A stretch of 64,000 nt of DNA from Flavobacteriales bacterium MED-G22 (lineage in GTDB: Bacteria > Bacteroidota > Bacteroidia > Flavobacteriales > Flavobacteriaceae). Made by a program: the position numbers and the translations under genes. Position 1 is the first letter of the stretch. Every line of letters begins with the position of its first letter. The stretch is taken from positions 1-64,000 of the forward strand of contig NTKF01000001.1 of NCBI GenBank assembly GCA_002457295.1. The letters are read 5' to 3'. The notes beneath the pieces are model-generated. The model made no database searches, was not told the origin of the DNA, and saw only the letters and a program-made list of their open reading frames with translations. This document shows, piece after piece, positions 1 through 64,000 of the stretch.

Positions 1-840
1 AGGAATCTGATTGCGAAGAAAAGAATAATTCACATTTAAATTTTGTTTGGCATTTGAGGCAGTAAAATTTCCAGAAATATTTCTCTGATTTTTATCGTCA
101 TTATAGCTGTAACTATTGGTAGCCGCAAAAGAAGCGTTATACCCTTCATCTAACCTCTTTTTGAGCACTATGTTGATGTAGCCAGAATTTCCTTCGGCAT
201 CATATTTAGCGGGTGGAGTAGTAATAAGTTCAATCGATTTAACTCCATCAGCAGCTAAACCATTTAGATACTGAACTAATGCTGTAGTAGGCATATAAGT
301 CATCTTACCATTGATCATTACGTTGACACCATCTTTCCCCAACATAGATATGCTGTTGTTTTGACGGTCAAGAATTACTCCAGGGGTTTTTTCTAAAATG
401 TCCAAAATGGAAGACCCTTTGGCTGAAGGAGTATTCTCTAGGCTAATGACAGTTCTATCAATTTCTTTTTTTATGGGAATTTGCTCTGCTACAACACTCA
501 CATCGTTTAATGCAAAAGCTTCTTCAACCAACTTTATGTCAGACAAGTCAATTGTATCTCCTTCGTTTTTAAGTGTAATTTCTCCAGTATTGTATTCTTC
601 AAAACCTATGCTAAGTACTTTCACCTTAACTTTTCCTTCTCTGTAGGTTTCAACTTTAAATAAACCTTCTTCGTCAGCGCTTGTGCCTTCAAAGTTTTGG
701 CCATCAATTGGGTCTACCAACAAAACGCTCGAATAAGGTATAGGATTTTGATTTTCATCAACTACTCTTCCAGAAATGTAAGATTGTGAGATAGCAAGGC
801 TTGGAAGCATTAAAATTAATAATGTGTATATATTTTTCAT
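1..840 (-). CDS. TonB-dependent outer-membrane receptor, N-terminal part (runs off the window)
   Basis: The first 280 codons are present and the gene continues beyond base 1. The start ATG is at 840-838 and opens a signal peptide ending near ALAISQS. Next comes a carboxypeptidase-like regulatory domain (SYISGRVVDENQNPIPYSS), then a plug domain with the usual sequence for this class (SILDILEKTPGVILD, then GVNVMINGK and YDAEGNSGYINIVLKK). This is the layout of the Bacteroidota outer membrane beta-barrel protein family, large receptors that bring substrates or siderophores across the outer membrane with energy from TonB. The substrate cannot be told from this part. No clear TANNTTTG box was found upstream. 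Confidence 0.85.
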   Translation of the reverse strand, partial: MKNIYTLLILMLPSLAISQSYISGRVVDENQNPIPYSSVLLVDPIDGQNFEGTSADEEGLFKVETYREGKVKVKVLSIGFEEYNTGEITLKNEGDTIDLSDIKLVEEAFALNDVSVVAEQIPIKKEIDRTVISLENTPSAKGSSILDILEKTPGVILDRQNNSISMLGKDGVNVMINGKMTYMPTTALVQYLNGLAADGVKSIELITTPPAKYDAEGNSGYINIVLKKRLDEGYNASFAATNSYSYNDDKNQRNISGNFTASNAKQNLNVNYSFLRNQIP

Positions 841-1207
841 AGCTAAATTTTTTTATTGCAAAATGCAAATATGGGATTACATTTGTTAATATATCACTAA
901 CAAAACATCAACCTTTTGGGGTTTTATCACATTTTAAATTTTTATTTATTAACTATAAAAAGTTTTTAAAATTATTTACGTTTGATTGTCAAATTATTAA
1001 AAATGAATCTACTCTTTCTTTGACATGCAGGGAGAATAAGTTTAATTTTATAAAGTTCTATACGACACTTTAGTTTAAATCTGAACAAAAAAGGAGAAGT
1101 CTGCTCTGATTTAAATAAAATACAATTGTAGAAAGAGCTTTCTAATTAATAAATAAAAATTAATAATTTTATGCACTTTATTTATAATTAATATAATTTC
1201 TATCGGT
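841..1207. other. Non-coding AT-rich gap between divergent genes
   Basis: About 370 bases of very AT-rich sequence lie between the minus-strand receptor and the plus-strand secreted protein. A plus-strand TACGTTTG at 977-984 fits the Bacteroidota -7 consensus, but there is no TTG at the right distance upstream and only a six-codon ORF follows it. I see no RNA gene or repeat here. Confidence 0.5.
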
Positions 1208-2059
1208 ATCAAAATTAAAATTGCGACTTTCTTTTTTTTATTGGTTTTATCAAACAAAAGCTTTTCTCAAGAGGATCCTCTAATTTCTCTTTCCAGTTTC
1301 ATTTATAATCATAGCCAATTTCAAGAAACAGGGCAGGGGTTAATCATTCCAGAATTAGACATAGCTCTCTACAGATCGATTAATTTTTTTTTACAAGAAA
1401 AGTTTAATAATATTGAATATATCCCCAACGTGATTTGGGAATCCTACAAAACCTCTCTAACACCTTACACCAGGTCTCACTATTACACCTACACTGTGCG
1501 AGTAAAAGTGAAAAACCAAAGACAGCTTTTAAATTTAGAAGTAGATTACTTTCCCTCAAATGGTTCTCAGCAACAATTCTCAACAAATTATATCTGGGAT
1601 GGACAAGCACAAACCTTTAGACTCGATGATGCATCATTAGAGCGGTTTAAAGTAAGGTCAGATTTAATATTACTTAAAATTGAAAATCAAGAAGAGAAAG
1701 CTACAATTGATGAAATAATAAATGAAATTGAAATCTTCCAATCAGGAAATAATAACAATCAAATTATTTATTTTGATCAGAGAAAACAAATTCAAATTAA
1801 TCAAATCATCTCCTCCTTTATTTTAAAATCATTCCCAAATGTTGATTTTATAATGAATATAATTTGGGACTCCTATTTCACCTCTATTAGCAGCTACGAT
1901 AAATTTCATTATCACAAATTCATTGCTCAAGTTCGATTGAAGAATTCTAACGCCTATAAATATGTAGATATTTTTTACAATCTAAAAACTAAAAATCCTG
2001 CTACAGATCAAAAGTGGAACGCCAGTAGAGAAATATTTGCGGTAGAAAATAATCAATAA
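1208..2059 (+). CDS. Secreted protein with two tandem ~90-residue repeats, unknown function
   Basis: I do not recognise the family. The reading frame is open from 1157. A convincing signal peptide (KIKIATFFLLVLSNKSFSQ) needs a start near 1208, where the codon is ATC; the first conventional start is TTG at 1241, inside that signal peptide. There is no ATG, GTG or TTG in frame before it. The mature protein holds two similar units, each with an IWxSYxTSxxxY core followed by an H-Y/H-Y/H stretch and a VRxKxKN strand: NVIWESYKTSLTPY near codon 75 and NIIWDSYFTSISSY near codon 218. It is probably a duplicated beta-rich domain. Whether it is expressed from a rare start or has lost its start codon is open. 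Confidence 0.6.
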   Translation: MKIKIATFFFLLVLSNKSFSQEDPLISLSSFIYNHSQFQETGQGLIIPELDIALYRSINFFLQEKFNNIEYIPNVIWESYKTSLTPYTRSHYYTYTVRVKVKNQRQLLNLEVDYFPSNGSQQQFSTNYIWDGQAQTFRLDDASLERFKVRSDLILLKIENQEEKATIDEIINEIEIFQSGNNNNQIIYFDQRKQIQINQIISSFILKSFPNVDFIMNIIWDSYFTSISSYDKFHYHKFIAQVRLKNSNAYKYVDIFYNLKTKNPATDQKWNASREIFAVENNQ

Positions 2060-2089
2060 TTAAAATGCCCTAGTCAAGTGGGGTTTCAT

Positions 2090-2097
2090 TAAATTTG
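2090..2097 (+). promoter_or_regulatory. Candidate -7 box TAAATTTG for the SRPBCC gene
   Basis: Exact match to the Bacteroidota TANNTTTG box, 26 bases before the ATG at 2124. No TTG lies at the expected distance upstream, so the call rests on the -7 element alone. Confidence 0.35.
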
Positions 2098-2123
2098 TAA
2101 AAGATAACCTTAAACTAAAAAAA

Positions 2124-2558
2124 ATGATTTCTATTAAACACCTTATGCATATCAATGCCTCAATAGAAGAAGTATTTAGTGCACTATCAGACACCGAAAA
2201 ACTTTCTGAATGGTATACCACTAGTGTAAAAGGCAAATTCGAAAAAGACGAAATAATCACCTTTGAATTTGTCAATTTTGCGGTATTTAAATTTAAAGTT
2301 GTTGCTTTAATACCCAATAAATCTGTTCATATTGAATGTGTAGAGTCTGAATGGGAAAATATTGGTCATGTCATGAAGTATGATCTTGAAGAAAATGGAG
2401 AAAAAACAAGAGTTCGATATTCTTATGAAGGCTTTTCTGAAATGGACGATGCCTATGCCAATATGAATTATAGTTCTGGAAAATATTTGGAGAGTCTAAG
2501 ACAATTTTGTCAAACGGGAGTGGGAGAAGCATTTGGATCAGCAAACTATAGATCTTAA
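2124..2558 (+). CDS. SRPBCC / AHSA1-like (START-fold) domain protein
   Basis: A 144-residue single-domain protein of the SRPBCC superfamily, the helix-grip fold that binds small hydrophobic ligands. The N-terminal strand and helix (INASIEEVFSALSDTEKLSEWYT) are typical of AHSA1/YndB-like members, including the conserved SxWYT after the first helix. The last part (GKYLESLRQFCQTGVGE) matches the long C-terminal helix. It has no signal peptide and is cytoplasmic. Many members are annotated as activators of Hsp90 ATPase by homology only; the ligand is unknown. It seems to be its own transcription unit. Confidence 0.8.
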   Translation: MISIKHLMHINASIEEVFSALSDTEKLSEWYTTSVKGKFEKDEIITFEFVNFAVFKFKVVALIPNKSVHIECVESEWENIGHVMKYDLEENGEKTRVRYSYEGFSEMDDAYANMNYSSGKYLESLRQFCQTGVGEAFGSANYRS

Positions 2559-2693
2559 ATTTAGGGTTAGCACTCAAAAGGATGCTTTCTAGAAGGCTGC
2601 AATGACAAAATAATATGGCAATGAGACCTCATGGAGCCAGCTAAAAATTAGATGTAAAATCTTTTTCTTATATTTTGATAAAAACAGACCATT

Positions 2694-3992
2694 ATTGAAT
2701 CCCAAAAAAAAGGTTCTTCAGGTAGCCTCATACTGTTAATTTTCTCAGGGGAGCTTATTTTTATATTACCCTACTTTATTCCAAGAGTTTTCAGGCCTAC
2801 TTTTTTAGAAGTTTTTAATCTCAATAATTTTCAAACAGCAAGCTTACTCTCAATATATGGAATTGTTGCCTTTTTTTCTTATCTCTTTGGAGGACCGCTT
2901 GCAGACCGGTTTAAGCCAAATAGATTAATTGGAGTAGCTCTTTTGCTTACTGCTTTGGGGGGGTTAGTTTTAGCTAGTTATCCGACCTATCTAGTTTTAA
3001 AAATACTCTACGGATACTGGGGGTTTACCACTGTATTATTGTTTTGGGGTGCAATGATCAAAGCCACACGCATTTGGGGAGGAGCTATTCATCAAGGGAA
3101 AGCCTTTGGTTTTTTAGAAGGAGGTAGAGGGCTTGTGGCGTCACTAATGGGCACTGCAGGTGTTTTTCTTTTTACTCTATTTTCCGTTGAAGAAGAACAT
3201 CTGCAAACTCTTGTAACCCAACAAGAGGCTTTTAGATATGTCATTTTGTTTTGTGTTGTTATTGTCGGCGCAGCAGGAGTTGTGGTCTTTGCCTTTCTAG
3301 AGAATCCAAAATACGCTATCACTGAGCAACAGTCAGTGAGTAAAACCCTAACAAACTTCAAAATATTATTAAAACAAGAGTCTGTTTGGCTATTAACGCT
3401 AATAATAATGTGTGCCTATTTTGGCTACAAAGTCACTGACATCTATTCATTATTCGCTTTTAATGTGATGGGCTATGATGAAGCAGAAGCGGCCAACATA
3501 AGCGCATTGCAGTTATATCTTCGGCCGATAGTGGCCATTAGTGTTGGTTTTTTGGCTGATAAAACTTCTGCTATAGTATGGGTCAAAAGAGGTTTTGGAA
3601 TTATGCTTCTAGGGGCTCTTCTTTTTGCTTCAGGAATAATTAAGCAAGAACAAAACGTTCTCTTTTTCTTTTCACTTATTATGCTAGCTTCAGGAACGTA
3701 TGCTATAAGGGCGCTTTATTTCTCATTACTAAAGCAAGGCGTAATTCCATTGGCACTTACAGGAACTGCCGTTGGACTAATTTCCCTTACAGGGTATACA
3801 CCAGATATTTTTGCGGGACCAATTATTGGCTACTTTTTAGATCACTATCCTGGATTGATCGGCCACCAAATTGTTTTTTTATTCTTGTCAGGTTTTGCTT
3901 TAATTGGCTTTTTAGCCACACTTCGTTTTTCTTCTAGAACTAATAAACCTACTACACCAAAAAAAAATACCCTCTTTTTTAAAAGAGGGTAA
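2694..3992 (+). CDS. MFS family transporter (start codon unclear)
   Basis: About 430 codons encode a polytopic membrane protein of the major facilitator superfamily with roughly 12 hydrophobic segments. The motif-A loop between segments 2 and 3 is visible as GGPLADRFKPNRL and a related loop in the second half as GFLADKTSAIVWVKRGF. The frame opens at 2682. The conserved N-terminal half clearly starts before the first legal start (TTG at 2943), yet no ATG, GTG or TTG lies in frame between 2682 and 2943. ATT at 2691 or 2694 is the best placed codon. A TTG at 2695 in the next frame would join the protein if the A8 run at 2704-2711 had one more A. The substrate is not known. Confidence 0.75.
   Translation: MESQKKGSSGSLILLIFSGELIFILPYFIPRVFRPTFLEVFNLNNFQTASLLSIYGIVAFFSYLFGGPLADRFKPNRLIGVALLLTALGGLVLASYPTYLVLKILYGYWGFTTVLLFWGAMIKATRIWGGAIHQGKAFGFLEGGRGLVASLMGTAGVFLFTLFSVEEEHLQTLVTQQEAFRYVILFCVVIVGAAGVVVFAFLENPKYAITEQQSVSKTLTNFKILLKQESVWLLTLIIMCAYFGYKVTDIYSLFAFNVMGYDEAEAANISALQLYLRPIVAISVGFLADKTSAIVWVKRGFGIMLLGALLFASGIIKQEQNVLFFFSLIMLASGTYAIRALYFSLLKQGVIPLALTGTAVGLISLTGYTPDIFAGPIIGYFLDHYPGLIGHQIVFLFLSGFALIGFLATLRFSSRTNKPTTPKKNTLFFKRG
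3968..3991. terminator. Bidirectional terminator hairpin between convergent genes
   Basis: A perfect 11-bp inverted repeat, TACCCTCTTTT / AAAAGAGGGTA, with a 2-base loop. It covers the last codons of the MFS gene and two of the three bases of its stop codon. On the minus strand it is followed by a long T run (the A tract at 3958-3967), so it is best placed to terminate the 4001-4747 gene and may also serve the MFS transcript. Confidence 0.75.
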
Positions 3993-4000
3993 ATTCGATT

Positions 4001-4747
4001 TTATCGCACTGCCATTACCAAACTTAACACCTCAACGTTTACCATTTCTCTAAGGTCAAGAATTTTTTGGTAGTTCATTTTTTGTTGCTTTGAAAGTTGA
4101 GCAACTCCATCACTATTGCGATAGATGTCTTCCATGTTTTCAAAGAAATTAGCGGTTAAATAGTCTGGTTCATTTTCAGCATGGGGAGTAGTGATTCGGT
4201 GCAGAGCCCAGCCTTTCATTAGCGTGTTATTTTTATGCCCGGGCATAAAATTGACCAACTCCATTTGCTCATAGTCATAATGACTAGTGGGGTCAACATT
4301 CATATAGCTAAGCTGCACAAAATTGACTGGCTGATCTTTGATAGGAGCAAACCCTCCTTTGAAAGATGTCATCAAAAATTTTGAATCAACAACCATTGAA
4401 CCCCATTGCTCTTGGACCATTGCTAATTCTTCTTTAGAAAAGTAAGCATCAGTGTCTCCAAAACCAAAACTTTGACTATCCAAATTGGGCTGCAAATGGG
4501 TATAAACAAAGGTGGTGTGTTCAGGAGTAGCACTGCTTTCAAGGCGCCACATATCCCAGCCAATTTTTTTCCCAGCATCTATATTTGCCTTGTGAAGCTT
4601 TGAGAAGTAGTTCTTTTCTAATGCGATTAGTTTCTCTGCATCACTAGATTTTACTGTCACATAATGCAAAGCCACTGGCATATTTTTTTGTGCCAAAACA
4701 GGCAAAGAAATACTTAAAATAGCAATAAATAATAATAGTTTTTTCAT
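4001..4747 (-). CDS. Secreted protein of unknown function
   Basis: This 248-residue protein begins with a clean signal peptide (MKKLLLFIAILSISLPVLAQ) and so is exported, with no lipobox. The mature part has a VALHYVTVKSSDAEKLIALE segment and a later repeat-like VNFVQLSYMNVDP segment. This suggests two alpha/beta units such as dimeric alpha-beta-barrel domains; that is an inference from pattern only. It stands alone, convergent with the MFS gene. I cannot assign a family or a substrate. Confidence 0.6.
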   Translation of the reverse strand: MKKLLLFIAILSISLPVLAQKNMPVALHYVTVKSSDAEKLIALEKNYFSKLHKANIDAGKKIGWDMWRLESSATPEHTTFVYTHLQPNLDSQSFGFGDTDAYFSKEELAMVQEQWGSMVVDSKFLMTSFKGGFAPIKDQPVNFVQLSYMNVDPTSHYDYEQMELVNFMPGHKNNTLMKGWALHRITTPHAENEPDYLTANFFENMEDIYRNSDGVAQLSKQQKMNYQKILDLREMVNVEVLSLVMAVR

Positions 4748-4828
4748 TATAAATGTTTTATGATTATTGTGCTAAATATAAAATTAATTGTGTGATTGAC
4801 AAAAGGCAAAAGGTTTTGAAAAACATCT

Positions 4829-4836
4829 TATTTTTG
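4829..4836 (+). promoter_or_regulatory. Candidate -7 box TATTTTTG for the DUF2905 pair
   Basis: Exact TANNTTTG match 22 bases before the ATG at 4859. The upstream TTTG at 4815-4818 is too close to be the -33 element. Confidence 0.4.
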
Positions 4837-4858
4837 TACTGTATAGTTTAGAATTGAT

Positions 4859-5068
4859 ATGGCTAAAACAATTCTTTTTTTAGGGGCTGTGATTTTCACT
4901 TTAGGATTGATTTTTTATGCTTTTGAAAAAACGGGAATGAGTTACCAAAACCCCTTAGATTTCAAATTTGAAAAAGGCAACACAAAATTTTATTTTCCGT
5001 TGGGCAGTTCTTTATTGATAAGCATAGTTTTATCATTATTTTTTTATTTTTTAAATAAATGGAAATGA
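4859..5068 (+). CDS. DUF2905 small membrane protein
   Basis: A 69-residue inner-membrane protein with two hydrophobic segments (TILFLGAVIFTLGLIFYAF and SSLLISIVLSLFFYFL) joined by the hallmark of the DUF2905 family: a short polar loop with basic/aromatic residues and the FYFPLGSSLLIS motif. Length and order match the family. Function is unknown across bacteria. Its stop overlaps the start of the next small gene as ATGA, which suggests translational coupling. Confidence 0.8.
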   Translation: MAKTILFLGAVIFTLGLIFYAFEKTGMSYQNPLDFKFEKGNTKFYFPLGSSLLISIVLSLFFYFLNKWK

Positions 5069-5214
5069 AACAGTTAGTCCGTAGTGCGGGTTATTTTTTT
5101 CTCGGATTAGGCATCACCTTGACTCTTTTTGATTTTTTTCTTGAGCACAGTGAGTGGGTAGTTGGGGCGGGTTTCATTTTGTTGATTCTTTCTTTTTTAT
5201 TTAAAAAATACTAA
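5065..5214 (+). CDS. 49-residue membrane protein coupled to DUF2905
   Basis: The ATG at 5065 overlaps the TGA of the DUF2905 gene (ATGA), and the frame runs 49 codons to TAA at 5212-5214. The peptide has two hydrophobic stretches (AGYFFLGLGITLTLFDFFL and WVVGAGFILLILSFLF) and ends KKY, like a two-pass inner-membrane protein with basic ends. Overlap, frame and composition argue that it is real. I know no family for it. Confidence 0.6.
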   Translation: MKQLVRSAGYFFLGLGITLTLFDFFLEHSEWVVGAGFILLILSFLFKKY

Positions 5215-5239
5215 CCCACAAGGTGTCATAAAACTAAAG

Positions 5240-5653
5240 TTATTCTTCTTGGCCAATAACAGTAATTAATAATCGTCTTCTATGGGGCCGATTACGGTGT
5301 TCACACAGATAAATACCTTGCCATATTCCCCAAAGAGGAATTCCATTTTTGATCGGAAAGCTTACACTGGCGCCCAATAAACTACTTTTAATATGAGAAG
5401 TCATGTCGTCTGGGCCTTCCTCGGTGTGAAGATAGTGGGTAGCGTCTTCGGGAACAAGCTCATTAAAAAAAGTTTCAAAATCCATACGTACGGTTGGATC
5501 AGCATTTTCATTTAGTGTTAAACTGGCAGAAGTATGCTGAATGAAAACCTGAACAATGCCACTCACCTTTGGTAAGTGAGGGGTCACTTTTTCCGAAATT
5601 AAATGAAAACCGCGCGAATAAGCAGGTAACTCAATCTTCTTTTGAAAAACCAT
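5240..5653 (-). CDS. YjbQ family protein (UPF0047, secondary thiamine-phosphate synthase-like)
   Basis: A 137-residue full-length member of the YjbQ/UPF0047 family. Visible signatures are FIQHTSASLTLNENADPTVR, then HTEEGPDDMTSHIKSSL and the C-terminal GTW-type segment WGIWQGIYLCEHRNRPHRR. The E. coli homologue has weak thiamine-phosphate synthase activity, but the in vivo role is uncertain. It is the last gene of a minus-strand group with the CDGSH and HAD genes. Confidence 0.9.
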   Translation of the reverse strand: MVFQKKIELPAYSRGFHLISEKVTPHLPKVSGIVQVFIQHTSASLTLNENADPTVRMDFETFFNELVPEDATHYLHTEEGPDDMTSHIKSSLLGASVSFPIKNGIPLWGIWQGIYLCEHRNRPHRRRLLITVIGQEE

Positions 5654-5683
5654 ATGAATTCTTTTTCTTAAAAATAGTGGTAT

Positions 5684-5869
5684 TTAAACTTCTTTGTGTG
5701 AACCATCACAGATCGGTTTTTTTTGGGACTTGCCACAACCGCAAAGAGTAAATGGATTACCATGAGGAATCGCTTTTCCCTCTTGATCTATGAGTTCAAA
5801 GTTTTCTGGTGTTGTTCCAAAACATCTAATTTTACCGTTGTTATAAACTTCTAATCTTATTTTTTCCAT
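5684..5869 (-). CDS. CDGSH iron-sulfur domain protein
   Basis: A 61-residue protein with one CDGSH-type zinc-finger-like domain near its C-terminus: CGCGKSQKKPICDGSH supplies the 3-Cys-1-His set that binds a [2Fe-2S] cluster. There is no membrane anchor, so this is the small soluble bacterial form. Its start lies 6 bases after the stop of the HAD gene, so the two are probably co-transcribed. Confidence 0.9.
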   Translation of the reverse strand: MEKIRLEVYNNGKIRCFGTTPENFELIDQEGKAIPHGNPFTLCGCGKSQKKPICDGSHKEV

Positions 5870-5875
5870 ACTTTT

Positions 5876-6655
5876 TTATTCTTGTTCTTTAAGCCATTTT
5901 GGAAGCTCTTTTATTGAAGATAGAAAATAGTGGGGTTGAACTTTAGCCTTTTTAGCTAAGGCTGCTCTATATTTTCCAGTCTTAACCATAATCGTGGAAT
6001 AACCCATTGCATGGCCTCCCCCAATATCATTTATAAAATCATCACCAACCAAGACTATTTGCTCTGGTTTACAATTGAAATGGGCTGAAGCTAGTTCAAA
6101 AAAGGTAGGATTGGGCTTGCCTACCACTTTGGCGGTGACTCCTGATGCATATTCTAACCCAGCCACAAATGCACCTGCATCAATGGTTAGGCCACCTTCA
6201 GATTCAAAATAGCGCCCTTTGTGCAAGGCAACTAGCTCGGCACCATTTAACAAATCCTGTAGCAGTTCATTCATCAAATTGTGATTCCAATCGGATCCAA
6301 TGTCGCCTACTACAATAGCCTCTAAAGGGGCATCATTTTGAGTCAAGTGAGAATAGTCTTCTTGTGCTTCAGGGCGTAAAATCAATTTGCAATTTTTCAA
6401 ATTCAATTGCTTTAATAAGAGAACACCAGCATAATTGGCGCTAATGATTTCCTCTTTTTCTACCTCTAGCCCCAATTGAATGAGTTTAGAGGTAAGGTCA
6501 TTTCTGCTTTTAGTGGTATTATTTGTGATAAACCGAAAAGGAATTTTTAGATCACGCAAATATTTTAGCGTTTCGTTTCCACCATCAATTAATTGATTGT
6601 CTACATAAAAAACACCATCTAAATCAAATAAAAAAGCTTTAATCAAATTGCCCAA
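5876..6655 (-). CDS. HAD-IIA family hydrolase (NagD/LHPP-like phosphatase)
   Basis: A 259-residue cytoplasmic phosphatase of the haloacid dehalogenase superfamily, subclass IIA. Motif I is FLFDLDGVFY near residue 9, with the nucleophile Asp in DLDG. Motif II is ITNNTTKSR. Motif III/IV is VGKPNPTFF and VGDDFINDIGG. Length and the C2-type cap fit the LHPP/NagD group acting on small phosphate esters. The start is TTG at 6655; the next in-frame stop is only 15 bases upstream and no ATG lies before motif I. Confidence 0.85.
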   Translation of the reverse strand: MGNLIKAFLFDLDGVFYVDNQLIDGGNETLKYLRDLKIPFRFITNNTTKSRNDLTSKLIQLGLEVEKEEIISANYAGVLLLKQLNLKNCKLILRPEAQEDYSHLTQNDAPLEAIVVGDIGSDWNHNLMNELLQDLLNGAELVALHKGRYFESEGGLTIDAGAFVAGLEYASGVTAKVVGKPNPTFFELASAHFNCKPEQIVLVGDDFINDIGGGHAMGYSTIMVKTGKYRAALAKKAKVQPHYFLSSIKELPKWLKEQE

Positions 6656-6674
6656 AACATCAAAATTCTAGTTC

Positions 6675-6682
6675 CAAAGATA
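6675..6682 (-). promoter_or_regulatory. Candidate -7 box TATCTTTG for the HAD-CDGSH-yjbQ group
   Basis: Minus-strand TANNTTTG match 19 bases before the TTG start at 6655. No -33 TTG at the right spacing. Confidence 0.35.
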
Positions 6683-6806
6683 CAATTTCAGGCATAATCA
6701 TTCCACACTTCCTTACCAATGAGTTATTACTATGAAAGAATAATATTTCGCAATACTCATCACTAATAAAATGAAAAACATATCTTATATTTAGGGTTTA
6801 TTTATT

Positions 6807-7262
6807 ATGTCTATGAAAACTCTATCCACAAAAGCATTATTATTATTTATAGGTCTAATCATCTTTTCCTGTCAGAAGGAAGATGAACCTAATGACCCCC
6901 TATTAGGAAATTGGGAAAACGTTTCAACCAGCTATCCAGACGGCTCGACAATCGTTTGGGAAGAAATTAAAGCCGATTTGATAGAGCTGATACCAGGGTA
7001 TTCTTGTATGTTATATACCTGTAACGTCAATAAAAACACTGTAACTGTTTCCTATACAGCACCAGATACAAGCACAAATTCATGTAAACCCACTTCGCTA
7101 CAGATTTTCACCTGGGTAGCTGAGGGCTCAAATTATACCTTTGTCCAAGGGACAAATTTGGTAAAGTATACCATTACTTTCAGCAACAACGATAACCAAA
7201 TGCGATGGGTAGACCAAACAGATAATACAGTTACGGTTTGGAGCCGTTCTGCTGCTCAATAA
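6807..7262 (+). CDS. Lipoprotein, lipocalin-like, unknown function
   Basis: A 151-residue lipoprotein: the signal sequence ends in IIFSCQKEDEP, with the lipid-bearing Cys followed by acidic residues, the pattern linked in Bacteroidota to export to the cell surface. The mature N-terminus has DPLLGNWENVSTSYPDG, the LxGxW opening usual in Bacteroidota lipocalin-like domains. The C-terminus (QMRWVDQTDNTVTVWSR) fits a last strand. The start could be ATG 6807 or 6813. It is followed by a second small lipoprotein gene. Confidence 0.7.
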   Translation: MSMKTLSTKALLLFIGLIIFSCQKEDEPNDPLLGNWENVSTSYPDGSTIVWEEIKADLIELIPGYSCMLYTCNVNKNTVTVSYTAPDTSTNSCKPTSLQIFTWVAEGSNYTFVQGTNLVKYTITFSNNDNQMRWVDQTDNTVTVWSRSAAQ

Positions 7263-7293
7263 AAATTAAAAAACAAACAAAACACATTGTCCC

Positions 7294-7656
7294 GTGAAAA
7301 AAACATTCTTAAGTTTACTATTACTTTTTGTGGCCTCCTGTGGCGTTCAAAAAAAAGTAGCAACTCCTGCTGATCCATATATAGGGGTTTTTAACATTAC
7401 CGTTTTAAACGTTGATGGGTATGGAGATATTCCCATTGAACTCACTGTTAACAAAGAAGAAAATGCTTATAAAGCATCTTTTGGCGGCGATATTCCCATC
7501 GAAATCTTAGACACTAATTTTGTAAATGATCAACTTGAAATAGACACTTTTGCCCAAGGGTATGATGTTTTATTTGAAATTAAAGTTGAAGCGGACACCG
7601 TGACTGGATATATGATGGGTACCTTCGAAATCGAAGGTGAGCGTTCTATTCAATAG
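7294..7656 (+). CDS. Small lipoprotein, unknown function
   Basis: A 120-residue protein starting at GTG 7294 with a signal peptide and lipobox (LLLFVASCGVQKK). The mature part contains a near-repeat, GYGDIPIELTVNKEEN then GGDIPIEILDTNFVN, suggesting a small beta-barrel or beta-sandwich. It lies 31 bases after the previous lipoprotein gene and may share its transcript. No family recognised. Confidence 0.6.
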   Translation: MKKTFLSLLLLFVASCGVQKKVATPADPYIGVFNITVLNVDGYGDIPIELTVNKEENAYKASFGGDIPIEILDTNFVNDQLEIDTFAQGYDVLFEIKVEADTVTGYMMGTFEIEGERSIQ

Positions 7657-7663
7657 GATTATA

Positions 7664-9067
7664 TTATTTGATACGCCAATGCAATTGGTCTGGCAATGTG
7701 TCTTTCATACCCTCAAGATGCTTTGCTATATCGTTTTTCATCGCACCCACCAAAGCGGTATTTTTTGCTGCTACATCATAGCGCTCCCCAATGTCTGAAC
7801 GGAGGTTATATAATTCGGGTGTTTCTAAAATAAAAGCATTATCATAATTTACAGGGGCTCTTTGTTTTAAATGCAGCTTCCAAGGTCCTTTTCTGTAGGC
7901 ATGTAACTCCCCAAAGGCCCAATAATAAAAATCTTCTCTAGAACTTTTTTCTCCTTTTGTAAGGGTGTTCACAAGAGAACTCCCATCTAACTTAAGGTCT
8001 TTAGGAACACTAACCCCTGTTAACTCGCAAACTGTAGGCAATAAATCTAATGTAGCTCCCATATCTCTAACCACTTTAGGAGTAACTATTCCTGGACCCC
8101 AAAAAACAGTGGGTACTCGTTGTCCACCCTCAAAAGTGGTTCCTTTTCCAGCACGCAGCGGCCCTGCAGAACCACCATGGGTGGTGTAGGATAACCAAGG
8201 GCCATTGTCTGAGGTGAAAATTAAGAGTGTTTCATTGGCTATCCCCTGTAACTTTAAAGCCTCTGCAATTTTACCTACACTTGAGTCTATAGAATGGATC
8301 ACAGCTGCATACAAACTAGAATAGGCTTTTATGTCAATGTCTTCGGGAACAAACAATGGTATGTGTGGCATTGAATGGGCTAAATACAAGAAAAAGGGTT
8401 TTTCCTTATTTTCTTCAATGAATGAAATTGCTTGGTCAGTATAGCGTTGTGTAATTGTTGATTGATTTACTGGACGTTCAATAATTTTTTCGTTTTGCAT
8501 TAAAGGGACATTATAATCTCTATAATCAGGTTGGAAAAAGGGGTTGTTTCTTCCTTCTTTATAAGCACTAGGCCCTTTTTTATTGGCGTCCATATCATTT
8601 GAATAAGGAATTCCATAATAAGAATCAAAACCATGCTGCATAGGCAAATAGTCAGGGAGATGCCCTAAATGCCATTTCCCGATCATAGCAGTAGTATATC
8701 CCACCGTTTTGACCAATTCTGCAATAGTAGTTTCAGAATGAGGTAATCCTTTAGAAGAATCAGGAAACAAGACGGCTCTCTTTTTTGAAGTCATCCCAGA
8801 GCGAATGGGGTAGCGCCCGGTCAAAAGACCAGCTCTGCTAGGAGTACAAACTGGATCGGCAACATAAAAGTGTGTCCATTTTTGACCTTCTTGTGCCAGT
8901 TGATCGAGGTGGGGTGTTTTTATTTCTGGATTTCCAAAAACACCTAAATCACCATATCCTAAATCATCGGCAAAAATGAGTACAATGTTGGGAGAATCAG
9001 TTTGAGCAAGTAGTATTGGTGATTGTAGTTGTACTATAACCACAATCAATAATAAAATATTTTTCAT
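7664..9067 (-). CDS. Sulfatase (formylglycine-dependent, S1 family), secreted
   Basis: A 467-residue sulfatase with a signal peptide (ends in ILLAQ). Metal-binding Asp residues appear in FADDLGYGD at 33-40. The core CTPSRAGLLTGRYP at 74-87 holds the Cys (74) that is oxidised to formylglycine and the Arg (78) that stabilises it. The later SDNGP motif supplies further metal ligands, and GKWHLG is the second classic signature. It removes sulfate esters from glycans in the periplasm. Its location beside a GalNAc-type operon makes a sulfated amino-sugar substrate plausible, though this is inference. It needs a formylglycine-generating or anaerobic maturase not seen in this window. Confidence 0.92.
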   Translation of the reverse strand: MKNILLLIVVIVQLQSPILLAQTDSPNIVLIFADDLGYGDLGVFGNPEIKTPHLDQLAQEGQKWTHFYVADPVCTPSRAGLLTGRYPIRSGMTSKKRAVLFPDSSKGLPHSETTIAELVKTVGYTTAMIGKWHLGHLPDYLPMQHGFDSYYGIPYSNDMDANKKGPSAYKEGRNNPFFQPDYRDYNVPLMQNEKIIERPVNQSTITQRYTDQAISFIEENKEKPFFLYLAHSMPHIPLFVPEDIDIKAYSSLYAAVIHSIDSSVGKIAEALKLQGIANETLLIFTSDNGPWLSYTTHGGSAGPLRAGKGTTFEGGQRVPTVFWGPGIVTPKVVRDMGATLDLLPTVCELTGVSVPKDLKLDGSSLVNTLTKGEKSSREDFYYWAFGELHAYRKGPWKLHLKQRAPVNYDNAFILETPELYNLRSDIGERYDVAAKNTALVGAMKNDIAKHLEGMKDTLPDQLHWRIK

Positions 9068-9173
9068 TTAAAGAAATTATATAGTTAGTGAGAGAACCAA
9101 AAAAATAAAATCAAGAATAGCTTCTTTATTAAACTGAAGATTAAAAGTGTTTTAGCTTTATGGTTTATTTTTT

Positions 9174-9272
9174 TCATTTTTTATTTTGCATACCTCTAAT
9201 GGCCATGTAGAGCAGATACACAACTACTGCAATGGCGACATAAACCAAAATATTTCTAATAAAGTAGCCCAA
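9174..9272 (-). CDS. Candidate 32-residue membrane peptide (TTG start)
   Basis: The frame starts at TTG 9272, two bases after the stop of the 29-residue peptide gene upstream, and ends at TGA 9174-9176. The product begins MGYFIRNILVYVAIAVVV and has one strong transmembrane segment with basic residues at both ends (R6, then R26 and a KK tail). No ATG is available. Evidence is position and composition only; it may be a small subunit of a transporter or oxidase. Confidence 0.35.
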   Translation of the reverse strand: MGYFIRNILVYVAIAVVVYLLYMAIRGMQNKK

Positions 9273-9274
9273 AC

Positions 9275-9364
9275 TTATCTTAAAAACCGTTCTTGAATTT
9301 CAATACAAAGACCTATAAAAAGACACAAAGCTAAACTTCCAAAAAAAAGTGCACCGACTCCCAT
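9275..9364 (-). CDS. Candidate 29-residue membrane peptide
   Basis: ATG at 9364 preceded by an A/T-rich stretch, TAA at 9275-9277. The product begins MGVGALFFGSLALCLFIGLC and ends IEIQERFLR: one transmembrane helix and a charged C-terminal tail. It forms a tight pair with the next peptide gene. The rest of the 9068-9458 gap shows nothing else coding. Confidence 0.4.
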   Translation of the reverse strand: MGVGALFFGSLALCLFIGLCIEIQERFLR

Positions 9365-9458
9365 TTTTTTATTTAAATGTAAGCAATCTAGAGTTTGTGA
9401 CAAAAACTATTTAGGATAAGAAAACTTTTGTACATTGAACTAACAAACAAAACTTTCA

Positions 9459-10853
9459 ATGAAATCTATAGATCGTCGCAATTTTATAAAAAAATCATCA
9501 TTATCAGCAGCCTCACTCTATGCTGTTGGACAACTCAAGTTAGGTGAAGCTGCCTCAGAAAGAGCCATTGATGCTCAGTATATGGGTGATTTTGCCGCCC
9601 CTAAAATTGAAAATGTGCGGATCGGTATTATTGGCGTTGGGGCTAGGGGTTCTGGTCATATTAGACAATTAGCTTCAATAGAAGGAACCGAAATAGTTGC
9701 AATTTGCGATGTATATGAAGACCTAGTTAAACGGTCAATGAAGGCGTGTAAATCTATTGACAGAAACAGGCATGGTCAAATTAAGGCGTATTATGGGGAC
9801 GAGAATCAGTGGTTAAAAATGCTTGAAACGGAAAAGCTTGATGCTGTTTTCGTTGCGACAAATTGGAACAATCATGCTCCTATGGCCATTGAAACAATGA
9901 AACACGGTGCTCACGTATTTGTTGAAGTCCCATTAGCGGTCACTCTTTCAGAAATGTGGCAACTAGTAGATACCTCAGAGCGTACAAAGAAACACTGCAT
10001 GATGATGGAAAACGTCAATTATGGGCGTGAGGAACTTATCTACCTCAATATGTGTCGTCAAGGGCTTCTTGGAGAACTGCTTCATGCTGAGGCCGCTTAC
10101 ATCCATGAGTTGAGGTTCCAAATGGAAGAACAAAAAAGAGGCACAGGTTCATGGCGCACCTATCACTATGCCAAACGGAATGGAAACTTGTATCCAACTC
10201 ATGGGCTAGGACCTGTTGCACAATACATGAGTCTAGCAAGAGGAGAAGATCAGTTTGGAACGCTTACATCTTTTTCAACCCCTGGAAGAGGGAGAGCCCT
10301 CTATGCGTCTAAGCACTATCCTGCAGATCACAAATGGAATCAGTTAGACTATAAAGGAGGAGACCTTAATACATCCATAATTAAAACAGCAATGGGTAAA
10401 ACGGTTATGGTTCAGTGGGACGAAACAAGTCCAAGACCGTATACTAGACACAATCTTGTTCAAGGCACTCTTGGGATAGTAGCTGGTTACCCAAACAGGG
10501 TTGCCCTAGAAGGAGGTGTACCTGGAGCAACCAAAGATCACGAAAGTTGGGCCGAAGGGAAGCAATTGAAGGAATTGTTTGAAACCTATGAACACCCCTT
10601 GTATAAACGAATTGGCGATTTAGCTAAGAAAATGGGTGGCCACGGGGGCATGGATTTTCTTATGCTTTATCGAATCATAGAATGTTTGCAAAAGGGTTTG
10701 CCTCTTGATCAAAATATTTATGAGGGAGCATTTTGGAGCGCAGTGGCTCCACTAAGCGAAACATCAGTGGCCCAAAATGGAATGCCACAACAATTTCCTG
10801 ACTTTACACGAGGAAATTGGAAGACGACAAAGCCTTTAGAAATTATTGCTTAA
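9459..10853 (+). CDS. GH109 alpha-N-acetylgalactosaminidase (Gfo/Idh/MocA fold, NAD-dependent)
   Basis: A 464-residue member of glycoside hydrolase family 109, which cleaves alpha-linked terminal GalNAc with NAD+ as a non-consumed cofactor. The N-terminus has a Tat-like signal (DRRNFIKKSSLSAASLYAVG). The Rossmann motif IGVGARGSGH is at about 58-67. Family blocks follow: AHVFVEVPLAVTLSEMW, HCMMMENVNYGREEL, RGTGSWRTYHYAKRNGNLYP and THGLGPVAQY (247-256), the last two holding the Tyr and His implicated in catalysis. These fit GH109 rather than ordinary dehydrogenases. It probably acts in the periplasm. It heads a plus-strand group with a sugar kinase and a nucleotidyltransferase. Confidence 0.88.
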   Translation: MKSIDRRNFIKKSSLSAASLYAVGQLKLGEAASERAIDAQYMGDFAAPKIENVRIGIIGVGARGSGHIRQLASIEGTEIVAICDVYEDLVKRSMKACKSIDRNRHGQIKAYYGDENQWLKMLETEKLDAVFVATNWNNHAPMAIETMKHGAHVFVEVPLAVTLSEMWQLVDTSERTKKHCMMMENVNYGREELIYLNMCRQGLLGELLHAEAAYIHELRFQMEEQKRGTGSWRTYHYAKRNGNLYPTHGLGPVAQYMSLARGEDQFGTLTSFSTPGRGRALYASKHYPADHKWNQLDYKGGDLNTSIIKTAMGKTVMVQWDETSPRPYTRHNLVQGTLGIVAGYPNRVALEGGVPGATKDHESWAEGKQLKELFETYEHPLYKRIGDLAKKMGGHGGMDFLMLYRIIECLQKGLPLDQNIYEGAFWSAVAPLSETSVAQNGMPQQFPDFTRGNWKTTKPLEIIA

Positions 10854-10878
10854 AGGGAATCTTGTCTTAAATTCGTTA

Positions 10879-10886
10879 TACTTTTG
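10879..10886 (+). promoter_or_regulatory. TACTTTTG box 4 nt before the ATG of the GHMP kinase
   Basis: Exact TANNTTTG match with only TTTT between it and the ATG at 10891. If it works as a -7 element, transcription would start at or within about two bases of the start codon. The same spacing is found at three other genes in this window. Confidence 0.4.
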
Positions 10887-10890
10887 TTTT

Positions 10891-11952
10891 ATGATCGAAT
10901 TTAAAACCCCTGCTCGGGTATGCTTTTTTGGAGACCATCAAGATTATTTAGATCTTCCCGTAATTGCAGGAACAATCAATCGCTATATTCATTTAAAAGC
11001 TACCCCAAATAATGAGGGTATATACAACGTATATTTGCCTGATATTGAAGAAAATAGAGTAATACATCTCAACAATAAAACAACACAAATAGAGCGGGAC
11101 GATTATTTTCTTTCGGGAATAAAAGTTTTAGAACAAAAGGGAGCGCATTTTGCACAAGGGTATAATATTACAATAAGTGGCAATATTCCTGTAAATGCAG
11201 GTTTATCTAGTTCCTCAGCCTTAGTAGTTGCATGGATCCGCTTTTTAATTCAAGCACAAAAAGACCCTATACAATACAGCGATTTAGAAGTGGGTCAATT
11301 GACTTATACCTCTGAAGTCCTTTTTTTTGATCAGCCTGGTGGGCTCATGGATCAGTATACCATTGCTCAAGGGGGGTTGCTCTATATAGATACGAAAACT
11401 ACCGATTGTACTGCTTTGCCTGGTAAATTGGGTCCCTTGGTGGTGGCGGAGTCTGGCATTGCCAAACAAACGCTATCTATTTTAAAAAAAGGAAGGATTT
11501 ACGGTCAAGAAGCGATAAAAGCTATAAATAATAAGTATCCAGATTTTAATATTCAATCAATTCATGTTGATGATTACGAACGATATAAGAATGATGTACC
11601 AAAAGACTATTTGCCCTATTGGTATGCTGCAGTGCATAATTATGACATTACATTGAAAGCTAAAAAAGTATTAGAATCGAAGGGCTCAACGGAGGAATTA
11701 GGTTTTTTAATGAATAGTCATCAAAAGATCCTAGAAGAATATATTTTGAACACACCGAAACCCATGATGAAGATGATGCAAAATGCTAGGGAGAACGGTG
11801 CTATGGGAACAAAAATAATTGGTTCAGGAGGAGGAGGTTGTATGGTAGCTATGGTGAATGAAGAGAGCAAAGAGAACGTTATAAATGCCTTTTTGGCATC
11901 AGGCGCAAAAGCGGCTTATGAAGTACAATTAACATACAATTCAAATGACTGA
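10891..11952 (+). CDS. GHMP-family sugar 1-kinase (galactokinase/GalNAc kinase-like)
   Basis: A 353-residue GHMP kinase closest to galactokinases. Motif 1 is ARVCFFGDHQDYLDLPV (8-24), the counterpart of the galactokinase GEHTDY signature. Motif 2, the ATP-binding loop, is PVNAGLSSSSALV (100-112). Motif 3 is KIIGSGGGGCMVAM near 305. The ATG at 10891 is chosen because motif 1 follows at once; longer frames to 10846 add unrelated residues. It phosphorylates a sugar at C1, and between a GH109 enzyme and a nucleotidyltransferase its likely substrate is GalNAc or another amino sugar (inference). It overlaps the next gene by 8 bases. Confidence 0.8.
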   Translation: MIEFKTPARVCFFGDHQDYLDLPVIAGTINRYIHLKATPNNEGIYNVYLPDIEENRVIHLNNKTTQIERDDYFLSGIKVLEQKGAHFAQGYNITISGNIPVNAGLSSSSALVVAWIRFLIQAQKDPIQYSDLEVGQLTYTSEVLFFDQPGGLMDQYTIAQGGLLYIDTKTTDCTALPGKLGPLVVAESGIAKQTLSILKKGRIYGQEAIKAINNKYPDFNIQSIHVDDYERYKNDVPKDYLPYWYAAVHNYDITLKAKKVLESKGSTEELGFLMNSHQKILEEYILNTPKPMMKMMQNARENGAMGTKIIGSGGGGCMVAMVNEESKENVINAFLASGAKAAYEVQLTYNSND

Positions 11953-12784
11953 AAACACCTCTTTACTAATCTTAGCTGGAGGAGCCTCCTCTAGAATGAA
12001 ACGTTCGCTCGAAAGTGTCAAGCTATCTGTGGACACAAAAAATATTGCCCTAAAAGCCCATAAAAGTTTAATCCCCCTGGGTAAAACAGGGAAGCCTCTT
12101 CTTCACTATCTATTAAAAAATGCAAAAGCCGCCGGCTATCAAAAAGTTTATCTCATCACTAGTCCGGAAAATGAAGCATTTCATGATTTTATAGACTCAA
12201 ACGGCTCAGAGAACCTTCCACTAAATTTTGCATTGCAATACCTCCACGAAGGTAGAAAAAAACCATTGGGAACCGCAGATGCCTTAGCTCAAGCCATGGC
12301 TCAATATCCTGAATTGAAATCGAACAGTTTTACTATATGCAATGGTGACAACTTATATTCAGTCAAAGCCCTTTCGCTGTTGAGAGAAAATAGAGAAGCG
12401 CCTCATGCACTTATAAGTTATAGCAGATCAGGCTTACAATTTCCAGATGAACGAATTTCTAAATTTGCGGTTATGGCCATCGATAAAGAAAATTATTTGG
12501 AGAATATCATTGAGAAACCGGAGCCCGAAGTGGTAGAAAAATATCGTGATGTGGACGGGGAAATTCGAGTAAGCATGAATGTTTTTAGCTTTGATGGCGC
12601 GTCAATAGATCAATACATAAGAGACTGTCCAATTCATCCTTTAAGACAAGAAAAAGAGTTGCCAGAAGCTGTCCGTAATTTTGTGAAGGATCATCCAAAG
12701 CAATTTATTACTATCCCTGTCTCAGAGCATCTACCCGATTTGACAGCAGCAGACGATATAGAAGATTTTGCAAAACTTCAATGA
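11945..12784 (+). CDS. Sugar-1-phosphate nucleotidyltransferase family protein
   Basis: A 279-residue nucleotidyltransferase of the NTP_transferase fold. The nucleotide-binding loop is LILAGGASSRMKRS near residue 8, a variant of the GGxGTRL signature with a long insert before the SLIPLGKTGKPLLHYLL segment. A metal-binding NGDN lies near 138 and ENIIEKPEP matches the EKP motif. It would make UDP- (or other NDP-) sugar from sugar-1-phosphate. Overlap with the kinase gene suggests that the two act in sequence. The exact nucleotide and sugar are not shown by the sequence. Confidence 0.75.
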   Translation: MTENTSLLILAGGASSRMKRSLESVKLSVDTKNIALKAHKSLIPLGKTGKPLLHYLLKNAKAAGYQKVYLITSPENEAFHDFIDSNGSENLPLNFALQYLHEGRKKPLGTADALAQAMAQYPELKSNSFTICNGDNLYSVKALSLLRENREAPHALISYSRSGLQFPDERISKFAVMAIDKENYLENIIEKPEPEVVEKYRDVDGEIRVSMNVFSFDGASIDQYIRDCPIHPLRQEKELPEAVRNFVKDHPKQFITIPVSEHLPDLTAADDIEDFAKLQ

Positions 12785-12794
12785 AAGGATAGGC

Positions 12795-13988
12795 ATGAAA
12801 TATATAGCCTATGGGATATTTGTTTTTGGGGCTATTCATTTCGCCAAGGCACAAAATCCTTTTCCAATAATTTTAAAACAGTCAGATGACAGATTGAAAA
12901 TGGTCATGCTAAACGAAAAAGAGCATGAATTACAACTAATTTATACTCAAATTAGAAGAAATAAAAAGGGTATACCTAGTTTCAAATCTTACCGATATGG
13001 AAATTCAAAAAGGGATTATTTCTATCCAGCAAGTACAGTAAAATTGCCTTTGGTGCTTTTAACATTAGAAAAAATTAATTCATTAAGAGAAAAGGGCATT
13101 GGAATAGCAAGTGAAACGCCGTTTATTGTTGCAAATCCCGATTCTGAGGTAATCCTAGTTGCTAAAGATAGCACTCACCCAAGGGGTCAACTCTCCTTAG
13201 CACATCAGATAAAGAAATTGTTTTTAGTAAGTGATAATCAAGCGTATAATTTCCTATTTGATTTTTTAGGACAGAATTATATCAATACTACCTTAAAGGA
13301 GAAAGGGTATCAAGACATTCAATTGAATCACAAATTTTCAGGAATACCTCCAATAGAAGAAAAGGCAAGCCTTTATTTTATTGAGGGAAAAGATACACTC
13401 TACACAAAATCAATAAATACACCTCAACCACAAATTCAAAGTTCTAAATTAAAGGGATTATTAAAAGGTAAAGGGGTTATAAAAAAAGGAACACTACTCA
13501 AACAACCTATGAACTTTAGCGCCAAAAATCGAGCCTCATTAGAAGATTTACATCAAATGATGAAAGGAATTATTTTTCCAGAACAAGCTCCAACCAAAAA
13601 TAGATTTAACCTCACTGGTGAAGATCTAAAATTTATTCGCTATTGGATGAGTAGAAAGACAACAGAGGTTGAGGTGCCTAATTATAAAAATGATACCCTT
13701 TATTGGGACAGTTATGTAAAGTTCTTCTTATACGGCGACAAAAAAGGGGAGATGAATCCTGAGGTTCGAATTTATAATAAAGTAGGTTCAGCATATGGCA
13801 CATTAACCGATGTGGCCTTCATTCAAAATGAAAAAGAAGGAATTGAGTTTTTTTTGGCGGCAACAATTTTAGTGAATCAAAATCAAATATTTAATGATGA
13901 TCTATACGAGTATGATACTGTAGGGATTCCCTTTTTAGCTGCTTTAGGAGAAGCTATTTATACTTATGAATTGAAAGAAAAAGATTAG
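12795..13988 (+). CDS. Class A beta-lactamase-like serine hydrolase, secreted
   Basis: A 397-residue exported protein (signal peptide to FAKAQ) of the penicillin-recognising serine hydrolase fold. The catalytic SxxK is S80-T-V-K83 in YPASTVKLPLVL. The SDN motif is S146-D-N148. The third motif is K329-V-G331 instead of KTG. It is about 110 residues longer than ordinary class A lactamases because of an insert between the second and third motifs. Such proteins are often esterases or peptidases rather than resistance enzymes. The start ATG lies 10 bases after the nucleotidyltransferase stop, so it is the last gene of the group. Its end overlaps the convergent oxygenase gene by 4 bases. Confidence 0.75.
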   Translation: MKYIAYGIFVFGAIHFAKAQNPFPIILKQSDDRLKMVMLNEKEHELQLIYTQIRRNKKGIPSFKSYRYGNSKRDYFYPASTVKLPLVLLTLEKINSLREKGIGIASETPFIVANPDSEVILVAKDSTHPRGQLSLAHQIKKLFLVSDNQAYNFLFDFLGQNYINTTLKEKGYQDIQLNHKFSGIPPIEEKASLYFIEGKDTLYTKSINTPQPQIQSSKLKGLLKGKGVIKKGTLLKQPMNFSAKNRASLEDLHQMMKGIIFPEQAPTKNRFNLTGEDLKFIRYWMSRKTTEVEVPNYKNDTLYWDSYVKFFLYGDKKGEMNPEVRIYNKVGSAYGTLTDVAFIQNEKEGIEFFLAATILVNQNQIFNDDLYEYDTVGIPFLAALGEAIYTYELKEKD

Positions 13989-14935
13989 TTTTTTAGTAGA
14001 CCTAATTCATGCAGGCGAAGGGTTAGAAATTGACCTGCAGTAATGTCTTCATATTGTTTAGGATGGGCTTCATCAACACATTGGGGTAGGCAAGTTAAAT
14101 CCATTTCGGGGATAGGATGCATAAAAAAGGGTATCGAATAGCGAGGTTTATCCCAAAACTCCTTCGGTGGATTGACGACTCGGTGCAAGGTTGATTTTAA
14201 TTTATTATTGGTCAATCTGGAAAGCATATCTCCAATATTAATGATAAGGGCATTCTTATCAGCTGACGCCTCAATCCATTCCCCCTGGTGATTTTGAACT
14301 TGAAGCCCACTGCCTTGAGCACCCATCAACAGCGTGATTAAATTGATGTCTCCATGAGCTGCTGCTCTAACGGCTCCTTCTGGTGGACTCGTTATTGGGG
14401 GATAATGAATGGCTCTCAAAATGGAATTACCTCTTTGAACAAATGAATTAAAATAATGATCCTCTAAACCCAAATGAATGGCTAAGGCTTGAAGGACTTT
14501 TAATGCTATTCGCTCTAATTCTTTAAACACTTTCATTCCTACACTATTAAATTCTGGAAGTTCAGTAACAACTATATTAGCAGGATAAGTTTGCTTTAAG
14601 GATTCATCATTGGCTATTTCTTGGCCAAAATGCCAAAACTCTTTTAAATCACCTTTTGACTGACCCTTTGCATGTTCTTTTCCGAAAGCAGTGTACCCTC
14701 TTTGTCCACCTCCACCTTTTATTATATATTGATTTTTTGAAGCTTGTGGAAAAGAAAAAAACTGGCTCACTTGTTCATATAATGCCTGTTGCATATCTGG
14801 TGACAGGCTATGCCCATTTAAAGCAACAAAACCGATAGTTTCAAAAGCATTAGCTAGCGCTTTTACAAAAGTTTCTTTTTTTTCTATAGAGCCACTAACA
14901 AAGTGGCTAAGATCAACTGAAGGAATTTTTTTCAT
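13985..14935 (-). CDS. 2OG-Fe(II) oxygenase, isopenicillin N synthase-like
   Basis: A 316-residue soluble dioxygenase of the isopenicillin N synthase / flavanone hydroxylase class. The iron triad is H194-G-D196 (AAAHGDINLITLL) and H251 (STLHRVVNP). The 2-oxoglutarate anchor is R265-Y-S267. The N-terminal DIOX_N domain is visible as FVKALANAFETIGFVALNGH. The ATG at 14935 is chosen because PSVDLS opens the family right after it. The start codon lies only about 12 bases beyond the T run of a strong terminator, so expression must involve readthrough or an internal start. The substrate is unknown. Confidence 0.85.
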   Translation of the reverse strand: MKKIPSVDLSHFVSGSIEKKETFVKALANAFETIGFVALNGHSLSPDMQQALYEQVSQFFSFPQASKNQYIIKGGGGQRGYTAFGKEHAKGQSKGDLKEFWHFGQEIANDESLKQTYPANIVVTELPEFNSVGMKVFKELERIALKVLQALAIHLGLEDHYFNSFVQRGNSILRAIHYPPITSPPEGAVRAAAHGDINLITLLMGAQGSGLQVQNHQGEWIEASADKNALIINIGDMLSRLTNNKLKSTLHRVVNPPKEFWDKPRYSIPFFMHPIPEMDLTCLPQCVDEAHPKQYEDITAGQFLTLRLHELGLLKN

Positions 14936-14951
14936 TACTAATACAATTAAA

Positions 14952-14977
14952 AAAAGCGAGCCCATCGACTCGCTTTT
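14952..14977 (-). terminator. Intrinsic terminator after the mini-ORF, before the oxygenase gene
   Basis: On the minus strand: AAAAGCGAG, 8-base loop, CTCGCTTTT, then more T's. Nine paired bases with a GC-rich core and a T run make this a textbook factor-independent terminator. It separates the 20-codon mini-gene from the oxygenase ORF, an arrangement like a transcription attenuator. Confidence 0.8.
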
Positions 14978-14986
14978 ATTGCAAAA

Positions 14987-15035
14987 AGGAACCTTAGAAG
15001 GATGCTGTAAAAGGCACCCATAGTCTAAGTTTCCT
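14987..15035 (-). ncRNA. Extended hairpin overlapping the mini-ORF
   Basis: On the minus strand AGGAAACTTAG (15035-15025) can pair with CTAAGGTTCCT (14997-14987) at 10 of 11 positions. Inside it GGGTGC (15019-15014) pairs with GCATCC (15005-15000) over an 8-base loop. The hairpin spans codons 8 to the stop of the mini-ORF and is followed by the terminator, so translation of the mini-ORF would melt it. Confidence 0.5.
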
Positions 15036-15056
15036 TGTATAATTATCACTAGACAT
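14994..15056 (-). CDS. 20-codon mini-ORF with an exceptionally strong Shine-Dalgarno
   Basis: Reads MSSDNYTRKLRLWVPFTASF and stops with TAA at 14994-14996. The start ATG (15056-15054) sits 6 bases after an AGGAGG core that is part of a 13-base match to the complement of the 16S 3' tail. The second half of the ORF lies in a hairpin and a terminator follows 17 bases after the stop. It looks like a leader peptide or regulatory mini-gene rather than a structural protein. I do not know a described family for it. Confidence 0.5.
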   Translation of the reverse strand: MSSDNYTRKLRLWVPFTASF

Positions 15057-15059
15057 ATG

Positions 15060-15072
15060 ACACCTCCTTTCT
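15060..15072 (-). promoter_or_regulatory. 13-base Shine-Dalgarno AGAAAGGAGGTGT
   Basis: The minus strand reads AGAAAGGAGGTGT. This is the exact complement of ACACCTCCTTTCT, the usual 3' end of Bacteroidota 16S rRNA (known from the family; no rRNA gene is in this window). Bacteroidota genes rarely carry a Shine-Dalgarno, because bS21 and partner proteins hold the 16S tail away from mRNA. No other gene in the window has a comparable site. Confidence 0.7.
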
Positions 15073-15142
15073 ACATTAAATTAAACATTGCTGTTGTCAC
15101 AGCGTTAACGATCATAAAATTATAAAAATGTTTTGCTACCAC

Positions 15143-16414
15143 TTAAGATTTCACAATTTTTTTTAGGGTAAGACCTTGAACTAAAATGGTAAACAAGACC
15201 ACACTGTAGGTGAGAATTAAAATAAGATCTTTTCCTTCACCAATACTATCTGGAAGATTTAATGCCAAGGCAACACTGAGGCCACCTCTAAGGCCACCCC
15301 ATGTGATTATTAAGGCTGTTTTTTCTTCAAATTGTTTTTTAATAGAGAGAAGCTTTATAGGTAAAAAGACACCAATTCCTCTAGAGACCACAACAATTAT
15401 GATCACCAAAATAATGATGAAAACATACCCTAGCGCGAAATTTTGAAGGATAGGAATAATCTCTAAACCTATCAGTATAAATAAAATTGCATTTAAAGTT
15501 TCATCTAACAGATGCCAAAATTTATACACATAGTCGCCCATGGCTTTTTGCAAACCTTCTGCCTTTTTATCAGAATCTATGTTTTGATTTAAAAATAGCC
15601 CCATTACGACAACGGCTAAAACAGCTGAAAAATGAAATTGATGAGAAATAAGAGGCGCTAGAAGCACAAGAGAAAGAGTGATGATAACTTCTAATTCTAC
15701 ATGTTCGTTTTCTATATATTTTACCAGCTTCAGTCCTAAAAACCCCATAATTGCTCCTAAGATGACCCCGCCAACAACTTCATTGAGAAACAACAAACTC
15801 ACACTTTGAGGAGTTATGTTTTCAATTCCTTCCAACTTAATACTGAGCAGTGTCAAAAAAACCACAACACCAATACCATCGTTAAAAAGAGATTCACCTG
15901 CAATACGTGTTTCTGTAACCGAAGAAAGATTCATTTTTTTCACCATAGCCAAAACAGCAATTGGATCGGTTGGTGCAATTAGTGCACCAAATAAAAGACA
16001 ATCTACATAAGTTAACCCCATTTCAGTTAGTCCAAAAACAGGTTGCTGTGTGATCCAAAATACGGCAGTCCCAACAGCAAAAGTGGAAAAGATAACTCCA
16101 AAACTAGCCAAAAGTAAAATGACCCATTTATCATTGAGCAATTCATGCACATTCACGCTAATAGCACCTGCGAAAAGTAAAAAGGGGAGCATCACATTGA
16201 TGAGAAGTTCACTAAAATCAAATTGTTGGGTTAGTGAAGTCGCAATGGATAAAAACTCAGGTGAAATGATTCCCACGATCAAAACTATTGCAGAAAGGGC
16301 AATGGCTAACACCATCAAACCAATAGTTAGGGGTAACTTTAAGATCCTTAGATTTATGATCGAAAAAATTGCTGCAAGTGAAATTAGAAATGTGGTTAGT
16401 TCTAAAAGTCCCAT
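15143..16414 (-). CDS. Na+/H+ antiporter, CPA1 (NhaP) type
   Basis: A 423-residue inner-membrane protein with about 12 hydrophobic segments, of the monovalent cation:proton antiporter-1 family. The ion-binding region shows FGALIAPTDPIAVLAMVKK followed by ESLFNDGIGVVVFL, which holds the conserved ND pair. WGGLRGGLSVALAL is the late family signature. It exchanges Na+ (or K+) for protons for pH and salt balance. ATG 16414 is preferred over the TTG one codon earlier. It is next to ribE in the same direction, 24 bases downstream. Confidence 0.92.
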   Translation of the reverse strand: MGLLELTTFLISLAAIFSIINLRILKLPLTIGLMVLAIALSAIVLIVGIISPEFLSIATSLTQQFDFSELLINVMLPFLLFAGAISVNVHELLNDKWVILLLASFGVIFSTFAVGTAVFWITQQPVFGLTEMGLTYVDCLLFGALIAPTDPIAVLAMVKKMNLSSVTETRIAGESLFNDGIGVVVFLTLLSIKLEGIENITPQSVSLLFLNEVVGGVILGAIMGFLGLKLVKYIENEHVELEVIITLSLVLLAPLISHQFHFSAVLAVVVMGLFLNQNIDSDKKAEGLQKAMGDYVYKFWHLLDETLNAILFILIGLEIIPILQNFALGYVFIIILVIIIVVVSRGIGVFLPIKLLSIKKQFEEKTALIITWGGLRGGLSVALALNLPDSIGEGKDLILILTYSVVLFTILVQGLTLKKIVKS

Positions 16415-16438
16415 CAATATAGTTTTTTATTAAATATA

Positions 16439-17032
16439 TTAATTTTTATGTTGAGACTGAAGTTTCGCTATATATTTTCCGATCATATCAAATTCTAGAT
16501 TGACGAGACTACCGACCTCAATTTGGTGGAAATTGGTGTTTTGGTAGGTATAGGGAATTATGGCAACAGAAAATTGCTTGGGTTTAACATCTACTAAGGT
16601 CAAACTCACACCATTAATGGTAATGGATCCTTTTTCTATAAGGAGGTTTCCGGGAAGAGGATCAAAAGTGAAGGTATAGCGCCAACTTCCATCTTCTTCA
16701 ATCACAGAGCTGCATTTTGCAATTTGGTCAACATGTCCTTGTACCATATGTCCGTCAAGACGAGCTCCCGCTACCATGGCTCTTTCTAAATTGATTTTTG
16801 ACCCTATGGCGAGTGTTTTAAAGTTCGTTTTTTCAAGAGTTTCTTTTATGGCTGTTACAGTATAGTGTGTCTCATCACAAGCAACAACTGTCAAACAAAC
16901 GCCATTATGTGCCAAGCTTTGATCAACTTTTAGCTGAGCTGCCATGCTACTCTGCATGATAATAGTGAGATTGCCTCCTTCTTTTTCCAACGATTCGACC
17001 ACACCAAAAGCCTCAATGATTCCTGTAAACAT
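16439..17032 (-). CDS. ribE: Riboflavin synthase, alpha subunit
   Basis: A 197-residue enzyme that dismutates two 6,7-dimethyl-8-ribityllumazine molecules to riboflavin, the last step of the pathway. Two lumazine-binding repeats are seen. The first starts MFTGIIEAFGVVESLE and includes LAHNGVCLTVV. The second includes LDGHMVQGHVDQ and KGSITINGVSLTLVDV. Length is normal. No FMN riboswitch precedes it. It is divergent from pdxA and has a two-part promoter of the Bacteroidota type. Confidence 0.95.
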   Translation of the reverse strand: MFTGIIEAFGVVESLEKEGGNLTIIMQSSMAAQLKVDQSLAHNGVCLTVVACDETHYTVTAIKETLEKTNFKTLAIGSKINLERAMVAGARLDGHMVQGHVDQIAKCSSVIEEDGSWRYTFTFDPLPGNLLIEKGSITINGVSLTLVDVKPKQFSVAIIPYTYQNTNFHQIEVGSLVNLEFDMIGKYIAKLQSQHKN

Positions 17033-17060
17033 CCGCTTATATTTAATTACATTTACACTT

Positions 17061-17094
17061 CAAAAATAGATATTAATAATAGCTTAATGCACAA
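17061..17094 (-). promoter_or_regulatory. ribE promoter, TTG-N23-TATTTTTG
   Basis: Minus strand: TTG at 17094-17092, 23 bases, TATTTTTG at 17068-17061, 28 bases before the ribE ATG. Both elements fit the Bacteroidota TTG-N17-23-TANNTTTG consensus. The -33 element lies inside the start of pdxA. Confidence 0.5.
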
Positions 17095-18103
17095 TACAGG
17101 AAAAATTAAAATTGGCATAAGTATTGGTGATCCAAATGGGATAGGGATAGAGCTATTGCTCAAAGCCTTTGAAGACAAACGCCTCTATGATTTCTTCACT
17201 CCTTTAGTATTTGCTGATTTTGAACTCTTGAAAACAGAGCAAAAAAAATTTTCATTCCAAACGGCATTAAAGCCCATCAAATGGGGAGAAAATCTAAACA
17301 AATCTAAACTCAATGTACTCTCAGTTGCAGCGCAATCTTTTTCTGTTGAATATGGGAAGGTATCTGAAAGTGCGGGGCAATTTGCAATACGATCCTTAGA
17401 GGAAGCAGTCAAGGCACTTCAGAAAAATAAAGTAGATGTACTAGTTACCCTACCCATTCATAAACAAGCCTTTCAGCTTGCTGGCTTTAAATATCCAGGT
17501 CATACGGACTATTTAAACGAAAAGCTACAGGGAGATAGTCTAATGTTTATGGTGCATGAAAATCTAAGAGTAGCCCTCGTAACAGATCATATCCCTATCC
17601 AAAAGGTAGCTCAAGCACTATCTGAAGACCTTTTAAGGCAAAAAATAGATTCCTTACTTAAAAGTCTTAAAGAAGATTTTGGAATAAACAGACCCAAAAT
17701 AGCCCTGTTAGGATTAAATCCGCACACGGGTGATCAGGGGGTTATTGGCACTGAAGATGATGATTTAATTCGTCCAGTAATAAATGCTTATTTTAATAAA
17801 GGGGATTTGGTTTTTGGGCCTTATGCTGCTGATGGTTTTTTTGGTTCAAAACACTACCAAGCTTTTGATGCTGTTTTGGCAATGTATCACGACCAAGGTC
17901 TCATTCCTTTTAAAACACTTGCATTTGGAAGTGGGGTTAATTTTACTGCCGGATTAGAAAAGATCAGAACTTCTCCAGACCATGGCACTGGTTTTGACAT
18001 TGCTGGAAAGAAAAAAGCAGACCGAAGTTCTTTTATTGAAGCTCTATTTTTAGCTCGAAAAGTATATGCAAATCGCTCCGAAATGCATCAGGAAGAAGTT
18101 TAA
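17087..18103 (+). CDS. pdxA: 4-hydroxythreonine-4-phosphate dehydrogenase
   Basis: A 338-residue NAD-dependent enzyme of the DXP-dependent pyridoxal phosphate pathway; it oxidises 4-phosphohydroxy-L-threonine. Signatures: ISIGDPNGIGIELLLKAF at the N-terminus, the metal-binding GHTDYLNE, LGLNPHTGDQG, MYHDQGLIPFK and the C-terminal TSPDHGTGFDIAG. All are in the usual order and the length is normal. It converges with the downstream sulfatase gene with a 4-base overlap. Confidence 0.95.
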   Translation: MHNTGKIKIGISIGDPNGIGIELLLKAFEDKRLYDFFTPLVFADFELLKTEQKKFSFQTALKPIKWGENLNKSKLNVLSVAAQSFSVEYGKVSESAGQFAIRSLEEAVKALQKNKVDVLVTLPIHKQAFQLAGFKYPGHTDYLNEKLQGDSLMFMVHENLRVALVTDHIPIQKVAQALSEDLLRQKIDSLLKSLKEDFGINRPKIALLGLNPHTGDQGVIGTEDDDLIRPVINAYFNKGDLVFGPYAADGFFGSKHYQAFDAVLAMYHDQGLIPFKTLAFGSGVNFTAGLEKIRTSPDHGTGFDIAGKKKADRSSFIEALFLARKVYANRSEMHQEEV

Positions 18104-19707
18104 TCTAATTCCAGAATTTCACTTGTGTTATATCCTATTCGAACGGCTTTAACTTTGATAGGACTCGTTTTGGTTAGAGGTTGGTCATAAATAGACCAGA
18201 CACTATCTCCTTCTTTTTGCCAGATAATCGTACTACCTGCGTTTTGATGCTTTAGCACAATTCGATTGTCAACAATTTGATAGCTTGGGGGAAAAAGTTT
18301 AGGGGGGTTTCCATCTGGAAAAAATTGCTTTAAAATTTCCTGTTCAGGCAAGGCCCCTAAATCACCTGTTTCCTTCATCCATTGTTCTAGTTTGTTGCGC
18401 AACATTGAAAGTGTATCCTTTAATGTTGGGTTTGCTGCCAAATTATTTAGCTCATAAGGATCCACAGTAATGTCATAAAGTTCTTCTTCTGGTTTTGGCG
18501 TAGCAAACCACCTAGCTGCTGCCTCAGGCAAGGTCTTTGCCTCCCATTGCTCGCGCATATTTTGCATCATAGCCATTTGTTCTCTGTAGGCTACTGGCAA
18601 AGCGTTTGAAATCTCTACATTGAAATTCCGAATGTATTTGTAATTACCATAACGAACAGCTCTTAATCGATCTACTTTTTCATCATAACGATCAGAGGTT
18701 GTAAAGACAAATGAAGGAGCTTCAGTTTTATATTTCCCTAAAAAAGCTTTCCCTTGCATAATTTTGGGAGGTTCAATACCCACAAAAGAAAGTATGGAAG
18801 GGGCATAATCAATAAAACTTACCAAACGGCTTTCTTGACTTCCTGCATTTGTATTTTGAGGCATTTTAACTACTAAAGGAACTCTGATACCTGTTTCGTA
18901 AAGTGCTCGCTTGTGTCTTGGAAAAGGGCCACCATGATCTCCATAAAAGAAAATCAGTGTATTGTCATATTGACCAGTAGCCTTCAATTCATCAATAATT
19001 ACTCCTATTTGCTGATCGAGACGCATCAGATTGGAATAATTGACCGCTAAATCTTTTCGAATTATTGAATTGTCAGGAAAAATAGGCGGAACCGTCAAAC
19101 TATTAGGATCTACTAATAGAGGTTGATCTGCCTGTCTCCAAATTTGTGATTCATGGGTAATTTGAAAATTAAAAACAGCAAAAAAAGGAGCCCCTTTGGG
19201 CCGATTACGCCAGTGTGCTTCTTTACTACTTTCATCCCACGCGGAAGGGAGGGGTTTGAAATTATAATCTTCCTTAGGATTATTTGTACAATAATACCCA
19301 GCAGTTCTTAAATATTCTGTAAACATTTTAACGCCCTCAGGGACAACGGGTGAATACGATGGAATATTAATGGAGGGCTCATTAAAATCTTTATAGCCAT
19401 TATAGGTGCGCATATTGTGGGTGCCCATAGTGCTAGGATACATTCCAGTTATAAGTGCACTTCTAGAAGGGGCACAAACTGGCACAGGGGCATATGCGTT
19501 TGTATAAAGCACGCCATCTTTAGTAAGTTGTTCTATGTTAGGTAGTGAAACAAATTTATTGCCATACATCGGGAAATGCTCTGGTGATTGGTCTTCCGCA
19601 ACCAACCAAACAATATTTGGTAAGGTAGAAGAAGCCTCGGAATGCTTATTATCACAAGAAATAAAGACAAAGTATAAGACAACATAGATACCAATAAATA
19701 TACGCAT
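18100..19707 (-). CDS. Sulfatase (S1 family), lipoprotein
   Basis: A 535-residue sulfatase anchored as a lipoprotein (FVFISCDNKHSEA). The first metal-binding segment is NIVWLVAEDQSPEH with an E-D pair in place of D-D. The maturation site is CAPSRSALITGMYP with Cys 78 and Arg 82. FFYGDHGGPFPRHKR holds the later ligands. It differs clearly from the 7664-9067 sulfatase in length, N-terminus and insertions, so the two probably act on different sulfate positions. The last ~80 residues form an extra domain (IILKQFFPDGNPPK region) typical of longer Bacteroidota sulfatases. The substrate is unknown. Confidence 0.9.
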   Translation of the reverse strand: MRIFIGIYVVLYFVFISCDNKHSEASSTLPNIVWLVAEDQSPEHFPMYGNKFVSLPNIEQLTKDGVLYTNAYAPVPVCAPSRSALITGMYPSTMGTHNMRTYNGYKDFNEPSINIPSYSPVVPEGVKMFTEYLRTAGYYCTNNPKEDYNFKPLPSAWDESSKEAHWRNRPKGAPFFAVFNFQITHESQIWRQADQPLLVDPNSLTVPPIFPDNSIIRKDLAVNYSNLMRLDQQIGVIIDELKATGQYDNTLIFFYGDHGGPFPRHKRALYETGIRVPLVVKMPQNTNAGSQESRLVSFIDYAPSILSFVGIEPPKIMQGKAFLGKYKTEAPSFVFTTSDRYDEKVDRLRAVRYGNYKYIRNFNVEISNALPVAYREQMAMMQNMREQWEAKTLPEAAARWFATPKPEEELYDITVDPYELNNLAANPTLKDTLSMLRNKLEQWMKETGDLGALPEQEILKQFFPDGNPPKLFPPSYQIVDNRIVLKHQNAGSTIIWQKEGDSVWSIYDQPLTKTSPIKVKAVRIGYNTSEILELD

Positions 19708-19750
19708 AGAACTACAGGTGTTAAAACAACCGAATATACCTTTTTTTTTA

Positions 19751-19758
19751 TAAATTTG
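19751..19758 (+). promoter_or_regulatory. Candidate -7 box TAAATTTG for the yceD-rpmF-fabH-accBC cluster
   Basis: Exact TANNTTTG match 18 bases before the ATG at 19777, after a run of T's. It makes the upstream TTG at 19756 (inside the box) an unlikely start. Confidence 0.45.
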
Positions 19759-19776
19759 CCCACCAATTGTCTTAGG

Positions 19777-20295
19777 ATGGAAAAGTTGGATGAGTTTGAT
19801 ATTCCCTTTGTAGGTTTAAAAAATGGCATACACCAATTTGTTTTTATCCTTGACAATACGTTCTTTGAAGGTTTTGATTTTAATGATTTCCATCAAGCTG
19901 ATTTCAAAGTAGAACTTGCACTCCACAAAAGTGAAAGTCTCTTGGAACTGGAGTTTACCTCAAAAGGAAGCGTGGGCGTTTCCTGCGATGTGACCACAGA
20001 ATACTTTGATTTAGCATTAAACCCTAGCTGGTCTCAAATAATTAAATTTGGAAATCCTGAGGCTTCCACAGATGAAATTTTAGTTTTGCCGGTAGGAGCC
20101 TACAAGTTCAACGTTTCTCAACAAATATATGAGATGATTGTCTTAGAGATTCCACCAAAATTAGAGCATCCAGGAATTGCAAACGGTACATTACAATCAG
20201 AAATTCTTGACAAACTCAAAACCCTAGAACCAAAAGCAACCCCTGTTGAAGGTCAAAATGACCCCAGATGGGACAAACTGAAAGATTTATTATAG
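19777..20295 (+). CDS. DUF177 / YceD family protein
   Basis: A 172-residue protein of the YceD/DUF177 family, the standard neighbour of rpmF in bacteria and linked to 23S rRNA metabolism. It has the family's strand-rich middle (LLELEFTSKGSVGVSCDVTTEYFDLAL) and the acidic, C-terminal PRWDKLKDLL that nearly all members share. The start ATG 19777 gives MEKLDEFDIPF. rpmF follows after 13 bases. Confidence 0.88.
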   Translation: MEKLDEFDIPFVGLKNGIHQFVFILDNTFFEGFDFNDFHQADFKVELALHKSESLLELEFTSKGSVGVSCDVTTEYFDLALNPSWSQIIKFGNPEASTDEILVLPVGAYKFNVSQQIYEMIVLEIPPKLEHPGIANGTLQSEILDKLKTLEPKATPVEGQNDPRWDKLKDLL

Positions 20296-20308
20296 AAAAT
20301 ATTAGTTC

Positions 20309-20503
20309 ATGGCACATCCTAAAAGAAAAATTTCGAGAACTCGAAGAGACAAAAGAAGAACCCACTACAAAGCAAGCAATAGGCAAGTAGCCAATTGTGG
20401 GACTACAGGGGAAGCTCACTTGTATCATCGTGCTCACTGGCATGAAGGAAAACTCTATTACAGAGGAAAAGTTCTCATAGACGCTACCGAAGTAGAAGCA
20501 TAG
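20309..20503 (+). CDS. rpmF: 50S ribosomal protein bL32
   Basis: A 64-residue ribosomal protein with the usual [22 protein letters not shown]-terminus of bL32. The zinc-binding cysteines of other phyla are mostly absent (one Cys, in [14 protein letters not shown]), as is normal for Bacteroidota. It lies between yceD and fabH as in many bacteria. Confidence 0.97.
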
Positions 20504-20628
20504 TCTTTAGCAAATAAGGCTCTATAAAGGGGCTAAATTTATGAGATTTACTCATTTAATGGGAAGTAGTTTTCTCACTATTCAACACAAAATCATAGTT
20601 AATCCCTGCCTTAAAAGCGGACAGAAAT

Positions 20629-21612
20629 ATGGTTAAAGCGGCTATAACGGGGGTTGGAGGGTATGTTCCTGAAACTATTTTAAGTAACAAGGACTTAGAA
20701 CAAATGGTAGATACCACCGATGAGTGGATCCTATCTCGCACTGGAATAAAAGAGCGCCGCATTCTCAAAGAACCCTATCAAGGCTGCTCTACGCTAGCTG
20801 TACGTGCTGCTCAAGATTTAATAGAAAAAAAAGGGATTGATCCAAAATCAATTGATTTGGTTCTTATAGCTACCATTACGCCTGACTATCAGGTGGCCGC
20901 AACAGCCGCCTATGTTGCTTCATCTATTGGGGCAACGAATGCATTTGCCTTTGACTTAAGTGCTGCGTGCTCAGGGTTTTTATATGGCATGAGTGTGGCA
21001 ACTGGGTATATCCAGAGCGGACGATATAATCGGGTTTTATTTATTGGTGCTGATAAAATGTCATCTATAGTCAATTATAAAGACAGAACCACCTGTATCA
21101 TTTTTGGAGATGGAGCAGGAGCTGTACTAATTGAGCCCTCAACAAATCAATACGGTTGGGAAGATGAATATTTTAGATCTAATGGAGCGGCAAGAGAATC
21201 ACTTTTAATTAAAGGTGGAGGTTCAATTTTTCCAACCTCACAGTCCACACTTGATCAAGGATGGCACAATTTATATCAAGATGGAAAAACAGTTTTTAAA
21301 TACGCAGTTTCCGAAATGACAGCATCAACCCAAAAAATTATAGAACGCAATCACTTATCGAGTGAAGAAATTAATTACCTTGTACCTCACCAAGCGAATA
21401 AACGAATCATAGATGCAACAGCTAAACAGTTAGGTCTTGCAGAAGATAAGGTTTTAATGAATATTGAACGCTACGGAAATACAACTGCGGCCACCATCCC
21501 GCTCCTCTTATATGACTATGAACAGCAGTTAGCCTGCGGTGACAAAATCCTTTTTGCCGCCTTTGGTGGAGGTTTTACTTGGGGCGCTGCCTACCTAACA
21601 TGGGCTTATTAA
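20629..21612 (+). CDS. fabH: Beta-ketoacyl-ACP synthase III
   Basis: A 327-residue condensing enzyme that starts fatty-acid synthesis from acyl-CoA and malonyl-ACP. The catalytic triad is visible: Cys 114 in DLSAACSGFLYG, His in VPHQANKRI, Asn in ERYGNTTAATIP. The N-terminal TTDEWILSRTGIKERR is typical. It is followed by accB after 21 bases. The 125-base gap before it shows no clear promoter. Confidence 0.95.
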   Translation: MVKAAITGVGGYVPETILSNKDLEQMVDTTDEWILSRTGIKERRILKEPYQGCSTLAVRAAQDLIEKKGIDPKSIDLVLIATITPDYQVAATAAYVASSIGATNAFAFDLSAACSGFLYGMSVATGYIQSGRYNRVLFIGADKMSSIVNYKDRTTCIIFGDGAGAVLIEPSTNQYGWEDEYFRSNGAARESLLIKGGGSIFPTSQSTLDQGWHNLYQDGKTVFKYAVSEMTASTQKIIERNHLSSEEINYLVPHQANKRIIDATAKQLGLAEDKVLMNIERYGNTTAATIPLLLYDYEQQLACGDKILFAAFGGGFTWGAAYLTWAY

Positions 21613-21633
21613 AATATAAAATTTTTACGATCT

Positions 21634-22122
21634 ATGGATATTAAAGAAATTCAAAACTTAATCAAATTTGTAGCCAAATCTGGGGCTCAAGAAGTTAAAC
21701 TAGAGACAGATGATTTTAAGATTACTATCGTAACTAAAGGATCTGAACGCGCTGATAATGCTACTATTGTTCAACAAGTTCCAGTGAATATTCCAGTTGC
21801 AGCTGCTGAAACCAATGGTGGTGTTGAAACCCCCACTGAAAAAGTGGCAGAAGCCCCAGCACCACAATCTAGTGAAGATCATCTAATCACGATCAACTCA
21901 CCAATGATTGGCACTTTTTATCGAAAAGCATCACCAGATAAACCAGCTTTTGTAGAAGTGGGGGATGTTGTAAAACCAGGAGATGTGATGTGCGTTGTTG
22001 AAGCCATGAAACTTTTTAATGAAATTGAATCTGAAGTAAGTGGAAAAATTGTAAAAATTCTTGCAGATGATGCCACTCCCATTGAGTTTGATCAACCCTT
22101 ATTTGTGATAGATCCCTCATAA
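21634..22122 (+). CDS. accB: Acetyl-CoA carboxylase biotin carboxyl carrier protein
   Basis: A 162-residue biotin carrier. The N-terminal helix region (MDIKEIQNLIKFVAKSGAQE) is followed by an Ala/Pro/Thr-rich hinge (about 45-80). The C-terminal biotinyl domain carries the EAMKLFNE site, with Lys 126 biotinylated. It works with AccC encoded 9 bases downstream. Confidence 0.96.
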   Translation: MDIKEIQNLIKFVAKSGAQEVKLETDDFKITIVTKGSERADNATIVQQVPVNIPVAAAETNGGVETPTEKVAEAPAPQSSEDHLITINSPMIGTFYRKASPDKPAFVEVGDVVKPGDVMCVVEAMKLFNEIESEVSGKIVKILADDATPIEFDQPLFVIDPS

Positions 22123-22131
22123 TTTTTAATC

Positions 22132-23472
22132 ATGTTTAAAAAAATATTAATTGCCAATAGGGGTGAAATTGCCATGCGATTGATTCGTACCTGCAAAGAA
22201 ATGGGTATAAAAACCGTAGCAGTTTATTCAAAAGCTGATGAAGAAAGTTTACACGTTCGTTTTGCAGATGAAGCAGTTTGTATAGGGCCAGCCCCGAGTT
22301 CAGAGTCCTATCTAAAAATGGCCAATATTATTGCTGCAGCTGAAATTACTAACGCAGATGCGATTCACCCAGGGTATGGATTTTTATCTGAAAATGCTAA
22401 GTTTTCAAAAATTTGTGAAGAACATGATATAAAATTCATTGGCGCTTCTGCTGAGATGATAGAAAAAATGGGTGATAAAGCCACTGCAAAAGCCACAATG
22501 AAAGCCGCTGGTGTTCCTACCATTCCTGGTTCTGAAGGAATCATTCCTTCACTTGAAGTATGCCACACCCTTGCTAAAGAGGTAGGATATCCCGTGATGC
22601 TCAAAGCCACAGCGGGAGGAGGAGGAAAAGGAATGCGTGCCGTTTGGAATAATCAGGAATTAGAAAAAGCATGGGAAAGCGCACGACAAGAATCAAAAGC
22701 AGCTTTTGGAAACGACGATATGTACCTCGAAAAACTGATTGAGGAACCAAGACATATTGAAATACAAGTAGTCGGTGACAGTTATGGCAAAGCGTGTCAC
22801 TTGTCTGAACGTGATTGCTCAGTGCAACGCCGCCATCAAAAACTCACAGAAGAAACCCCTTCTCCTTTCATGACGAAAGAACTCAGAAAAAAAATGGGCG
22901 AGGCTGCGGTTAAAGCGGCTGAATATATAGCCTATGAAGGAGCAGGAACAATTGAGTTTTTAGTAGACAAGCATAAGAATTTTTATTTCATGGAAATGAA
23001 TACTCGCATTCAAGTCGAACATCCTATTACAGAACAAGTAATAGATTTTGATCTGATTAGAGAACAGATTTTGGTAGCCTCTGGTGTCCGCATTTCGGGG
23101 AAAAATTATTTACCTAAATTACACTCTATTGAATGCAGAATTAATGCTGAAGATCCATATAATGACTTTAGACCCTCACCTGGAAAAATAGAAACCCTTC
23201 ATTTTCCTGGGGGACATGGCATTCGTTTAGATACCCACGTATATAGTGGTTATACTATCCCTCCCCACTACGATTCTATGATTGCTAAATTGGTGACCAC
23301 AGCCCAGACAAGAGAAGAAGCGATCAATAAAATGAAAAGAGCTTTAGAAGAATTTGTTATTGAGGGCATCAAAACAACTATTCCTTTTCATAAAAAGTTA
23401 ATGGAGCACCCAGACTATATTGAGGGAAATTATACTACAAAATTTATGGAAAATTTTAGTATGGAAGACTAA
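22132..23472 (+). CDS. accC: Acetyl-CoA carboxylase biotin carboxylase subunit
   Basis: A 446-residue ATP-grasp enzyme that carboxylates biotin on AccB. It shows [15 protein letters not shown] at the N-terminus, the glycine-rich ATP loop [12 protein letters not shown], the [13 protein letters not shown] segment, and [14 protein letters not shown] with metal and catalytic residues. Full length. Last core gene of the fatty-acid cluster; the next gene starts two bases after its stop codon. Confidence 0.97.
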
Positions 23473-23473
23473 A

Positions 23474-24175
23474 ATGAAACGGATCCTCCTCTTAAGTATA
23501 TTCTTTATCCTTTGTCTTTTTTTAGATGGATGTTCTCCCTTAAAACAATATGAACAAGACACCTACGCATGGGCAATTCCAGAAATTGAAAAGTTTAAGG
23601 AACTTGATACAAAAGAAGACTATGCACCTAAATCTGTTCTGTTTTTGGGAAGCTCGAGTATTCGTTTGTGGGAAACCCTAAAGGAAGATATGGCTCCTAT
23701 GCCACTCATTCAAAGAGGCTATGGGGGAGCTCATTTTAGAGACCTTATTTTCTACATAGACACCATTTTAAACCAGCACGATCTTAGTATGATTGTTTGT
23801 TTTGTGGCAAATGACATTAGTCAAAAAAATTCTAATGAAAGTGTTAAAACGATACTAAGAAACTATGACTATGTGATCAAGCGTATTCGAAAAAAGCATC
23901 CTACCCTCCCAATTTTACAAATTTCAATTACGCCTACAGAAAGCAGATGGCATTTATGGCCTAAAATTAACGAGTTAAACATGGCACTGAAGGACTATTG
24001 TGCCTCTCATTCAAAGATGGTTTTTTTAGAAACGACTTCACATTTTTTGAATGCTGAGGGCTTACCTAAAAAAGAATTATTCCGCAGTGATAAATTGCAT
24101 TTAAACAAAGAGGGATATATTCTTTGGAATAGTTTAATTAGGCCTCAAGTAGAAACTATTTTAGCAGCACAATAG
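23474..24175 (+). CDS. SGNH/GDSL hydrolase, lipoprotein
   Basis: A 233-residue lipoprotein (LCLFLDGCSPLKQ). It carries the SGNH blocks: LFLGSSSIRLW (block I, nucleophile Ser), GYGGAHF (II, Gly), CFVANDIS (III, Asn) and DKLHLNKEGY (V, Asp and His). Such enzymes are esterases or acetylesterases acting in the periplasm or at the surface. The start is chosen at 23474, just after accC, because the signal peptide begins there. Confidence 0.85.
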   Translation: MKRILLLSIFFILCLFLDGCSPLKQYEQDTYAWAIPEIEKFKELDTKEDYAPKSVLFLGSSSIRLWETLKEDMAPMPLIQRGYGGAHFRDLIFYIDTILNQHDLSMIVCFVANDISQKNSNESVKTILRNYDYVIKRIRKKHPTLPILQISITPTESRWHLWPKINELNMALKDYCASHSKMVFLETTSHFLNAEGLPKKELFRSDKLHLNKEGYILWNSLIRPQVETILAAQ

Positions 24176-24184
24176 TAGAACAAA

Positions 24185-25174
24185 CTATAGCAATTGATTA
24201 TTGACTAAAAATTCAGCAATTTGAATTGTATTTGTGGCGGCACCTTTTCTTAAGTTGTCTGCTACTACCCACAAATTCAATCCGTTTTCGATCGATTCAT
24301 CTCTCCGAATACGCCCTACAAAAACCTCATCCTGATCTGCCGCTTGTAGAGGCATGGGATATACATTATTTTCAGGATCGTCAAGAACAACTACACCTGG
24401 AGTGGCGTCTAAAAGGCTTCTGACTTCCTCTAGGTCAAACGATTTTTCAAGACTCACATTGACTGATTCACTATGCCCCCCAACAACCGGAATTCGAATA
24501 GCTGTAGCAGTGATAGCCATATCGGGTGCTCCTAAAATTTTTCTAGTTTCATGCACTAATTTCATTTCTTCCTTTGTATAGGCGTTTTCTAGAAAAATAT
24601 CACAATGGGGTAATGCATTTTTATGAATAGGGTGTGGATAGACCTTTGGCCCCTCTATACCAGCAGTTTCATTTTCTAATTGTTCAACAGCTTTGACACC
24701 TGTGCCAGTAATCGATTGGTAGGTAGAGATGACCAATCTTTGTAACCCATATTTTTCATGAAGTGGAGCTAGGGCCATCACCATTTGGATGGTAGAACAA
24801 TTAGGATTAGCAATAATCATATCTTCTGGAGTAAGTACACTTGCATTAATTTCAGGAACGACTAATTTAATAGTTGGATCCATACGCCAGGCAGAAGAAT
24901 TGTCAATCACTTTGACTCCTTCAGCTGCAAATTTAGGGGCCCATTCCAAAGAGGTGGCTCCACCTGCTGAAAATAAAGCCAGATCTGGTTTAGCTGCTAA
25001 AGCGGTTTCTAAGCCAATGACTTCAATTTGTTCTCCCTTAAATGAAAGTGATTTTCCTACAGAACGTGACGAGGCAACTAAAAGAAGTTCATCCATTGGA
25101 AATTCATGCTCCTCCAAGACTTTTAACATCACATGCCCTACCATACCTGTGGCACCTACTACTGCTAATTTCAT
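24185..25174 (-). CDS. asd: Aspartate-semialdehyde dehydrogenase
   Basis: A 329-residue NADPH-dependent enzyme that reduces aspartyl phosphate to the semialdehyde, on the path to lysine/diaminopimelate, threonine and methionine. GATGMVGHVML is the nucleotide-binding loop. The active-site Cys 126 is in IANPNCSTIQM. GGHSESVNVS and the QAADQDEVFVGRIR region are typical. A two-part promoter lies just upstream on the minus strand. Confidence 0.96.
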   Translation of the reverse strand: MKLAVVGATGMVGHVMLKVLEEHEFPMDELLLVASSRSVGKSLSFKGEQIEVIGLETALAAKPDLALFSAGGATSLEWAPKFAAEGVKVIDNSSAWRMDPTIKLVVPEINASVLTPEDMIIANPNCSTIQMVMALAPLHEKYGLQRLVISTYQSITGTGVKAVEQLENETAGIEGPKVYPHPIHKNALPHCDIFLENAYTKEEMKLVHETRKILGAPDMAITATAIRIPVVGGHSESVNVSLEKSFDLEEVRSLLDATPGVVVLDDPENNVYPMPLQAADQDEVFVGRIRRDESIENGLNLWVVADNLRKGAATNTIQIAEFLVNNQLL

Positions 25175-25190
25175 AGTTTAAAATTTGAGG

Positions 25191-25221
25191 CAAATGTAAT
25201 GTGAATTTAAATAGAGCACAA
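25191..25221 (-). promoter_or_regulatory. asd promoter, TTG-N20-TACATTTG
   Basis: Minus strand: TTG at 25221-25219, 20 bases, TACATTTG at 25198-25191, 16 bases before the ATG. A good match to the Bacteroidota consensus in both elements and spacing. Confidence 0.6.
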
Positions 25222-25278
25222 CGCATGTGAATTGTTATTTCAACACAATCAGAAAATGTTGTAAAACAAACATTATCT

Positions 25279-26367
25279 CTACCTGTGAATAATTCGTTCC
25301 ACTCTTTGACCAACATTTGAAAGGAGCTCATAAGAAATAGTATCTCCTGACTTTGCTACTTTTTCTGCGGAGTTTTTAAAACCAAATAGTTCTACCTCAT
25401 CCCCTTCATGGCAATCAATTTTGGTCACATCAATCATACACATGTCCATACAAACATTACCCACGATACTTGCTTTTTTTCCATTGATGCTAACTTGAAT
25501 TTTTCCTAGACCAAATTGCCTACCTATTCCATCTGCATGCCCCAGTGGGAGTGTAGCTATTTGAGCATCATGTTGAGCAACCCAACCGGAATTATAGCCC
25601 ACTGTTTCTCCTTTTTTTACAGAAACAATCTGAAGAATCGTTGATGTCAATTGACTTACTGGTTTGAGCATCGCATCCCATTCTGGGTGATTAGCAAATC
25701 CATAGAGCGCAATACCACTTCGCACAGCATCGTGCTGATGTTCTGAATAGTTGAATATGCCAGAACTATTCAATAAATGGAAAGCGACTGTTTCTGAAAC
25801 TATTTTTTTGCTTTTTCGTTTTAATTCTAAAAACTTTTCAATTTGAGTTTCACATATTTGCGAAGGGCGTTGTTCTTCACTAGCAGCTAAATGAGAATAA
25901 ATACTAATTAAGTTGAAATAATCACTTTGGCTCTTTGAAACTATTTCCTCTACTATCGAAGGAGCAAACCCAAGGCGATTTAATCCTGTATTGAATTTAA
26001 GATGTAAAGGAATAGGCTTCAATGTATTGTCCACTGCCAGAGATTGTAGTTTATTTAAAATTCTAACACTGTAGGCAACGGGCTCAAGATTATACTCTAA
26101 AAGAGTTTCAAGCGATTCGTGTTGAGGATAAAAAACCATAATGGGGCATTTTATGCCTGCCTTTTTGAGGGCAACTCCCTCGGCAGTGTAGGCAACAGCT
26201 AATCGGTCTATACCCAAAGCTTCTAGACATAAAGCAATGGAAACGGCATCGGTTCCATAAGCACTTGCTTTGACTACACCAATTAATGCTGTTGAAGGTT
26301 TGATGAGCCCCTTCAATACTGTAAAGTTATGCTCTAAGTGAGATAAATATATATGGAGTTTATTCAA
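25279..26367 (-). CDS. alr: Alanine racemase
   Basis: A 362-residue PLP enzyme making D-alanine for peptidoglycan. The PLP lysine is Lys 33 in VVKASAYGTDA. The NTGLNRLGF, SGIALYG and VGYNSGW (catalytic Tyr) blocks follow, and GNVCMDMCMIDV is the late signature. The start is TTG at 26367, the codon directly after the tdk stop and in the same frame as tdk; the first family residues (HIYLSHLEHNF) come at once, so a later start is unlikely. Confidence 0.93.
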   Translation of the reverse strand: MNKLHIYLSHLEHNFTVLKGLIKPSTALIGVVKASAYGTDAVSIALCLEALGIDRLAVAYTAEGVALKKAGIKCPIMVFYPQHESLETLLEYNLEPVAYSVRILNKLQSLAVDNTLKPIPLHLKFNTGLNRLGFAPSIVEEIVSKSQSDYFNLISIYSHLAASEEQRPSQICETQIEKFLELKRKSKKIVSETVAFHLLNSSGIFNYSEHQHDAVRSGIALYGFANHPEWDAMLKPVSQLTSTILQIVSVKKGETVGYNSGWVAQHDAQIATLPLGHADGIGRQFGLGKIQVSINGKKASIVGNVCMDMCMIDVTKIDCHEGDEVELFGFKNSAEKVAKSGDTISYELLSNVGQRVERIIHR

Positions 26368-26985
26368 TTATTTTTTCTTTTTTTTAGAGGGCTCTTTCTC
26401 TTTTCTATGCGTTTTCATGGCATTAAAAAATGCGGCTCTAGAAAGGGGTTCGTAGTGCTCTTTTTCACCTATCAAGACTTGGTTTTTGTTTGCCGTATGA
26501 CGGAAGCTGTATTGGGCCAAATTGCCCGTTCTCGTGCAAACAGCGTGTACCTTTGTGACATATTCAGCGGTAGCCATCAGGGCAGGGATAGGACCAAATG
26601 GGTTGCCCTTATAATCCATATCTAAACCAGCAACAATAACCCGAACGCCTCTGTTAGCTAAATCATTACAGACTTGCACAATCTCATCATCAAAAAATTG
26701 AGCCTCATCGATGCCAACTACTTCACAGCCATCTGCCAATAAAGCTATATTAGCGGCAGCTGGAACTGGGGTGGATATTATTTGATTGTCATCATGTGAG
26801 GTCACTAAGCTGTCATCATATCGAACATCGATGGCCGGTTTAAATATTTCAATCTTTTGTTGTGCAAATTGAGCCCTTTTCAATCGGCGTATCAATTCTT
26901 CAGTTTTACCTGAAAACATTGAACCACAAATCACCTCTATCCAACCAAATTGTTCTTTTGGGTTTACCGTGTTTTCTAAAAACAT
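26368..26985 (-). CDS. tdk: Thymidine kinase (type II)
   Basis: A 205-residue type II thymidine kinase for dTMP salvage. The P-loop is GSMFSGKTEELIRRLKRAQ; VVGIDEAQFFDD is the Walker B/DEAQF motif; the lasso region has ALMATAEYVTKVHAVCTRTG. The C-terminal end is a lysine run (SKKKKKK). ATG 26985 (MFLENTVNPKEQ) is favoured over one 54 bases earlier because a -7 box lies near 27040. Its TAA abuts the alr start. Confidence 0.94.
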   Translation of the reverse strand: MFLENTVNPKEQFGWIEVICGSMFSGKTEELIRRLKRAQFAQQKIEIFKPAIDVRYDDSLVTSHDDNQIISTPVPAAANIALLADGCEVVGIDEAQFFDDEIVQVCNDLANRGVRVIVAGLDMDYKGNPFGPIPALMATAEYVTKVHAVCTRTGNLAQYSFRHTANKNQVLIGEKEHYEPLSRAAFFNAMKTHRKEKEPSKKKKK

Positions 26986-27036
26986 TTTGTAATTTTCTAC
27001 TTTTAATAAGGAATACCCTGTGAAGTACTCCCTTAA

Positions 27037-27044
27037 CAAAGGTA
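27037..27044 (-). promoter_or_regulatory. Candidate -7 box TACCTTTG for tdk-alr
   Basis: Minus-strand TANNTTTG match 51 bases before the tdk ATG at 26985. No -33 TTG at the right distance. It overlaps the alternative upstream start at 27039, which speaks against that start. Confidence 0.4.
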
Positions 27045-27075
27045 TGAATTATGACGGGTAGAAAACAGTATTAGT

Positions 27076-27759
27076 ATGATAGAAAAGTTAAAAGAATTGA
27101 TAGAAGAATTAGCTAAGGAAATCATTTCTTCTTCTGATAATGTACAACCCCTTTTTTGGAAAGAAAAAGCAAAAAAACTATATGAACTGCTTACGGTTTA
27201 TACTTTCATAGAACAGCAAAAAGACAAGACCTCTGTATGGGAAACTCAGCAAGCACAATTTAAATCTGCCGTTTCTAGGCTGGAAAATGTCTCTCTCAAA
27301 AAACAAAATAGCTCAGTTAGCAGCGAAGAAGATAGTCTAGATGTTGCCCCTCTAATGGATACTATTAATGATATCCTTACCGAAATGCCAGATCAGACGA
27401 TGCCTGAAGAATTGTTTCAAGACGCAGCTCACTCTACCACATTTGAAAAGAAAGAAGCAGTTGAAGAAGAAAAAAAAACCTCCATAATTGAAGATAAACC
27501 CCGAATCAATGATCGTTTTTCAAAAGATTTAAAGATTGATTTGAATGACCGCATTGCTTTTATCAAACATTTATTTAATAATGAAAATTCTGACTATCAG
27601 CGTGTAATAAGGCAAATATTCACTTATTCTACACTGGATGAAGCTAAGGCATTTATTAATGAAATGGTAAAGCCTGAATACAATAACTGGTTGGGGAAGG
27701 ATACCTATGAAGAACGTTTTTTGCGTGTAATAGAGCTTTATTTCGATCCTCCTAACTAA
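27076..27759 (+). CDS. Conserved flavobacterial-type hypothetical protein
   Basis: A 227-residue soluble protein. The N-terminal third is charged and likely coiled-coil (MIEKLKELIEELAKEIISSS). A low-complexity acidic linker follows (about 90-145). The C-terminal domain has DLNDRIAFIKHLFNNENSDYQRV and a final WLGKDTYEERFLRVIELYFD. I recognise the pattern as a conserved protein with no assigned function. It is the first gene before rsmI and recJ. Confidence 0.65.
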   Translation: MIEKLKELIEELAKEIISSSDNVQPLFWKEKAKKLYELLTVYTFIEQQKDKTSVWETQQAQFKSAVSRLENVSLKKQNSSVSSEEDSLDVAPLMDTINDILTEMPDQTMPEELFQDAAHSTTFEKKEAVEEEKKTSIIEDKPRINDRFSKDLKIDLNDRIAFIKHLFNNENSDYQRVIRQIFTYSTLDEAKAFINEMVKPEYNNWLGKDTYEERFLRVIELYFDPPN

Positions 27760-27791
27760 ATGAAATTGATAATTCATTTAAGCACTTTTTG

Positions 27792-28466
27792 ATGTCTAAG
27801 CTCATTCTTATACCTACCCCCATTGGAAACTTAGAGGACATCACGCTAAGAGCTTTACGAAAGTTACAAGAGGTAGATTTGATTTTAGCTGAAGACACTC
27901 GAACGAGTGGAAAGCTATTCAAAAAATATGACATCAAAACGCCTTGTGAAAGTTTTCACATGCATAATGAGCATAAAAAACTGAATAAGATCATTGACCG
28001 ATTGCAAAGCGGACTAACCATAGCTCTCATTTCAGACGCTGGCACTCCAGGCATATCAGACCCGGGCTATTTGCTTGTCAGAGCCGCTTTAGAAAAAGAA
28101 GTTCCTGTTGAATGTTTACCTGGGGCTACGGCACTAATTCCCGCTTTAGTGCAAAGTGGACTGCCCTCAGACCGTTTTATTTTCGAGGGTTTTCTACCTC
28201 CCAAAAAAGGGAGACAAAAGCGCTTGTCTTCTTTAGCGGAAGAAACAAGAACGATAGTTTTTTATGAGAGCCCACATAAGCTAGTGAAAACATTGCAACA
28301 GTTGATGCCCCATCTTGGACCAGATAGAAAACTGGTAATTCTTCGAGAGTTGACAAAACTCCATGAAACAGTATATCCATTAACCCTTCAATCTGCCCTA
28401 CTTTTCTTTGAACAAAATCCCCCCAAAGGAGAAATAGTGGTATGTGTAGAAGGAATAAAACCTTAA
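27792..28466 (+). CDS. rsmI: 16S rRNA (cytidine(1402)-2'-O)-methyltransferase
   Basis: A 224-residue tetrapyrrole-methylase-fold enzyme that uses SAM to 2'-O-methylate C1402 of 16S rRNA. Signatures: LILIPTPIGNLEDITLRAL, LAEDTRTSGKLF, ALISDAGTPGISDPGYLLVRAA, PLPGATALIPALV-like PGATALIPALVQSGLP and FEGFLPPKKGRQKRL. ATG 27792 is used rather than the TTG just before it. Confidence 0.95.
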   Translation: MSKLILIPTPIGNLEDITLRALRKLQEVDLILAEDTRTSGKLFKKYDIKTPCESFHMHNEHKKLNKIIDRLQSGLTIALISDAGTPGISDPGYLLVRAALEKEVPVECLPGATALIPALVQSGLPSDRFIFEGFLPPKKGRQKRLSSLAEETRTIVFYESPHKLVKTLQQLMPHLGPDRKLVILRELTKLHETVYPLTLQSALLFFEQNPPKGEIVVCVEGIKP

Positions 28467-28470
28467 TGTA

Positions 28471-30153
28471 ATGCTTTGGAAACCTACACCTTCTCCAGAC
28501 AATCAAAAAGTAAAAATCTTACAAGAGGCACTGCAGGTGCCCCAAACAATAGCGTCTCTTTTAGTTCAACGTAAAATAACAACATATGAAGCTGCGAAAG
28601 ATTTTTTCCGCCCTCAATGGGATGTTCTTCACGATCCATTTCTAATGCAAGATATGTTTTCAGCAGTTGAACGTATTGAAAAAGCAATTGCTGAAAAAGA
28701 AAGAATTATGGTTTATGGGGACTATGATGTCGACGGTACCACTTCTGTGGCTTTAGTTTATTCCTATTTGAAACCCTTAACAAACGTTTTTTCTTACATC
28801 CCAGATCGATACCTGGAAGGATATGGAATTTCTCGTAAAGGGATTGAAGTGGCTAAAGAGAAAGAGGTTTCATTAATCATAGCCTTAGATTGTGGCATAA
28901 AAGCGATTGACCAAGTCAACTACGCTTCTGAATTGGAGATTGATTTTATTATTTGTGATCATCACAGACCAGGAGCTAGCTTGCCCAATGCGGTTGCAGT
29001 ATTAGACCCTAAAAGATCAGATTGTTCGTATCCCTTTGAGCACCTTTGCGGTTGTGGGATAGGGTTTAAATTAGTCCAAGCGCTCAACCAAAAAAAAGGA
29101 GCAACACAAGAGGATTTAATGCCCTTTTTAGATTTGGTGGCCACAGCAACAGCAGCTGATATTGTTCCCATGATTGGAGAAAACAGAATACTCACCTATT
29201 TTGGTTTGAAGCAAATTAATGCCGCACCAAGAGTCGGAATTCGATACTTTGTGAATGAACTTAAAAGACCCGTGAATGTATCAGACTTAGTGTTTAGGTT
29301 GGCCCCAAGAATCAATGCAGCTGGTCGCATGGAGCATGGGATAAATGCTGTTCGTTTGCTCACTTCTTTGTCAATTGATGAGGTTCGGCCTATTGCAAGA
29401 GCTATAGAATTTAATAATTCAGAACGTCGTACAAAAGATGAAAAAATAACTGAAGAGGCGTTACTGCAGGTTGCAGAGAATGAGTTAGTATATACCAATG
29501 TTGTGTTTGCTCCCCATTGGCATAAAGGAGTCATAGGAATTGTGGCTTCAAGATTGATAGAACACTATTATAGACCGACAGTAGTCTTGACTCAAGGGGG
29601 AAATCATTTGGTTGGCTCGGTTCGTTCTGTAAAAGGATTTGATGTTTATCAAGCCTTAGAAGCTAGTCAAGATTATTTGATACAGTTTGGAGGTCACAAA
29701 TACGCTGCCGGCCTCACACTTCAACCCAATCAATTAGAGGGGTTCAAAACTCGATTTGAAGAGGTAGTTAAAGAGCAATTAAAACCAGATCAAAGAGAAC
29801 CACAATTAGACTACGATTTAGAAGTAGGGTTTGATGATCTCAGCCCAAAAGTGTTTCGAATCATGGAACAAATGACTCCATTTGGGCCACTTAATTTACG
29901 CCCAGTTTTTGTTGTTCATGAGTGTAAAGATGCGGGTGGTTCAAAAGTTGTGGGAAAAGACAATAAGCATTTACGATTAGAATTGATTGACCAGACCGGA
30001 CAAAAAATGGCAGGTATTGCTTTTCAACAAGCCCATCACCTTCTTGATGTTAAATCTCAAAAGTCTTTTTCAATTTGTTTTACTCTAGAGGAAAATAGGT
30101 ATAATAATTCTACAGGTCTGCAACTGAAAGTTAAAGCGTTACACTTTGATTAA
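28471..30153 (+). CDS. recJ: Single-stranded-DNA-specific 5'-3' exonuclease RecJ
   Basis: A 560-residue DHH phosphoesterase in recombination and mismatch repair. Motifs: YGDYDVDGTTSVALVYSY (motif I), CDHHRPGASLPNA (DHH), LAPRINAAGRM, and GGHKYAAGLTL of the DHHA1 domain; a C-terminal OB-like domain follows. The start is 4 bases after the rsmI stop. Its TAA directly touches the stop of the convergent pgi gene with no base between. Confidence 0.95.
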   Translation: MLWKPTPSPDNQKVKILQEALQVPQTIASLLVQRKITTYEAAKDFFRPQWDVLHDPFLMQDMFSAVERIEKAIAEKERIMVYGDYDVDGTTSVALVYSYLKPLTNVFSYIPDRYLEGYGISRKGIEVAKEKEVSLIIALDCGIKAIDQVNYASELEIDFIICDHHRPGASLPNAVAVLDPKRSDCSYPFEHLCGCGIGFKLVQALNQKKGATQEDLMPFLDLVATATAADIVPMIGENRILTYFGLKQINAAPRVGIRYFVNELKRPVNVSDLVFRLAPRINAAGRMEHGINAVRLLTSLSIDEVRPIARAIEFNNSERRTKDEKITEEALLQVAENELVYTNVVFAPHWHKGVIGIVASRLIEHYYRPTVVLTQGGNHLVGSVRSVKGFDVYQALEASQDYLIQFGGHKYAAGLTLQPNQLEGFKTRFEEVVKEQLKPDQREPQLDYDLEVGFDDLSPKVFRIMEQMTPFGPLNLRPVFVVHECKDAGGSKVVGKDNKHLRLELIDQTGQKMAGIAFQQAHHLLDVKSQKSFSICFTLEENRYNNSTGLQLKVKALHFD

Positions 30154-31794
30154 TTAAATGTTTTTCAAAAGTTCAATTAATTTTGTGGTGGAAGGATCGT
30201 GAGGTTGAGGAACCAAAGCTTCAAAATCATCTAAAACTACGTTTGCCAGTTGTTTACCCAGCTCAACTCCCCATTGGTCATAACTAAAAATATTCCACAA
30301 TACCCCTTGAACAAAAATTTTATGCTCATAACATGCAATTAGTGCACCAAGGCTTTTTGGAGTAAGCTGTTCAATCAACAAGCTATTGGTGGGGCGATTG
30401 CCTTCAAAAACCTTAAACGGTGTCAATTGTTGAATGTGCTCTTTGGAATGGCCTTTACTAAAAAGTTCTTCTTCCACTTTTTTTTCTGATTTACCCATCA
30501 TGAGGGCTTCTGTTTGAGCAATAAAATTAGCCATCAACTTGGATTGATGTTTTTTATCCCCATGCAGTGCCTTTTTAAATCCAATAAAATCCGCAGGGAT
30601 AAGTTTGGTACCCTGATGCAACAACTGGAAAAAAGCATGTTGTGCATTTGTTCCTGGCGCACCCCAAACAATTGTTCCTGTTTGATATGTGACTGAATTT
30701 CCATCTCTATCAACCCCTTTTCCATTGCTCTCCATAATGGCCTGTTGTAAATAGGTAGGGAAATTTTTTAAATATTGAGTGTAGGGAACCAAAACTTCTG
30801 TTTCAGCTTTCCAAAAGTTATTGTACCACAAACTTAATAGTGCTAATAGGACTGGGATATTATTTTCAAAAGGCGTTGTTTTGAAGTGAACATCCATTTC
30901 ACCCGCTCCCTGGAGAAGTTGTTCAAAATGCTTAGACCCAATACCCAAGCAAATGCTAAGGCCCACTGCACTCCACAGAGAAAACCGACCTCCAACCCAA
31001 TCATTCATTGGGAAAACATTTTCTGGAGCTATGCCGAAGGCATCAATTTTTTCCAAATTAGTCGAAACTGCTACAAAATGTTGAGTAATCCCCTTTTCTG
31101 GGGCAGACTCTAAAAACCACTTACGAATGGTTTGAGCATTACTTAATGTTTCTTGAGTAGTAAAAGTTTTGGACACCACAACAAAAAGTGTCGTTTCGGG
31201 GTTAAGTCCCTTAAGGCTTTCTCGAACATGATCTCCTTCAACATTGGAGACAAAGCGTACCTCAAGATGATTTTTATAGAACGCTAAGGCCTCGGATACC
31301 ATTGCAGGGCCAAGATCAGAGCCACCAATGCCAATATTAACTACGTGTGTGATGGATTTCCCACTATAGCCTTTCCATTTTCCAAAAATAACTGCCTCTG
31401 AAAATGCATACATTTTCTCTTTTGTCTCTTGTACTAATGGAATGATATTTTCTTTATTGACAAAAAGGGGGTCAGCATTTATTTGCCGTAAAGCAGTATG
31501 AAGCACCGCCCTGTTTTCGGTTTGATTGATAGCACTTCCATTAAAATAAGAATCGATGGCTTTTGGAAGTTCTGCCTCTTTGGCTAATTCAAGAAGTATG
31601 GAAAGTGTTTCTTCATTCCATCTGTTTTTGGAAAGATCAATAAAAAAATCTTTCCAATGCCATTGAAACACTTTACTATGCTGCGCATTTGCAGCAAAAT
31701 GATCTTTGATGGAAAGGTTCCTAATTGATTGAAAATGTTGTTCTAGGCGGCTCCAATTTTTGAGCGTTTTTGGATTATGGTTAGGAAGGATCAT
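30154..31794 (-). CDS. pgi: Glucose-6-phosphate isomerase
   Basis: A 546-residue full-length PGI, interconverting glucose-6-P and fructose-6-P. Signatures: VVNIGIGGSDLGPAMVSEAL, VVSKTFTTQETLSNA, GGRFSLWSAVGLSICL and, near the end, NIFSYDQWGVELGKQLAN with the catalytic Lys. Its start overlaps the end of the M23 peptidase gene by 14 bases, so the two are likely co-transcribed. Confidence 0.96.
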   Translation of the reverse strand: MILPNHNPKTLKNWSRLEQHFQSIRNLSIKDHFAANAQHSKVFQWHWKDFFIDLSKNRWNEETLSILLELAKEAELPKAIDSYFNGSAINQTENRAVLHTALRQINADPLFVNKENIIPLVQETKEKMYAFSEAVIFGKWKGYSGKSITHVVNIGIGGSDLGPAMVSEALAFYKNHLEVRFVSNVEGDHVRESLKGLNPETTLFVVVSKTFTTQETLSNAQTIRKWFLESAPEKGITQHFVAVSTNLEKIDAFGIAPENVFPMNDWVGGRFSLWSAVGLSICLGIGSKHFEQLLQGAGEMDVHFKTTPFENNIPVLLALLSLWYNNFWKAETEVLVPYTQYLKNFPTYLQQAIMESNGKGVDRDGNSVTYQTGTIVWGAPGTNAQHAFFQLLHQGTKLIPADFIGFKKALHGDKKHQSKLMANFIAQTEALMMGKSEKKVEEELFSKGHSKEHIQQLTPFKVFEGNRPTNSLLIEQLTPKSLGALIACYEHKIFVQGVLWNIFSYDQWGVELGKQLANVVLDDFEALVPQPHDPSTTKLIELLKNI

Positions 31795-33073
31795 TCACAG
31801 CATTTTTATGAAATGTTATACGTTGTGGTGTAGCATCATTTTGGTCAAAACTCATGCAGTCAAGTTGGTATTTTATGGGTTCAATAAATTCTAAAAAAAG
31901 TTTTTTGGAGAACTCAGAAATGGGTTTGGCTTCTGGGAGCTTTTGTTTGAATGGATCCACTTGTCTTCCATTTTTCCAAAAACGATAACAAACATGGGGG
32001 CCTGATGTATTGCCTGTCATACCAACCCAACCGATTACTTCCCCTTGGGCCACTTTTTGTCCTCTCCGCACTTTTCTTCTCTTCATGTGCAGATACTGGG
32101 TGCTATAGGTTTCATTATGTCTTAGGGTTACATAGTTTCCATTGCCTTTGCTGTAAGACGATTTGACAACCACACCATTAGCGGTTGCTAAAATTGGCGT
32201 GCCGACGTTAGCGGCAAAGTCAGTCCCTTTGTGGGGTCGAATTCGATTTCCATAATAGGCGATCCTTCTTCTTAAATTGTAGCGAGAAGAAATGCGACTA
32301 AATTTTACGGGAGCTTTCAAGAAGGCTCTTCTCAAATTCTTCGCTCGATCATCAAAATAATCAACGATTCCCTTTTGTGGATCTTCAAACTCAAAAGCAT
32401 AATAGGGTTTGTTTTGATGTTCAAAATAAGCTGCTTTTATTTTTTTGATACCTACAGAGAGGCTATCATTCACGAATTTTTCCTCATAAATAATTTTGAA
32501 ACGATCTCCAGGATATAGTCTGGAAAAGTCGATGGTCCAAGCATACACATCTGCCATATAAAAAGTGAGTGCGTCGCTAACACCAATACTTTTCATTGTC
32601 TCATAAAGGGAAGAGGTAATGATTCCTGCAGCTTCAAGCTCTCTAACTTTCACTTCTTTAAAAATCGTTTTCCCATAGATACTATCTTTCAAATGAACAA
32701 TAGTGTAGCTCTCCACGTTGGGGTGATAAACAAAATATTCTAATTGTTTCAAACTGTCTTTTGAAAAAAATAGGCTATAAGGCTTATACAATTGAAGTTT
32801 TCTAACGTTCACACTGTTTTTAATGCGGTTTACAATGGTATGCACTTCGGGATAATCTATTCCATTTGCTTCAAGTATCGAACCAAAAGTATCGCCACGT
32901 TGAATTTTCTTCTCCTTCTTTTCAAAAAAATTCAAATCCAAACCAAATTCTTTTTTTGGAACAATAACATGGTTTGTGTAGACCTCAGGAGAGGGCGAGG
33001 AGGGTAACACTGAATTTTTGTCACTACAACTTACCATAAGAAGAAATACGAGAACAGAAAGAATCAATCGCAT
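31781..33073 (-). CDS. M23 family peptidase (LytM-like), lipoprotein
   Basis: A 430-residue lipoprotein (LLMVSCSDKN) with an N-terminal LysM/OapA-like region (GDTFGSILEANGI) and a C-terminal M23 domain (about 270-385). Zinc ligands H281 and D285 are in HKGTDFAANVGT, and LRHNETYSTQYLHM gives the conserved catalytic His. In the last motif the normal HxH is H360-V-C362 (GPHVCYRF), so the third zinc ligand is a cysteine. It probably trims or regulates peptidoglycan in the periplasm. The ATG 33073 is chosen to give the signal peptide. Confidence 0.88.
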   Translation of the reverse strand: MRLILSVLVFLLMVSCSDKNSVLPSSPSPEVYTNHVIVPKKEFGLDLNFFEKKEKKIQRGDTFGSILEANGIDYPEVHTIVNRIKNSVNVRKLQLYKPYSLFFSKDSLKQLEYFVYHPNVESYTIVHLKDSIYGKTIFKEVKVRELEAAGIITSSLYETMKSIGVSDALTFYMADVYAWTIDFSRLYPGDRFKIIYEEKFVNDSLSVGIKKIKAAYFEHQNKPYYAFEFEDPQKGIVDYFDDRAKNLRRAFLKAPVKFSRISSRYNLRRRIAYYGNRIRPHKGTDFAANVGTPILATANGVVVKSSYSKGNGNYVTLRHNETYSTQYLHMKRRKVRRGQKVAQGEVIGWVGMTGNTSGPHVCYRFWKNGRQVDPFKQKLPEAKPISEFSKKLFLEFIEPIKYQLDCMSFDQNDATPQRITFHKNAVNDPS

Positions 33074-33164
33074 GGCAAAATAATATCTTTCAAATTTCGC
33101 AATAGCTAGCATATAATAAAACGGTATTCAAAAAAAGTTTTACACGAGTTTTTTATTTTCCCAA

Positions 33165-33965
33165 CTATTGATCGACCGTTATACTAAAGGGATGATTTAA
33201 ATTTTTAAAATTTTCTAAATCAGCATAGATAGATCCCACCACTATGTCAGCCTGAATGCGGATAGGAATTTTATTTTTATCGGCAGAAACCCATAGGGTA
33301 ACACTTTCCTGCTCCTTAAATACTCTTCCTGATTGAACCATGGGGCGAAATTTCAAGCAGGGGACCTTTCCAAATTTGGTGTTTATGGTTTCCTTGCCAA
33401 GGAACTTGAGCTGAAAAACATAGTTTTCTTGATCAAAAAACATATTAATACTAAAACTCTCATTTTCTTTTATTTCATCCTCTGGATAAAAGTTTCTGAG
33501 GTAATAAAAGCTGGACAATAAATCTTGAGCATTTGGCTCAAAAGGGACATTATATTGCTCTTTTTTCTTTTTGTCATTGATCCGAGCTAATAGACTGTCA
33601 TGATCAAATTGAATCTCTACATTTTTTGTGTAGCCTCCCTCATCAATGTCTCTAATAAATTTGTATGGCAGTCCATTTTCAGCATCAAAATAGGTTTCAT
33701 AATGGTCTTCAACCTTAAAAAACCAACGGGCAAGACCCGTAGTACGGCCATAGCCCTTTGCATGAAAAACTTCTTTACCATCAAGCTCTTTTTTCTCAAG
33801 GGAGAGGCTAGCATAACTCGCATTAAAAATTCCATAATAAATTCGAAACTCAAACCATTCACCATCTTTAAATGGGAGCTCTGGTTTGGGTTCTTTCTCA
33901 TGTTGGAGTTCGGAGAAAGAAGACAGAATAAAAACTAAAAAATAAAGGATCCATTTATGTTGCAT
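33165..33965 (-). CDS. DUF3108 domain protein, exported
   Basis: A 266-residue exported protein with a signal peptide (MQHKWILYFLVFILSSFSEL) and a DUF3108 domain (FKDGEWFEFRIYYGIFNASYASL, then the GRTTGLARWFFKVEDHYETYFD segment). Members are periplasmic or outer-membrane-linked beta-rich proteins of unknown role. ATG 33965 is preferred over one 21 bases earlier since a TATTTTTG box lies between them. Confidence 0.82.
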   Translation of the reverse strand: MQHKWILYFLVFILSSFSELQHEKEPKPELPFKDGEWFEFRIYYGIFNASYASLSLEKKELDGKEVFHAKGYGRTTGLARWFFKVEDHYETYFDAENGLPYKFIRDIDEGGYTKNVEIQFDHDSLLARINDKKKKEQYNVPFEPNAQDLLSSFYYLRNFYPEDEIKENESFSINMFFDQENYVFQLKFLGKETINTKFGKVPCLKFRPMVQSGRVFKEQESVTLWVSADKNKIPIRIQADIVVGSIYADLENFKNLNHPFSITVDQ

Positions 33966-33969
33966 CTCA

Positions 33970-33977
33970 CAAAAATA
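33970..33977 (-). promoter_or_regulatory. TATTTTTG box 4 nt before the DUF3108 ATG
   Basis: Minus-strand exact TANNTTTG match; only TGAG lies between it and the ATG at 33965. It predicts a leaderless or nearly leaderless mRNA. No -33 TTG is seen. Confidence 0.4.
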
Positions 33978-34027
33978 AACATTCAACTTGTGGATAGAGG
34001 TTAAATTTTTTTTAAAATCAGTGCGTT

Positions 34028-35827
34028 TTATTTTGAGAAATTCATTAAGGCATTATGAATTTTCTTTCCTCTTTTAGGACCAAATAGGTCAATTAAATCT
34101 TTTTCAGTAGCGGCTTGCACTCGTTTGAAGGACTTGAATTTTCTCAATAATTGAGATCTTGTGCTAGGGCCAATACCGGGCAGATGGTCAATTTGAGATT
34201 GAAGTCCCCCTTTACTCCTTTTCTTGCGATGCAATTGGATACCAAAGCGGTGTGCTTCGTCTCTTGCCCTTTGAATTATTTTTAACGATTCGGATTTTTT
34301 ATCAATATAAAGTGGAATTGGGTCATCAGGAAAAAATATTTCTTCTAGTCTTTTAGCAATACCTACAATGGCAATTTTCCCTCTGAGTCCCAAAAGCTCT
34401 AAACTTTTAACAGCGGAGGAAAGTTGCCCTTTTCCACCGTCTACCACAATGAGTTGAGGCAAAGAGGCGTCTTCTTCTAATAGGCGCTTATAGCGTCTAA
34501 AAACAACTTCTTCCATCGAAGCAAAGTCGTTAGGGCCCGCAACAGATTTTATACTAAAATGACGATATTCTTTTTTACTTGGCTTTCCATTTCTGAATAC
34601 CACACAAGCAGCTACAGGATTGCTTCCTTGGAGGTTTGAGTTATCAAAGCATTCAATATGATAAGGGTGAGCGGATAGTCGAAGATCAGCTTGCATTTGG
34701 GCCATGATTCGTTTAATATGTCGTTCTGGATCAACAATTTTCATTTGTTTGAATTGTTCTAAGCGATAAAACTTGGCATTTTGCATAGACAGTTCTACTA
34801 ATTTCTTTTTATCGCCTTGTTGAGGCACAAGGATTTTATAAGATGATCCTAACGCTACAGGATGTGAGCTATAGATTTCTTTGGTATTGCTATCAAAGCG
34901 TTGTTGCAATTCAACAATGGCCAGTTGCAAAAGTTTTGTATCCGCTTCATCTAATTTTTTCTTAAGGTCAAGGGTGTGTGAGCGCACTATAGCTCCATGA
35001 GCAATTTGCATATAGTTGATATAGGCATGAGATTCATCTGAAAAAAGGGCAAACACATCTGCATGATTAATCTTGGGATTAACTACGGTTGATTTTGCTT
35101 GGTAGTTTTTGAGAATCTCTATTTTTACTTTGATTTGTTGAGCCTTTTCAAAGGCAAGGGCTTCTGCAAAAGTTTTCATTTGTTTCTCAAAAGCGGACAA
35201 AGATGCTTTAAAATTTCCTTTGATAATTTGTCTAATAGCCATAATGTTTGCATCGTAGATTCCTTGTTCCATCTTAGACTCACAAGGGCCTAAGCAATTG
35301 CCAAGATGGTAGTCTAAACACACTTTAAACTTATTGGCTTTAATCTTATTTTCTTTTAAATCGTAGTTACAACTCCGCAGTGGATATAGGCTTTTAATTA
35401 AATTGAGCAACGTACGAACCGTTTTCATGCTGGTGTAGGGACCATAATATTCAGATCCATCTCGAATGATTTTTCGGGTAGTAAAAATTCGTGGGTAGGG
35501 TTCGTTTTTGATACAAATCCAAGGGTAGGTTTTATCGTCTTTGAGCATTACATTATAGCGTGGCTGATGTTCTTTAATCAAGCTATTTTCTAATAAAAGC
35601 GCATCCATTTCGGTGTCTACCACTATGTGCTCTATACGGTGAATTTGCTTGACCAATACAGAAGTTCTTCTATTAGCATGGGTTTTAGTGAAATAGGAAT
35701 TGACCCTTTTTTTTAAGTTTTTAGCCTTACCTACATAAAGCATCTTGTCAGTCTTATCAAAATATTGATAAACACCGGCTACTTCTGGTAAACTTTTCAA
35801 TTGTATTTCTACTCTTTCCAGTTCCAT
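34028..35827 (-). CDS. uvrC: Excinuclease ABC subunit C
   Basis: A 599-residue UvrC, the dual-incision nuclease of nucleotide excision repair. It has the GIY-YIG N-terminal nuclease (PEVAGVYQYFDKTDKMLYVGKAKNLKKRV), the Cys-rich link (LDYHLGNCLGPCE), the UvrB-interacting UVR helix (about 200-235), the RNase H-like C-terminal nuclease (HIECFDNSNLQGSNPVAACVVF, LIVVDGGKGQL) and a helix-hairpin-helix end (HLPGIGPSTRSQLLRKFKS). A near-consensus TACCTTCG ends 5 bases before the ATG. Confidence 0.96.
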   Translation of the reverse strand: MELERVEIQLKSLPEVAGVYQYFDKTDKMLYVGKAKNLKKRVNSYFTKTHANRRTSVLVKQIHRIEHIVVDTEMDALLLENSLIKEHQPRYNVMLKDDKTYPWICIKNEPYPRIFTTRKIIRDGSEYYGPYTSMKTVRTLLNLIKSLYPLRSCNYDLKENKIKANKFKVCLDYHLGNCLGPCESKMEQGIYDANIMAIRQIIKGNFKASLSAFEKQMKTFAEALAFEKAQQIKVKIEILKNYQAKSTVVNPKINHADVFALFSDESHAYINYMQIAHGAIVRSHTLDLKKKLDEADTKLLQLAIVELQQRFDSNTKEIYSSHPVALGSSYKILVPQQGDKKKLVELSMQNAKFYRLEQFKQMKIVDPERHIKRIMAQMQADLRLSAHPYHIECFDNSNLQGSNPVAACVVFRNGKPSKKEYRHFSIKSVAGPNDFASMEEVVFRRYKRLLEEDASLPQLIVVDGGKGQLSSAVKSLELLGLRGKIAIVGIAKRLEEIFFPDDPIPLYIDKKSESLKIIQRARDEAHRFGIQLHRKKRSKGGLQSQIDHLPGIGPSTRSQLLRKFKSFKRVQAATEKDLIDLFGPKRGKKIHNALMNFSK

Positions 35828-35908
35828 ACTTACGAAGGTATAGAATTCTAAAATCTATTAAAATTTCACTTCTTTTTTTATGAGATTTATTTTGCATATT
35901 TGCCTTTA

Positions 35909-36472
35909 ATGGGATTGACCAAAGAGGAGCTTAGGAAAAGTTTTTTAGCAAAAAGAAAGAAGCTATTAGATAACACACATGCAGAAAAAAGTCTGGCAAT
36001 TGCCCAACAATGTGTAAATCTTCCCTTGTGGAACCGCTCCATTTTTCATCTTTTTTTACCAATGCAGCATAAAAAAGAAGTGGACACTCTCCCACTGTTG
36101 ACCATGTTGCAGGGAAAAGATAAGCAAGTCGTTTTGCCTAAAATAGTAGGCAATAAATTAGAGCATATTTTACTCACAGACGACACCTTATTAAAGGCAA
36201 ATCATTTGGGAATAGTTGAGCCTCAGAAAGGCATTCAAATGGTGCCCAACACCATTGAAGTGGTATTTGTGCCCCTATTGGCCTTTGATAAAAAGGGACA
36301 TAGGGTTGGGTATGGGAAAGGGTATTATGATAAATTTTTGTCTCATTGTACCCCTTCAACTATTAAGGTTGGCCTAACTTTTTTCACGCCAGTTGAAAAA
36401 ATACAAGATATAGAAACAACCGATATAGCGTTAGACTATGTTATTAGTCCAGATATAATCTATTCTTTTTGA
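35909..36472 (+). CDS. 5-formyltetrahydrofolate cyclo-ligase
   Basis: A 187-residue ATP-dependent enzyme converting 5-formyl-THF to 5,10-methenyl-THF. Family signatures: KEELRKSFLAKRKKL near the N-terminus and FVPLLAFDKKGHRVGYGKGYYDKFL, the main 5-FTHF cyclo-ligase block. ATG 35909 is used in place of an earlier TTG. It is convergent with lspA and overlaps it by 13 bases. Confidence 0.92.
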   Translation: MGLTKEELRKSFLAKRKKLLDNTHAEKSLAIAQQCVNLPLWNRSIFHLFLPMQHKKEVDTLPLLTMLQGKDKQVVLPKIVGNKLEHILLTDDTLLKANHLGIVEPQKGIQMVPNTIEVVFVPLLAFDKKGHRVGYGKGYYDKFLSHCTPSTIKVGLTFFTPVEKIQDIETTDIALDYVISPDIIYSF

Positions 36473-37137
36473 GAACTAGCTTGGCCAAAAATCTTTTTAT
36501 TGAAAACAATAAGAAGACCAACTCCAGTACTAATTGAAGTGTCGGCGATATTAAAAATGTATTGAAAGAAGGTATAGGATTTACCTCCGATAAATGGTAT
36601 CCACTCAGGCCATACCCAACTAGCCAAAGGAAACTGTAGCATATCAACAACGTGCCCAAAAAAGAGCGGCGCATAGCCTTGCTCTGGAAGGAGTGTAGCT
36701 ATTTGACCAAAACTACTAGAAAAAAGGGATCCATAAAACACAGAGTCAATAATGTTGCCAAGAGCTCCAGCAAAAATGAGACACAATGCCCAAATGAGTG
36801 TTCTTGAGCTTCTTTTTTTTATATGTTGCCATAGCCAAAAGCCTATGGCAACAATGGCAATTAGGCGAACAATGGTCAATAGTAACTTAGCTGTTTTTTC
36901 ACTGAGAAAGGGCAATAAGTCGTTGAGCTTTGTGCCCATAGCCATTCCTTTGTTTTCTACAAAAAGAAGTTTAAAAAACCCCCAATCTACAATGGCTTGA
37001 TCTCCATAAAGCGTGAGGGGGTAGTGTAGCTTAATATAGATTTTACTTCCTTGATCTATAAGGAGCACCCCTAAGATGATGATGAGGGACCAAACTAATG
37101 ATAAGGATGTTTTCTTAAGTTCCAGTTTATTTGTCAT
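36460..37137 (-). CDS. lspA: Lipoprotein signal peptidase (signal peptidase II)
   Basis: A 225-residue inner-membrane aspartyl protease that removes the signal peptide of prolipoproteins; the window encodes several of its substrates. Four transmembrane segments are seen. The catalytic Asp residues are in GNIIDSVFYG and FNIADTSISTG, and FVENKGMAMG is the early conserved block. It is longer than the E. coli enzyme because of the loop between the two Asp motifs, as usual in Bacteroidota. It ends the ileS operon. Confidence 0.95.
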   Translation of the reverse strand: MTNKLELKKTSLSLVWSLIIILGVLLIDQGSKIYIKLHYPLTLYGDQAIVDWGFFKLLFVENKGMAMGTKLNDLLPFLSEKTAKLLLTIVRLIAIVAIGFWLWQHIKKRSSRTLIWALCLIFAGALGNIIDSVFYGSLFSSSFGQIATLLPEQGYAPLFFGHVVDMLQFPLASWVWPEWIPFIGGKSYTFFQYIFNIADTSISTGVGLLIVFNKKIFGQASSQKE

Positions 37138-37170
37138 TAAGATAAGGTGCTAAATTAAAAAATATACAAT

Positions 37171-37806
37171 TCAGCGTTGCATTATATCTCCATTTATCGA
37201 CTGAACTATCAATTGTGGTGGTTTCTCACCTATTGGAAGAATGTCAACACTTCCATTTTGACTGGATGCTAAAACACGAATACTTTTTGAGTGGACTTTC
37301 ACATTTGATTCTACACTTTCAATATGCCCCTTTTGGAGTGACGCTTCCCACAAACAGAGCCCATTCTGTTGTTGCAAATCCAATTCTGAAACACTACCCA
37401 AAATTTCTACAACAGCATCTTTCACCTCTAACAATACTTTGACTGCCTCGGGGGCATATATTGTTACATTGGACACAATATTTTTATGTGCACTCAATTT
37501 ATCGTTTGGCTTTAAGGCGAGGGGAGAAAACTTTTCTTCAATACGGAGGGCATCAATATTTTTGGCTTGAGATAAGAAGGTTTGATTTTGATATTCTCCT
37601 TCAGTTCTGTAAATAATTTTTAAAGGAATTTCGTCTTTGATTCCTTGAAAATTAATATGATCAGCCCATGGAAAAACTAATTCCACTTGGGCATCCGTTG
37701 GAAGAATAAACTCTTTTTCAATCACCTTTTGTGCTGAAAGCCATCCCCAAAGTAGACTTACAACAAGGCCAAGAGTAAATTTATTTCTGAAGGTTTTTAG
37801 CTTCAA
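37171..37806 (-). CDS. Exported protein of unknown function in the ileS-lspA operon
   Basis: A 211-residue protein with an N-terminal signal (TLGLVVSLLWGWLSAQ) and a beta-rich mature part with repeating short strands (VTIYAPEAVKVLLEVKDAVVEILG, then VKVHSKSIRVLASSQNGSVDILP), like DUF4097-type beta-helix proteins. That likeness is an inference from pattern. Its start overlaps the end of the DksA-like gene by 26 bases, which supports co-transcription. Confidence 0.65.
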   Translation of the reverse strand: MKLKTFRNKFTLGLVVSLLWGWLSAQKVIEKEFILPTDAQVELVFPWADHINFQGIKDEIPLKIIYRTEGEYQNQTFLSQAKNIDALRIEEKFSPLALKPNDKLSAHKNIVSNVTIYAPEAVKVLLEVKDAVVEILGSVSELDLQQQNGLCLWEASLQKGHIESVESNVKVHSKSIRVLASSQNGSVDILPIGEKPPQLIVQSINGDIMQR

Positions 37807-38164
37807 TACTTAAGGTTGCGTGAGGAACTAAAAACAGTCGCTTTTTAGTGATTAGTTTGCCAGTAACTCGGCAAATGCCATAGGTTTTGTTTTCAATTCG
37901 GACTAAAGCGTTTTTTAAATCTCTTATAAATTTCTCTTGTCGTATAGCCAATTGAGTATTAGCTTCTTTAGACATTGTTTCTGAACCTTCTTCAAAGGCT
38001 TTGAATGTTGGGGCAGTGTCATCTGTGCCGTTGTTGCTGTCATTCATGTATGCACTTCTTAGAAGCTCCAAATCAGCTTGGGCTTTCTCAATTTTTTCTT
38101 CGATTAGTTTTCTAAAATCTTCTAATTCTACATCAGAATAACGAGTTTTTGTGTCTGTATTCAT
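37781..38164 (-). CDS. DksA/TraR-family regulator-like protein with degenerate zinc finger
   Basis: A 127-residue protein with a long helical hairpin (KTRYSDVELEDFRKLIEEKIEKA onward) and the DksA-like block ALVRIENKTYGICRVTGKLITKKRL. In true DksA four cysteines bind zinc; here only one (in GICRVTGK) is left and the second pair is replaced by VPHATLSIEAK. This is the form usual next to ileS in flavobacteria. It probably binds the RNA polymerase secondary channel. Its ATG overlaps the ileS stop as ATGA. Confidence 0.85.
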   Translation of the reverse strand: MNTDTKTRYSDVELEDFRKLIEEKIEKAQADLELLRSAYMNDSNNGTDDTAPTFKAFEEGSETMSKEANTQLAIRQEKFIRDLKNALVRIENKTYGICRVTGKLITKKRLFLVPHATLSIEAKNLQK

Positions 38165-41100
38165 GATTCAATCTTTTGTATGTTAATCTTAGTTTTTATG
38201 TTATCAAACTCTATAATTGTTCCTTTTTCAATTTTCGAGATAAAATCTAGCGTTACTCCAAGTGTTTCTGTCAACACATAGTCTTTGTTCTGCTCGACAG
38301 CGACTTGTAATTCTGGTTGTAACTCCAGTTCTATTCCAATTGTATCAGTGATTTCGAAGCCATGCTCTTTTCTTAGATTTTGAATACGATTCACCAACTC
38401 CCTACTAACTCCTTCTTGTATTAAGGTGTCGTTGAGCGTAACATCCAACGCCACACTCAATCCATGGCCTTGTGCGACCTGCCATCCTTGAATATCTTTA
38501 AAATAGATTTCAACATCGGCGAGCTCTAAAGTAATATTTTTTTCATTTAATTGAATAGAGACGGATTTTTTTTCTTCTAATGTTTTTATTTGCTCTGGAT
38601 TTAAGGTTTTGATTCTTTGAGCCACAATGCTCATAGACTTTCCATATTTTGGGCCTAATACCTTAAAATTAGGTTTTATTTCTTTGACTAATAATGAATC
38701 TGCATTATCAAGAACTTCAATTTCTTTTACATTTATTTCCAGTTTCAGTTGTTCTTCCACTTTTTTTACCATTGCTCTTTCTTGCATGTTTTTAACAGGG
38801 ACAACCAGTTTTTGAAGCGGCTGACGAACTTTTATTTGTGCTTTTTTTCGCAACGAAAGTGCCAGAGAAGTTAGGTTGCGAGCCATATTGATTTGAGCTT
38901 CTAAGGCTGCATTAATTTGTTCTTTGTTTGCTCTAGGGAATTGAGAGAGATGTACAGATTGCTTCTCTAAATTCAGGTCTTGATAGAGTTGATCCATATA
39001 AAAAGGAGCTATAGGGGCTGCTAATTGACTCACTACCACTAAACACTTGTGAAGGGTTTGATAGGCTGCTAATTTGTCTTGACCGTATTCACCTTTCCAA
39101 AATCTTCTTCTGTTTAACCGCACATACCAATTGCTCAATTTTTCTTGAACAAATTCAGAAATGGCTCTAGATGCTCGAGTTGGTTCATAATCGTCATAAG
39201 AGCCCGCTACATATAAAATGAGACTATTCAGTTCAGATAAAATCCATTGATCAAGTTCACTTCGATTTTTGAAAGGAATGGCCTTTTCTTGGTTTACAAA
39301 GTAATCAATGTTAGCATACATGCTAAAAAAAGAATATGTGTTGTATAGTGTCCCAAAAAACTTACGGCGCACTTCACCAATCCCTTCTACATCAAACTTA
39401 AGATTATCCCAGGGGTTGGCGTTTGAAATCATATACCAGCGTGTAGCATCTGGACCATAGTGTTTTAGTGTATCAAATGGATCTATCGCGTTGCCTAGTC
39501 GCTTAGACATTTTTTGGCCGCTTTTGTCCAAAACAAGACCATTAGAAACCACATTCTTATAAGCTATTTGATCAAAAACAAGGGTGCCTATTGCATGTAG
39601 CGTATAAAACCACCCTCTGGTTTGATCCACACCTTCAGCTATGTAATCTGCTGGAAACCGTCGATTGTTGTCAATTTTATCTTTGTTTTCAAAAGGATAA
39701 TGCCATTGGGCATAGGGCATTGCACCAGAGTCAAACCAAACATCTATCAAATCAGTTTCTCGGCGCATGGGGTGACCTGTAGAACTTGACAATATGATTT
39801 GATCCACTGTATTTTTATGTAGGTCAATCTGTTCATAATTAGAAGTATCGTTGTCTCCTACTTTAAATTTCTCAAAAGGATTCTCTCTCATCAATCCTTG
39901 TTCAATGGCACTCTTAATTTCACCAATAAGCTCTTCTAAAGACCCAATAACTTTTGTTTCGTCTCCAGACTCAGTTCTCCAAACGGGTAGAGGAATACCC
40001 CAAAATCGAGAACGAGACAAATTCCAATCATTAGCTTGAGCCAACCAATTACCAAATCGCCCTTCGCCGGTAGCTTTGGGTTTCCAATTGATTGTTTTGT
40101 TTAATTCAAACATTCGTTCTTTGACATCGCTCACTTTTATGAACCACGAATCAAGGGGATAATATAAAATAGGCTTATCGGTACGCCAACAATTAGGATA
40201 AGAGTGCACATATTTTTCTACTTTAAAAGCACTATTCATTTCTTTAAGATGAATAGCAATTTCTACATCGACCGATTTATCAGGAGCTTCACCCTCTGGG
40301 TAATATTGGTTCTTAACAAACTTATTGGCCAAACGTCCCATTTCTTTTCTAAAACGTCCTTTAAGATCGACCAAGGGTACGGCATGACCATTTTCATCTT
40401 CAACAACTAAAGCGGGTACTTCTGGAATAGCTTCTTTAGCAACTAATGCGTCATCGGCTCCAAATGTAGGTGCTGTGTGAACAATGCCAGTTCCTTCGTT
40501 AGTAGTCACAAAATCACCACTTATGATTCGAAAAGCATTTTCTGGATGGTGCATGGGTAGGGGAGCTTCATCCCACAATTGTTCATAGCGTATGCCTATT
40601 AAATCTATACCCTTGCAGTGTGCTTCTATATAATAAGGAATTTTTTTGTCTCCCCCTTTATAGCTTTTTAGGTTTTTCTCTTCTGCAACAACTTTATATT
40701 TTTTTCCTAATTGTTTTGAAAGTAATGCGTCTGCTAATAAAACTCTGATAGGTTCAAATGTATATTGATTGAAGGTATGTAAAATCACATAATCAATTTT
40801 TTTACCTACTGTAAGGGCAGTGTTAGAGGGCAATGTCCACGGAGTAGTTGTCCAAGCCAAAATGTAGAGTGGAATTTCTTTTTGAAAGGTTTTAGGTAAA
40901 CTTTCCTTCAGTGTTTTAAATTGTGCAGTAATGGTAGTATCAGTGACATCTTTATATGTGCCCGGTTGATTTAATTCATGTGAGCTTAGCCCTGTCCCGG
41001 CAATAGGAGAATAAGGTTGAATAGTATATCCTTTATAAAGCATTCCTTTTTCATGAATCTGTTTAAGCAGCCACCATACAGATTCAATATACTTTGAGGT

Positions 41101-41553
41101 ATAGGTCACATAAGGATTTTCCATATCGACCCAATACCCCATCTTTTGAGTCAATTGATTCCAAAGGTCAGTATATTTCATAACGGCCTTTTTACAGGCT
41201 TCATTATAATCGGACACACTAATGGATTTACCAATATCTTCTTTAGTAATGCCTAATTCCTTTTCTACTCCCAATTCGACTGGTAAACCGTGTGTATCCC
41301 ATCCTGCTTTTCGGTGTACTTGAAATCCTTTTTGGGTTTTGTAACGGCAAAAAATATCTTTAATGCTCCGGGCCATAACATGATGAATGCCTGGTTTTCC
41401 ATTAGCGGAGGGAGGACCTTCATAAAACACAAACGGGGGGGCACCCTCTCGTTGAGAAATGCTTTTTGAAAATGTATTATCTGTTTTCCAAAAAGTTTCT
41501 ATTCGATTTGCAATGGCTGGCAAATCCAAGCTGTCATATTCTGTATATTTCAT
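38161..41553 (-). CDS. ileS: Isoleucyl-tRNA synthetase
   Basis: A 1130-residue class I synthetase. The HIGH-type motif is GKPGIHHVMAR near residue 52 and KMSKS is GQKMSKRLGNAID. The large CP1 editing domain lies between them (including AWTTTPWTLPSNTAL and GTGIVHTAPTFGADD). WFYTLHAIGTLVFD and the anticodon-binding domain follow. Length fits the long type found in Bacteroidota. First gene of the ileS / DksA-like / lspA operon. Confidence 0.97.
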   Translation of the reverse strand: MKYTEYDSLDLPAIANRIETFWKTDNTFSKSISQREGAPPFVFYEGPPSANGKPGIHHVMARSIKDIFCRYKTQKGFQVHRKAGWDTHGLPVELGVEKELGITKEDIGKSISVSDYNEACKKAVMKYTDLWNQLTQKMGYWVDMENPYVTYTSKYIESVWWLLKQIHEKGMLYKGYTIQPYSPIAGTGLSSHELNQPGTYKDVTDTTITAQFKTLKESLPKTFQKEIPLYILAWTTTPWTLPSNTALTVGKKIDYVILHTFNQYTFEPIRVLLADALLSKQLGKKYKVVAEEKNLKSYKGGDKKIPYYIEAHCKGIDLIGIRYEQLWDEAPLPMHHPENAFRIISGDFVTTNEGTGIVHTAPTFGADDALVAKEAIPEVPALVVEDENGHAVPLVDLKGRFRKEMGRLANKFVKNQYYPEGEAPDKSVDVEIAIHLKEMNSAFKVEKYVHSYPNCWRTDKPILYYPLDSWFIKVSDVKERMFELNKTINWKPKATGEGRFGNWLAQANDWNLSRSRFWGIPLPVWRTESGDETKVIGSLEELIGEIKSAIEQGLMRENPFEKFKVGDNDTSNYEQIDLHKNTVDQIILSSSTGHPMRRETDLIDVWFDSGAMPYAQWHYPFENKDKIDNNRRFPADYIAEGVDQTRGWFYTLHAIGTLVFDQIAYKNVVSNGLVLDKSGQKMSKRLGNAIDPFDTLKHYGPDATRWYMISNANPWDNLKFDVEGIGEVRRKFFGTLYNTYSFFSMYANIDYFVNQEKAIPFKNRSELDQWILSELNSLILYVAGSYDDYEPTRASRAISEFVQEKLSNWYVRLNRRRFWKGEYGQDKLAAYQTLHKCLVVVSQLAAPIAPFYMDQLYQDLNLEKQSVHLSQFPRANKEQINAALEAQINMARNLTSLALSLRKKAQIKVRQPLQKLVVPVKNMQERAMVKKVEEQLKLEINVKEIEVLDNADSLLVKEIKPNFKVLGPKYGKSMSIVAQRIKTLNPEQIKTLEEKKSVSIQLNEKNITLELADVEIYFKDIQGWQVAQGHGLSVALDVTLNDTLIQEGVSRELVNRIQNLRKEHGFEITDTIGIELELQPELQVAVEQNKDYVLTETLGVTLDFISKIEKGTIIEFDNIKTKINIQKIES

Positions 41554-41681
41554 GCTCTAAAATCAATCTTCTAAACAGATGTGCGAAAGTAACCATTTTC
41601 ATTGATATTTTTTAGAACAAGAAAATATGAATTTGTGGTCTATTCCCTCTATACTTAAAAGAATAGGAGTAAAGAATAATA

Positions 41682-44174
41682 CTATAAATCAACCTTAAGA
41701 CCTAGATTTAGGCTTCGCCCGGGTGCAGACAATCCAGAAGCAAAGGGGCGATAATGCACGTCGAGAATATTGTGCAATTCAAAATTAAGTACTGTTTTCT
41801 GAGAAAACTGATGCGATCCCCTCAGATTGAATACATGCCAAGCCGGGCTGCCTGCATAGTTGAGCAAATCACTGCCAAAATCACCCAAAAAGGGGGTTTC
41901 TTCCAAACCATCTTCACCACCTAAACTAAAATTTACAGGACGTTTTGCGCTATTAAAATTCCATTCAGCCCGCAAGTTCCACTTTGCATTTGAAAAGTTG
42001 AGTGAGCTAGCCCCAAAAAAAGGCAATATGGACGGGAGAGGTCCGTAGGGGCTATTCTGATCTCCCTTTGTTAGGGTAAAATGTGAATGGATTGAAAGAT
42101 CAGACCGTAATTCGACTTCACTTTCAAAGGTTCCTCCATACAGAAAACGATTGCCTAAATTTTTATTTGAAATGGTTATTACTTCATTACCATTATAAAG
42201 AATAGTATTTAAATCTTCTGTTGATTTATCGGCAAAAATGGTGTATTCAGAACGCGTAATGTGTCTTGAAATGAGTGTGGTAAATCCACGGAGAGAAAAG
42301 TAAACCTTTTGTTTAGAGTTTCCTCGAATCAACCCAATATCGAAATTATAGGCATATTCTGGTTTTAAAAAAGAATTAGGAACAACCAAAATGCCCTTGC
42401 TTTCTCTAATTTTACCAATATCGTCAATGTTTGGACTTCTAAAACCACTTGAGAAAAGCATATTCCATTGAAGGTTTTTTCTGGGGCGATAGATTAAGGC
42501 AATGGTTTCTGTCAATGCTTCTGAATTCAGTTTAGCTTCAGAAAGCAAACTGTTTATATTGTTGGTTTCCTTCCAATTTGCTTTCATATCAGTGTAGGTC
42601 AATCGCAAGCCTGCATTGAGAGAAAGTTTATCATTGATGTCCCAAATCCAATTTCCATAAGCCGCAAGAGTTGCATAATAACTACCAGCGCTAGGATAAC
42701 GAGAAGGGTTAGCATATCGATATCCATAATCAGAAATAGTATTGCCTTGCAAGATTAGTTCACGCTGGTAAGCAAGCGAATAAACATCATTATAGGTACC
42801 TTCAAAACCATAGGAAAAATGATGCTTTGGACCAAGATTAAAATCAAAATCACCATTTAGGCTTAACACATTGACGGTTTCTTCTTGAAAGACTTTATTC
42901 AAACTAGTAAACCTTCTGTTTATTCTAGACTCTTTTACATTTTGATATGCTAAAACCAAACGTCCTTTTTTCATCAAATTTTTTTCAGGAAAAAATTTGA
43001 ATTGAGGAGAAAATAAAAATCTTTTTTGAGGACCATAATACCATTGGGCATAGCTTAGTTTTTCATTTTGAATTTCAGCTAGTTTGTCAAAGCGGTCAAT
43101 GTCAGAGGAAGTAGAATATTGTAGATTTATAAGCAATTGTTTTTGTTTAGGCAGCTGAACAACAAACTTTTGTAATAAATCAAACTGACTGTAGGCTGTG
43201 TTTTTTTGAACATTAGGATTGTCATTAACAACAGCGCTGGAGTTATAATACGCATTAGTGTTGTCAGAATAAATGGGGTTTAATCCCCATTGCTCATAAC
43301 CGTGTTGACGTCTTTTGCCCATTCTAAGGTCGCCAAAATTTGAATAACTTAAACTCGTTAGGCTGGCCCATTTTTTAAAACTTAATTCGGTGGTAGCATT
43401 ATTTGTTGATCCCCAGTTGGCTGACTGAAAATGGGTTGAAAAGGAAGATTTAAATTTTTCATTACTGTTAACCAGAGGACTTTTTGTGTAATAATGCACT
43501 ACACCGCCAAGTGCATCAGATCCATAGCCCACTGATGATGATCCAAAAATAACTTCTACGCGTTCTATATTGTGAGGATTAACTGTGATAGCATTCTGCA
43601 AATGGCCTGTTCGATAGATGGCATTGTTAAGCCGCACACCATCAACTACCAAAAGCACTCGGTTGGCTTCAAAGCCTCTAAGAACTGGGCTTCCTCCACC
43701 AGCTTGAGATTTTTGGACACGAACACCAGGGCTAATGGTAAGCATATCAGCCCCTGTGGCAGGCTGCTCCAACTGGATGTCTTTTTTTGAAATGACGGCT
43801 ACCTGTTCAGCAATTTTTTTTCTACTTGATTCACTTCTAGCTACCGATAAAATGATTTCTTCTAGCAGTTCTTGTTGTGCAAATAAAAAAACTGTTACCG
43901 TATCTTTTGGGTTTAGTGACTCCTCGAGATATTGATCTTCATAGCCATAAAATCGAATCAAAAGGGGTCTAATATTTTCTAAACCTACTAATGATACCTG
44001 CCCCAAACTATCTGTGGCTCTTTGTATTGATTTTATATCATCAGCAATTATAGCACCTTCCAATGGACTTTGAGTTTCTCCGTCTATAATTTGTAAATGC
44101 TGAGCTGAAATAGTTTGAAGAACCAAACAAGCAATAAGTAAACTTATACCAAAAAAATTATTTAAAAAGCTCAT
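41682..44174 (-). CDS. TonB-dependent receptor, haem/transferrin-type plug
   Basis: An 830-residue outer-membrane receptor. It has a signal peptide (LLIACLVLQTISAQ), a short carboxypeptidase-like domain (QIIDGETQSPLEGAIIADD), then a plug with ILSVARSESSRKKIAEQVAVIS, GGGSPVLRGFEANRVLLVVDGVRLNNAIYRTGHLQN and VIFGSSSVGYGSDALGGVVHY. These plug blocks are those of haem/haemoglobin/transferrin-type receptors. The barrel ends with LNLGLKVDL. The likely role is iron or haem uptake (inference). Its start overlaps recO by 17 bases. Confidence 0.88.
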   Translation of the reverse strand: MSFLNNFFGISLLIACLVLQTISAQHLQIIDGETQSPLEGAIIADDIKSIQRATDSLGQVSLVGLENIRPLLIRFYGYEDQYLEESLNPKDTVTVFLFAQQELLEEIILSVARSESSRKKIAEQVAVISKKDIQLEQPATGADMLTISPGVRVQKSQAGGGSPVLRGFEANRVLLVVDGVRLNNAIYRTGHLQNAITVNPHNIERVEVIFGSSSVGYGSDALGGVVHYYTKSPLVNSNEKFKSSFSTHFQSANWGSTNNATTELSFKKWASLTSLSYSNFGDLRMGKRRQHGYEQWGLNPIYSDNTNAYYNSSAVVNDNPNVQKNTAYSQFDLLQKFVVQLPKQKQLLINLQYSTSSDIDRFDKLAEIQNEKLSYAQWYYGPQKRFLFSPQFKFFPEKNLMKKGRLVLAYQNVKESRINRRFTSLNKVFQEETVNVLSLNGDFDFNLGPKHHFSYGFEGTYNDVYSLAYQRELILQGNTISDYGYRYANPSRYPSAGSYYATLAAYGNWIWDINDKLSLNAGLRLTYTDMKANWKETNNINSLLSEAKLNSEALTETIALIYRPRKNLQWNMLFSSGFRSPNIDDIGKIRESKGILVVPNSFLKPEYAYNFDIGLIRGNSKQKVYFSLRGFTTLISRHITRSEYTIFADKSTEDLNTILYNGNEVITISNKNLGNRFLYGGTFESEVELRSDLSIHSHFTLTKGDQNSPYGPLPSILPFFGASSLNFSNAKWNLRAEWNFNSAKRPVNFSLGGEDGLEETPFLGDFGSDLLNYAGSPAWHVFNLRGSHQFSQKTVLNFELHNILDVHYRPFASGLSAPGRSLNLGLKVDL

Positions 44175-44880
44175 GTAGAATCGTAATAGATTTTGGCATT
44201 TTAAAATTTTGAAGGTGAAGTTGATAATAGAATAACAATTGTTCCAATAACCTTTTTTTGTGTGTTTTGTTGATTGGTTCCACTAATTGTGTATCAAATT
44301 TCATGCCGCAAAGCGTAAACCATAAATTCTTGAGAGCGCCTTCAAGAAAGTCGTGGTGAGGTATTATTGTTGTGGAACAACCGTTTTTTAAATCAAAATA
44401 AGGATGCTTTCTATCTTCTATTAAAGGATAAAAACCAATGTAGTTAGAGAGTTGAAATAAAAAGAGCAAATGAAAAACACCTATGTAATCAATTTTATCA
44501 AGCGTTATGATACTTTGTTTCAAAAAGGCAAAAAGGCTAGTATTGGCCTGTGCTTCTTCTTGAAGCACTTGAAGCAAAACTTCAGAAAGAAAAAGGGCAA
44601 GTGTACTTTTTTGAATAACAAACGGAAGATTTGTGAACCCATAAGTGAGTCGAGCTTCTTTGATATACCCTAACCGATCAGTGGGTTGGGGAGCTGTTTC
44701 AAATTCTAAAAGTGATAAAGGTTGAAAATACGATTTTTGAAGTAACCCCTTTCTGCTGCTACTAAGAATTCCTTTAAGCATATAGGTTTGCTTTCCATAA
44801 CGTTCGGTAAAACAATGGGCAATTAAACTACTGTCACCATATTTTATGGTATTTATAACAAGTGCCTCAGTAGTTTCCAC
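44158..44880 (-). CDS. recO: DNA repair protein RecO
   Basis: A 240-residue recombination mediator. The N-terminal OB fold is visible (TTEALVINTIKYGDSSLIAHCFTERYGKQTYMLKG) and a helical C-terminal domain follows. The zinc-finger cysteines of other RecO proteins are reduced, as in many Bacteroidota. The start is GTG 44880. Confidence 0.9.
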   Translation of the reverse strand: METTEALVINTIKYGDSSLIAHCFTERYGKQTYMLKGILSSSRKGLLQKSYFQPLSLLEFETAPQPTDRLGYIKEARLTYGFTNLPFVIQKSTLALFLSEVLLQVLQEEAQANTSLFAFLKQSIITLDKIDYIGVFHLLFLFQLSNYIGFYPLIEDRKHPYFDLKNGCSTTIIPHHDFLEGALKNLWFTLCGMKFDTQLVEPINKTHKKRLLEQLLFYYQLHLQNFKMPKSITILHELFK

Positions 44881-44893
44881 AAGGTTCCTTTTT

Positions 44894-46234
44894 TTATACT
44901 ACACCTTGGGCGAGCATGGCATCGGCTACTTTCACAAAACCTGCAATATTTGCTCCTTTCACATAATTCACATATTCTTTTTCAGCACCAAATTGCAAAC
45001 AAGATTTATGAATATCAATCATGATATTTTTCAAGCGTTCATCTACTTCTTCTCTTGTCCAATTATAACGCAATGAATTTTGTGCCATTTCTAACCCTGA
45101 GACGGCAACACCTCCAGCATTTGATGCTTTTCCTGGAGCAAACAGCACCCTGTTAGTGGTAAAAATATGAATAGCTTCTGGTGTTGAAGGCATGTTGGCT
45201 CCTTCGCCAACAGCGAAACACCCGTTTTTAACTAAGGCTTCAGCATCTCGTTTTTCTAATTCGTTTTGAGTAGCACAAGGCAGTGCAATATCGCAAGGCA
45301 CTTCCCAGGGTCTCTTCCCAGCAAAGAAAGAAGCCTTCGGGTAGGCTGTAACATATTCGTGAATACGTCCTCTTTTATTGTTTTTTAAATTCATAATAAA
45401 TTCTAGCTTTTTTTGATCAATACCATCTTTATCATAGATATAGCCAGAAGAGTCTGAAAGTGTTAAAATTTTAGCGCCTAATTGAATTGCTTTTTCAGCG
45501 GCATACTGTGCAACATTGCCCGAACCTGAGACAACGACGTTTTTGTCTTTTAGACTGGTTCCTTTGTTTTCTAACATTTGTTGTGTAAAATAAACTACTC
45601 CATAGCCGGTGGCTTCAGGGCGAATTAGTGAACCGCCCCAACTCACCCCTTTTCCAGTTAGTACGCCTGTAAATTCATTTTTTAACCTTTTGTATTGACC
45701 AAAAAGATATCCAATCTCTCGGCTCCCAACACCAATATCACCTGCTGGAATGTCTCTGTTGGGGCCAATATGTCGGAATAATTCTGTCATAAAACTTTGA
45801 CAAAAACGCATCACTTCGGTGTCTGAACGCCCCTTCGGATTAAAATCTGATCCCCCTTTTCCACCGCCCATGGGGAGTGTGGTTAGACTGTTTTTAAATA
45901 TTTGTTCAAAGGCTAAAAATTTTAATACACTGAGGTTTACACTTGGATGAAAACGTAAGCCACCTTTATATGGACCGATGGCAGAATTCATCTCAATACG
46001 GAATCCTCTATTGACTTGAATTTCTTCATTATCATCAATCCATGCCACTCGAAATGAAACCACTCGTTCAGGTTCTACCATTCGCAACAGTATGTTTTGT
46101 CCATAATAAATATCGTTTTGAACGATATATGGAATCACTGACTCAGCTACTTCAGTTACTGCCTGAAGAAATTCAGGTTCATTTTGATTCCTCTGATTGA
46201 CTTGTCGCAAAAATTTCTCAATAATGGCATCCAT
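44894..46234 (-). CDS. gdhA: NADP-specific glutamate dehydrogenase
   Basis: A 446-residue hexameric GDH fixing ammonia on 2-oxoglutarate. Signatures: GPYKGGLRFHPSVNLSVLKFL, LPMGGGKGGSDFNPKG with the catalytic Lys, PAGDIGVGSREIGYLFGQY, and the Rossmann loop VVSGSGNVAQYAAEKA. Full length with the C-terminal NYVKGANIAGFVKVADAM typical of the NADP/anabolic type. It precedes recO by 13 bases. Confidence 0.96.
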   Translation of the reverse strand: MDAIIEKFLRQVNQRNQNEPEFLQAVTEVAESVIPYIVQNDIYYGQNILLRMVEPERVVSFRVAWIDDNEEIQVNRGFRIEMNSAIGPYKGGLRFHPSVNLSVLKFLAFEQIFKNSLTTLPMGGGKGGSDFNPKGRSDTEVMRFCQSFMTELFRHIGPNRDIPAGDIGVGSREIGYLFGQYKRLKNEFTGVLTGKGVSWGGSLIRPEATGYGVVYFTQQMLENKGTSLKDKNVVVSGSGNVAQYAAEKAIQLGAKILTLSDSSGYIYDKDGIDQKKLEFIMNLKNNKRGRIHEYVTAYPKASFFAGKRPWEVPCDIALPCATQNELEKRDAEALVKNGCFAVGEGANMPSTPEAIHIFTTNRVLFAPGKASNAGGVAVSGLEMAQNSLRYNWTREEVDERLKNIMIDIHKSCLQFGAEKEYVNYVKGANIAGFVKVADAMLAQGVV

Positions 46235-46296
46235 TTTAGTTTATTTTAGTGTTTGCTGTAAAGATATAATAAAGGAGCCTATTCTGGGTGGGAGTA

Positions 46297-47655
46297 CTAA
46301 CCAAAAAGATACTCCACAACTGAGGCTATATTGGAAAAAGAGAGCACTTCTATAGAGCACTCCATAGGAACAGTTTTGGAAAATTTAGAGACGATAATTT
46401 TTTGAAAGCCTAACTTTTGTGCTTCCAAAATGCGTTGTTCAATTTTGGGCACTGGGCGGATTTCTCCTGAAAGACCAACTTCTGCGGCAAAGCAAACTCC
46501 CTCAGGCAGCGGTAAGTCGTGATAACTTGAGAGTATAGCAGCAACCACACACAAGTCGGTAGCAGGGTCTTCTATTGCCAAACCGCCAGTAATATTGATA
46601 AAAACATCTTTGGTGCCTAAGGCAAAACCAGCTCGTTTTTCTAACACAGCCAACAACATGTTTAGGCGTTTGCTATTAAACCCTGTGCTACTGCGTTGAG
46701 GCGTACCATAGACAGCAGAACTGACCAGCGCTTGCATTTCAATGAGAAGTGGGCGTAGGCCTTCAATAATAACTGCGATGGCATGGCCACTCAAAGGGCC
46801 ATCCTTTTCAGAAATTAGAAGTTCACTAGGATTAGAAACTGGACGTAGGCCACTGGTTTGCATCTCATAGAGTCCTATTTCTGAAGTAGCTCCAAAGCGA
46901 TTTTTCTGAACTCTTAGAATTCGATAAAGGTGGTTTCTGTCGCCTTCAAAAAGCAACACGGCATCTACCATATGTTCTAAGATTTTAGGACCAGCTAGGG
47001 TTCCGTCTTTAGTAATATGCCCAACCAAAATGACTGGCGTATGAGTGGCTTTAGCATACCGAATCAACTCGTTTGTGCAGGCTCTGATTTGTGAAACACT
47101 TCCTGCACTACTGTCAATTTGTTGAGTATTTAAGGTTTGAATAGAGTCGATGATGAGCAGGGCAGGGTTCAATTTTTTTACATGTTCAAACAAAGTTTGG
47201 GTTTGGGTCTCACTCAAAATAAAGCAATTCGACGTGTTGAAATCAAGTCGTTGAGCCCTACGTTTGATTTGTTGAGGGCTTTCTTCTCCTGAAACATATA
47301 ATATTTTTCTTTGTAATTGAAGAGCCAACTGAAGCAACAATGTAGATTTTCCAATTCCTGGCTCACCACCCAGTAGAATCACCGCTCCAGGTACTAGACC
47401 GCCACCCAGAACTCGATTAAACTCTTCATCAGGCGTTAACATTCTTGGGAGATGTTCAAGATCGATTGATTCAATAGTTTTTGGAACTGTTGCGGTGGCT
47501 GCTTCTGCGCCAGACTTCCATTCAGCTTTAGTGCCTGTGTTAAGAATTTCCTCTACAAGTGTATTCCACTCTTTGCAGGTGCTGCACTGTCCTTGCCACT
47601 TTATAAACTGGGCCCCACAACTTTGACAAAAAAAAGCTTTTTTTATTTTGGCCAT
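46297..47655 (-). CDS. radA: DNA repair protein RadA
   Basis: A 452-residue RecA-like branch-migration protein. It has the C4 zinc finger (CQSCGAQFIKWQGQCSTC), Walker A GGEPGIGKSTLLLQL, the RadA-specific VQKNRFGATSEIGLYEM (KNRFG) motif and a Lon-protease-like C-terminal domain (FINITGGLAIEDPATDL). Full length. Same direction and close to the gene upstream. Confidence 0.96.
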   Translation of the reverse strand: MAKIKKAFFCQSCGAQFIKWQGQCSTCKEWNTLVEEILNTGTKAEWKSGAEAATATVPKTIESIDLEHLPRMLTPDEEFNRVLGGGLVPGAVILLGGEPGIGKSTLLLQLALQLQRKILYVSGEESPQQIKRRAQRLDFNTSNCFILSETQTQTLFEHVKKLNPALLIIDSIQTLNTQQIDSSAGSVSQIRACTNELIRYAKATHTPVILVGHITKDGTLAGPKILEHMVDAVLLFEGDRNHLYRILRVQKNRFGATSEIGLYEMQTSGLRPVSNPSELLISEKDGPLSGHAIAVIIEGLRPLLIEMQALVSSAVYGTPQRSSTGFNSKRLNMLLAVLEKRAGFALGTKDVFINITGGLAIEDPATDLCVVAAILSSYHDLPLPEGVCFAAEVGLSGEIRPVPKIEQRILEAQKLGFQKIIVSKFSKTVPMECSIEVLSFSNIASVVEYLFG

Positions 47656-47663
47656 CTATAGAA

Positions 47664-48632
47664 CTACAGCTCTTTTTTGCTGTTCAATAAAGGTAAGACA
47701 AAAAATGAGAGCCCTCCAAAGAGAAGGATCATCAGGGTTTGTGCACTCCACATAATCCAACCAAAAGCAAAACCTGCTTCGGTTGAAATATCAAAAGCGG
47801 TTAGAACCATTCCGACGGCATAGGGATAAATTCCAATGCCCCCATTGGTTGCTGAAATGGTTAGGCCTCCAACTACAAAAGCGGGAAAAAGAGCATTAAA
47901 ATTGAGATTTGCTGTTTCTGGGAGGCACCATTTGACCACATAAAACATAGCAAAATACATCGTCCAAATAAAAATAGTATGAGCAACAAACCATCCTTTT
48001 TTTGGCATTTTCTTTATGGAAAGAATTCCTTCTAAAAGGCCCCTTAGGAAATACTTAATTTTTAACACAATAGAATTTTGACTGTTTTTTAGTTGGTGTC
48101 TCACCACCGCCACAATAGATAAAAATAAAACAGCACCGATCATTAGTATTGGTAAGTCAATTTTTTTTTGAACCAAATAGACATAAATCATATCAAACTG
48201 TAAAAAAAGCGCAATTATTACGGAAAAAGCTAATAACAAAAGATCAATGATTCTTTCGGTGATGATGGTGCCAAATCCTTTTTCAAAAGGAATTTTTTCA
48301 TAGGTAGTCATGGTGGTAGCTCGAAAAATCTCGCCTGATCGTGGTACACCTAAGTTCGCTAAATAGGCAATTAACACGGAAAGAATGCTGTTATAAAGTT
48401 TTGGTTGATAGCCCATGGGTTGGAGCAAAAAGTGCCATCGATAAGCGCGGGATATATGACTCAAGACTGCAAAAAGTACTGACAACAACAGGAATCTAAT
48501 GTCTGCACTTTTAAAATATGTAACTATGCGTATACGATCTTCTGCTGTTGTACTTTTAAAAGAGAGATAGATAAAAAATACACCAAGAGAGAGCGGGAGT
48601 ATAGTTTTTAAAATTGATTTAAAAGACCTCAA
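47664..48632 (-). CDS. LPG synthase transmembrane-domain protein (UPF0104, flippase-like)
   Basis: A 322-residue integral membrane protein with about 8 segments, of the lysylphosphatidylglycerol synthase TM region / UPF0104 family (LRSEIFRATTMTTYEKIPFEKGFGTIITERIIDLL-type block at about 90-130). It has no synthetase domain; such proteins are thought to move lipids across the membrane. The start is TTG 48632, 3 bases after the panD stop; no ATG fits as well. Confidence 0.85.
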   Translation of the reverse strand: MRSFKSILKTILPLSLGVFFIYLSFKSTTAEDRIRIVTYFKSADIRFLLLSVLFAVLSHISRAYRWHFLLQPMGYQPKLYNSILSVLIAYLANLGVPRSGEIFRATTMTTYEKIPFEKGFGTIITERIIDLLLLAFSVIIALFLQFDMIYVYLVQKKIDLPILMIGAVLFLSIVAVVRHQLKNSQNSIVLKIKYFLRGLLEGILSIKKMPKKGWFVAHTIFIWTMYFAMFYVVKWCLPETANLNFNALFPAFVVGGLTISATNGGIGIYPYAVGMVLTAFDISTEAGFAFGWIMWSAQTLMILLFGGLSFFVLPLLNSKKEL

Positions 48633-48635
48633 AAC

Positions 48636-48986
48636 TCAGCGGAGTTGATTTGTTTCTTCATTAGGGAAAATGAGGGTCGGCTTAAAGTTTTTGGCATCCT
48701 CAAAATCTATCTGTCCGTAGCTAATGATAATGATGATATCACCAACTTGAACTTGTCTTGCAGCAGGACCATTTAGGGTTACTTCCCCAGATTCGAATGC
48801 TCCTTCTATAATGTATGTTTCTAATCGTGCGCCATTATTAATATTAACAACCTGTACCTTTTCACCTACAACAAGATTGGCAGCCTCTATGAGCTTTTTG
48901 TCTAAAGTAATACTACCAACATAATTTAGTTCAGCCCCAGTGACGGTAACGCGATGAATTTTAGATTTTATAACCTCAATTAACAT
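48636..48986 (-). CDS. panD: Aspartate 1-decarboxylase
   Basis: A 116-residue pyruvoyl enzyme making beta-alanine for pantothenate and CoA. The self-cleavage site is G24-S25 in [32 protein letters not shown] is the standard N-terminus and [19 protein letters not shown] the later block. It follows panC, which makes the next use of beta-alanine. Confidence 0.96.
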
Positions 48987-48990
48987 ATGT

Positions 48991-48998
48991 CAAAGGTA
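48991..48998 (-). promoter_or_regulatory. TACCTTTG box 4 nt before the panD ATG
   Basis: Minus-strand TANNTTTG match in the 14-base gap between the panC stop and the panD ATG; ACAT separates it from the ATG. It would give a leaderless panD mRNA in addition to the panC-panD transcript. No -33 TTG at the right distance. Confidence 0.35.
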
Positions 48999-49000
48999 AT

Positions 49001-49846
49001 TTATATTTTAGTTAAAAGCATATTGTCAATCAACCTAATTGGGCCTACATTAACAGCGATAAAAGCCCTACAGCTTTTATTCCTGCTAAATTCTGTAGCG
49101 GGGACCAAAGTTTCCTCTTCAGCAATACAGAAGTAGTCCAATTGGAAATCTTGTTGCTTTTCAAATTGCCTTTTGACCTCTTTTTCTAGTGCTGAAATTT
49201 TTGTTTTAGAGCTTTGTTTAGTAACCCACAGCAGGGTGTTATGTAAAATAGCGGCTTTATCTTTGAGTGCTGGTGTAAGCAGTTGATTTCTAGAACTAAT
49301 TGCAAGACCATTAGTTTCTCTAATGATAGGGCATCCTATTATTTCAATGTCCCATTTTTTTTGCTTTGCTAAATTTTTGATTATTTGGAGTTGTTGAAAA
49401 TCTTTTTCGCCAAAATAGGCTTTTTGCGGATTTATAAGCTTAAAAAGCTTTTCCACGACTGTGGCGACACCAAGAAAGTGATTGGCCCTTGATGCTCCCT
49501 CCATATGCACTGCTAAGGAACCAAAATCATAGGTATCTGCACTAACTGTCCTACCATATAATTCTTCTTTTGTGGGAACAAATAAGATTAATGATTCTTC
49601 AAAAGGCACTAGCTTTTCAATGTCTTCTGTCAAAGAATGAGGATAGTTTTCTAGGTCTGTTGGGTTATTAAATTGAGTTGGATTTACAAAAATACTAACG
49701 ACTACAAGTTTATTTTCTACAACTGCTTTTTCTACCAAAGCCAGATGGCCTTGATGTAAAGCGCCCATCGTGGGAACAAACCCAAGACTAGTTTTTTTCT
49801 CATTTAGATACTGCAAAAGGGCTGCTTTTTTTCGATAAAGCCGCAT
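49001..49846 (-). CDS. panC: Pantothenate synthetase
   Basis: A 281-residue ATP-dependent ligase joining pantoate and beta-alanine. Signatures: FVPTMGALHQGHLALVEKA (HIGH-like), VVVSIFVNPTQFN, ANHFLGVATVVEKLFKLINPQKAYFGEKDFQQ, and GLAISSRNQLL with the KMSKS-like SSRN. Full length, divergent from the GT5-like gene. Confidence 0.96.
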   Translation of the reverse strand: MRLYRKKAALLQYLNEKKTSLGFVPTMGALHQGHLALVEKAVVENKLVVVSIFVNPTQFNNPTDLENYPHSLTEDIEKLVPFEESLILFVPTKEELYGRTVSADTYDFGSLAVHMEGASRANHFLGVATVVEKLFKLINPQKAYFGEKDFQQLQIIKNLAKQKKWDIEIIGCPIIRETNGLAISSRNQLLTPALKDKAAILHNTLLWVTKQSSKTKISALEKEVKRQFEKQQDFQLDYFCIAEEETLVPATEFSRNKSCRAFIAVNVGPIRLIDNMLLTKI

Positions 49847-49880
49847 GAATAACGAGTTTTGGGCGCTAAAGTAGCTAGTT

Positions 49881-49914
49881 TTTGGCTCATTTAACTATAA
49901 ATTCCCTATTTTTG
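49881..49914 (+). promoter_or_regulatory. Promoter of the GT5-like gene, TTTG-N22-TATTTTTG
   Basis: TTTG at 49881-49884, 22 bases, TATTTTTG at 49907-49914, 32 bases before the ATG at 49947. Both elements and the spacing match the Bacteroidota housekeeping promoter. The best promoter in the window. Confidence 0.65.
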
Positions 49915-49946
49915 CACCACTTTAAAAATAAGAAGTACCGTCATTT

Positions 49947-50750
49947 ATGAAAGACAAAAAAGTACTTATCATCTCGTCAGAAGTTGTTCCATACCTCCCT
50001 CAGACACAGCAAGCAGTCAATGCGTTTAAAATTCCAAAATCAGTGAACGACAATGGGGGTCAAACAAGGATTTTTATGCCTCGATATGGACTTATAAATG
50101 AAAGGAGACATCAATTGCACGAAGTGATTCGTTTATCGGGTATGAATTTAGTCGTAAACGATATGGACACGCCCTTGATAATTAAAGTAGCCTCTATCCC
50201 AAAAGAAAGAATGCAGGTGTACTTTATAGACAATGAAGAATATTTTAAGCGAAAGGGAATACTTCATGATCCAAATGAGAAACTTTTTAAGGACAATGAT
50301 GAAAGAATGATATTTTTCACCAAAGGGGTTATTGAAACAGTAAAAAAATTGAACTGGTCACCTGATATTATTCATTTACACGGTTGGTTTACTTCCTTAT
50401 TCCCTCTATATTTAAAGACTTATTATCAAGATGAACCTATTTTTGCGGATAGTAAAATTGTTGTTTCATTCTATCCGAAAGATTTTGATGGTGTGGTTTC
50501 TAAGAAAATGTATCAGAAGTTGACTTTTGATAAAATACCAGAAGTGGAGATCGATAAATTAAAAGAAGCCAATTATGAAAATCTTTGTTATACGACCGTA
50601 AAACATGCTGATGGCTTTGTTTTTTCTGACTCTGCTGTAGATCAAAGTATTTATGATTTTGTGGCCGATTCTAAAAAACCCATCCTTGCGCATGACAACA
50701 TCGAGCAAGAAAATGCATATGTAGATTTTTATAAAGAAGAGATAATATAA
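49947..50750 (+). CDS. Glycogen/starch synthase N-terminal-domain protein (GT5-like, single domain)
   Basis: A 267-residue protein matching only the N-terminal domain of GT5 glycogen synthases: VLIISSEVVPYLP start, FMPRYGLINERRHQLHEV, and WSPDIIHLHGWFTSLFPLYLK. The C-terminal GT-B half with the ADP-glucose pocket is absent. The KTGGLADV loop that binds the donor is replaced (SEVVPYLPQTQQAVNAFKI). It is followed 6 bases later by a DUF4270 gene and is divergent from panC, a conserved flavobacterial order. It is probably not a normal glycogen synthase; a binding or regulatory role is possible. Confidence 0.8.
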   Translation: MKDKKVLIISSEVVPYLPQTQQAVNAFKIPKSVNDNGGQTRIFMPRYGLINERRHQLHEVIRLSGMNLVVNDMDTPLIIKVASIPKERMQVYFIDNEEYFKRKGILHDPNEKLFKDNDERMIFFTKGVIETVKKLNWSPDIIHLHGWFTSLFPLYLKTYYQDEPIFADSKIVVSFYPKDFDGVVSKKMYQKLTFDKIPEVEIDKLKEANYENLCYTTVKHADGFVFSDSAVDQSIYDFVADSKKPILAHDNIEQENAYVDFYKEEII

Positions 50751-50756
50751 ATCACT

Positions 50757-52589
50757 ATGGTGCGAACCGCCTCAGTAACCTCCTTAGCAATTCTTTTTTT
50801 GGTAACCCTTTTGCACTCTTGTGAAAAAGACTTTCATCAGGTTAGTGGTAGGCTTTTTGAGTCAGAAATGCTTCAATCACAGTCCTTAATTGTGCCTGTC
50901 AACACCTTTCAAGAAGGAGTCTCTGCGGTAGAAAGCAGTGGCTTGCCCTTGGCCCAGTTGGGTCAAATAAACCATCCTGTTTTTGGTAATTCTCAAGCTA
51001 AAATTGTGTCTCAACTAAGCATTAGTACCGATCCTTTCTTTGGAAATTTTCGCCAGCTCATTGAAGAGAACCCAAATGAAGACAATGCCAGTCAAATTCC
51101 AGAAAATGAAAAAGTAAAAGCGGTCTACTTAGAAATTCCTTTTTTCACTAATCAATTAGATTCGGACAATGACGGCGTAGTAGACGCATTTGATGTTGAC
51201 CCCAATGATCCCAATAGTAATTCTGATAGTGATAATTTGACAGACCTAGAGGAATCTCGAGCGAATTTAAATCCTTTGAACCCCGATAGTGATGGTGATG
51301 GCATTCTTGATCACGAAGATGATGATAATGCTGGGTATGACAGTGAGGATAGTGTCTATGAAATTGATTCATTATATGGTAATCCCGAGGCGAGGTTTAA
51401 CCTCAAAGTGACCAACCTGACCTATTACCTCAACACGCTTGACCCCACACTAAATTTTGAAAAAGACCAACTTTATTATTCCAATCAAGATTTTTATGAA
51501 GATGGATTTTACGATCAAGTATTGTTTGATGACCAAATCGAATTGAACTTTGATGAGCTACGTTTTTTATATAAAGAGGACGACCCAGAGACTGAAGATG
51601 TTGATGAAACTACCCAAATTGAAACGCGCCTCTCTCCGAGACTTAGAGTGCCTTTAGAAGCATCATTTTTTCAAGAACATGTTTTGGATAAAGAAGGCGA
51701 TCCAGTTTTGGCCAACAACAGTAATTTCAATGAATATGTAAGAGGTATAATTATTCAAACAGATCAGTTCACAGAAGATTTGTATATGCTTTTAGATATC
51801 TCAAATGGAGCAATAAAAATGGAATACACCTTTGATGAATATGACACCAATGGGACTGTTGATAACGCAGATGATGATTCAATAATTACTTCTGAAAAAA
51901 CTTTTGAAATAGCATTAGATGGGATTCAAGTCAATACGTTGAAGAACAGTAGATTTGATGCTACCATAGCACAGCGTATTGCTCTTTCTGAATCTGGACA
52001 ACAAGCGGATAAATTATTTATAAAAAGTGGGCAATGGCATGGTAGGGTTCGTTTATTTGGAGCTGAGTCAGGTGGTATCAACACTATTTTATTAGACTCG
52101 CTTAGGAATCAAAATCAGTTGATCAATGAGGCTAAATTGAGTTTTTATGTAGATGCTAACTATAATACAAATGCTGATTTAGTGCCACCACGCCTGTACT
52201 TATATGACCTTCAAAATGGAAATTCATTATTAGATCAGAACACAGACAACTCTGAAAGTCTAACTGGTACAAACCTTTCAAAATCAAGGTATGGAGGTAT
52301 TTTAGAACTCAACGAGAGTAATAAGCCCTATCGTTATGTTTTTAAAATCACAGAACATATCAGTAATATTATACGATCTGATTCTACAAATATAGATTTG
52401 GGTATCGTTGTTTCTGCAGATATCAACGACGTTTCATTTAGAGCAACAAAAAACGAGAATCAAACAAAGATTAAATATCCAACATCTTCGCTTTTAAATC
52501 CTCTTGGGGTTGTATTGATAGGCTCAAAACCAGAAGCTAATCAAGAAGACAAAAAAGTACAACTCGAGTTGCTTTTCACAAAGTTTTAG
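50757..52589 (+). CDS. DUF4270 lipoprotein with Ca-binding TSP3-like insert
   Basis: A 610-residue surface lipoprotein (LLHSCEKDFHQVSG). The DUF4270 core runs from the start (PLAQLGQINHPVFGNSQAKIV) to the end (NPLGVVLIGSKPE). Between about 134 and 200 there is an Asp-rich region with repeated DxDxDGxxD units (DSDNDGVVDAFDVDPNDP, then PDSDGDGILDHEDDDN), as in thrombospondin type 3 repeats that bind calcium. Function is unknown. It ends with a 4-base overlap with the convergent GntP gene. Confidence 0.85.
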   Translation: MVRTASVTSLAILFLVTLLHSCEKDFHQVSGRLFESEMLQSQSLIVPVNTFQEGVSAVESSGLPLAQLGQINHPVFGNSQAKIVSQLSISTDPFFGNFRQLIEENPNEDNASQIPENEKVKAVYLEIPFFTNQLDSDNDGVVDAFDVDPNDPNSNSDSDNLTDLEESRANLNPLNPDSDGDGILDHEDDDNAGYDSEDSVYEIDSLYGNPEARFNLKVTNLTYYLNTLDPTLNFEKDQLYYSNQDFYEDGFYDQVLFDDQIELNFDELRFLYKEDDPETEDVDETTQIETRLSPRLRVPLEASFFQEHVLDKEGDPVLANNSNFNEYVRGIIIQTDQFTEDLYMLLDISNGAIKMEYTFDEYDTNGTVDNADDDSIITSEKTFEIALDGIQVNTLKNSRFDATIAQRIALSESGQQADKLFIKSGQWHGRVRLFGAESGGINTILLDSLRNQNQLINEAKLSFYVDANYNTNADLVPPRLYLYDLQNGNSLLDQNTDNSESLTGTNLSKSRYGGILELNESNKPYRYVFKITEHISNIIRSDSTNIDLGIVVSADINDVSFRATKNENQTKIKYPTSSLLNPLGVVLIGSKPEANQEDKKVQLELLFTKF

Positions 52590-53923
52590 AAAATTATCTT
52601 CCAAAGGTAAAAACCTATAAAGACCAAAACTATCCCCAAGGTGCCTTGGATCAATGTGCCAAGGGTGTGGGTTCTATAGGCTGTTTTTACATCCATACCA
52701 CTCATCTGTGAAACAATCCAAAAATAAGAATCATTAGCATGAGAAACGGTCATGGCTCCTGTTCCAATGGCCATAATGACCCATACTTTTCCCATTTCAC
52801 TTTCAAGACCTATAAGAGGCAACAGAGGGAAAATTATTGAAGCGGCAGTAATAATCGCCACAGTTGAAGAGCCCTGTGCTGTTTTAAGTAATGCCGCAAT
52901 CAAAAAAGGAATCAGTAGCCCAAAGCTTTCTAATCCAGAGAGGCTCTCAAGATGTTCACGTAGTGGTATTTCCCCAATCACTTTTCCTAATGCACCGCCC
53001 ATTCCTGTGATAATAAGGATTGGAAAGGCCTGTTTAACTCCCTTAGAGAATGATAGGGAAATACTTTTTGACCCCATCGGAAGTAAAAGTCTTATACCGA
53101 AAAGGGCCCCAATGGCTAACGCTGTTATAGGATTACTCAACACTTGAACTAGTTCCAACTGTTGAGTGGTCAAGGCACTTTTAGGAATTAACGCACCTAG
53201 ACACATTAACAGCAGTGGAAGTAATATGGGCAGAATAGCTTGCTTAAATGAGGGAAGTGTTTTGTCTTCTTTTGGTTCAAGAATAGGCTCTTCCAAATCC
53301 ACTTCCTTGTAGGGGTATAATTTACTTATATATAACGCAAAAAGACCTCCAGTAAGAATTAAAATTAGACCAATGATGGCGCCTGTTATGATTAGTGGAA
53401 AAAGATTGGCCAAGTCTAGATTGGCAGCCGCTGCCAAGGGCCCTGGAGTGGGAGGAATCAAAACATGTGGGGCAAAGAGACCTGTGGAAAGCGCCACGCT
53501 TAGTCCAACAAATGAGGTTTTTGTTTTTTGCGCCAAACTTTTATTTAATTGGGCTAGGATCACAAAGGCAGCGTCACAAAAAACCGGAATAGAAACCAAA
53601 TAGCCAATACAACTAATCGCAATTGGTAGTGGTAATTTGTGCAAATACCGAAGCACCCCATTAGCCAACGCATTAGCCCCACCAGAATGTTGTAGAGAGG
53701 TGCCAATAAGTGTTCCAAAAAGGATTAAAAAACCGATACTTTTCATGGTCCCTCCAAAGCCATTCAATAAAGTTTGGAAGATGGAGAACGGATCAAGACC
53801 TAGTAAAAAGCCTAACAGAACGCCGCCTATCAAAAGGACTAAAAAAGGGTGAAGTTTTAGTGTTGAGGTGCCAATGACAATCCACACAATTACAATAAAA
53901 ACAAATACAAGTGACAAAATCAT
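52586..53923 (-). CDS. GntP family permease (gluconate/glycerate type)
   Basis: A 445-residue inner-membrane proton symporter with about 12-14 segments of the GntP family. Family blocks: LIGGVLLGFLLGLDPFSIFQTLLNGFGGTMKSIG, HVLIPPTPGPLAAA, and AQGSSTVAIITAASI. Because it follows a glycerate kinase by 12 bases, glycerate is a more likely substrate than gluconate (inference). Confidence 0.9.
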   Translation of the reverse strand: MILSLVFVFIVIVWIVIGTSTLKLHPFLVLLIGGVLLGFLLGLDPFSIFQTLLNGFGGTMKSIGFLILFGTLIGTSLQHSGGANALANGVLRYLHKLPLPIAISCIGYLVSIPVFCDAAFVILAQLNKSLAQKTKTSFVGLSVALSTGLFAPHVLIPPTPGPLAAAANLDLANLFPLIITGAIIGLILILTGGLFALYISKLYPYKEVDLEEPILEPKEDKTLPSFKQAILPILLPLLLMCLGALIPKSALTTQQLELVQVLSNPITALAIGALFGIRLLLPMGSKSISLSFSKGVKQAFPILIITGMGGALGKVIGEIPLREHLESLSGLESFGLLIPFLIAALLKTAQGSSTVAIITAASIIFPLLPLIGLESEMGKVWVIMAIGTGAMTVSHANDSYFWIVSQMSGMDVKTAYRTHTLGTLIQGTLGIVLVFIGFYLWKIIF

Positions 53924-53935
53924 GTTGTGACTAGT

Positions 53936-55063
53936 CTAATTTTTTAACTCATTTAAAACGCTTAAGACTCGATTTTGTAAGTTTTGCTTTGCGAACTTCA
54001 TTGCTTCCTCAGTGTTTTGATGCTCTGGTTTGCAATTGATGAGTCTTATGTTTGCAGATAGTTTTTCTTTCTCTACTAATGGGTCAACTGAACCAGCAAA
54101 AATAAAAGTAATCTTTTTTTGTTCATCACCCCATTGAGCAATTTTAAACGGTAGCTTTCCAGCAGCAGTTTGACCATCAAATCGTCCTTCTCCCGTAAAA
54201 ATAATAGTTGCTTTCTGTAAAGCTTTTTCTAATGCTGTTTTTTTAGATAATAAGTCAAAGCCATTAGTAATTTGGGCATCGAGTAATCCTTTCAATCCAG
54301 CGGCAACACCACCTGCTGCTCCACCTCCTTCAATGGAATTAAGCCTTTGGCCGTTCAAATGCTCTATTAATTGGATAAGATGCGCCCCATTGGTCTCAAG
54401 TGTTTCAATCATATTAGATGAAGCTCCCTTTTGAGTCGCATAAACATATGCTGCCCCTTTTTCTCCTAAAAGCGGATTGTTCACATCGCAGGCAATCACA
54501 AATTCAGTTTGTTCGATTCTTGAATCAATTAATGAGTTATCAATCTTGTATACCCTATTTAAATTTCCACCTGAAGGAAAAACAGCATGACCTCTATGAT
54601 CTAATAATTGTCCACCAAGCGCGACAAAAATTCCCGCCCCTAAGTCATGCGTTGCACTACCTCCTATTCCCAAAATGATCTTTCGACAGCCTAGATCCAA
54701 TGCATGTTTGATTTGATGCCCGACTCCTAATGTGCTGGTTTTTAAAGGGTTTTGCCTCTTTTTTTCTATGCCAACTAGACCTGCACATTGCGAGAGTTCA
54801 ATCCATCCGGTAGCCTCTTTTTCAAACATAAAGTATGGCTTATTAATTTTTCTGTTCAGTGCATCGACGCTGTCACAAAAAATTAATTTTCCTGCTGCTT
54901 TTTCAACTAAAGTGTCCAAGGCACCTTCCCCGCCGTCGGAAAACGGGAAAGTGGTATAATTGCTTCTAGGCAACACTTTTTCAATACAGGCACTCATAAT
55001 TTGTGTTACCTCAATTGCGGAGAGGCTACCTTTGAAGGAGTCGGGAATAAGTAAAAATTGCAC
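53936..55063 (-). CDS. Glycerate kinase (GckA/GarK type)
   Basis: A 375-residue glycerate kinase of the GlxK/GarK family. Signatures: LLIPDSFKGSLSAIEVTQIM, PFSDGGEGALDTL, GIGGSATHDLGAGIFVALGG, and IFTGEGRFDGQTAAGKLPFKIA. The start is GTG 55063; the family motif follows at once. It gives 2-phosphoglycerate and forms a two-gene unit with the permease. Confidence 0.92.
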   Translation of the reverse strand: MQFLLIPDSFKGSLSAIEVTQIMSACIEKVLPRSNYTTFPFSDGGEGALDTLVEKAAGKLIFCDSVDALNRKINKPYFMFEKEATGWIELSQCAGLVGIEKKRQNPLKTSTLGVGHQIKHALDLGCRKIILGIGGSATHDLGAGIFVALGGQLLDHRGHAVFPSGGNLNRVYKIDNSLIDSRIEQTEFVIACDVNNPLLGEKGAAYVYATQKGASSNMIETLETNGAHLIQLIEHLNGQRLNSIEGGGAAGGVAAGLKGLLDAQITNGFDLLSKKTALEKALQKATIIFTGEGRFDGQTAAGKLPFKIAQWGDEQKKITFIFAGSVDPLVEKEKLSANIRLINCKPEHQNTEEAMKFAKQNLQNRVLSVLNELKN

Positions 55064-55112
55064 TTTTGAATAACTTTAGACAAAGAAACGCATTCTGAAT
55101 TAGATTAAAAAC

Positions 55113-55128
55113 TAGGGGATTTACCCTA
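55113..55128 (-). terminator. Possible terminator of ypdA
   Basis: Minus strand TAGGG, 6-base loop, CCCTA then GTTTTT. A short 5-bp stem, 10 bases after the ypdA stop, ahead of the glycerate kinase start. Modest strength. Confidence 0.4.
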
Positions 55129-55137
55129 TTCGGAAAA

Positions 55138-56094
55138 TCACTTTTGAATGGCCTCCATAATCAGTGGAGCATGATCTCTAGAATTTTCTATAAACCACTT
55201 ATTTGTTTTGTATCCTCCACAAACAACACCAGCCAAATATACTCCAGGTGCAAATGACTCCATCGTTTCAGGATTGTATTTTGGGGTCTTATGTTCATCC
55301 TCTTTAAAGGTCACACCAAGAGATTCTAACAACCCAAAGTTGGGTTGATACCCTGTCATGGCTAAAACAAAATCATTCTCAATTTTTTGTTTCCCCATAT
55401 CGTTTTTAAATAAGACTTCTGTCTCTGTAATTGCAGTTATAATTGTATTGAAATGGGCCTTAATGCTGCCCTCTTTAATTCGGTTAATGATATCTGGTCG
55501 AACCCAATATTTTACATTAGTGCCTATTTCTGGTTCTCTTATTAGCATAGTTACACTTTTCGCCCCTTTACGGTAGGTTTCAAGAGCTACATCAACTGCA
55601 GAATTTGCTGCTCCAACAACAACCAAATTCATGTCAAAAAAAGGGTGAGGTTCTCTGTAGTAGTGAAGTACTTTTGGGAGGTTTTCACCAGGGACGTTTA
55701 ATAAATAGGGGGCATCATAAAAACCAGTGGCAACAACAATATTTGCTGCTTGATGAATGTTTTTTGTAGTTTTTACTACAAATTGATCATTGTTGCGTTC
55801 AATTGATTTTACACCGTCATAAAGATGAGTGTTTAATTCCCAATGTGAAGACACACGCCTGTAATATTCTAGCGCCTCAGCACGTGTAGGTTTAGGTTGG
55901 TGCGAAACAAATGGAACATTGCCTATTTCAAGTTTGTCTGAGGTTGAAAAAAAGGTCATATTTAACGGATAATTATAAATTGAATTGACAAGAGAACCTT
56001 TGTCTAAAATCAAATAATTAAAGTTCTTTTTCTCTGCCTCAATCCCACAAGCCAAACCTATAGGCCCAGCACCAATAATCACTACATCATACAT
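55138..56094 (-). CDS. YpdA-like flavin disulfide reductase
   Basis: A 318-residue FAD/NAD(P)-binding oxidoreductase of the YpdA type, known as bacillithiol-disulfide reductase in Firmicutes. First Rossmann motif VVIIGAGPIGLACGIEAEK, second VVVGAANSAVDVALETYR, and the FAD-closing segment APGVYLAGVVCGG. It lacks the CxxC of thioredoxin reductases. Whether this species makes bacillithiol is not shown here. Confidence 0.88.
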   Translation of the reverse strand: MYDVVIIGAGPIGLACGIEAEKKNFNYLILDKGSLVNSIYNYPLNMTFFSTSDKLEIGNVPFVSHQPKPTRAEALEYYRRVSSHWELNTHLYDGVKSIERNNDQFVVKTTKNIHQAANIVVATGFYDAPYLLNVPGENLPKVLHYYREPHPFFDMNLVVVGAANSAVDVALETYRKGAKSVTMLIREPEIGTNVKYWVRPDIINRIKEGSIKAHFNTIITAITETEVLFKNDMGKQKIENDFVLAMTGYQPNFGLLESLGVTFKEDEHKTPKYNPETMESFAPGVYLAGVVCGGYKTNKWFIENSRDHAPLIMEAIQK

Positions 56095-56098
56095 ACGA

Positions 56099-56106
56099 CA
56101 AAGGTA
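56099..56106 (-). promoter_or_regulatory. TACCTTTG box 4 nt before the ypdA ATG
   Basis: Minus-strand exact TANNTTTG match; TCGT separates it from the ATG at 56094. It predicts a leaderless mRNA; no -33 TTG at the right spacing. Confidence 0.4.
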
Positions 56107-56126
56107 AAAAATCCTGCGGGACAGAC

Positions 56127-56226
56127 TAATAATTATAAATACTTATTAAAAATAATTAAGCATAGATAATACTTATAAAAAATAATTAAACACTGCCTCT
56201 TTCATCAATATATTTAATAATTATAA
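56127..56226. repeat. AT-rich short direct repeats upstream of ypdA
   Basis: TAATAATTATAA occurs at 56127-56138 and again at 56215-56226. Between them a 24-base unit beginning ATACTTAT and ending AATTAA(G/A)CA occurs at 56139-56162 and 56169-56192 with two mismatches and a 30-base period. The block fills the gap between ypdA and the acyltransferase gene. It may hold operator sites or be simple AT-rich drift. Confidence 0.45.
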
Positions 56227-56244
56227 GCATTACTTATGCAAATA

Positions 56245-57300
56245 CTAAATTAATAATATCCGTTGTCTTAAGAAGAGTGAAGCTAGAGAGACCAAAAAAT
56301 AAAGCAATGCAATTGATAGACCAAAAAACGGTGCAATTGCTAGGGTAGAGCAAAGCCACCAAATGGGGAAAAGAAATGCACCGGAAGCATACTTGATTGA
56401 ACTGACAAAAACCCTGTCTTCAGAGCGGTTAATGACTACTCTTGTTATCCATAGTGGTATAAGGTTTGGAAGACTCAGAATGTGTCCCAACAAATTTCGT
56501 CCGGATATTTTTTTAGCGTTTAATAAGTCTTCGCCGAGTGCCAATTTTTCCTTTAAGTCACTAAACTCTAACAAGGTATTTTTTGCATTGATCCACTTTT
56601 TTTGTTGTTCATATTGATTCGATTCCTCAGGAATCCAAAGACATGCTTTCATTTTATAGGTTAAGGCTTCCTTCACCTGATTTATGATTTGTGCTTCAGA
56701 AGCGGATGGAGTAATAAAATCTTGAACTAAAAGTGGCGTTCCAAAAACAAAATGTAGGCTACATCGCGCTTGTTTATGATGACCATAATTGAGACCTACA
56801 GGCATGATATAGATTTTTTCTTTTGGATATTTCATTTGTGCTTGATAAGCAAGTCTACTGCTTCCCTTAGATAGTGTTTGAAGATAGTATTCGTCATGGT
56901 GTCCACCCTCTGAAAACATGAGCATATTTCCTTTGTTTCCCAATAGAGAATAGCATTGTTTGAAGGTGGCATCATTTTTCTTTAAATTTTGATAACCATT
57001 CCGAATGCGATAAACCGGCAGCATTTTGAGTACATCAAAAAACCACTTTTGCGGCCCATTGAATACATCAGCTCTTGTTAGTGAGGTTATCGTTTCTGGT
57101 GTAAAGGCACCAACTAAAAGTGGGTCTAAAAAGGCACCTTGGTGGTTGGGAGAATACAACACACCACCATCTCTAGGAATGTTTTCTAAACCGTAAAGCT
57201 TAATGTTCCTAAAATAAATATAGCTGTAAGTTTTGATGTAAAACTTTAATAGGAAATATAGTATTTGTTTCAACCGTAACTTAATTATTGAGTTAAACAT
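56245..57300 (-). CDS. PlsC-like lysophospholipid acyltransferase with C-terminal membrane extension
   Basis: A 351-residue acyltransferase of the PlsC/LPLAT superfamily. The catalytic block is NHQGAFLDPLL (H-x5-D, as in GPAT/DHAPAT-type members, not the H-x4-D of classical PlsC). FSEGGHHDEYYLQTLSKGSSRLA is the glycine-rich block. Basic N-terminal helix, then at about 285-350 two hydrophobic segments absent from short PlsC proteins. It should acylate glycerol-3-phosphate or a lysophospholipid. Confidence 0.82.
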   Translation of the reverse strand: MFNSIIKLRLKQILYFLLKFYIKTYSYIYFRNIKLYGLENIPRDGGVLYSPNHQGAFLDPLLVGAFTPETITSLTRADVFNGPQKWFFDVLKMLPVYRIRNGYQNLKKNDATFKQCYSLLGNKGNMLMFSEGGHHDEYYLQTLSKGSSRLAYQAQMKYPKEKIYIMPVGLNYGHHKQARCSLHFVFGTPLLVQDFITPSASEAQIINQVKEALTYKMKACLWIPEESNQYEQQKKWINAKNTLLEFSDLKEKLALGEDLLNAKKISGRNLLGHILSLPNLIPLWITRVVINRSEDRVFVSSIKYASGAFLFPIWWLCSTLAIAPFFGLSIALLYFLVSLASLFLRQRILLI

Positions 57301-57456
57301 ACAATTTTAAACGATCATATTAAATAAAAAATGACATCCAGACCAAAAAGCTGATTAGGAAAAAAATGCAAATGAAATAGTTCTTCTAACCGTATGATTC
57401 ACGTAAAAAAGATTATTAGTTCTGGAGCAGAACCCCTTTTGTACTAAATAATTTCT

Positions 57457-57464
57457 TAAATTTG
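57457..57464 (+). promoter_or_regulatory. Candidate -7 box TAAATTTG for the large receptor gene
   Basis: Exact TANNTTTG match with TTTG 15 bases upstream (57438-57441), slightly closer than usual. The ATG is 84 bases further on, leaving a long leader. The rest of the 57301-57548 gap shows nothing. Confidence 0.35.
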
Positions 57465-57548
57465 AAATAAAATTTCGGAGACATTTTCCAAAATTTGAAT
57501 GATTACTATTAATTAGATAAAACAGAAAACAAAACTAATTACAACTCG

Positions 57549-60500
57549 ATGAAACATATATATTCTTTTAGAGTGCTAACGTTATTACTTTTGATGTTTA
57601 GTGCTATGACTGTCCACGCGCAGAGTACAATCTCTGGTTCTGTGATGGATGCCGAGACACAGGAATTAATTCCGGGTGTCAACATTATTGTTTTGGGTTC
57701 AAACACAGGAACCACAACAGATTTTGATGGAAATTTCTTATTAAACACTTCTGCATCTCCACCTTTTACTTTGGAAATTAGTTCCATAGGTTTTGCAAGT
57801 CAGCAAATTGAAGTGGTTTCTGCAGACCAAAGAATTGATGTGATGCTAGTTCCTGGTCAAAATTTAGACGAAATAGTTGTTTCCGCCTCTAGACGATCTG
57901 AAAAAGTATTAGATGCACCAGCGTCAATCACTATTCTTTCTTCTGAAGAGTTAACAAATAACGCCAACGTCAATGATCCTATTAGAAACTTGATCAATGT
58001 TCCAGGAATTCAATTTCAACAGCAATCTGCGAATTCAATCAATTTTGAAATGAGAGCAGGCTCTGGGGTTTTTGGGACGAGTGTTTTCCCAATTTTAGAT
58101 TATCGTTTCTTACAATCCCCTGCTAGTGGATCTTTCTTCAATGCACAGTCGGGTCTGTCTAACTTAGATTTAGACCGAGTTGAGGTGGTTAGAGGGGCTG
58201 CTTCTGCCCTGTATGGATTTGGTGTTGAGTCAGGTGTTGTTCACTTTTTCTCTAAAAAAGCCATTGATAAACCAGGTACCTCAGTTGAACTTATTGGTGG
58301 AAACTTAAATACTTTTTCTGCGGCAGTGAGGCATGCCTATGCAAATGAAAAGAAAACCTTCGGATTTAAAATTAATGCACAATATAAGCGGGGTGACGAA
58401 TTTCAACTAGACCCAGATTTGGATGGGGATTTTAATGATCAAATAAATGCTGCTACAGCTAACGGTATTTTCCAGCCCATTGTTGCTAATGGGAGAATTG
58501 ATCCAAGCCAAGTGCCTTCAACTCCAATTTTAACCCAGTCTGAATTAGACCCCGATGGCGATGGGAATTCTTATTTAGGCCAATATGAAAGTTCAAGTGT
58601 GAATGCCCACCTCGAATTTAGACCAAATGACAACACTGAAGCAGTAGTCTCTGGAGGCTGGAATGCAGGTAGTTTTCTTGTCAACCAAAATCAGGGCCCA
58701 GGTGTTGGTGCTGGAAATGATTATTGGGCTCAAGCCAGAGTTAATTCTGGCGGTTTTTTTGGTCAGATATCTTATAACTTTAATGATGGAGGTGAAGGAA
58801 AAGAACCTTTTTATTTGTATTTGACAGCGCAAAGAATCATTACAAAAAGATCGGCTTTAGAGGGTCAATTTCAATATAATTTTGAAGCAAAAAGTTTCTT
58901 AGATTCAAACTTTACTATTGGATTTGATTACAGAAACATAGACGTAATTACAGACAATACCTTATTTGGTCAAAATGAAGGAAAAGTAGATTATGTTCTT
59001 TACGGATTTTATGGACAGGGTACTTCGCGGTTTAGCGATAAACTGGATTTGACTTATGCTTTACGATATGATAAACCGAGTTTTATTGATAAGGGTAAAA
59101 TTGCGCCTAGAGTAGCCTTGGTATTCAAACCGAATGAAAAAAATAGTTTTAGATTATCATATAACGAAGCAACATTTGGGCCAAGCACCTTAGAAATGTA
59201 TTTGGATTTTCCAGTTTCAATACCAGCACCAGGTATTTCAGATGTATGGTTATCAGGTCAAGCATCAGCACAGAATTTTGATCCAAACGCTCCAATAGAA
59301 ATAATTGGAGGGGGTGGAGCTGTAGTGCCTGCAAACACCACAGATTGGCCTTTAGCTGTACCTTATGGCGCAGTGGCTGGACAAGTATTACCTCAACTAT
59401 ATGCCGGGGTTGGAGCAAGCCCATCTTATGCTCCCCTTTTGCCACTTGTTCAAAACTTTTTTAGTACATACGTGCCTTCAGGAACATCAGGAACTATTGA
59501 AGGCTATAATGTTTATAATGGTAGCCCCATGCCAACAGCTATAGGTACGCCCTCAGCACTCTTGGGGACAACTTCTTCTTGGGAGATTGGGTATAAAGGA
59601 TTCTTGGGTGACAAATTTGCTTTGGGAATTGATGTTTACACTTTCTCAAGAACTGGATCAACCCAAAATACGGCCATAGGCCCTACCTTTAGATTAAATA
59701 ATTCTAGTGGAATACCGGCAGATCTTGGAGCCCGTGTGGCTTCAGATTTTGCTTCAGATCCTGTTATTAGTGGAGCAATTACCCAGGCGGTGACTAATGG
59801 AGTCAATGCACAAGTTCAAGCAAGTGTACAAGCACAATACGAAGCACAAGGCATCCCACAGTCAATATGGGCTACCGGAGCGCCAGAAGGGGCGCTTTTC
59901 CCGGGTTCTCCAGCAATACCCTCTGTTACTGACGCCACAGCAGCTGCCGCTGCTCCCTTTATAGCACCTGCAATTGAGGCGGCTTCTGCCGAAGTTCAAG
60001 CTCTTGTTGGAGGGGCTTTCATTCAAGGGGGGCAAGGTTATTTGGGTGCTATTAGTTCTGAATTTATTGGAGCAATTGAATCTCAAAGAGTTCCGCAAGG
60101 AGATGGCATCACGCACATCTCTGCAGGGTACAGAATTTTTGACAATGTTACTCGATCACACTGGGGTAGTGACATATCTATGGAGTATTTCGCAACCGAT
60201 AAATTGACTTTTTGGGGAAATGCTTCTTGGTTGAGTCAAAACGAATGGATACCTGGAGAAGAAGATGACGACGGTTTACCTTTTCCAGATTTTCTTAACG
60301 CACCCTTATTTAAGTATCGTTTAGGGGCAACCTTCACTGATAGAGATGGTTTTCAAGCTTCTTTAGCTTTTCAACATGACGATGAATTCAACTCTAATCA
60401 AGGGTTTTATGCAGGAACTGTTCAAGCAAAGAATTTGGTTGATGTCAGTTTAGGGTATAAATTAACAAGTGGTGTTAAACTAGATTTATCCGTAACAAAC

Positions 60501-60587
60501 TTGTTTGACCAACAATATAGAACCTTCCCAAGAATGCCAGTTATCGGAAGAAGAGTTAATTTAAGAGCCACTTACAATTTACAATAG
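57549..60587 (+). CDS. TonB-dependent receptor with two long Ala/Gly/Pro-rich loops
   Basis: A 1012-residue outer-membrane receptor. Signal peptide to VHAQ, a carboxypeptidase-like domain (ISGSVMDAETQELIPGVNIIV), then a plug (DEIVVSASRRSEKVLDAPASITIL, RVEVVRGAASALYGFGVESGVV) and a barrel ending INLRATYNLQ-like VNLRATYNLQ. Two stretches at about 555-675 and 727-848 are not barrel-like: rich in Ala, Gly, Pro, Ser and Gln (e.g. ASAEVQALVGGAFIQGGQG) and with few charged residues. They should form long extracellular loops or a plug-covering lid. There is no SusD gene next to it. The substrate is unknown. Confidence 0.85.
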   Translation: MKHIYSFRVLTLLLLMFSAMTVHAQSTISGSVMDAETQELIPGVNIIVLGSNTGTTTDFDGNFLLNTSASPPFTLEISSIGFASQQIEVVSADQRIDVMLVPGQNLDEIVVSASRRSEKVLDAPASITILSSEELTNNANVNDPIRNLINVPGIQFQQQSANSINFEMRAGSGVFGTSVFPILDYRFLQSPASGSFFNAQSGLSNLDLDRVEVVRGAASALYGFGVESGVVHFFSKKAIDKPGTSVELIGGNLNTFSAAVRHAYANEKKTFGFKINAQYKRGDEFQLDPDLDGDFNDQINAATANGIFQPIVANGRIDPSQVPSTPILTQSELDPDGDGNSYLGQYESSSVNAHLEFRPNDNTEAVVSGGWNAGSFLVNQNQGPGVGAGNDYWAQARVNSGGFFGQISYNFNDGGEGKEPFYLYLTAQRIITKRSALEGQFQYNFEAKSFLDSNFTIGFDYRNIDVITDNTLFGQNEGKVDYVLYGFYGQGTSRFSDKLDLTYALRYDKPSFIDKGKIAPRVALVFKPNEKNSFRLSYNEATFGPSTLEMYLDFPVSIPAPGISDVWLSGQASAQNFDPNAPIEIIGGGGAVVPANTTDWPLAVPYGAVAGQVLPQLYAGVGASPSYAPLLPLVQNFFSTYVPSGTSGTIEGYNVYNGSPMPTAIGTPSALLGTTSSWEIGYKGFLGDKFALGIDVYTFSRTGSTQNTAIGPTFRLNNSSGIPADLGARVASDFASDPVISGAITQAVTNGVNAQVQASVQAQYEAQGIPQSIWATGAPEGALFPGSPAIPSVTDATAAAAAPFIAPAIEAASAEVQALVGGAFIQGGQGYLGAISSEFIGAIESQRVPQGDGITHISAGYRIFDNVTRSHWGSDISMEYFATDKLTFWGNASWLSQNEWIPGEEDDDGLPFPDFLNAPLFKYRLGATFTDRDGFQASLAFQHDDEFNSNQGFYAGTVQAKNLVDVSLGYKLTSGVKLDLSVTNLFDQQYRTFPRMPVIGRRVNLRATYNLQ

Positions 60588-60610
60588 CAACCTTTTAGTT
60601 GTTTAATGAA

Positions 60611-60633
60611 GGGGCTTTATAGCCCCTTTTTTT
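60611..60633 (+). terminator. Intrinsic terminator of the receptor gene
   Basis: GGGGCT, 4-base loop TTAT, AGCCCC, then seven T's. A clean factor-independent terminator 23 bases after the stop codon. Confidence 0.85.
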
Positions 60634-60660
60634 AGTAAAAAACCTAAAAATTGATAGTGA

Positions 60661-62223
<1,563 letters not shown>

Positions 62224-62227
62224 AACT

Positions 62228-62506
62228 ATGTATATTGATATTGTTTCGCCCGAAACTACTTTATTTAGTGGAGAAATACAGAGTATAACCGTTCCTGGAA
62301 CGAAAGGCTCTTTTCAAATTTTAAACCAGCACGCTCCAATCGTTTCGACTCTAACAAAAGGGAAAGTCAAAATTCAAGGTGAATTAAACCTCTCCGAAGA
62401 GGTGAGAGAAAAAATTGTTTTAGAAAATGACGGGCACTATTATTTCCCTATAAATTCAGGAGTTATTGAAATGAGAAATAATAAAATAGTTTTGTTAGCA
62501 GAATAA
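62228..62506 (+). CDS. atpC: F1 ATP synthase subunit epsilon (short form)
   Basis: A 92-residue epsilon subunit, 4 bases after atpD. It holds only the N-terminal beta-sandwich (MYIDIVSPETTLFSGEIQSI, GSFQILNQHAPIVSTLTKGKV) and ends near LLAE, lacking the C-terminal helical pair that inhibits ATP hydrolysis in E. coli. The short form is common in flavobacteria. Confidence 0.93.
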   Translation: MYIDIVSPETTLFSGEIQSITVPGTKGSFQILNQHAPIVSTLTKGKVKIQGELNLSEEVREKIVLENDGHYYFPINSGVIEMRNNKIVLLAE

Positions 62507-62545
62507 GCTACTAAAGAAACGACTCCCTCAGGACCTCTTAAAATT

Positions 62546-64000
62546 ATGATTATGTTGCGTTTCATTGGGTCTACTTTTATTCTTTTTTGTAACACAATTC
62601 TACTTTATGGTCAGGGTGATAGTCTCAGTGTTTCACAACAATTAAAAGAAGTAGTTGTTTCAACCAATCGTATTGCTCTACCTTTCTCAAAGAATGAGCG
62701 CACTTTACAAATCATAACAGGAGAAACACTGCGCTCTAGTGGAGTACCCTCTGTTGCTGTTGCACTTCAACAAATTGCAGGAATTGATATTCGTCAAAGG
62801 GGGACAGCAGGCACCCAAGCTGATCTTTATATTAGGGGAGGTAGCTTTGATCAAACTTTGCTTCTTGTAGACGGGATAAAGCTAGATGACGCTCAAACGG
62901 GACATCACACTCTCAATTTTTTGCCCCCTGTAGAAGTCATAGATCGAATTGAAATAATTAAAGGCCCAGCAGCTAGGGTATTTGGACAAAACGCTTTTAC
63001 AGGTGCAATAAACATTATTACCAAAACAGATTATGAAACAGGAGGCAAATTGGGTATTCAATCAGGTGCCTTTGGACAATTGTTTTTAAATGGAAACTTT
63101 CAATATGCAGGAGAAAATGCTTCTTATTTAGTGCACCTTGGAAATAATAAATCAGATGGGTATCGGTATAATACAGACTTCAAAAACCAGCAGTATTTGA
63201 TTCGAGCCAACCTCTTAAAGAAATCACAATCCCCTCTTCAATTCATTGCCAGTTTCACCGATCGTAAATTTGGAGCTAATGGCTTTTATGCCTCACCCCA
63301 AGCCAAAGATCAATATGAAGAAACCGAGGCTCAGTGGGCAGCTGTTCAAACTCAATGGCAAAAAGGCAATTGGATTTTCAGACCACAATTATATTGGAGA
63401 GGGGGTGAAGATCATTATGTCTACATAAGAGAGAATCCAGCTATTTATGAAAATTTACATAAAACACAAAAAGTAGGTGGCTCTGTCAATGCAACCTATC
63501 AATCAAAGTTGGGTACTACAGGGTTAGGAGTAGATGTTTTTAGTAATACCATAAACAGTAATAATTTAGGCGATCGCAATAGGAGTGTATCGACCCTTTT
63601 TTTAGAACACCGGTTTTTGTTTTTGAAAAACCAATTATCAATAACACCTGGTGTTGCTTTCAACAGCTATAGCGATTTTGGTAATTTTTCCTACCCTGGT
63701 TTAGATATAGGTTGGACTTTTTCGCCAAAGATTATCCTATATGCTAACGCAGGTTATACTTATCGAATCCCCACCTATACTGATCTTTTCTACAGCGACT
63801 TTACTACCCAAGGGAATAACAATCTTAAACCAGAGAAAGCCCTTACAGGAGAAGTAGGCTTTCGATATGGCACAGATAAGGCCCAATACTATTTGGCCTA
63901 TTTTAATCGCAAAGCGAGTGATTTAATTGATTATGTCAAATTTGACGAAGCATCAAAGTGGGAGGCTAACAATATCCAAGAGCTAACCACCAACGGAATA
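62546..64000 (+). CDS. TonB-dependent receptor, BtuB-like, 5' part
   Basis: The first 485 codons of a receptor that continues past the end of the window. Start at ATG 62546 or 62552; the signal peptide ends near ILLYGQG. It lacks the carboxypeptidase-like domain: the plug starts directly with QQLKEVVVSTNRIALPFSKN, and then TAGTQADLYIRGGSFDQTLLLVDGI and RIEIIKGPAARVFGQNAFTGAINIITKT. That layout is like the vitamin B12/siderophore group (BtuB-like). No cobalamin riboswitch is seen in the 39 bases between atpC and this gene. The substrate is not known. Confidence 0.85.
   Translation, partial: MIMLRFIGSTFILFCNTILLYGQGDSLSVSQQLKEVVVSTNRIALPFSKNERTLQIITGETLRSSGVPSVAVALQQIAGIDIRQRGTAGTQADLYIRGGSFDQTLLLVDGIKLDDAQTGHHTLNFLPPVEVIDRIEIIKGPAARVFGQNAFTGAINIITKTDYETGGKLGIQSGAFGQLFLNGNFQYAGENASYLVHLGNNKSDGYRYNTDFKNQQYLIRANLLKKSQSPLQFIASFTDRKFGANGFYASPQAKDQYEETEAQWAAVQTQWQKGNWIFRPQLYWRGGEDHYVYIRENPAIYENLHKTQKVGGSVNATYQSKLGTTGLGVDVFSNTINSNNLGDRNRSVSTLFLEHRFLFLKNQLSITPGVAFNSYSDFGNFSYPGLDIGWTFSPKIILYANAGYTYRIPTYTDLFYSDFTTQGNNNLKPEKALTGEVGFRYGTDKAQYYLAYFNRKASDLIDYVKFDEASKWEANNIQELTTNGI

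Follow-up and report, generated by a model that had tools for sequence, protein, structure and literature searches.

A putative small mRNA gene with an extended Shine-Dalgarno sequence, conserved alongside rpsU in a clade of marine Flavobacteriaceae

The 30S subunits of the phylum hide the tail of 16S rRNA under bS21, bS18 and bS6. According to PMC9976891, the rpsU gene of Flavobacteriales carries an extended Shine-Dalgarno (SD) sequence and is autoregulated by ribosomes that lack bS21, and loss of bS21 raises the translation of strong-SD reporters in F. johnsoniae. Here we describe a second short locus, referred to below as the mini-gene, which resembles rpsU as characterised in that report in that the pairing of its SD with 16S rRNA is worth about -17 to -22 kcal/mol, and the two are found in the same nine genomes. 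The rpsU gene encodes bS21, whereas the mini-gene would encode a peptide of 20-21 residues that is not bS21; it also differs in having its SD within a predicted hairpin, in its conserved 5' hairpin and terminator loop, and in the higher cost of opening the SD.

A class of small mRNAs is known in which the SD is covered by intramolecular pairing. The SD of the mini-gene can likewise pair, by prediction, with a segment behind its ORF, although it is 10-13 nt long and lies in a phylum that otherwise avoids SDs. The mini-gene can also be compared with short flavobacterial transcription units, such as the Flavo-1 motif, which has an entry in Rfam, and the transcripts Rfp1-89. The latter, independent short transcripts of F. 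psychrophilum, are typically without coding potential as described in part of PMC9723704. Both Rfp1-89 and Flavo-1 are set apart from the mini-gene here by such a description. Leader-peptide attenuators similarly consist of a mini-ORF and an intrinsic terminator just before a gene, an arrangement seen in 18/22 copies of the mini-gene, but in the remaining 4/22 the unit is kept without that gene, and inspection by eye revealed no terminator/antiterminator switch.

Among the open-access PMC papers that our searches returned, none describes such a mini-gene in its title or in the opening of its abstract. The earlier screen for extended SDs counted genes, and an unannotated 20-codon ORF would therefore presumably have escaped it. 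The group has been thought to use extended SDs for one gene only, and the conservation described below points to a second such site kept by selection. What the comparisons support best is that a small mRNA gene bearing an extended SD is probably conserved alongside rpsU in a marine Flavobacteriaceae clade.

The extended SD and its pairing with 16S rRNA

The window, by which we mean the whole 64-kb stretch of DNA analysed, carries the following features, listed in the direction of transcription.

15143..16417, minus strand: nhaP, encoding an NhaP-type cation:proton antiporter (PF00999); upstream in 21/22 copies
15115..15122, minus strand: candidate -7 promoter box TAATTTTA; imperfect, 12 nt before the hairpin
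15090..15103, minus strand: 5' hairpin GCTGT-GACA-ACAGC; stem pairs changed on both sides, loop conserved
15060..15072, minus strand: extended SD AGAAAGGAGGTGT; complementary over 13 nt to the 3' end of flavobacterial 16S rRNA
14994..15056, minus strand: 20-codon ORF and stop (MSSDNYTRKLRLWVPFTASF); an ORF of 20-21 codons in 22/22 copies
14980..14991, minus strand: segment TTCCTTTTTGCA; can pair with TGTAGAAAGGAG (15075-15064), covering the SD
14952..14977, minus strand: intrinsic terminator, an 11-bp stem followed by a T run; covarying stem, loop CGATGG at 14967-14962
13985..14935, minus strand: gene for an isopenicillin N synthase-like 2-oxoglutarate/Fe dioxygenase (PF14226+PF03171), which starts 13 nt past the T run

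The basic geometry had been proposed in a sequence-only reading of this DNA, and it holds in the window sequence: the purine run AGAAAGGAGGTGT occupies 15072-15060 on the minus strand, its GGAGG lies 6 nt from an ATG at 15056, and this ATG opens a frame of 20 codons that ends with a TAA at 14996-14994. The terminator, the 5' hairpin, the segment able to pair with the SD and the conservation are additions to that reading. The 3' end of 16S rRNA reads GGAACACCTCCTTTCT in G143 (L227) and in two 16S copies of G677. The latter also has a homologue of the mini-gene and is the one genome among nine with homologues in which the 16S end was read, the other eight giving no match. Since the complement of this common tail is AGAAAGGAGGTGT(T), the SD match spans 13 nt. 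A genome of the same order, G573, has the altered 16S core ACATCTCATTTT, which resembles the alternative core that PMC9976891 describes in some Flavobacteriales.

The window contains the 12-mer AGAAAGGAGGTG a single time, against a first-order Markov expectation of 0.009 occurrences, or 0.0008 with an ATG 3-7 nt later. The further claim that the site is unique among the genes of the window is thus correct for exact matches, but it fails once up to two mismatches are allowed, when seven more sites appear and the total of eight compares with a chance mean of 5.8.

Duplex energies, calculated with ViennaRNA duplexfold (another program was used in PMC9976891), range from -17.1 to -21.9 kcal/mol in 22/22 copies of the mini-gene and are below the -13 criterion of the rpsU type. 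In the nine genomes whose homologues were found by pattern search (see below), rpsU is a separate gene that also bears an extended SD, and the 16S duplex of the mini-gene is the stronger of the two (-21.8 to -21.9 versus -18.4 to -21.0 kcal/mol). Opening the SD is predicted to cost 3.6-10.6 kcal/mol in the mini-gene and 0.5-4.9 kcal/mol in the nine rpsU leaders. The net balance of duplex minus opening is -7.1 to -17.6 over the 22 copies of the mini-gene, and within the same nine genomes it is -14.7 to -17.2 as against -15.0 to -20.1 for rpsU, so that in these predictions rpsU generally matches or exceeds the mini-gene once the opening cost is taken off.

Distribution and conservation of the unit

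A search for the pattern AGAAAGGAGGTGT, 2-8 nt, ATG in 397 genomes from the family of G003 (a Robiginitalea MAG) returned 15 sites in 15 genomes. Nine of these (L236, L239-L246) are homologues of the whole unit, and the others are rpsU (L247), a 41-codon basic ORF (L235), a 337-codon ORF (L211) and three sites of accidental look (L237, L238 and L248). A covariance model built from the nine copies and the window, which did not demand an SD, gave three matches of at least 139 bits among 60 relatives of G701 (G701, G157 and G040), only that in G040 being new. All other matches in this set, in 22 genomes, scored at most 41.5 bits; they were left uncounted (22 of the 24 genomes with any match, G040 itself among them), and the four inspected owe their score mainly to the terminator. 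In the genus of G699 the model matched 12/14 genomes, all at 155 bits or more and 11 of them new, while G769 and G778 (1.2 and 1.5 Mb, perhaps incomplete) had no match at E 1e-6. The 21 homologues and the window make up 22 copies, 12 of which came from the model without an SD requirement, and the homologues apparently belong to one Flavobacteriaceae clade.

The model gave nothing above 20.5 bits at 80 loci of dioxygenase relatives (61-65% identity) and seven nhaP loci, and SD-like sites at the 80 loci, of which the first 40 had their upstream regions inspected, open no similar mini-ORF. The best nhaP identity in 395 genomes of the order was 48%. A codon-specific pattern proved too strict (0/299 matches), a peptide-pattern scan of viral contigs had no matches, and comparison of the element with plasmids and phages gave short matches only, with E-values of 0.6-0.7. 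Rfam returned no match above the gathering threshold in the window and nine homologue loci, and in E-value mode only weak hits over 451 bases, each under its gathering score. The closest relatives of the dioxygenase are sequences of metagenome source (99, 91, 88, 75% and lower). Tara Oceans entries and MAGs named Flavobacteriaceae bacterium are among the close relatives of nhaP. A mobile element (MITE) was considered and dropped, as the window holds a single copy and each of 15 true-match genomes has one strong match.

Whether the SD and the ATG are conserved in close relatives had been named beforehand as a point on which the sequence-only reading should be judged. Both are: the core GAAAGGAGG with an ATG 5-6 nt further on is present in 22/22 copies. 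The full 13-nt SD is kept in 13/22 copies, and in three of the 12 found by the model, the other nine deviating somewhere within it; the exact complement of the 16S tail measures 13 nt in 13 copies, 12 nt in five, 11 nt in two and 10 nt in two. Over the 21 copies other than L308, the pairwise difference is 0.056 in the SD block versus 0.671 at 4-fold sites of nhaP, which are saturated. The corresponding values are 0.000 for the CGAUGG loop of the terminator, 0.077 for the UCCUUAUCU segment, 0.173 for the 5' hairpin, 0.189 for codons 2-9, 0.463 for the later part of the ORF and 0.808 for the bases after the stop. The nine pattern-found copies have the SD by construction, and the comparison was therefore repeated on the 12 model-found copies, giving 0.106 for the SD block, 0.000 for its core, 0.044 for the segment and 0.000 for the loop, although the model still rewards SD-like sequence. 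An effect of the cut-off is unlikely because no matches fall between 41.5 and 139 bits. These comparisons show the unit, the SD core, the start codon, the ORF length, the 5' hairpin and the terminator loop to be conserved in the 22 copies.

Transcription and the neighbouring dioxygenase gene

A TAnnTTTG box is located 15-17 nt before the CUGUGACA of the hairpin in 21/22 copies, the window being the copy with a poor box (TAATTTTA at 12 nt). In F. psychrophilum the box spans -12 to -5 according to PMC9723704, from which the RNA would start about 12 nt before the hairpin. The predicted unit is about 165 nt long and comprises the promoter box, the 5' hairpin (CUGUGACAACAG, common to the copies), the extended SD (10-13 nt), the ORF of 20-21 codons, the UCCUUAUCU segment and the terminator. 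In all nine pattern-found homologues the unit follows nhaP, and ribE lies upstream of that gene; the unit of L308 comes directly after ribE, nhaP being absent there. Positions 13985-21612 of the window are syntenic with the homologue loci, ribE, pdxA, a 179-codon gene and fabH being found in most of L249-L257, and identity to the window is higher for nhaP (72-84%) than for the dioxygenase (58-63%).

The dioxygenase gene follows the unit in 18/22 copies, and the mini-ORF and terminator might form an attenuator in its leader, with translation from the extended SD setting the frequency of read-through. By eye, across 17 loci and the window, 15 of the 18 dioxygenase genes start no more than 20 nt past the T run, and L242 alone was seen to have a TAnnTTTG box in the interval. 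Of 80 dioxygenase genes from relatives that lack the element (L001-L080), 66 have a TAnnTTT[GC] box within 70 nt of the start, most often at about 19-25 nt, against a base rate of 7.2%. Because the box is rare in the clade and common in these relatives, the dioxygenase of the clade probably receives transcripts that cross the terminator, and its expression would then depend on transcription through it. What weighs against an attenuator is that L243-L246 retain the whole unit, with no dioxygenase found in their stretches (the 13-kb loci L254-L257); the units of L243 and L244, and probably that of L246, face a convergent gene instead. These four group with L236, which does have the dioxygenase (support 0.994 for the five, inner order left open), and one loss or gain may therefore explain them all. 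The terminator stem, moreover, varies without matching changes in the ORF, and no conserved antiterminator was seen by eye in the 22-copy alignment. We consider control of the dioxygenase by attenuation a possible but doubtful function of the unit.

Mini-ORF, RNA structure and possible functions

The ORF has 20 codons in 16 copies and 21 in six, its stop following codon 20 or 21 in 22/22 with TAA, TAG and TGA all in use, whereas the +1 frame closes within 16 codons in 20/22 copies and the +2 frame within four codons in all. Indels inside the ORF are of 3 nt in the alignments and surrounding ones often are not, and the length is kept despite differences of 46% in the later part of the ORF and 81% among the bases that follow the stop. 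A frame that stays open for 20-21 codons in every copy makes a translated mini-gene likely. The peptide consensus is roughly M(S/F)Y(D/E)NHLRN.RQQ(V/I)PT.GPL. A coding signature in the form of synonymous changes, which the sequence-only reading had looked to, emerges only weakly: pN/pS is 0.68 over the ORF, where the null median is 0.90 and 2/60 column shuffles reach so low a value, and 1.11 when codons 2-9 are taken alone, suggesting weak amino-acid constraint. Since the peptide sequence is loosely kept, the act of translation or the RNA is favoured over the product. A K-L-R motif of the stalling type was considered in the window peptide and set aside, as it is not conserved across the copies.

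At the RNA level, both partners have changed in six of ten pairs of the terminator stem, around a CGAUGG loop that is invariant in 22/22 copies. A scan of the window and nine 13-kb loci found 20 terminator-like hairpins (it missed the element of L250); the loop is present in nine, all of them this element, and absent from the other 11. A plain terminator would not usually combine an invariant loop with a covarying stem. Folding of 14935-15080 gives -44.3 kcal/mol (z -4.2), and 14978-15078, without the terminator, has a z of -2.6. In the structure of the whole model 96.0% of cells pair, with a covariation of 0.271 versus 0.170 for shuffled and at most 0.098 for slid partners, figures that are favoured because the alignment was fitted to the structure. 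When the hairpin and terminator are left aside, 94.8% pair versus 92.9% in shuffles, covariation is 0.191 versus 0.150 and there are four doubly changed pairs versus 2.4 (61/500 shuffles as high); for these three inner helices one structure slid by one column has five such pairs against four.

The segment behind the ORF reads TCCTTATCT in 20/21 homologues, and at 4-9 nt past the stop the sequence is CCUUAUCU in 20 copies, the exceptions being L311 (ACUUAUCU) and the window (CCUUUUUGC). The helix of the SD with UCCUUAUCU is almost invariant, and covariation therefore gives no proof of pairing, but the segment of the window differs and is still predicted to pair with the SD (0.95), one case that favours the helix. 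The mean predicted pairing probability of SD and segment is at least 0.5 in 10/22 copies and only 0.01-0.13 in five (L239, L245, L309, L310 and L312). Counting all partners, predicted coverage of the SD core has a mean of 0.78, slightly above the 0.68 of shuffled ORFs, and in 9/22 copies, the window included, at most 4/40 shuffles match it. These predictions weakly favour covering of the SD by the UCCUUAUCU segment.

A noncoding RNA, in which the purine run would be a sponge for the 16S tail or one arm of a stem and the ORF incidental, could explain why RNA-level conservation exceeds that of the peptide, why codons 2-9 are without amino-acid constraint and why the CGAUGG loop, absent from the 11 other terminator-like hairpins, is invariant. 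It is nevertheless improbable in view of the start codon and open frame to codon 20 or 21 in every copy, the early closure of the other two frames, the 3-nt indels and an SD spacing held at 5-6 nt. On balance the locus appears to be a small protein-coding gene of its own, with an mRNA of about 165 nt bounded by a promoter and a terminator, and a peptide of 20-21 residues whose translation starts from an extended SD; the unit persists without the dioxygenase (4/22 copies) and without nhaP (L308).

If the SD of this small gene folds back onto the conserved segment behind the ORF, as predicted, translation would need a strong competitor for the SD. As 30S subunits of the phylum hide the 16S tail under bS21, bS18 and bS6, the mini-gene should favour subunits with a free tail, and by analogy with rpsU its mRNA would be translated best by those that are bS21-poor or immature. 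In that case it would join rpsU as the second member of a set of extended-SD genes. The sequence-only reading had proposed preferential use by ribosomes lacking bS21, with reporting of ribosome state or titration of 30S tails as the outcome; these proposals would draw on the F. johnsoniae work on rpsU (PMC9976891). We tentatively suggest that the unit may act as a sensor of ribosome state, in which a covered 13-nt SD is opened only by free-tail 30S subunits and translation reports bS21 shortage or assembly defects; the output could be the peptide, the occupation of free-tail subunits or altered transcription into the dioxygenase gene. Were bS21-poor ribosomes to translate the mini-gene, specialised bacterial ribosomes would have more than one client, and the clade would offer a compact natural reporter for free 16S tails. 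A true sensor would extend SD-dependent control in Flavobacteriaceae from rpsU alone to a small regulon.

The 12-mer pattern occurs at 16 sites in 16 of the 391 genomes that sample the order of G020 (a Flavobacteriaceae MAG), eight being rpsU and the rest mixed. Purine-rich runs before chance ORFs do arise, as five of the eight non-rpsU sites open ORFs of at most 11 codons, but it is scarcely credible that the mini-gene is such an accident, given 22 structured copies, 21 of them beside nhaP, at saturated synonymous divergence. Another route to chance look-alikes is illustrated by L224, where the purine run apparently lies within a terminator-like hairpin; this was rejected for the mini-gene unit, in which SD and terminator are separate. 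Both L224 and L226 have AGAAAGGAGGTGGGC...ATG before what is seemingly the same gene in two genomes. In L212 (G651:C1, minus strand, SD 1519-1507) a 32-codon ORF (MRRKFPKWGKTLLSKVVLKIVSFILDNYNDFF) stands behind AGAAAGGAGGTGT and is directly followed by a terminator-like hairpin, and the purine run is at the same time coding sequence for a 45-codon ORF that overlaps in a different frame. The 337-codon ORF of L211 (G143:C1), behind AGAAAGGAGGTGTTTTTTATG, might belong to mobile DNA with foreign translation signals, though this is a guess. The 41-codon ORF of L235 (G161:C1), which encodes a basic small protein (MAKDSEGRKYNRIPGYTKKVGGKTIKVKPHVRSNRSDSKGK) behind AGAAAGGAGGTGT, is a possible extended-SD gene.
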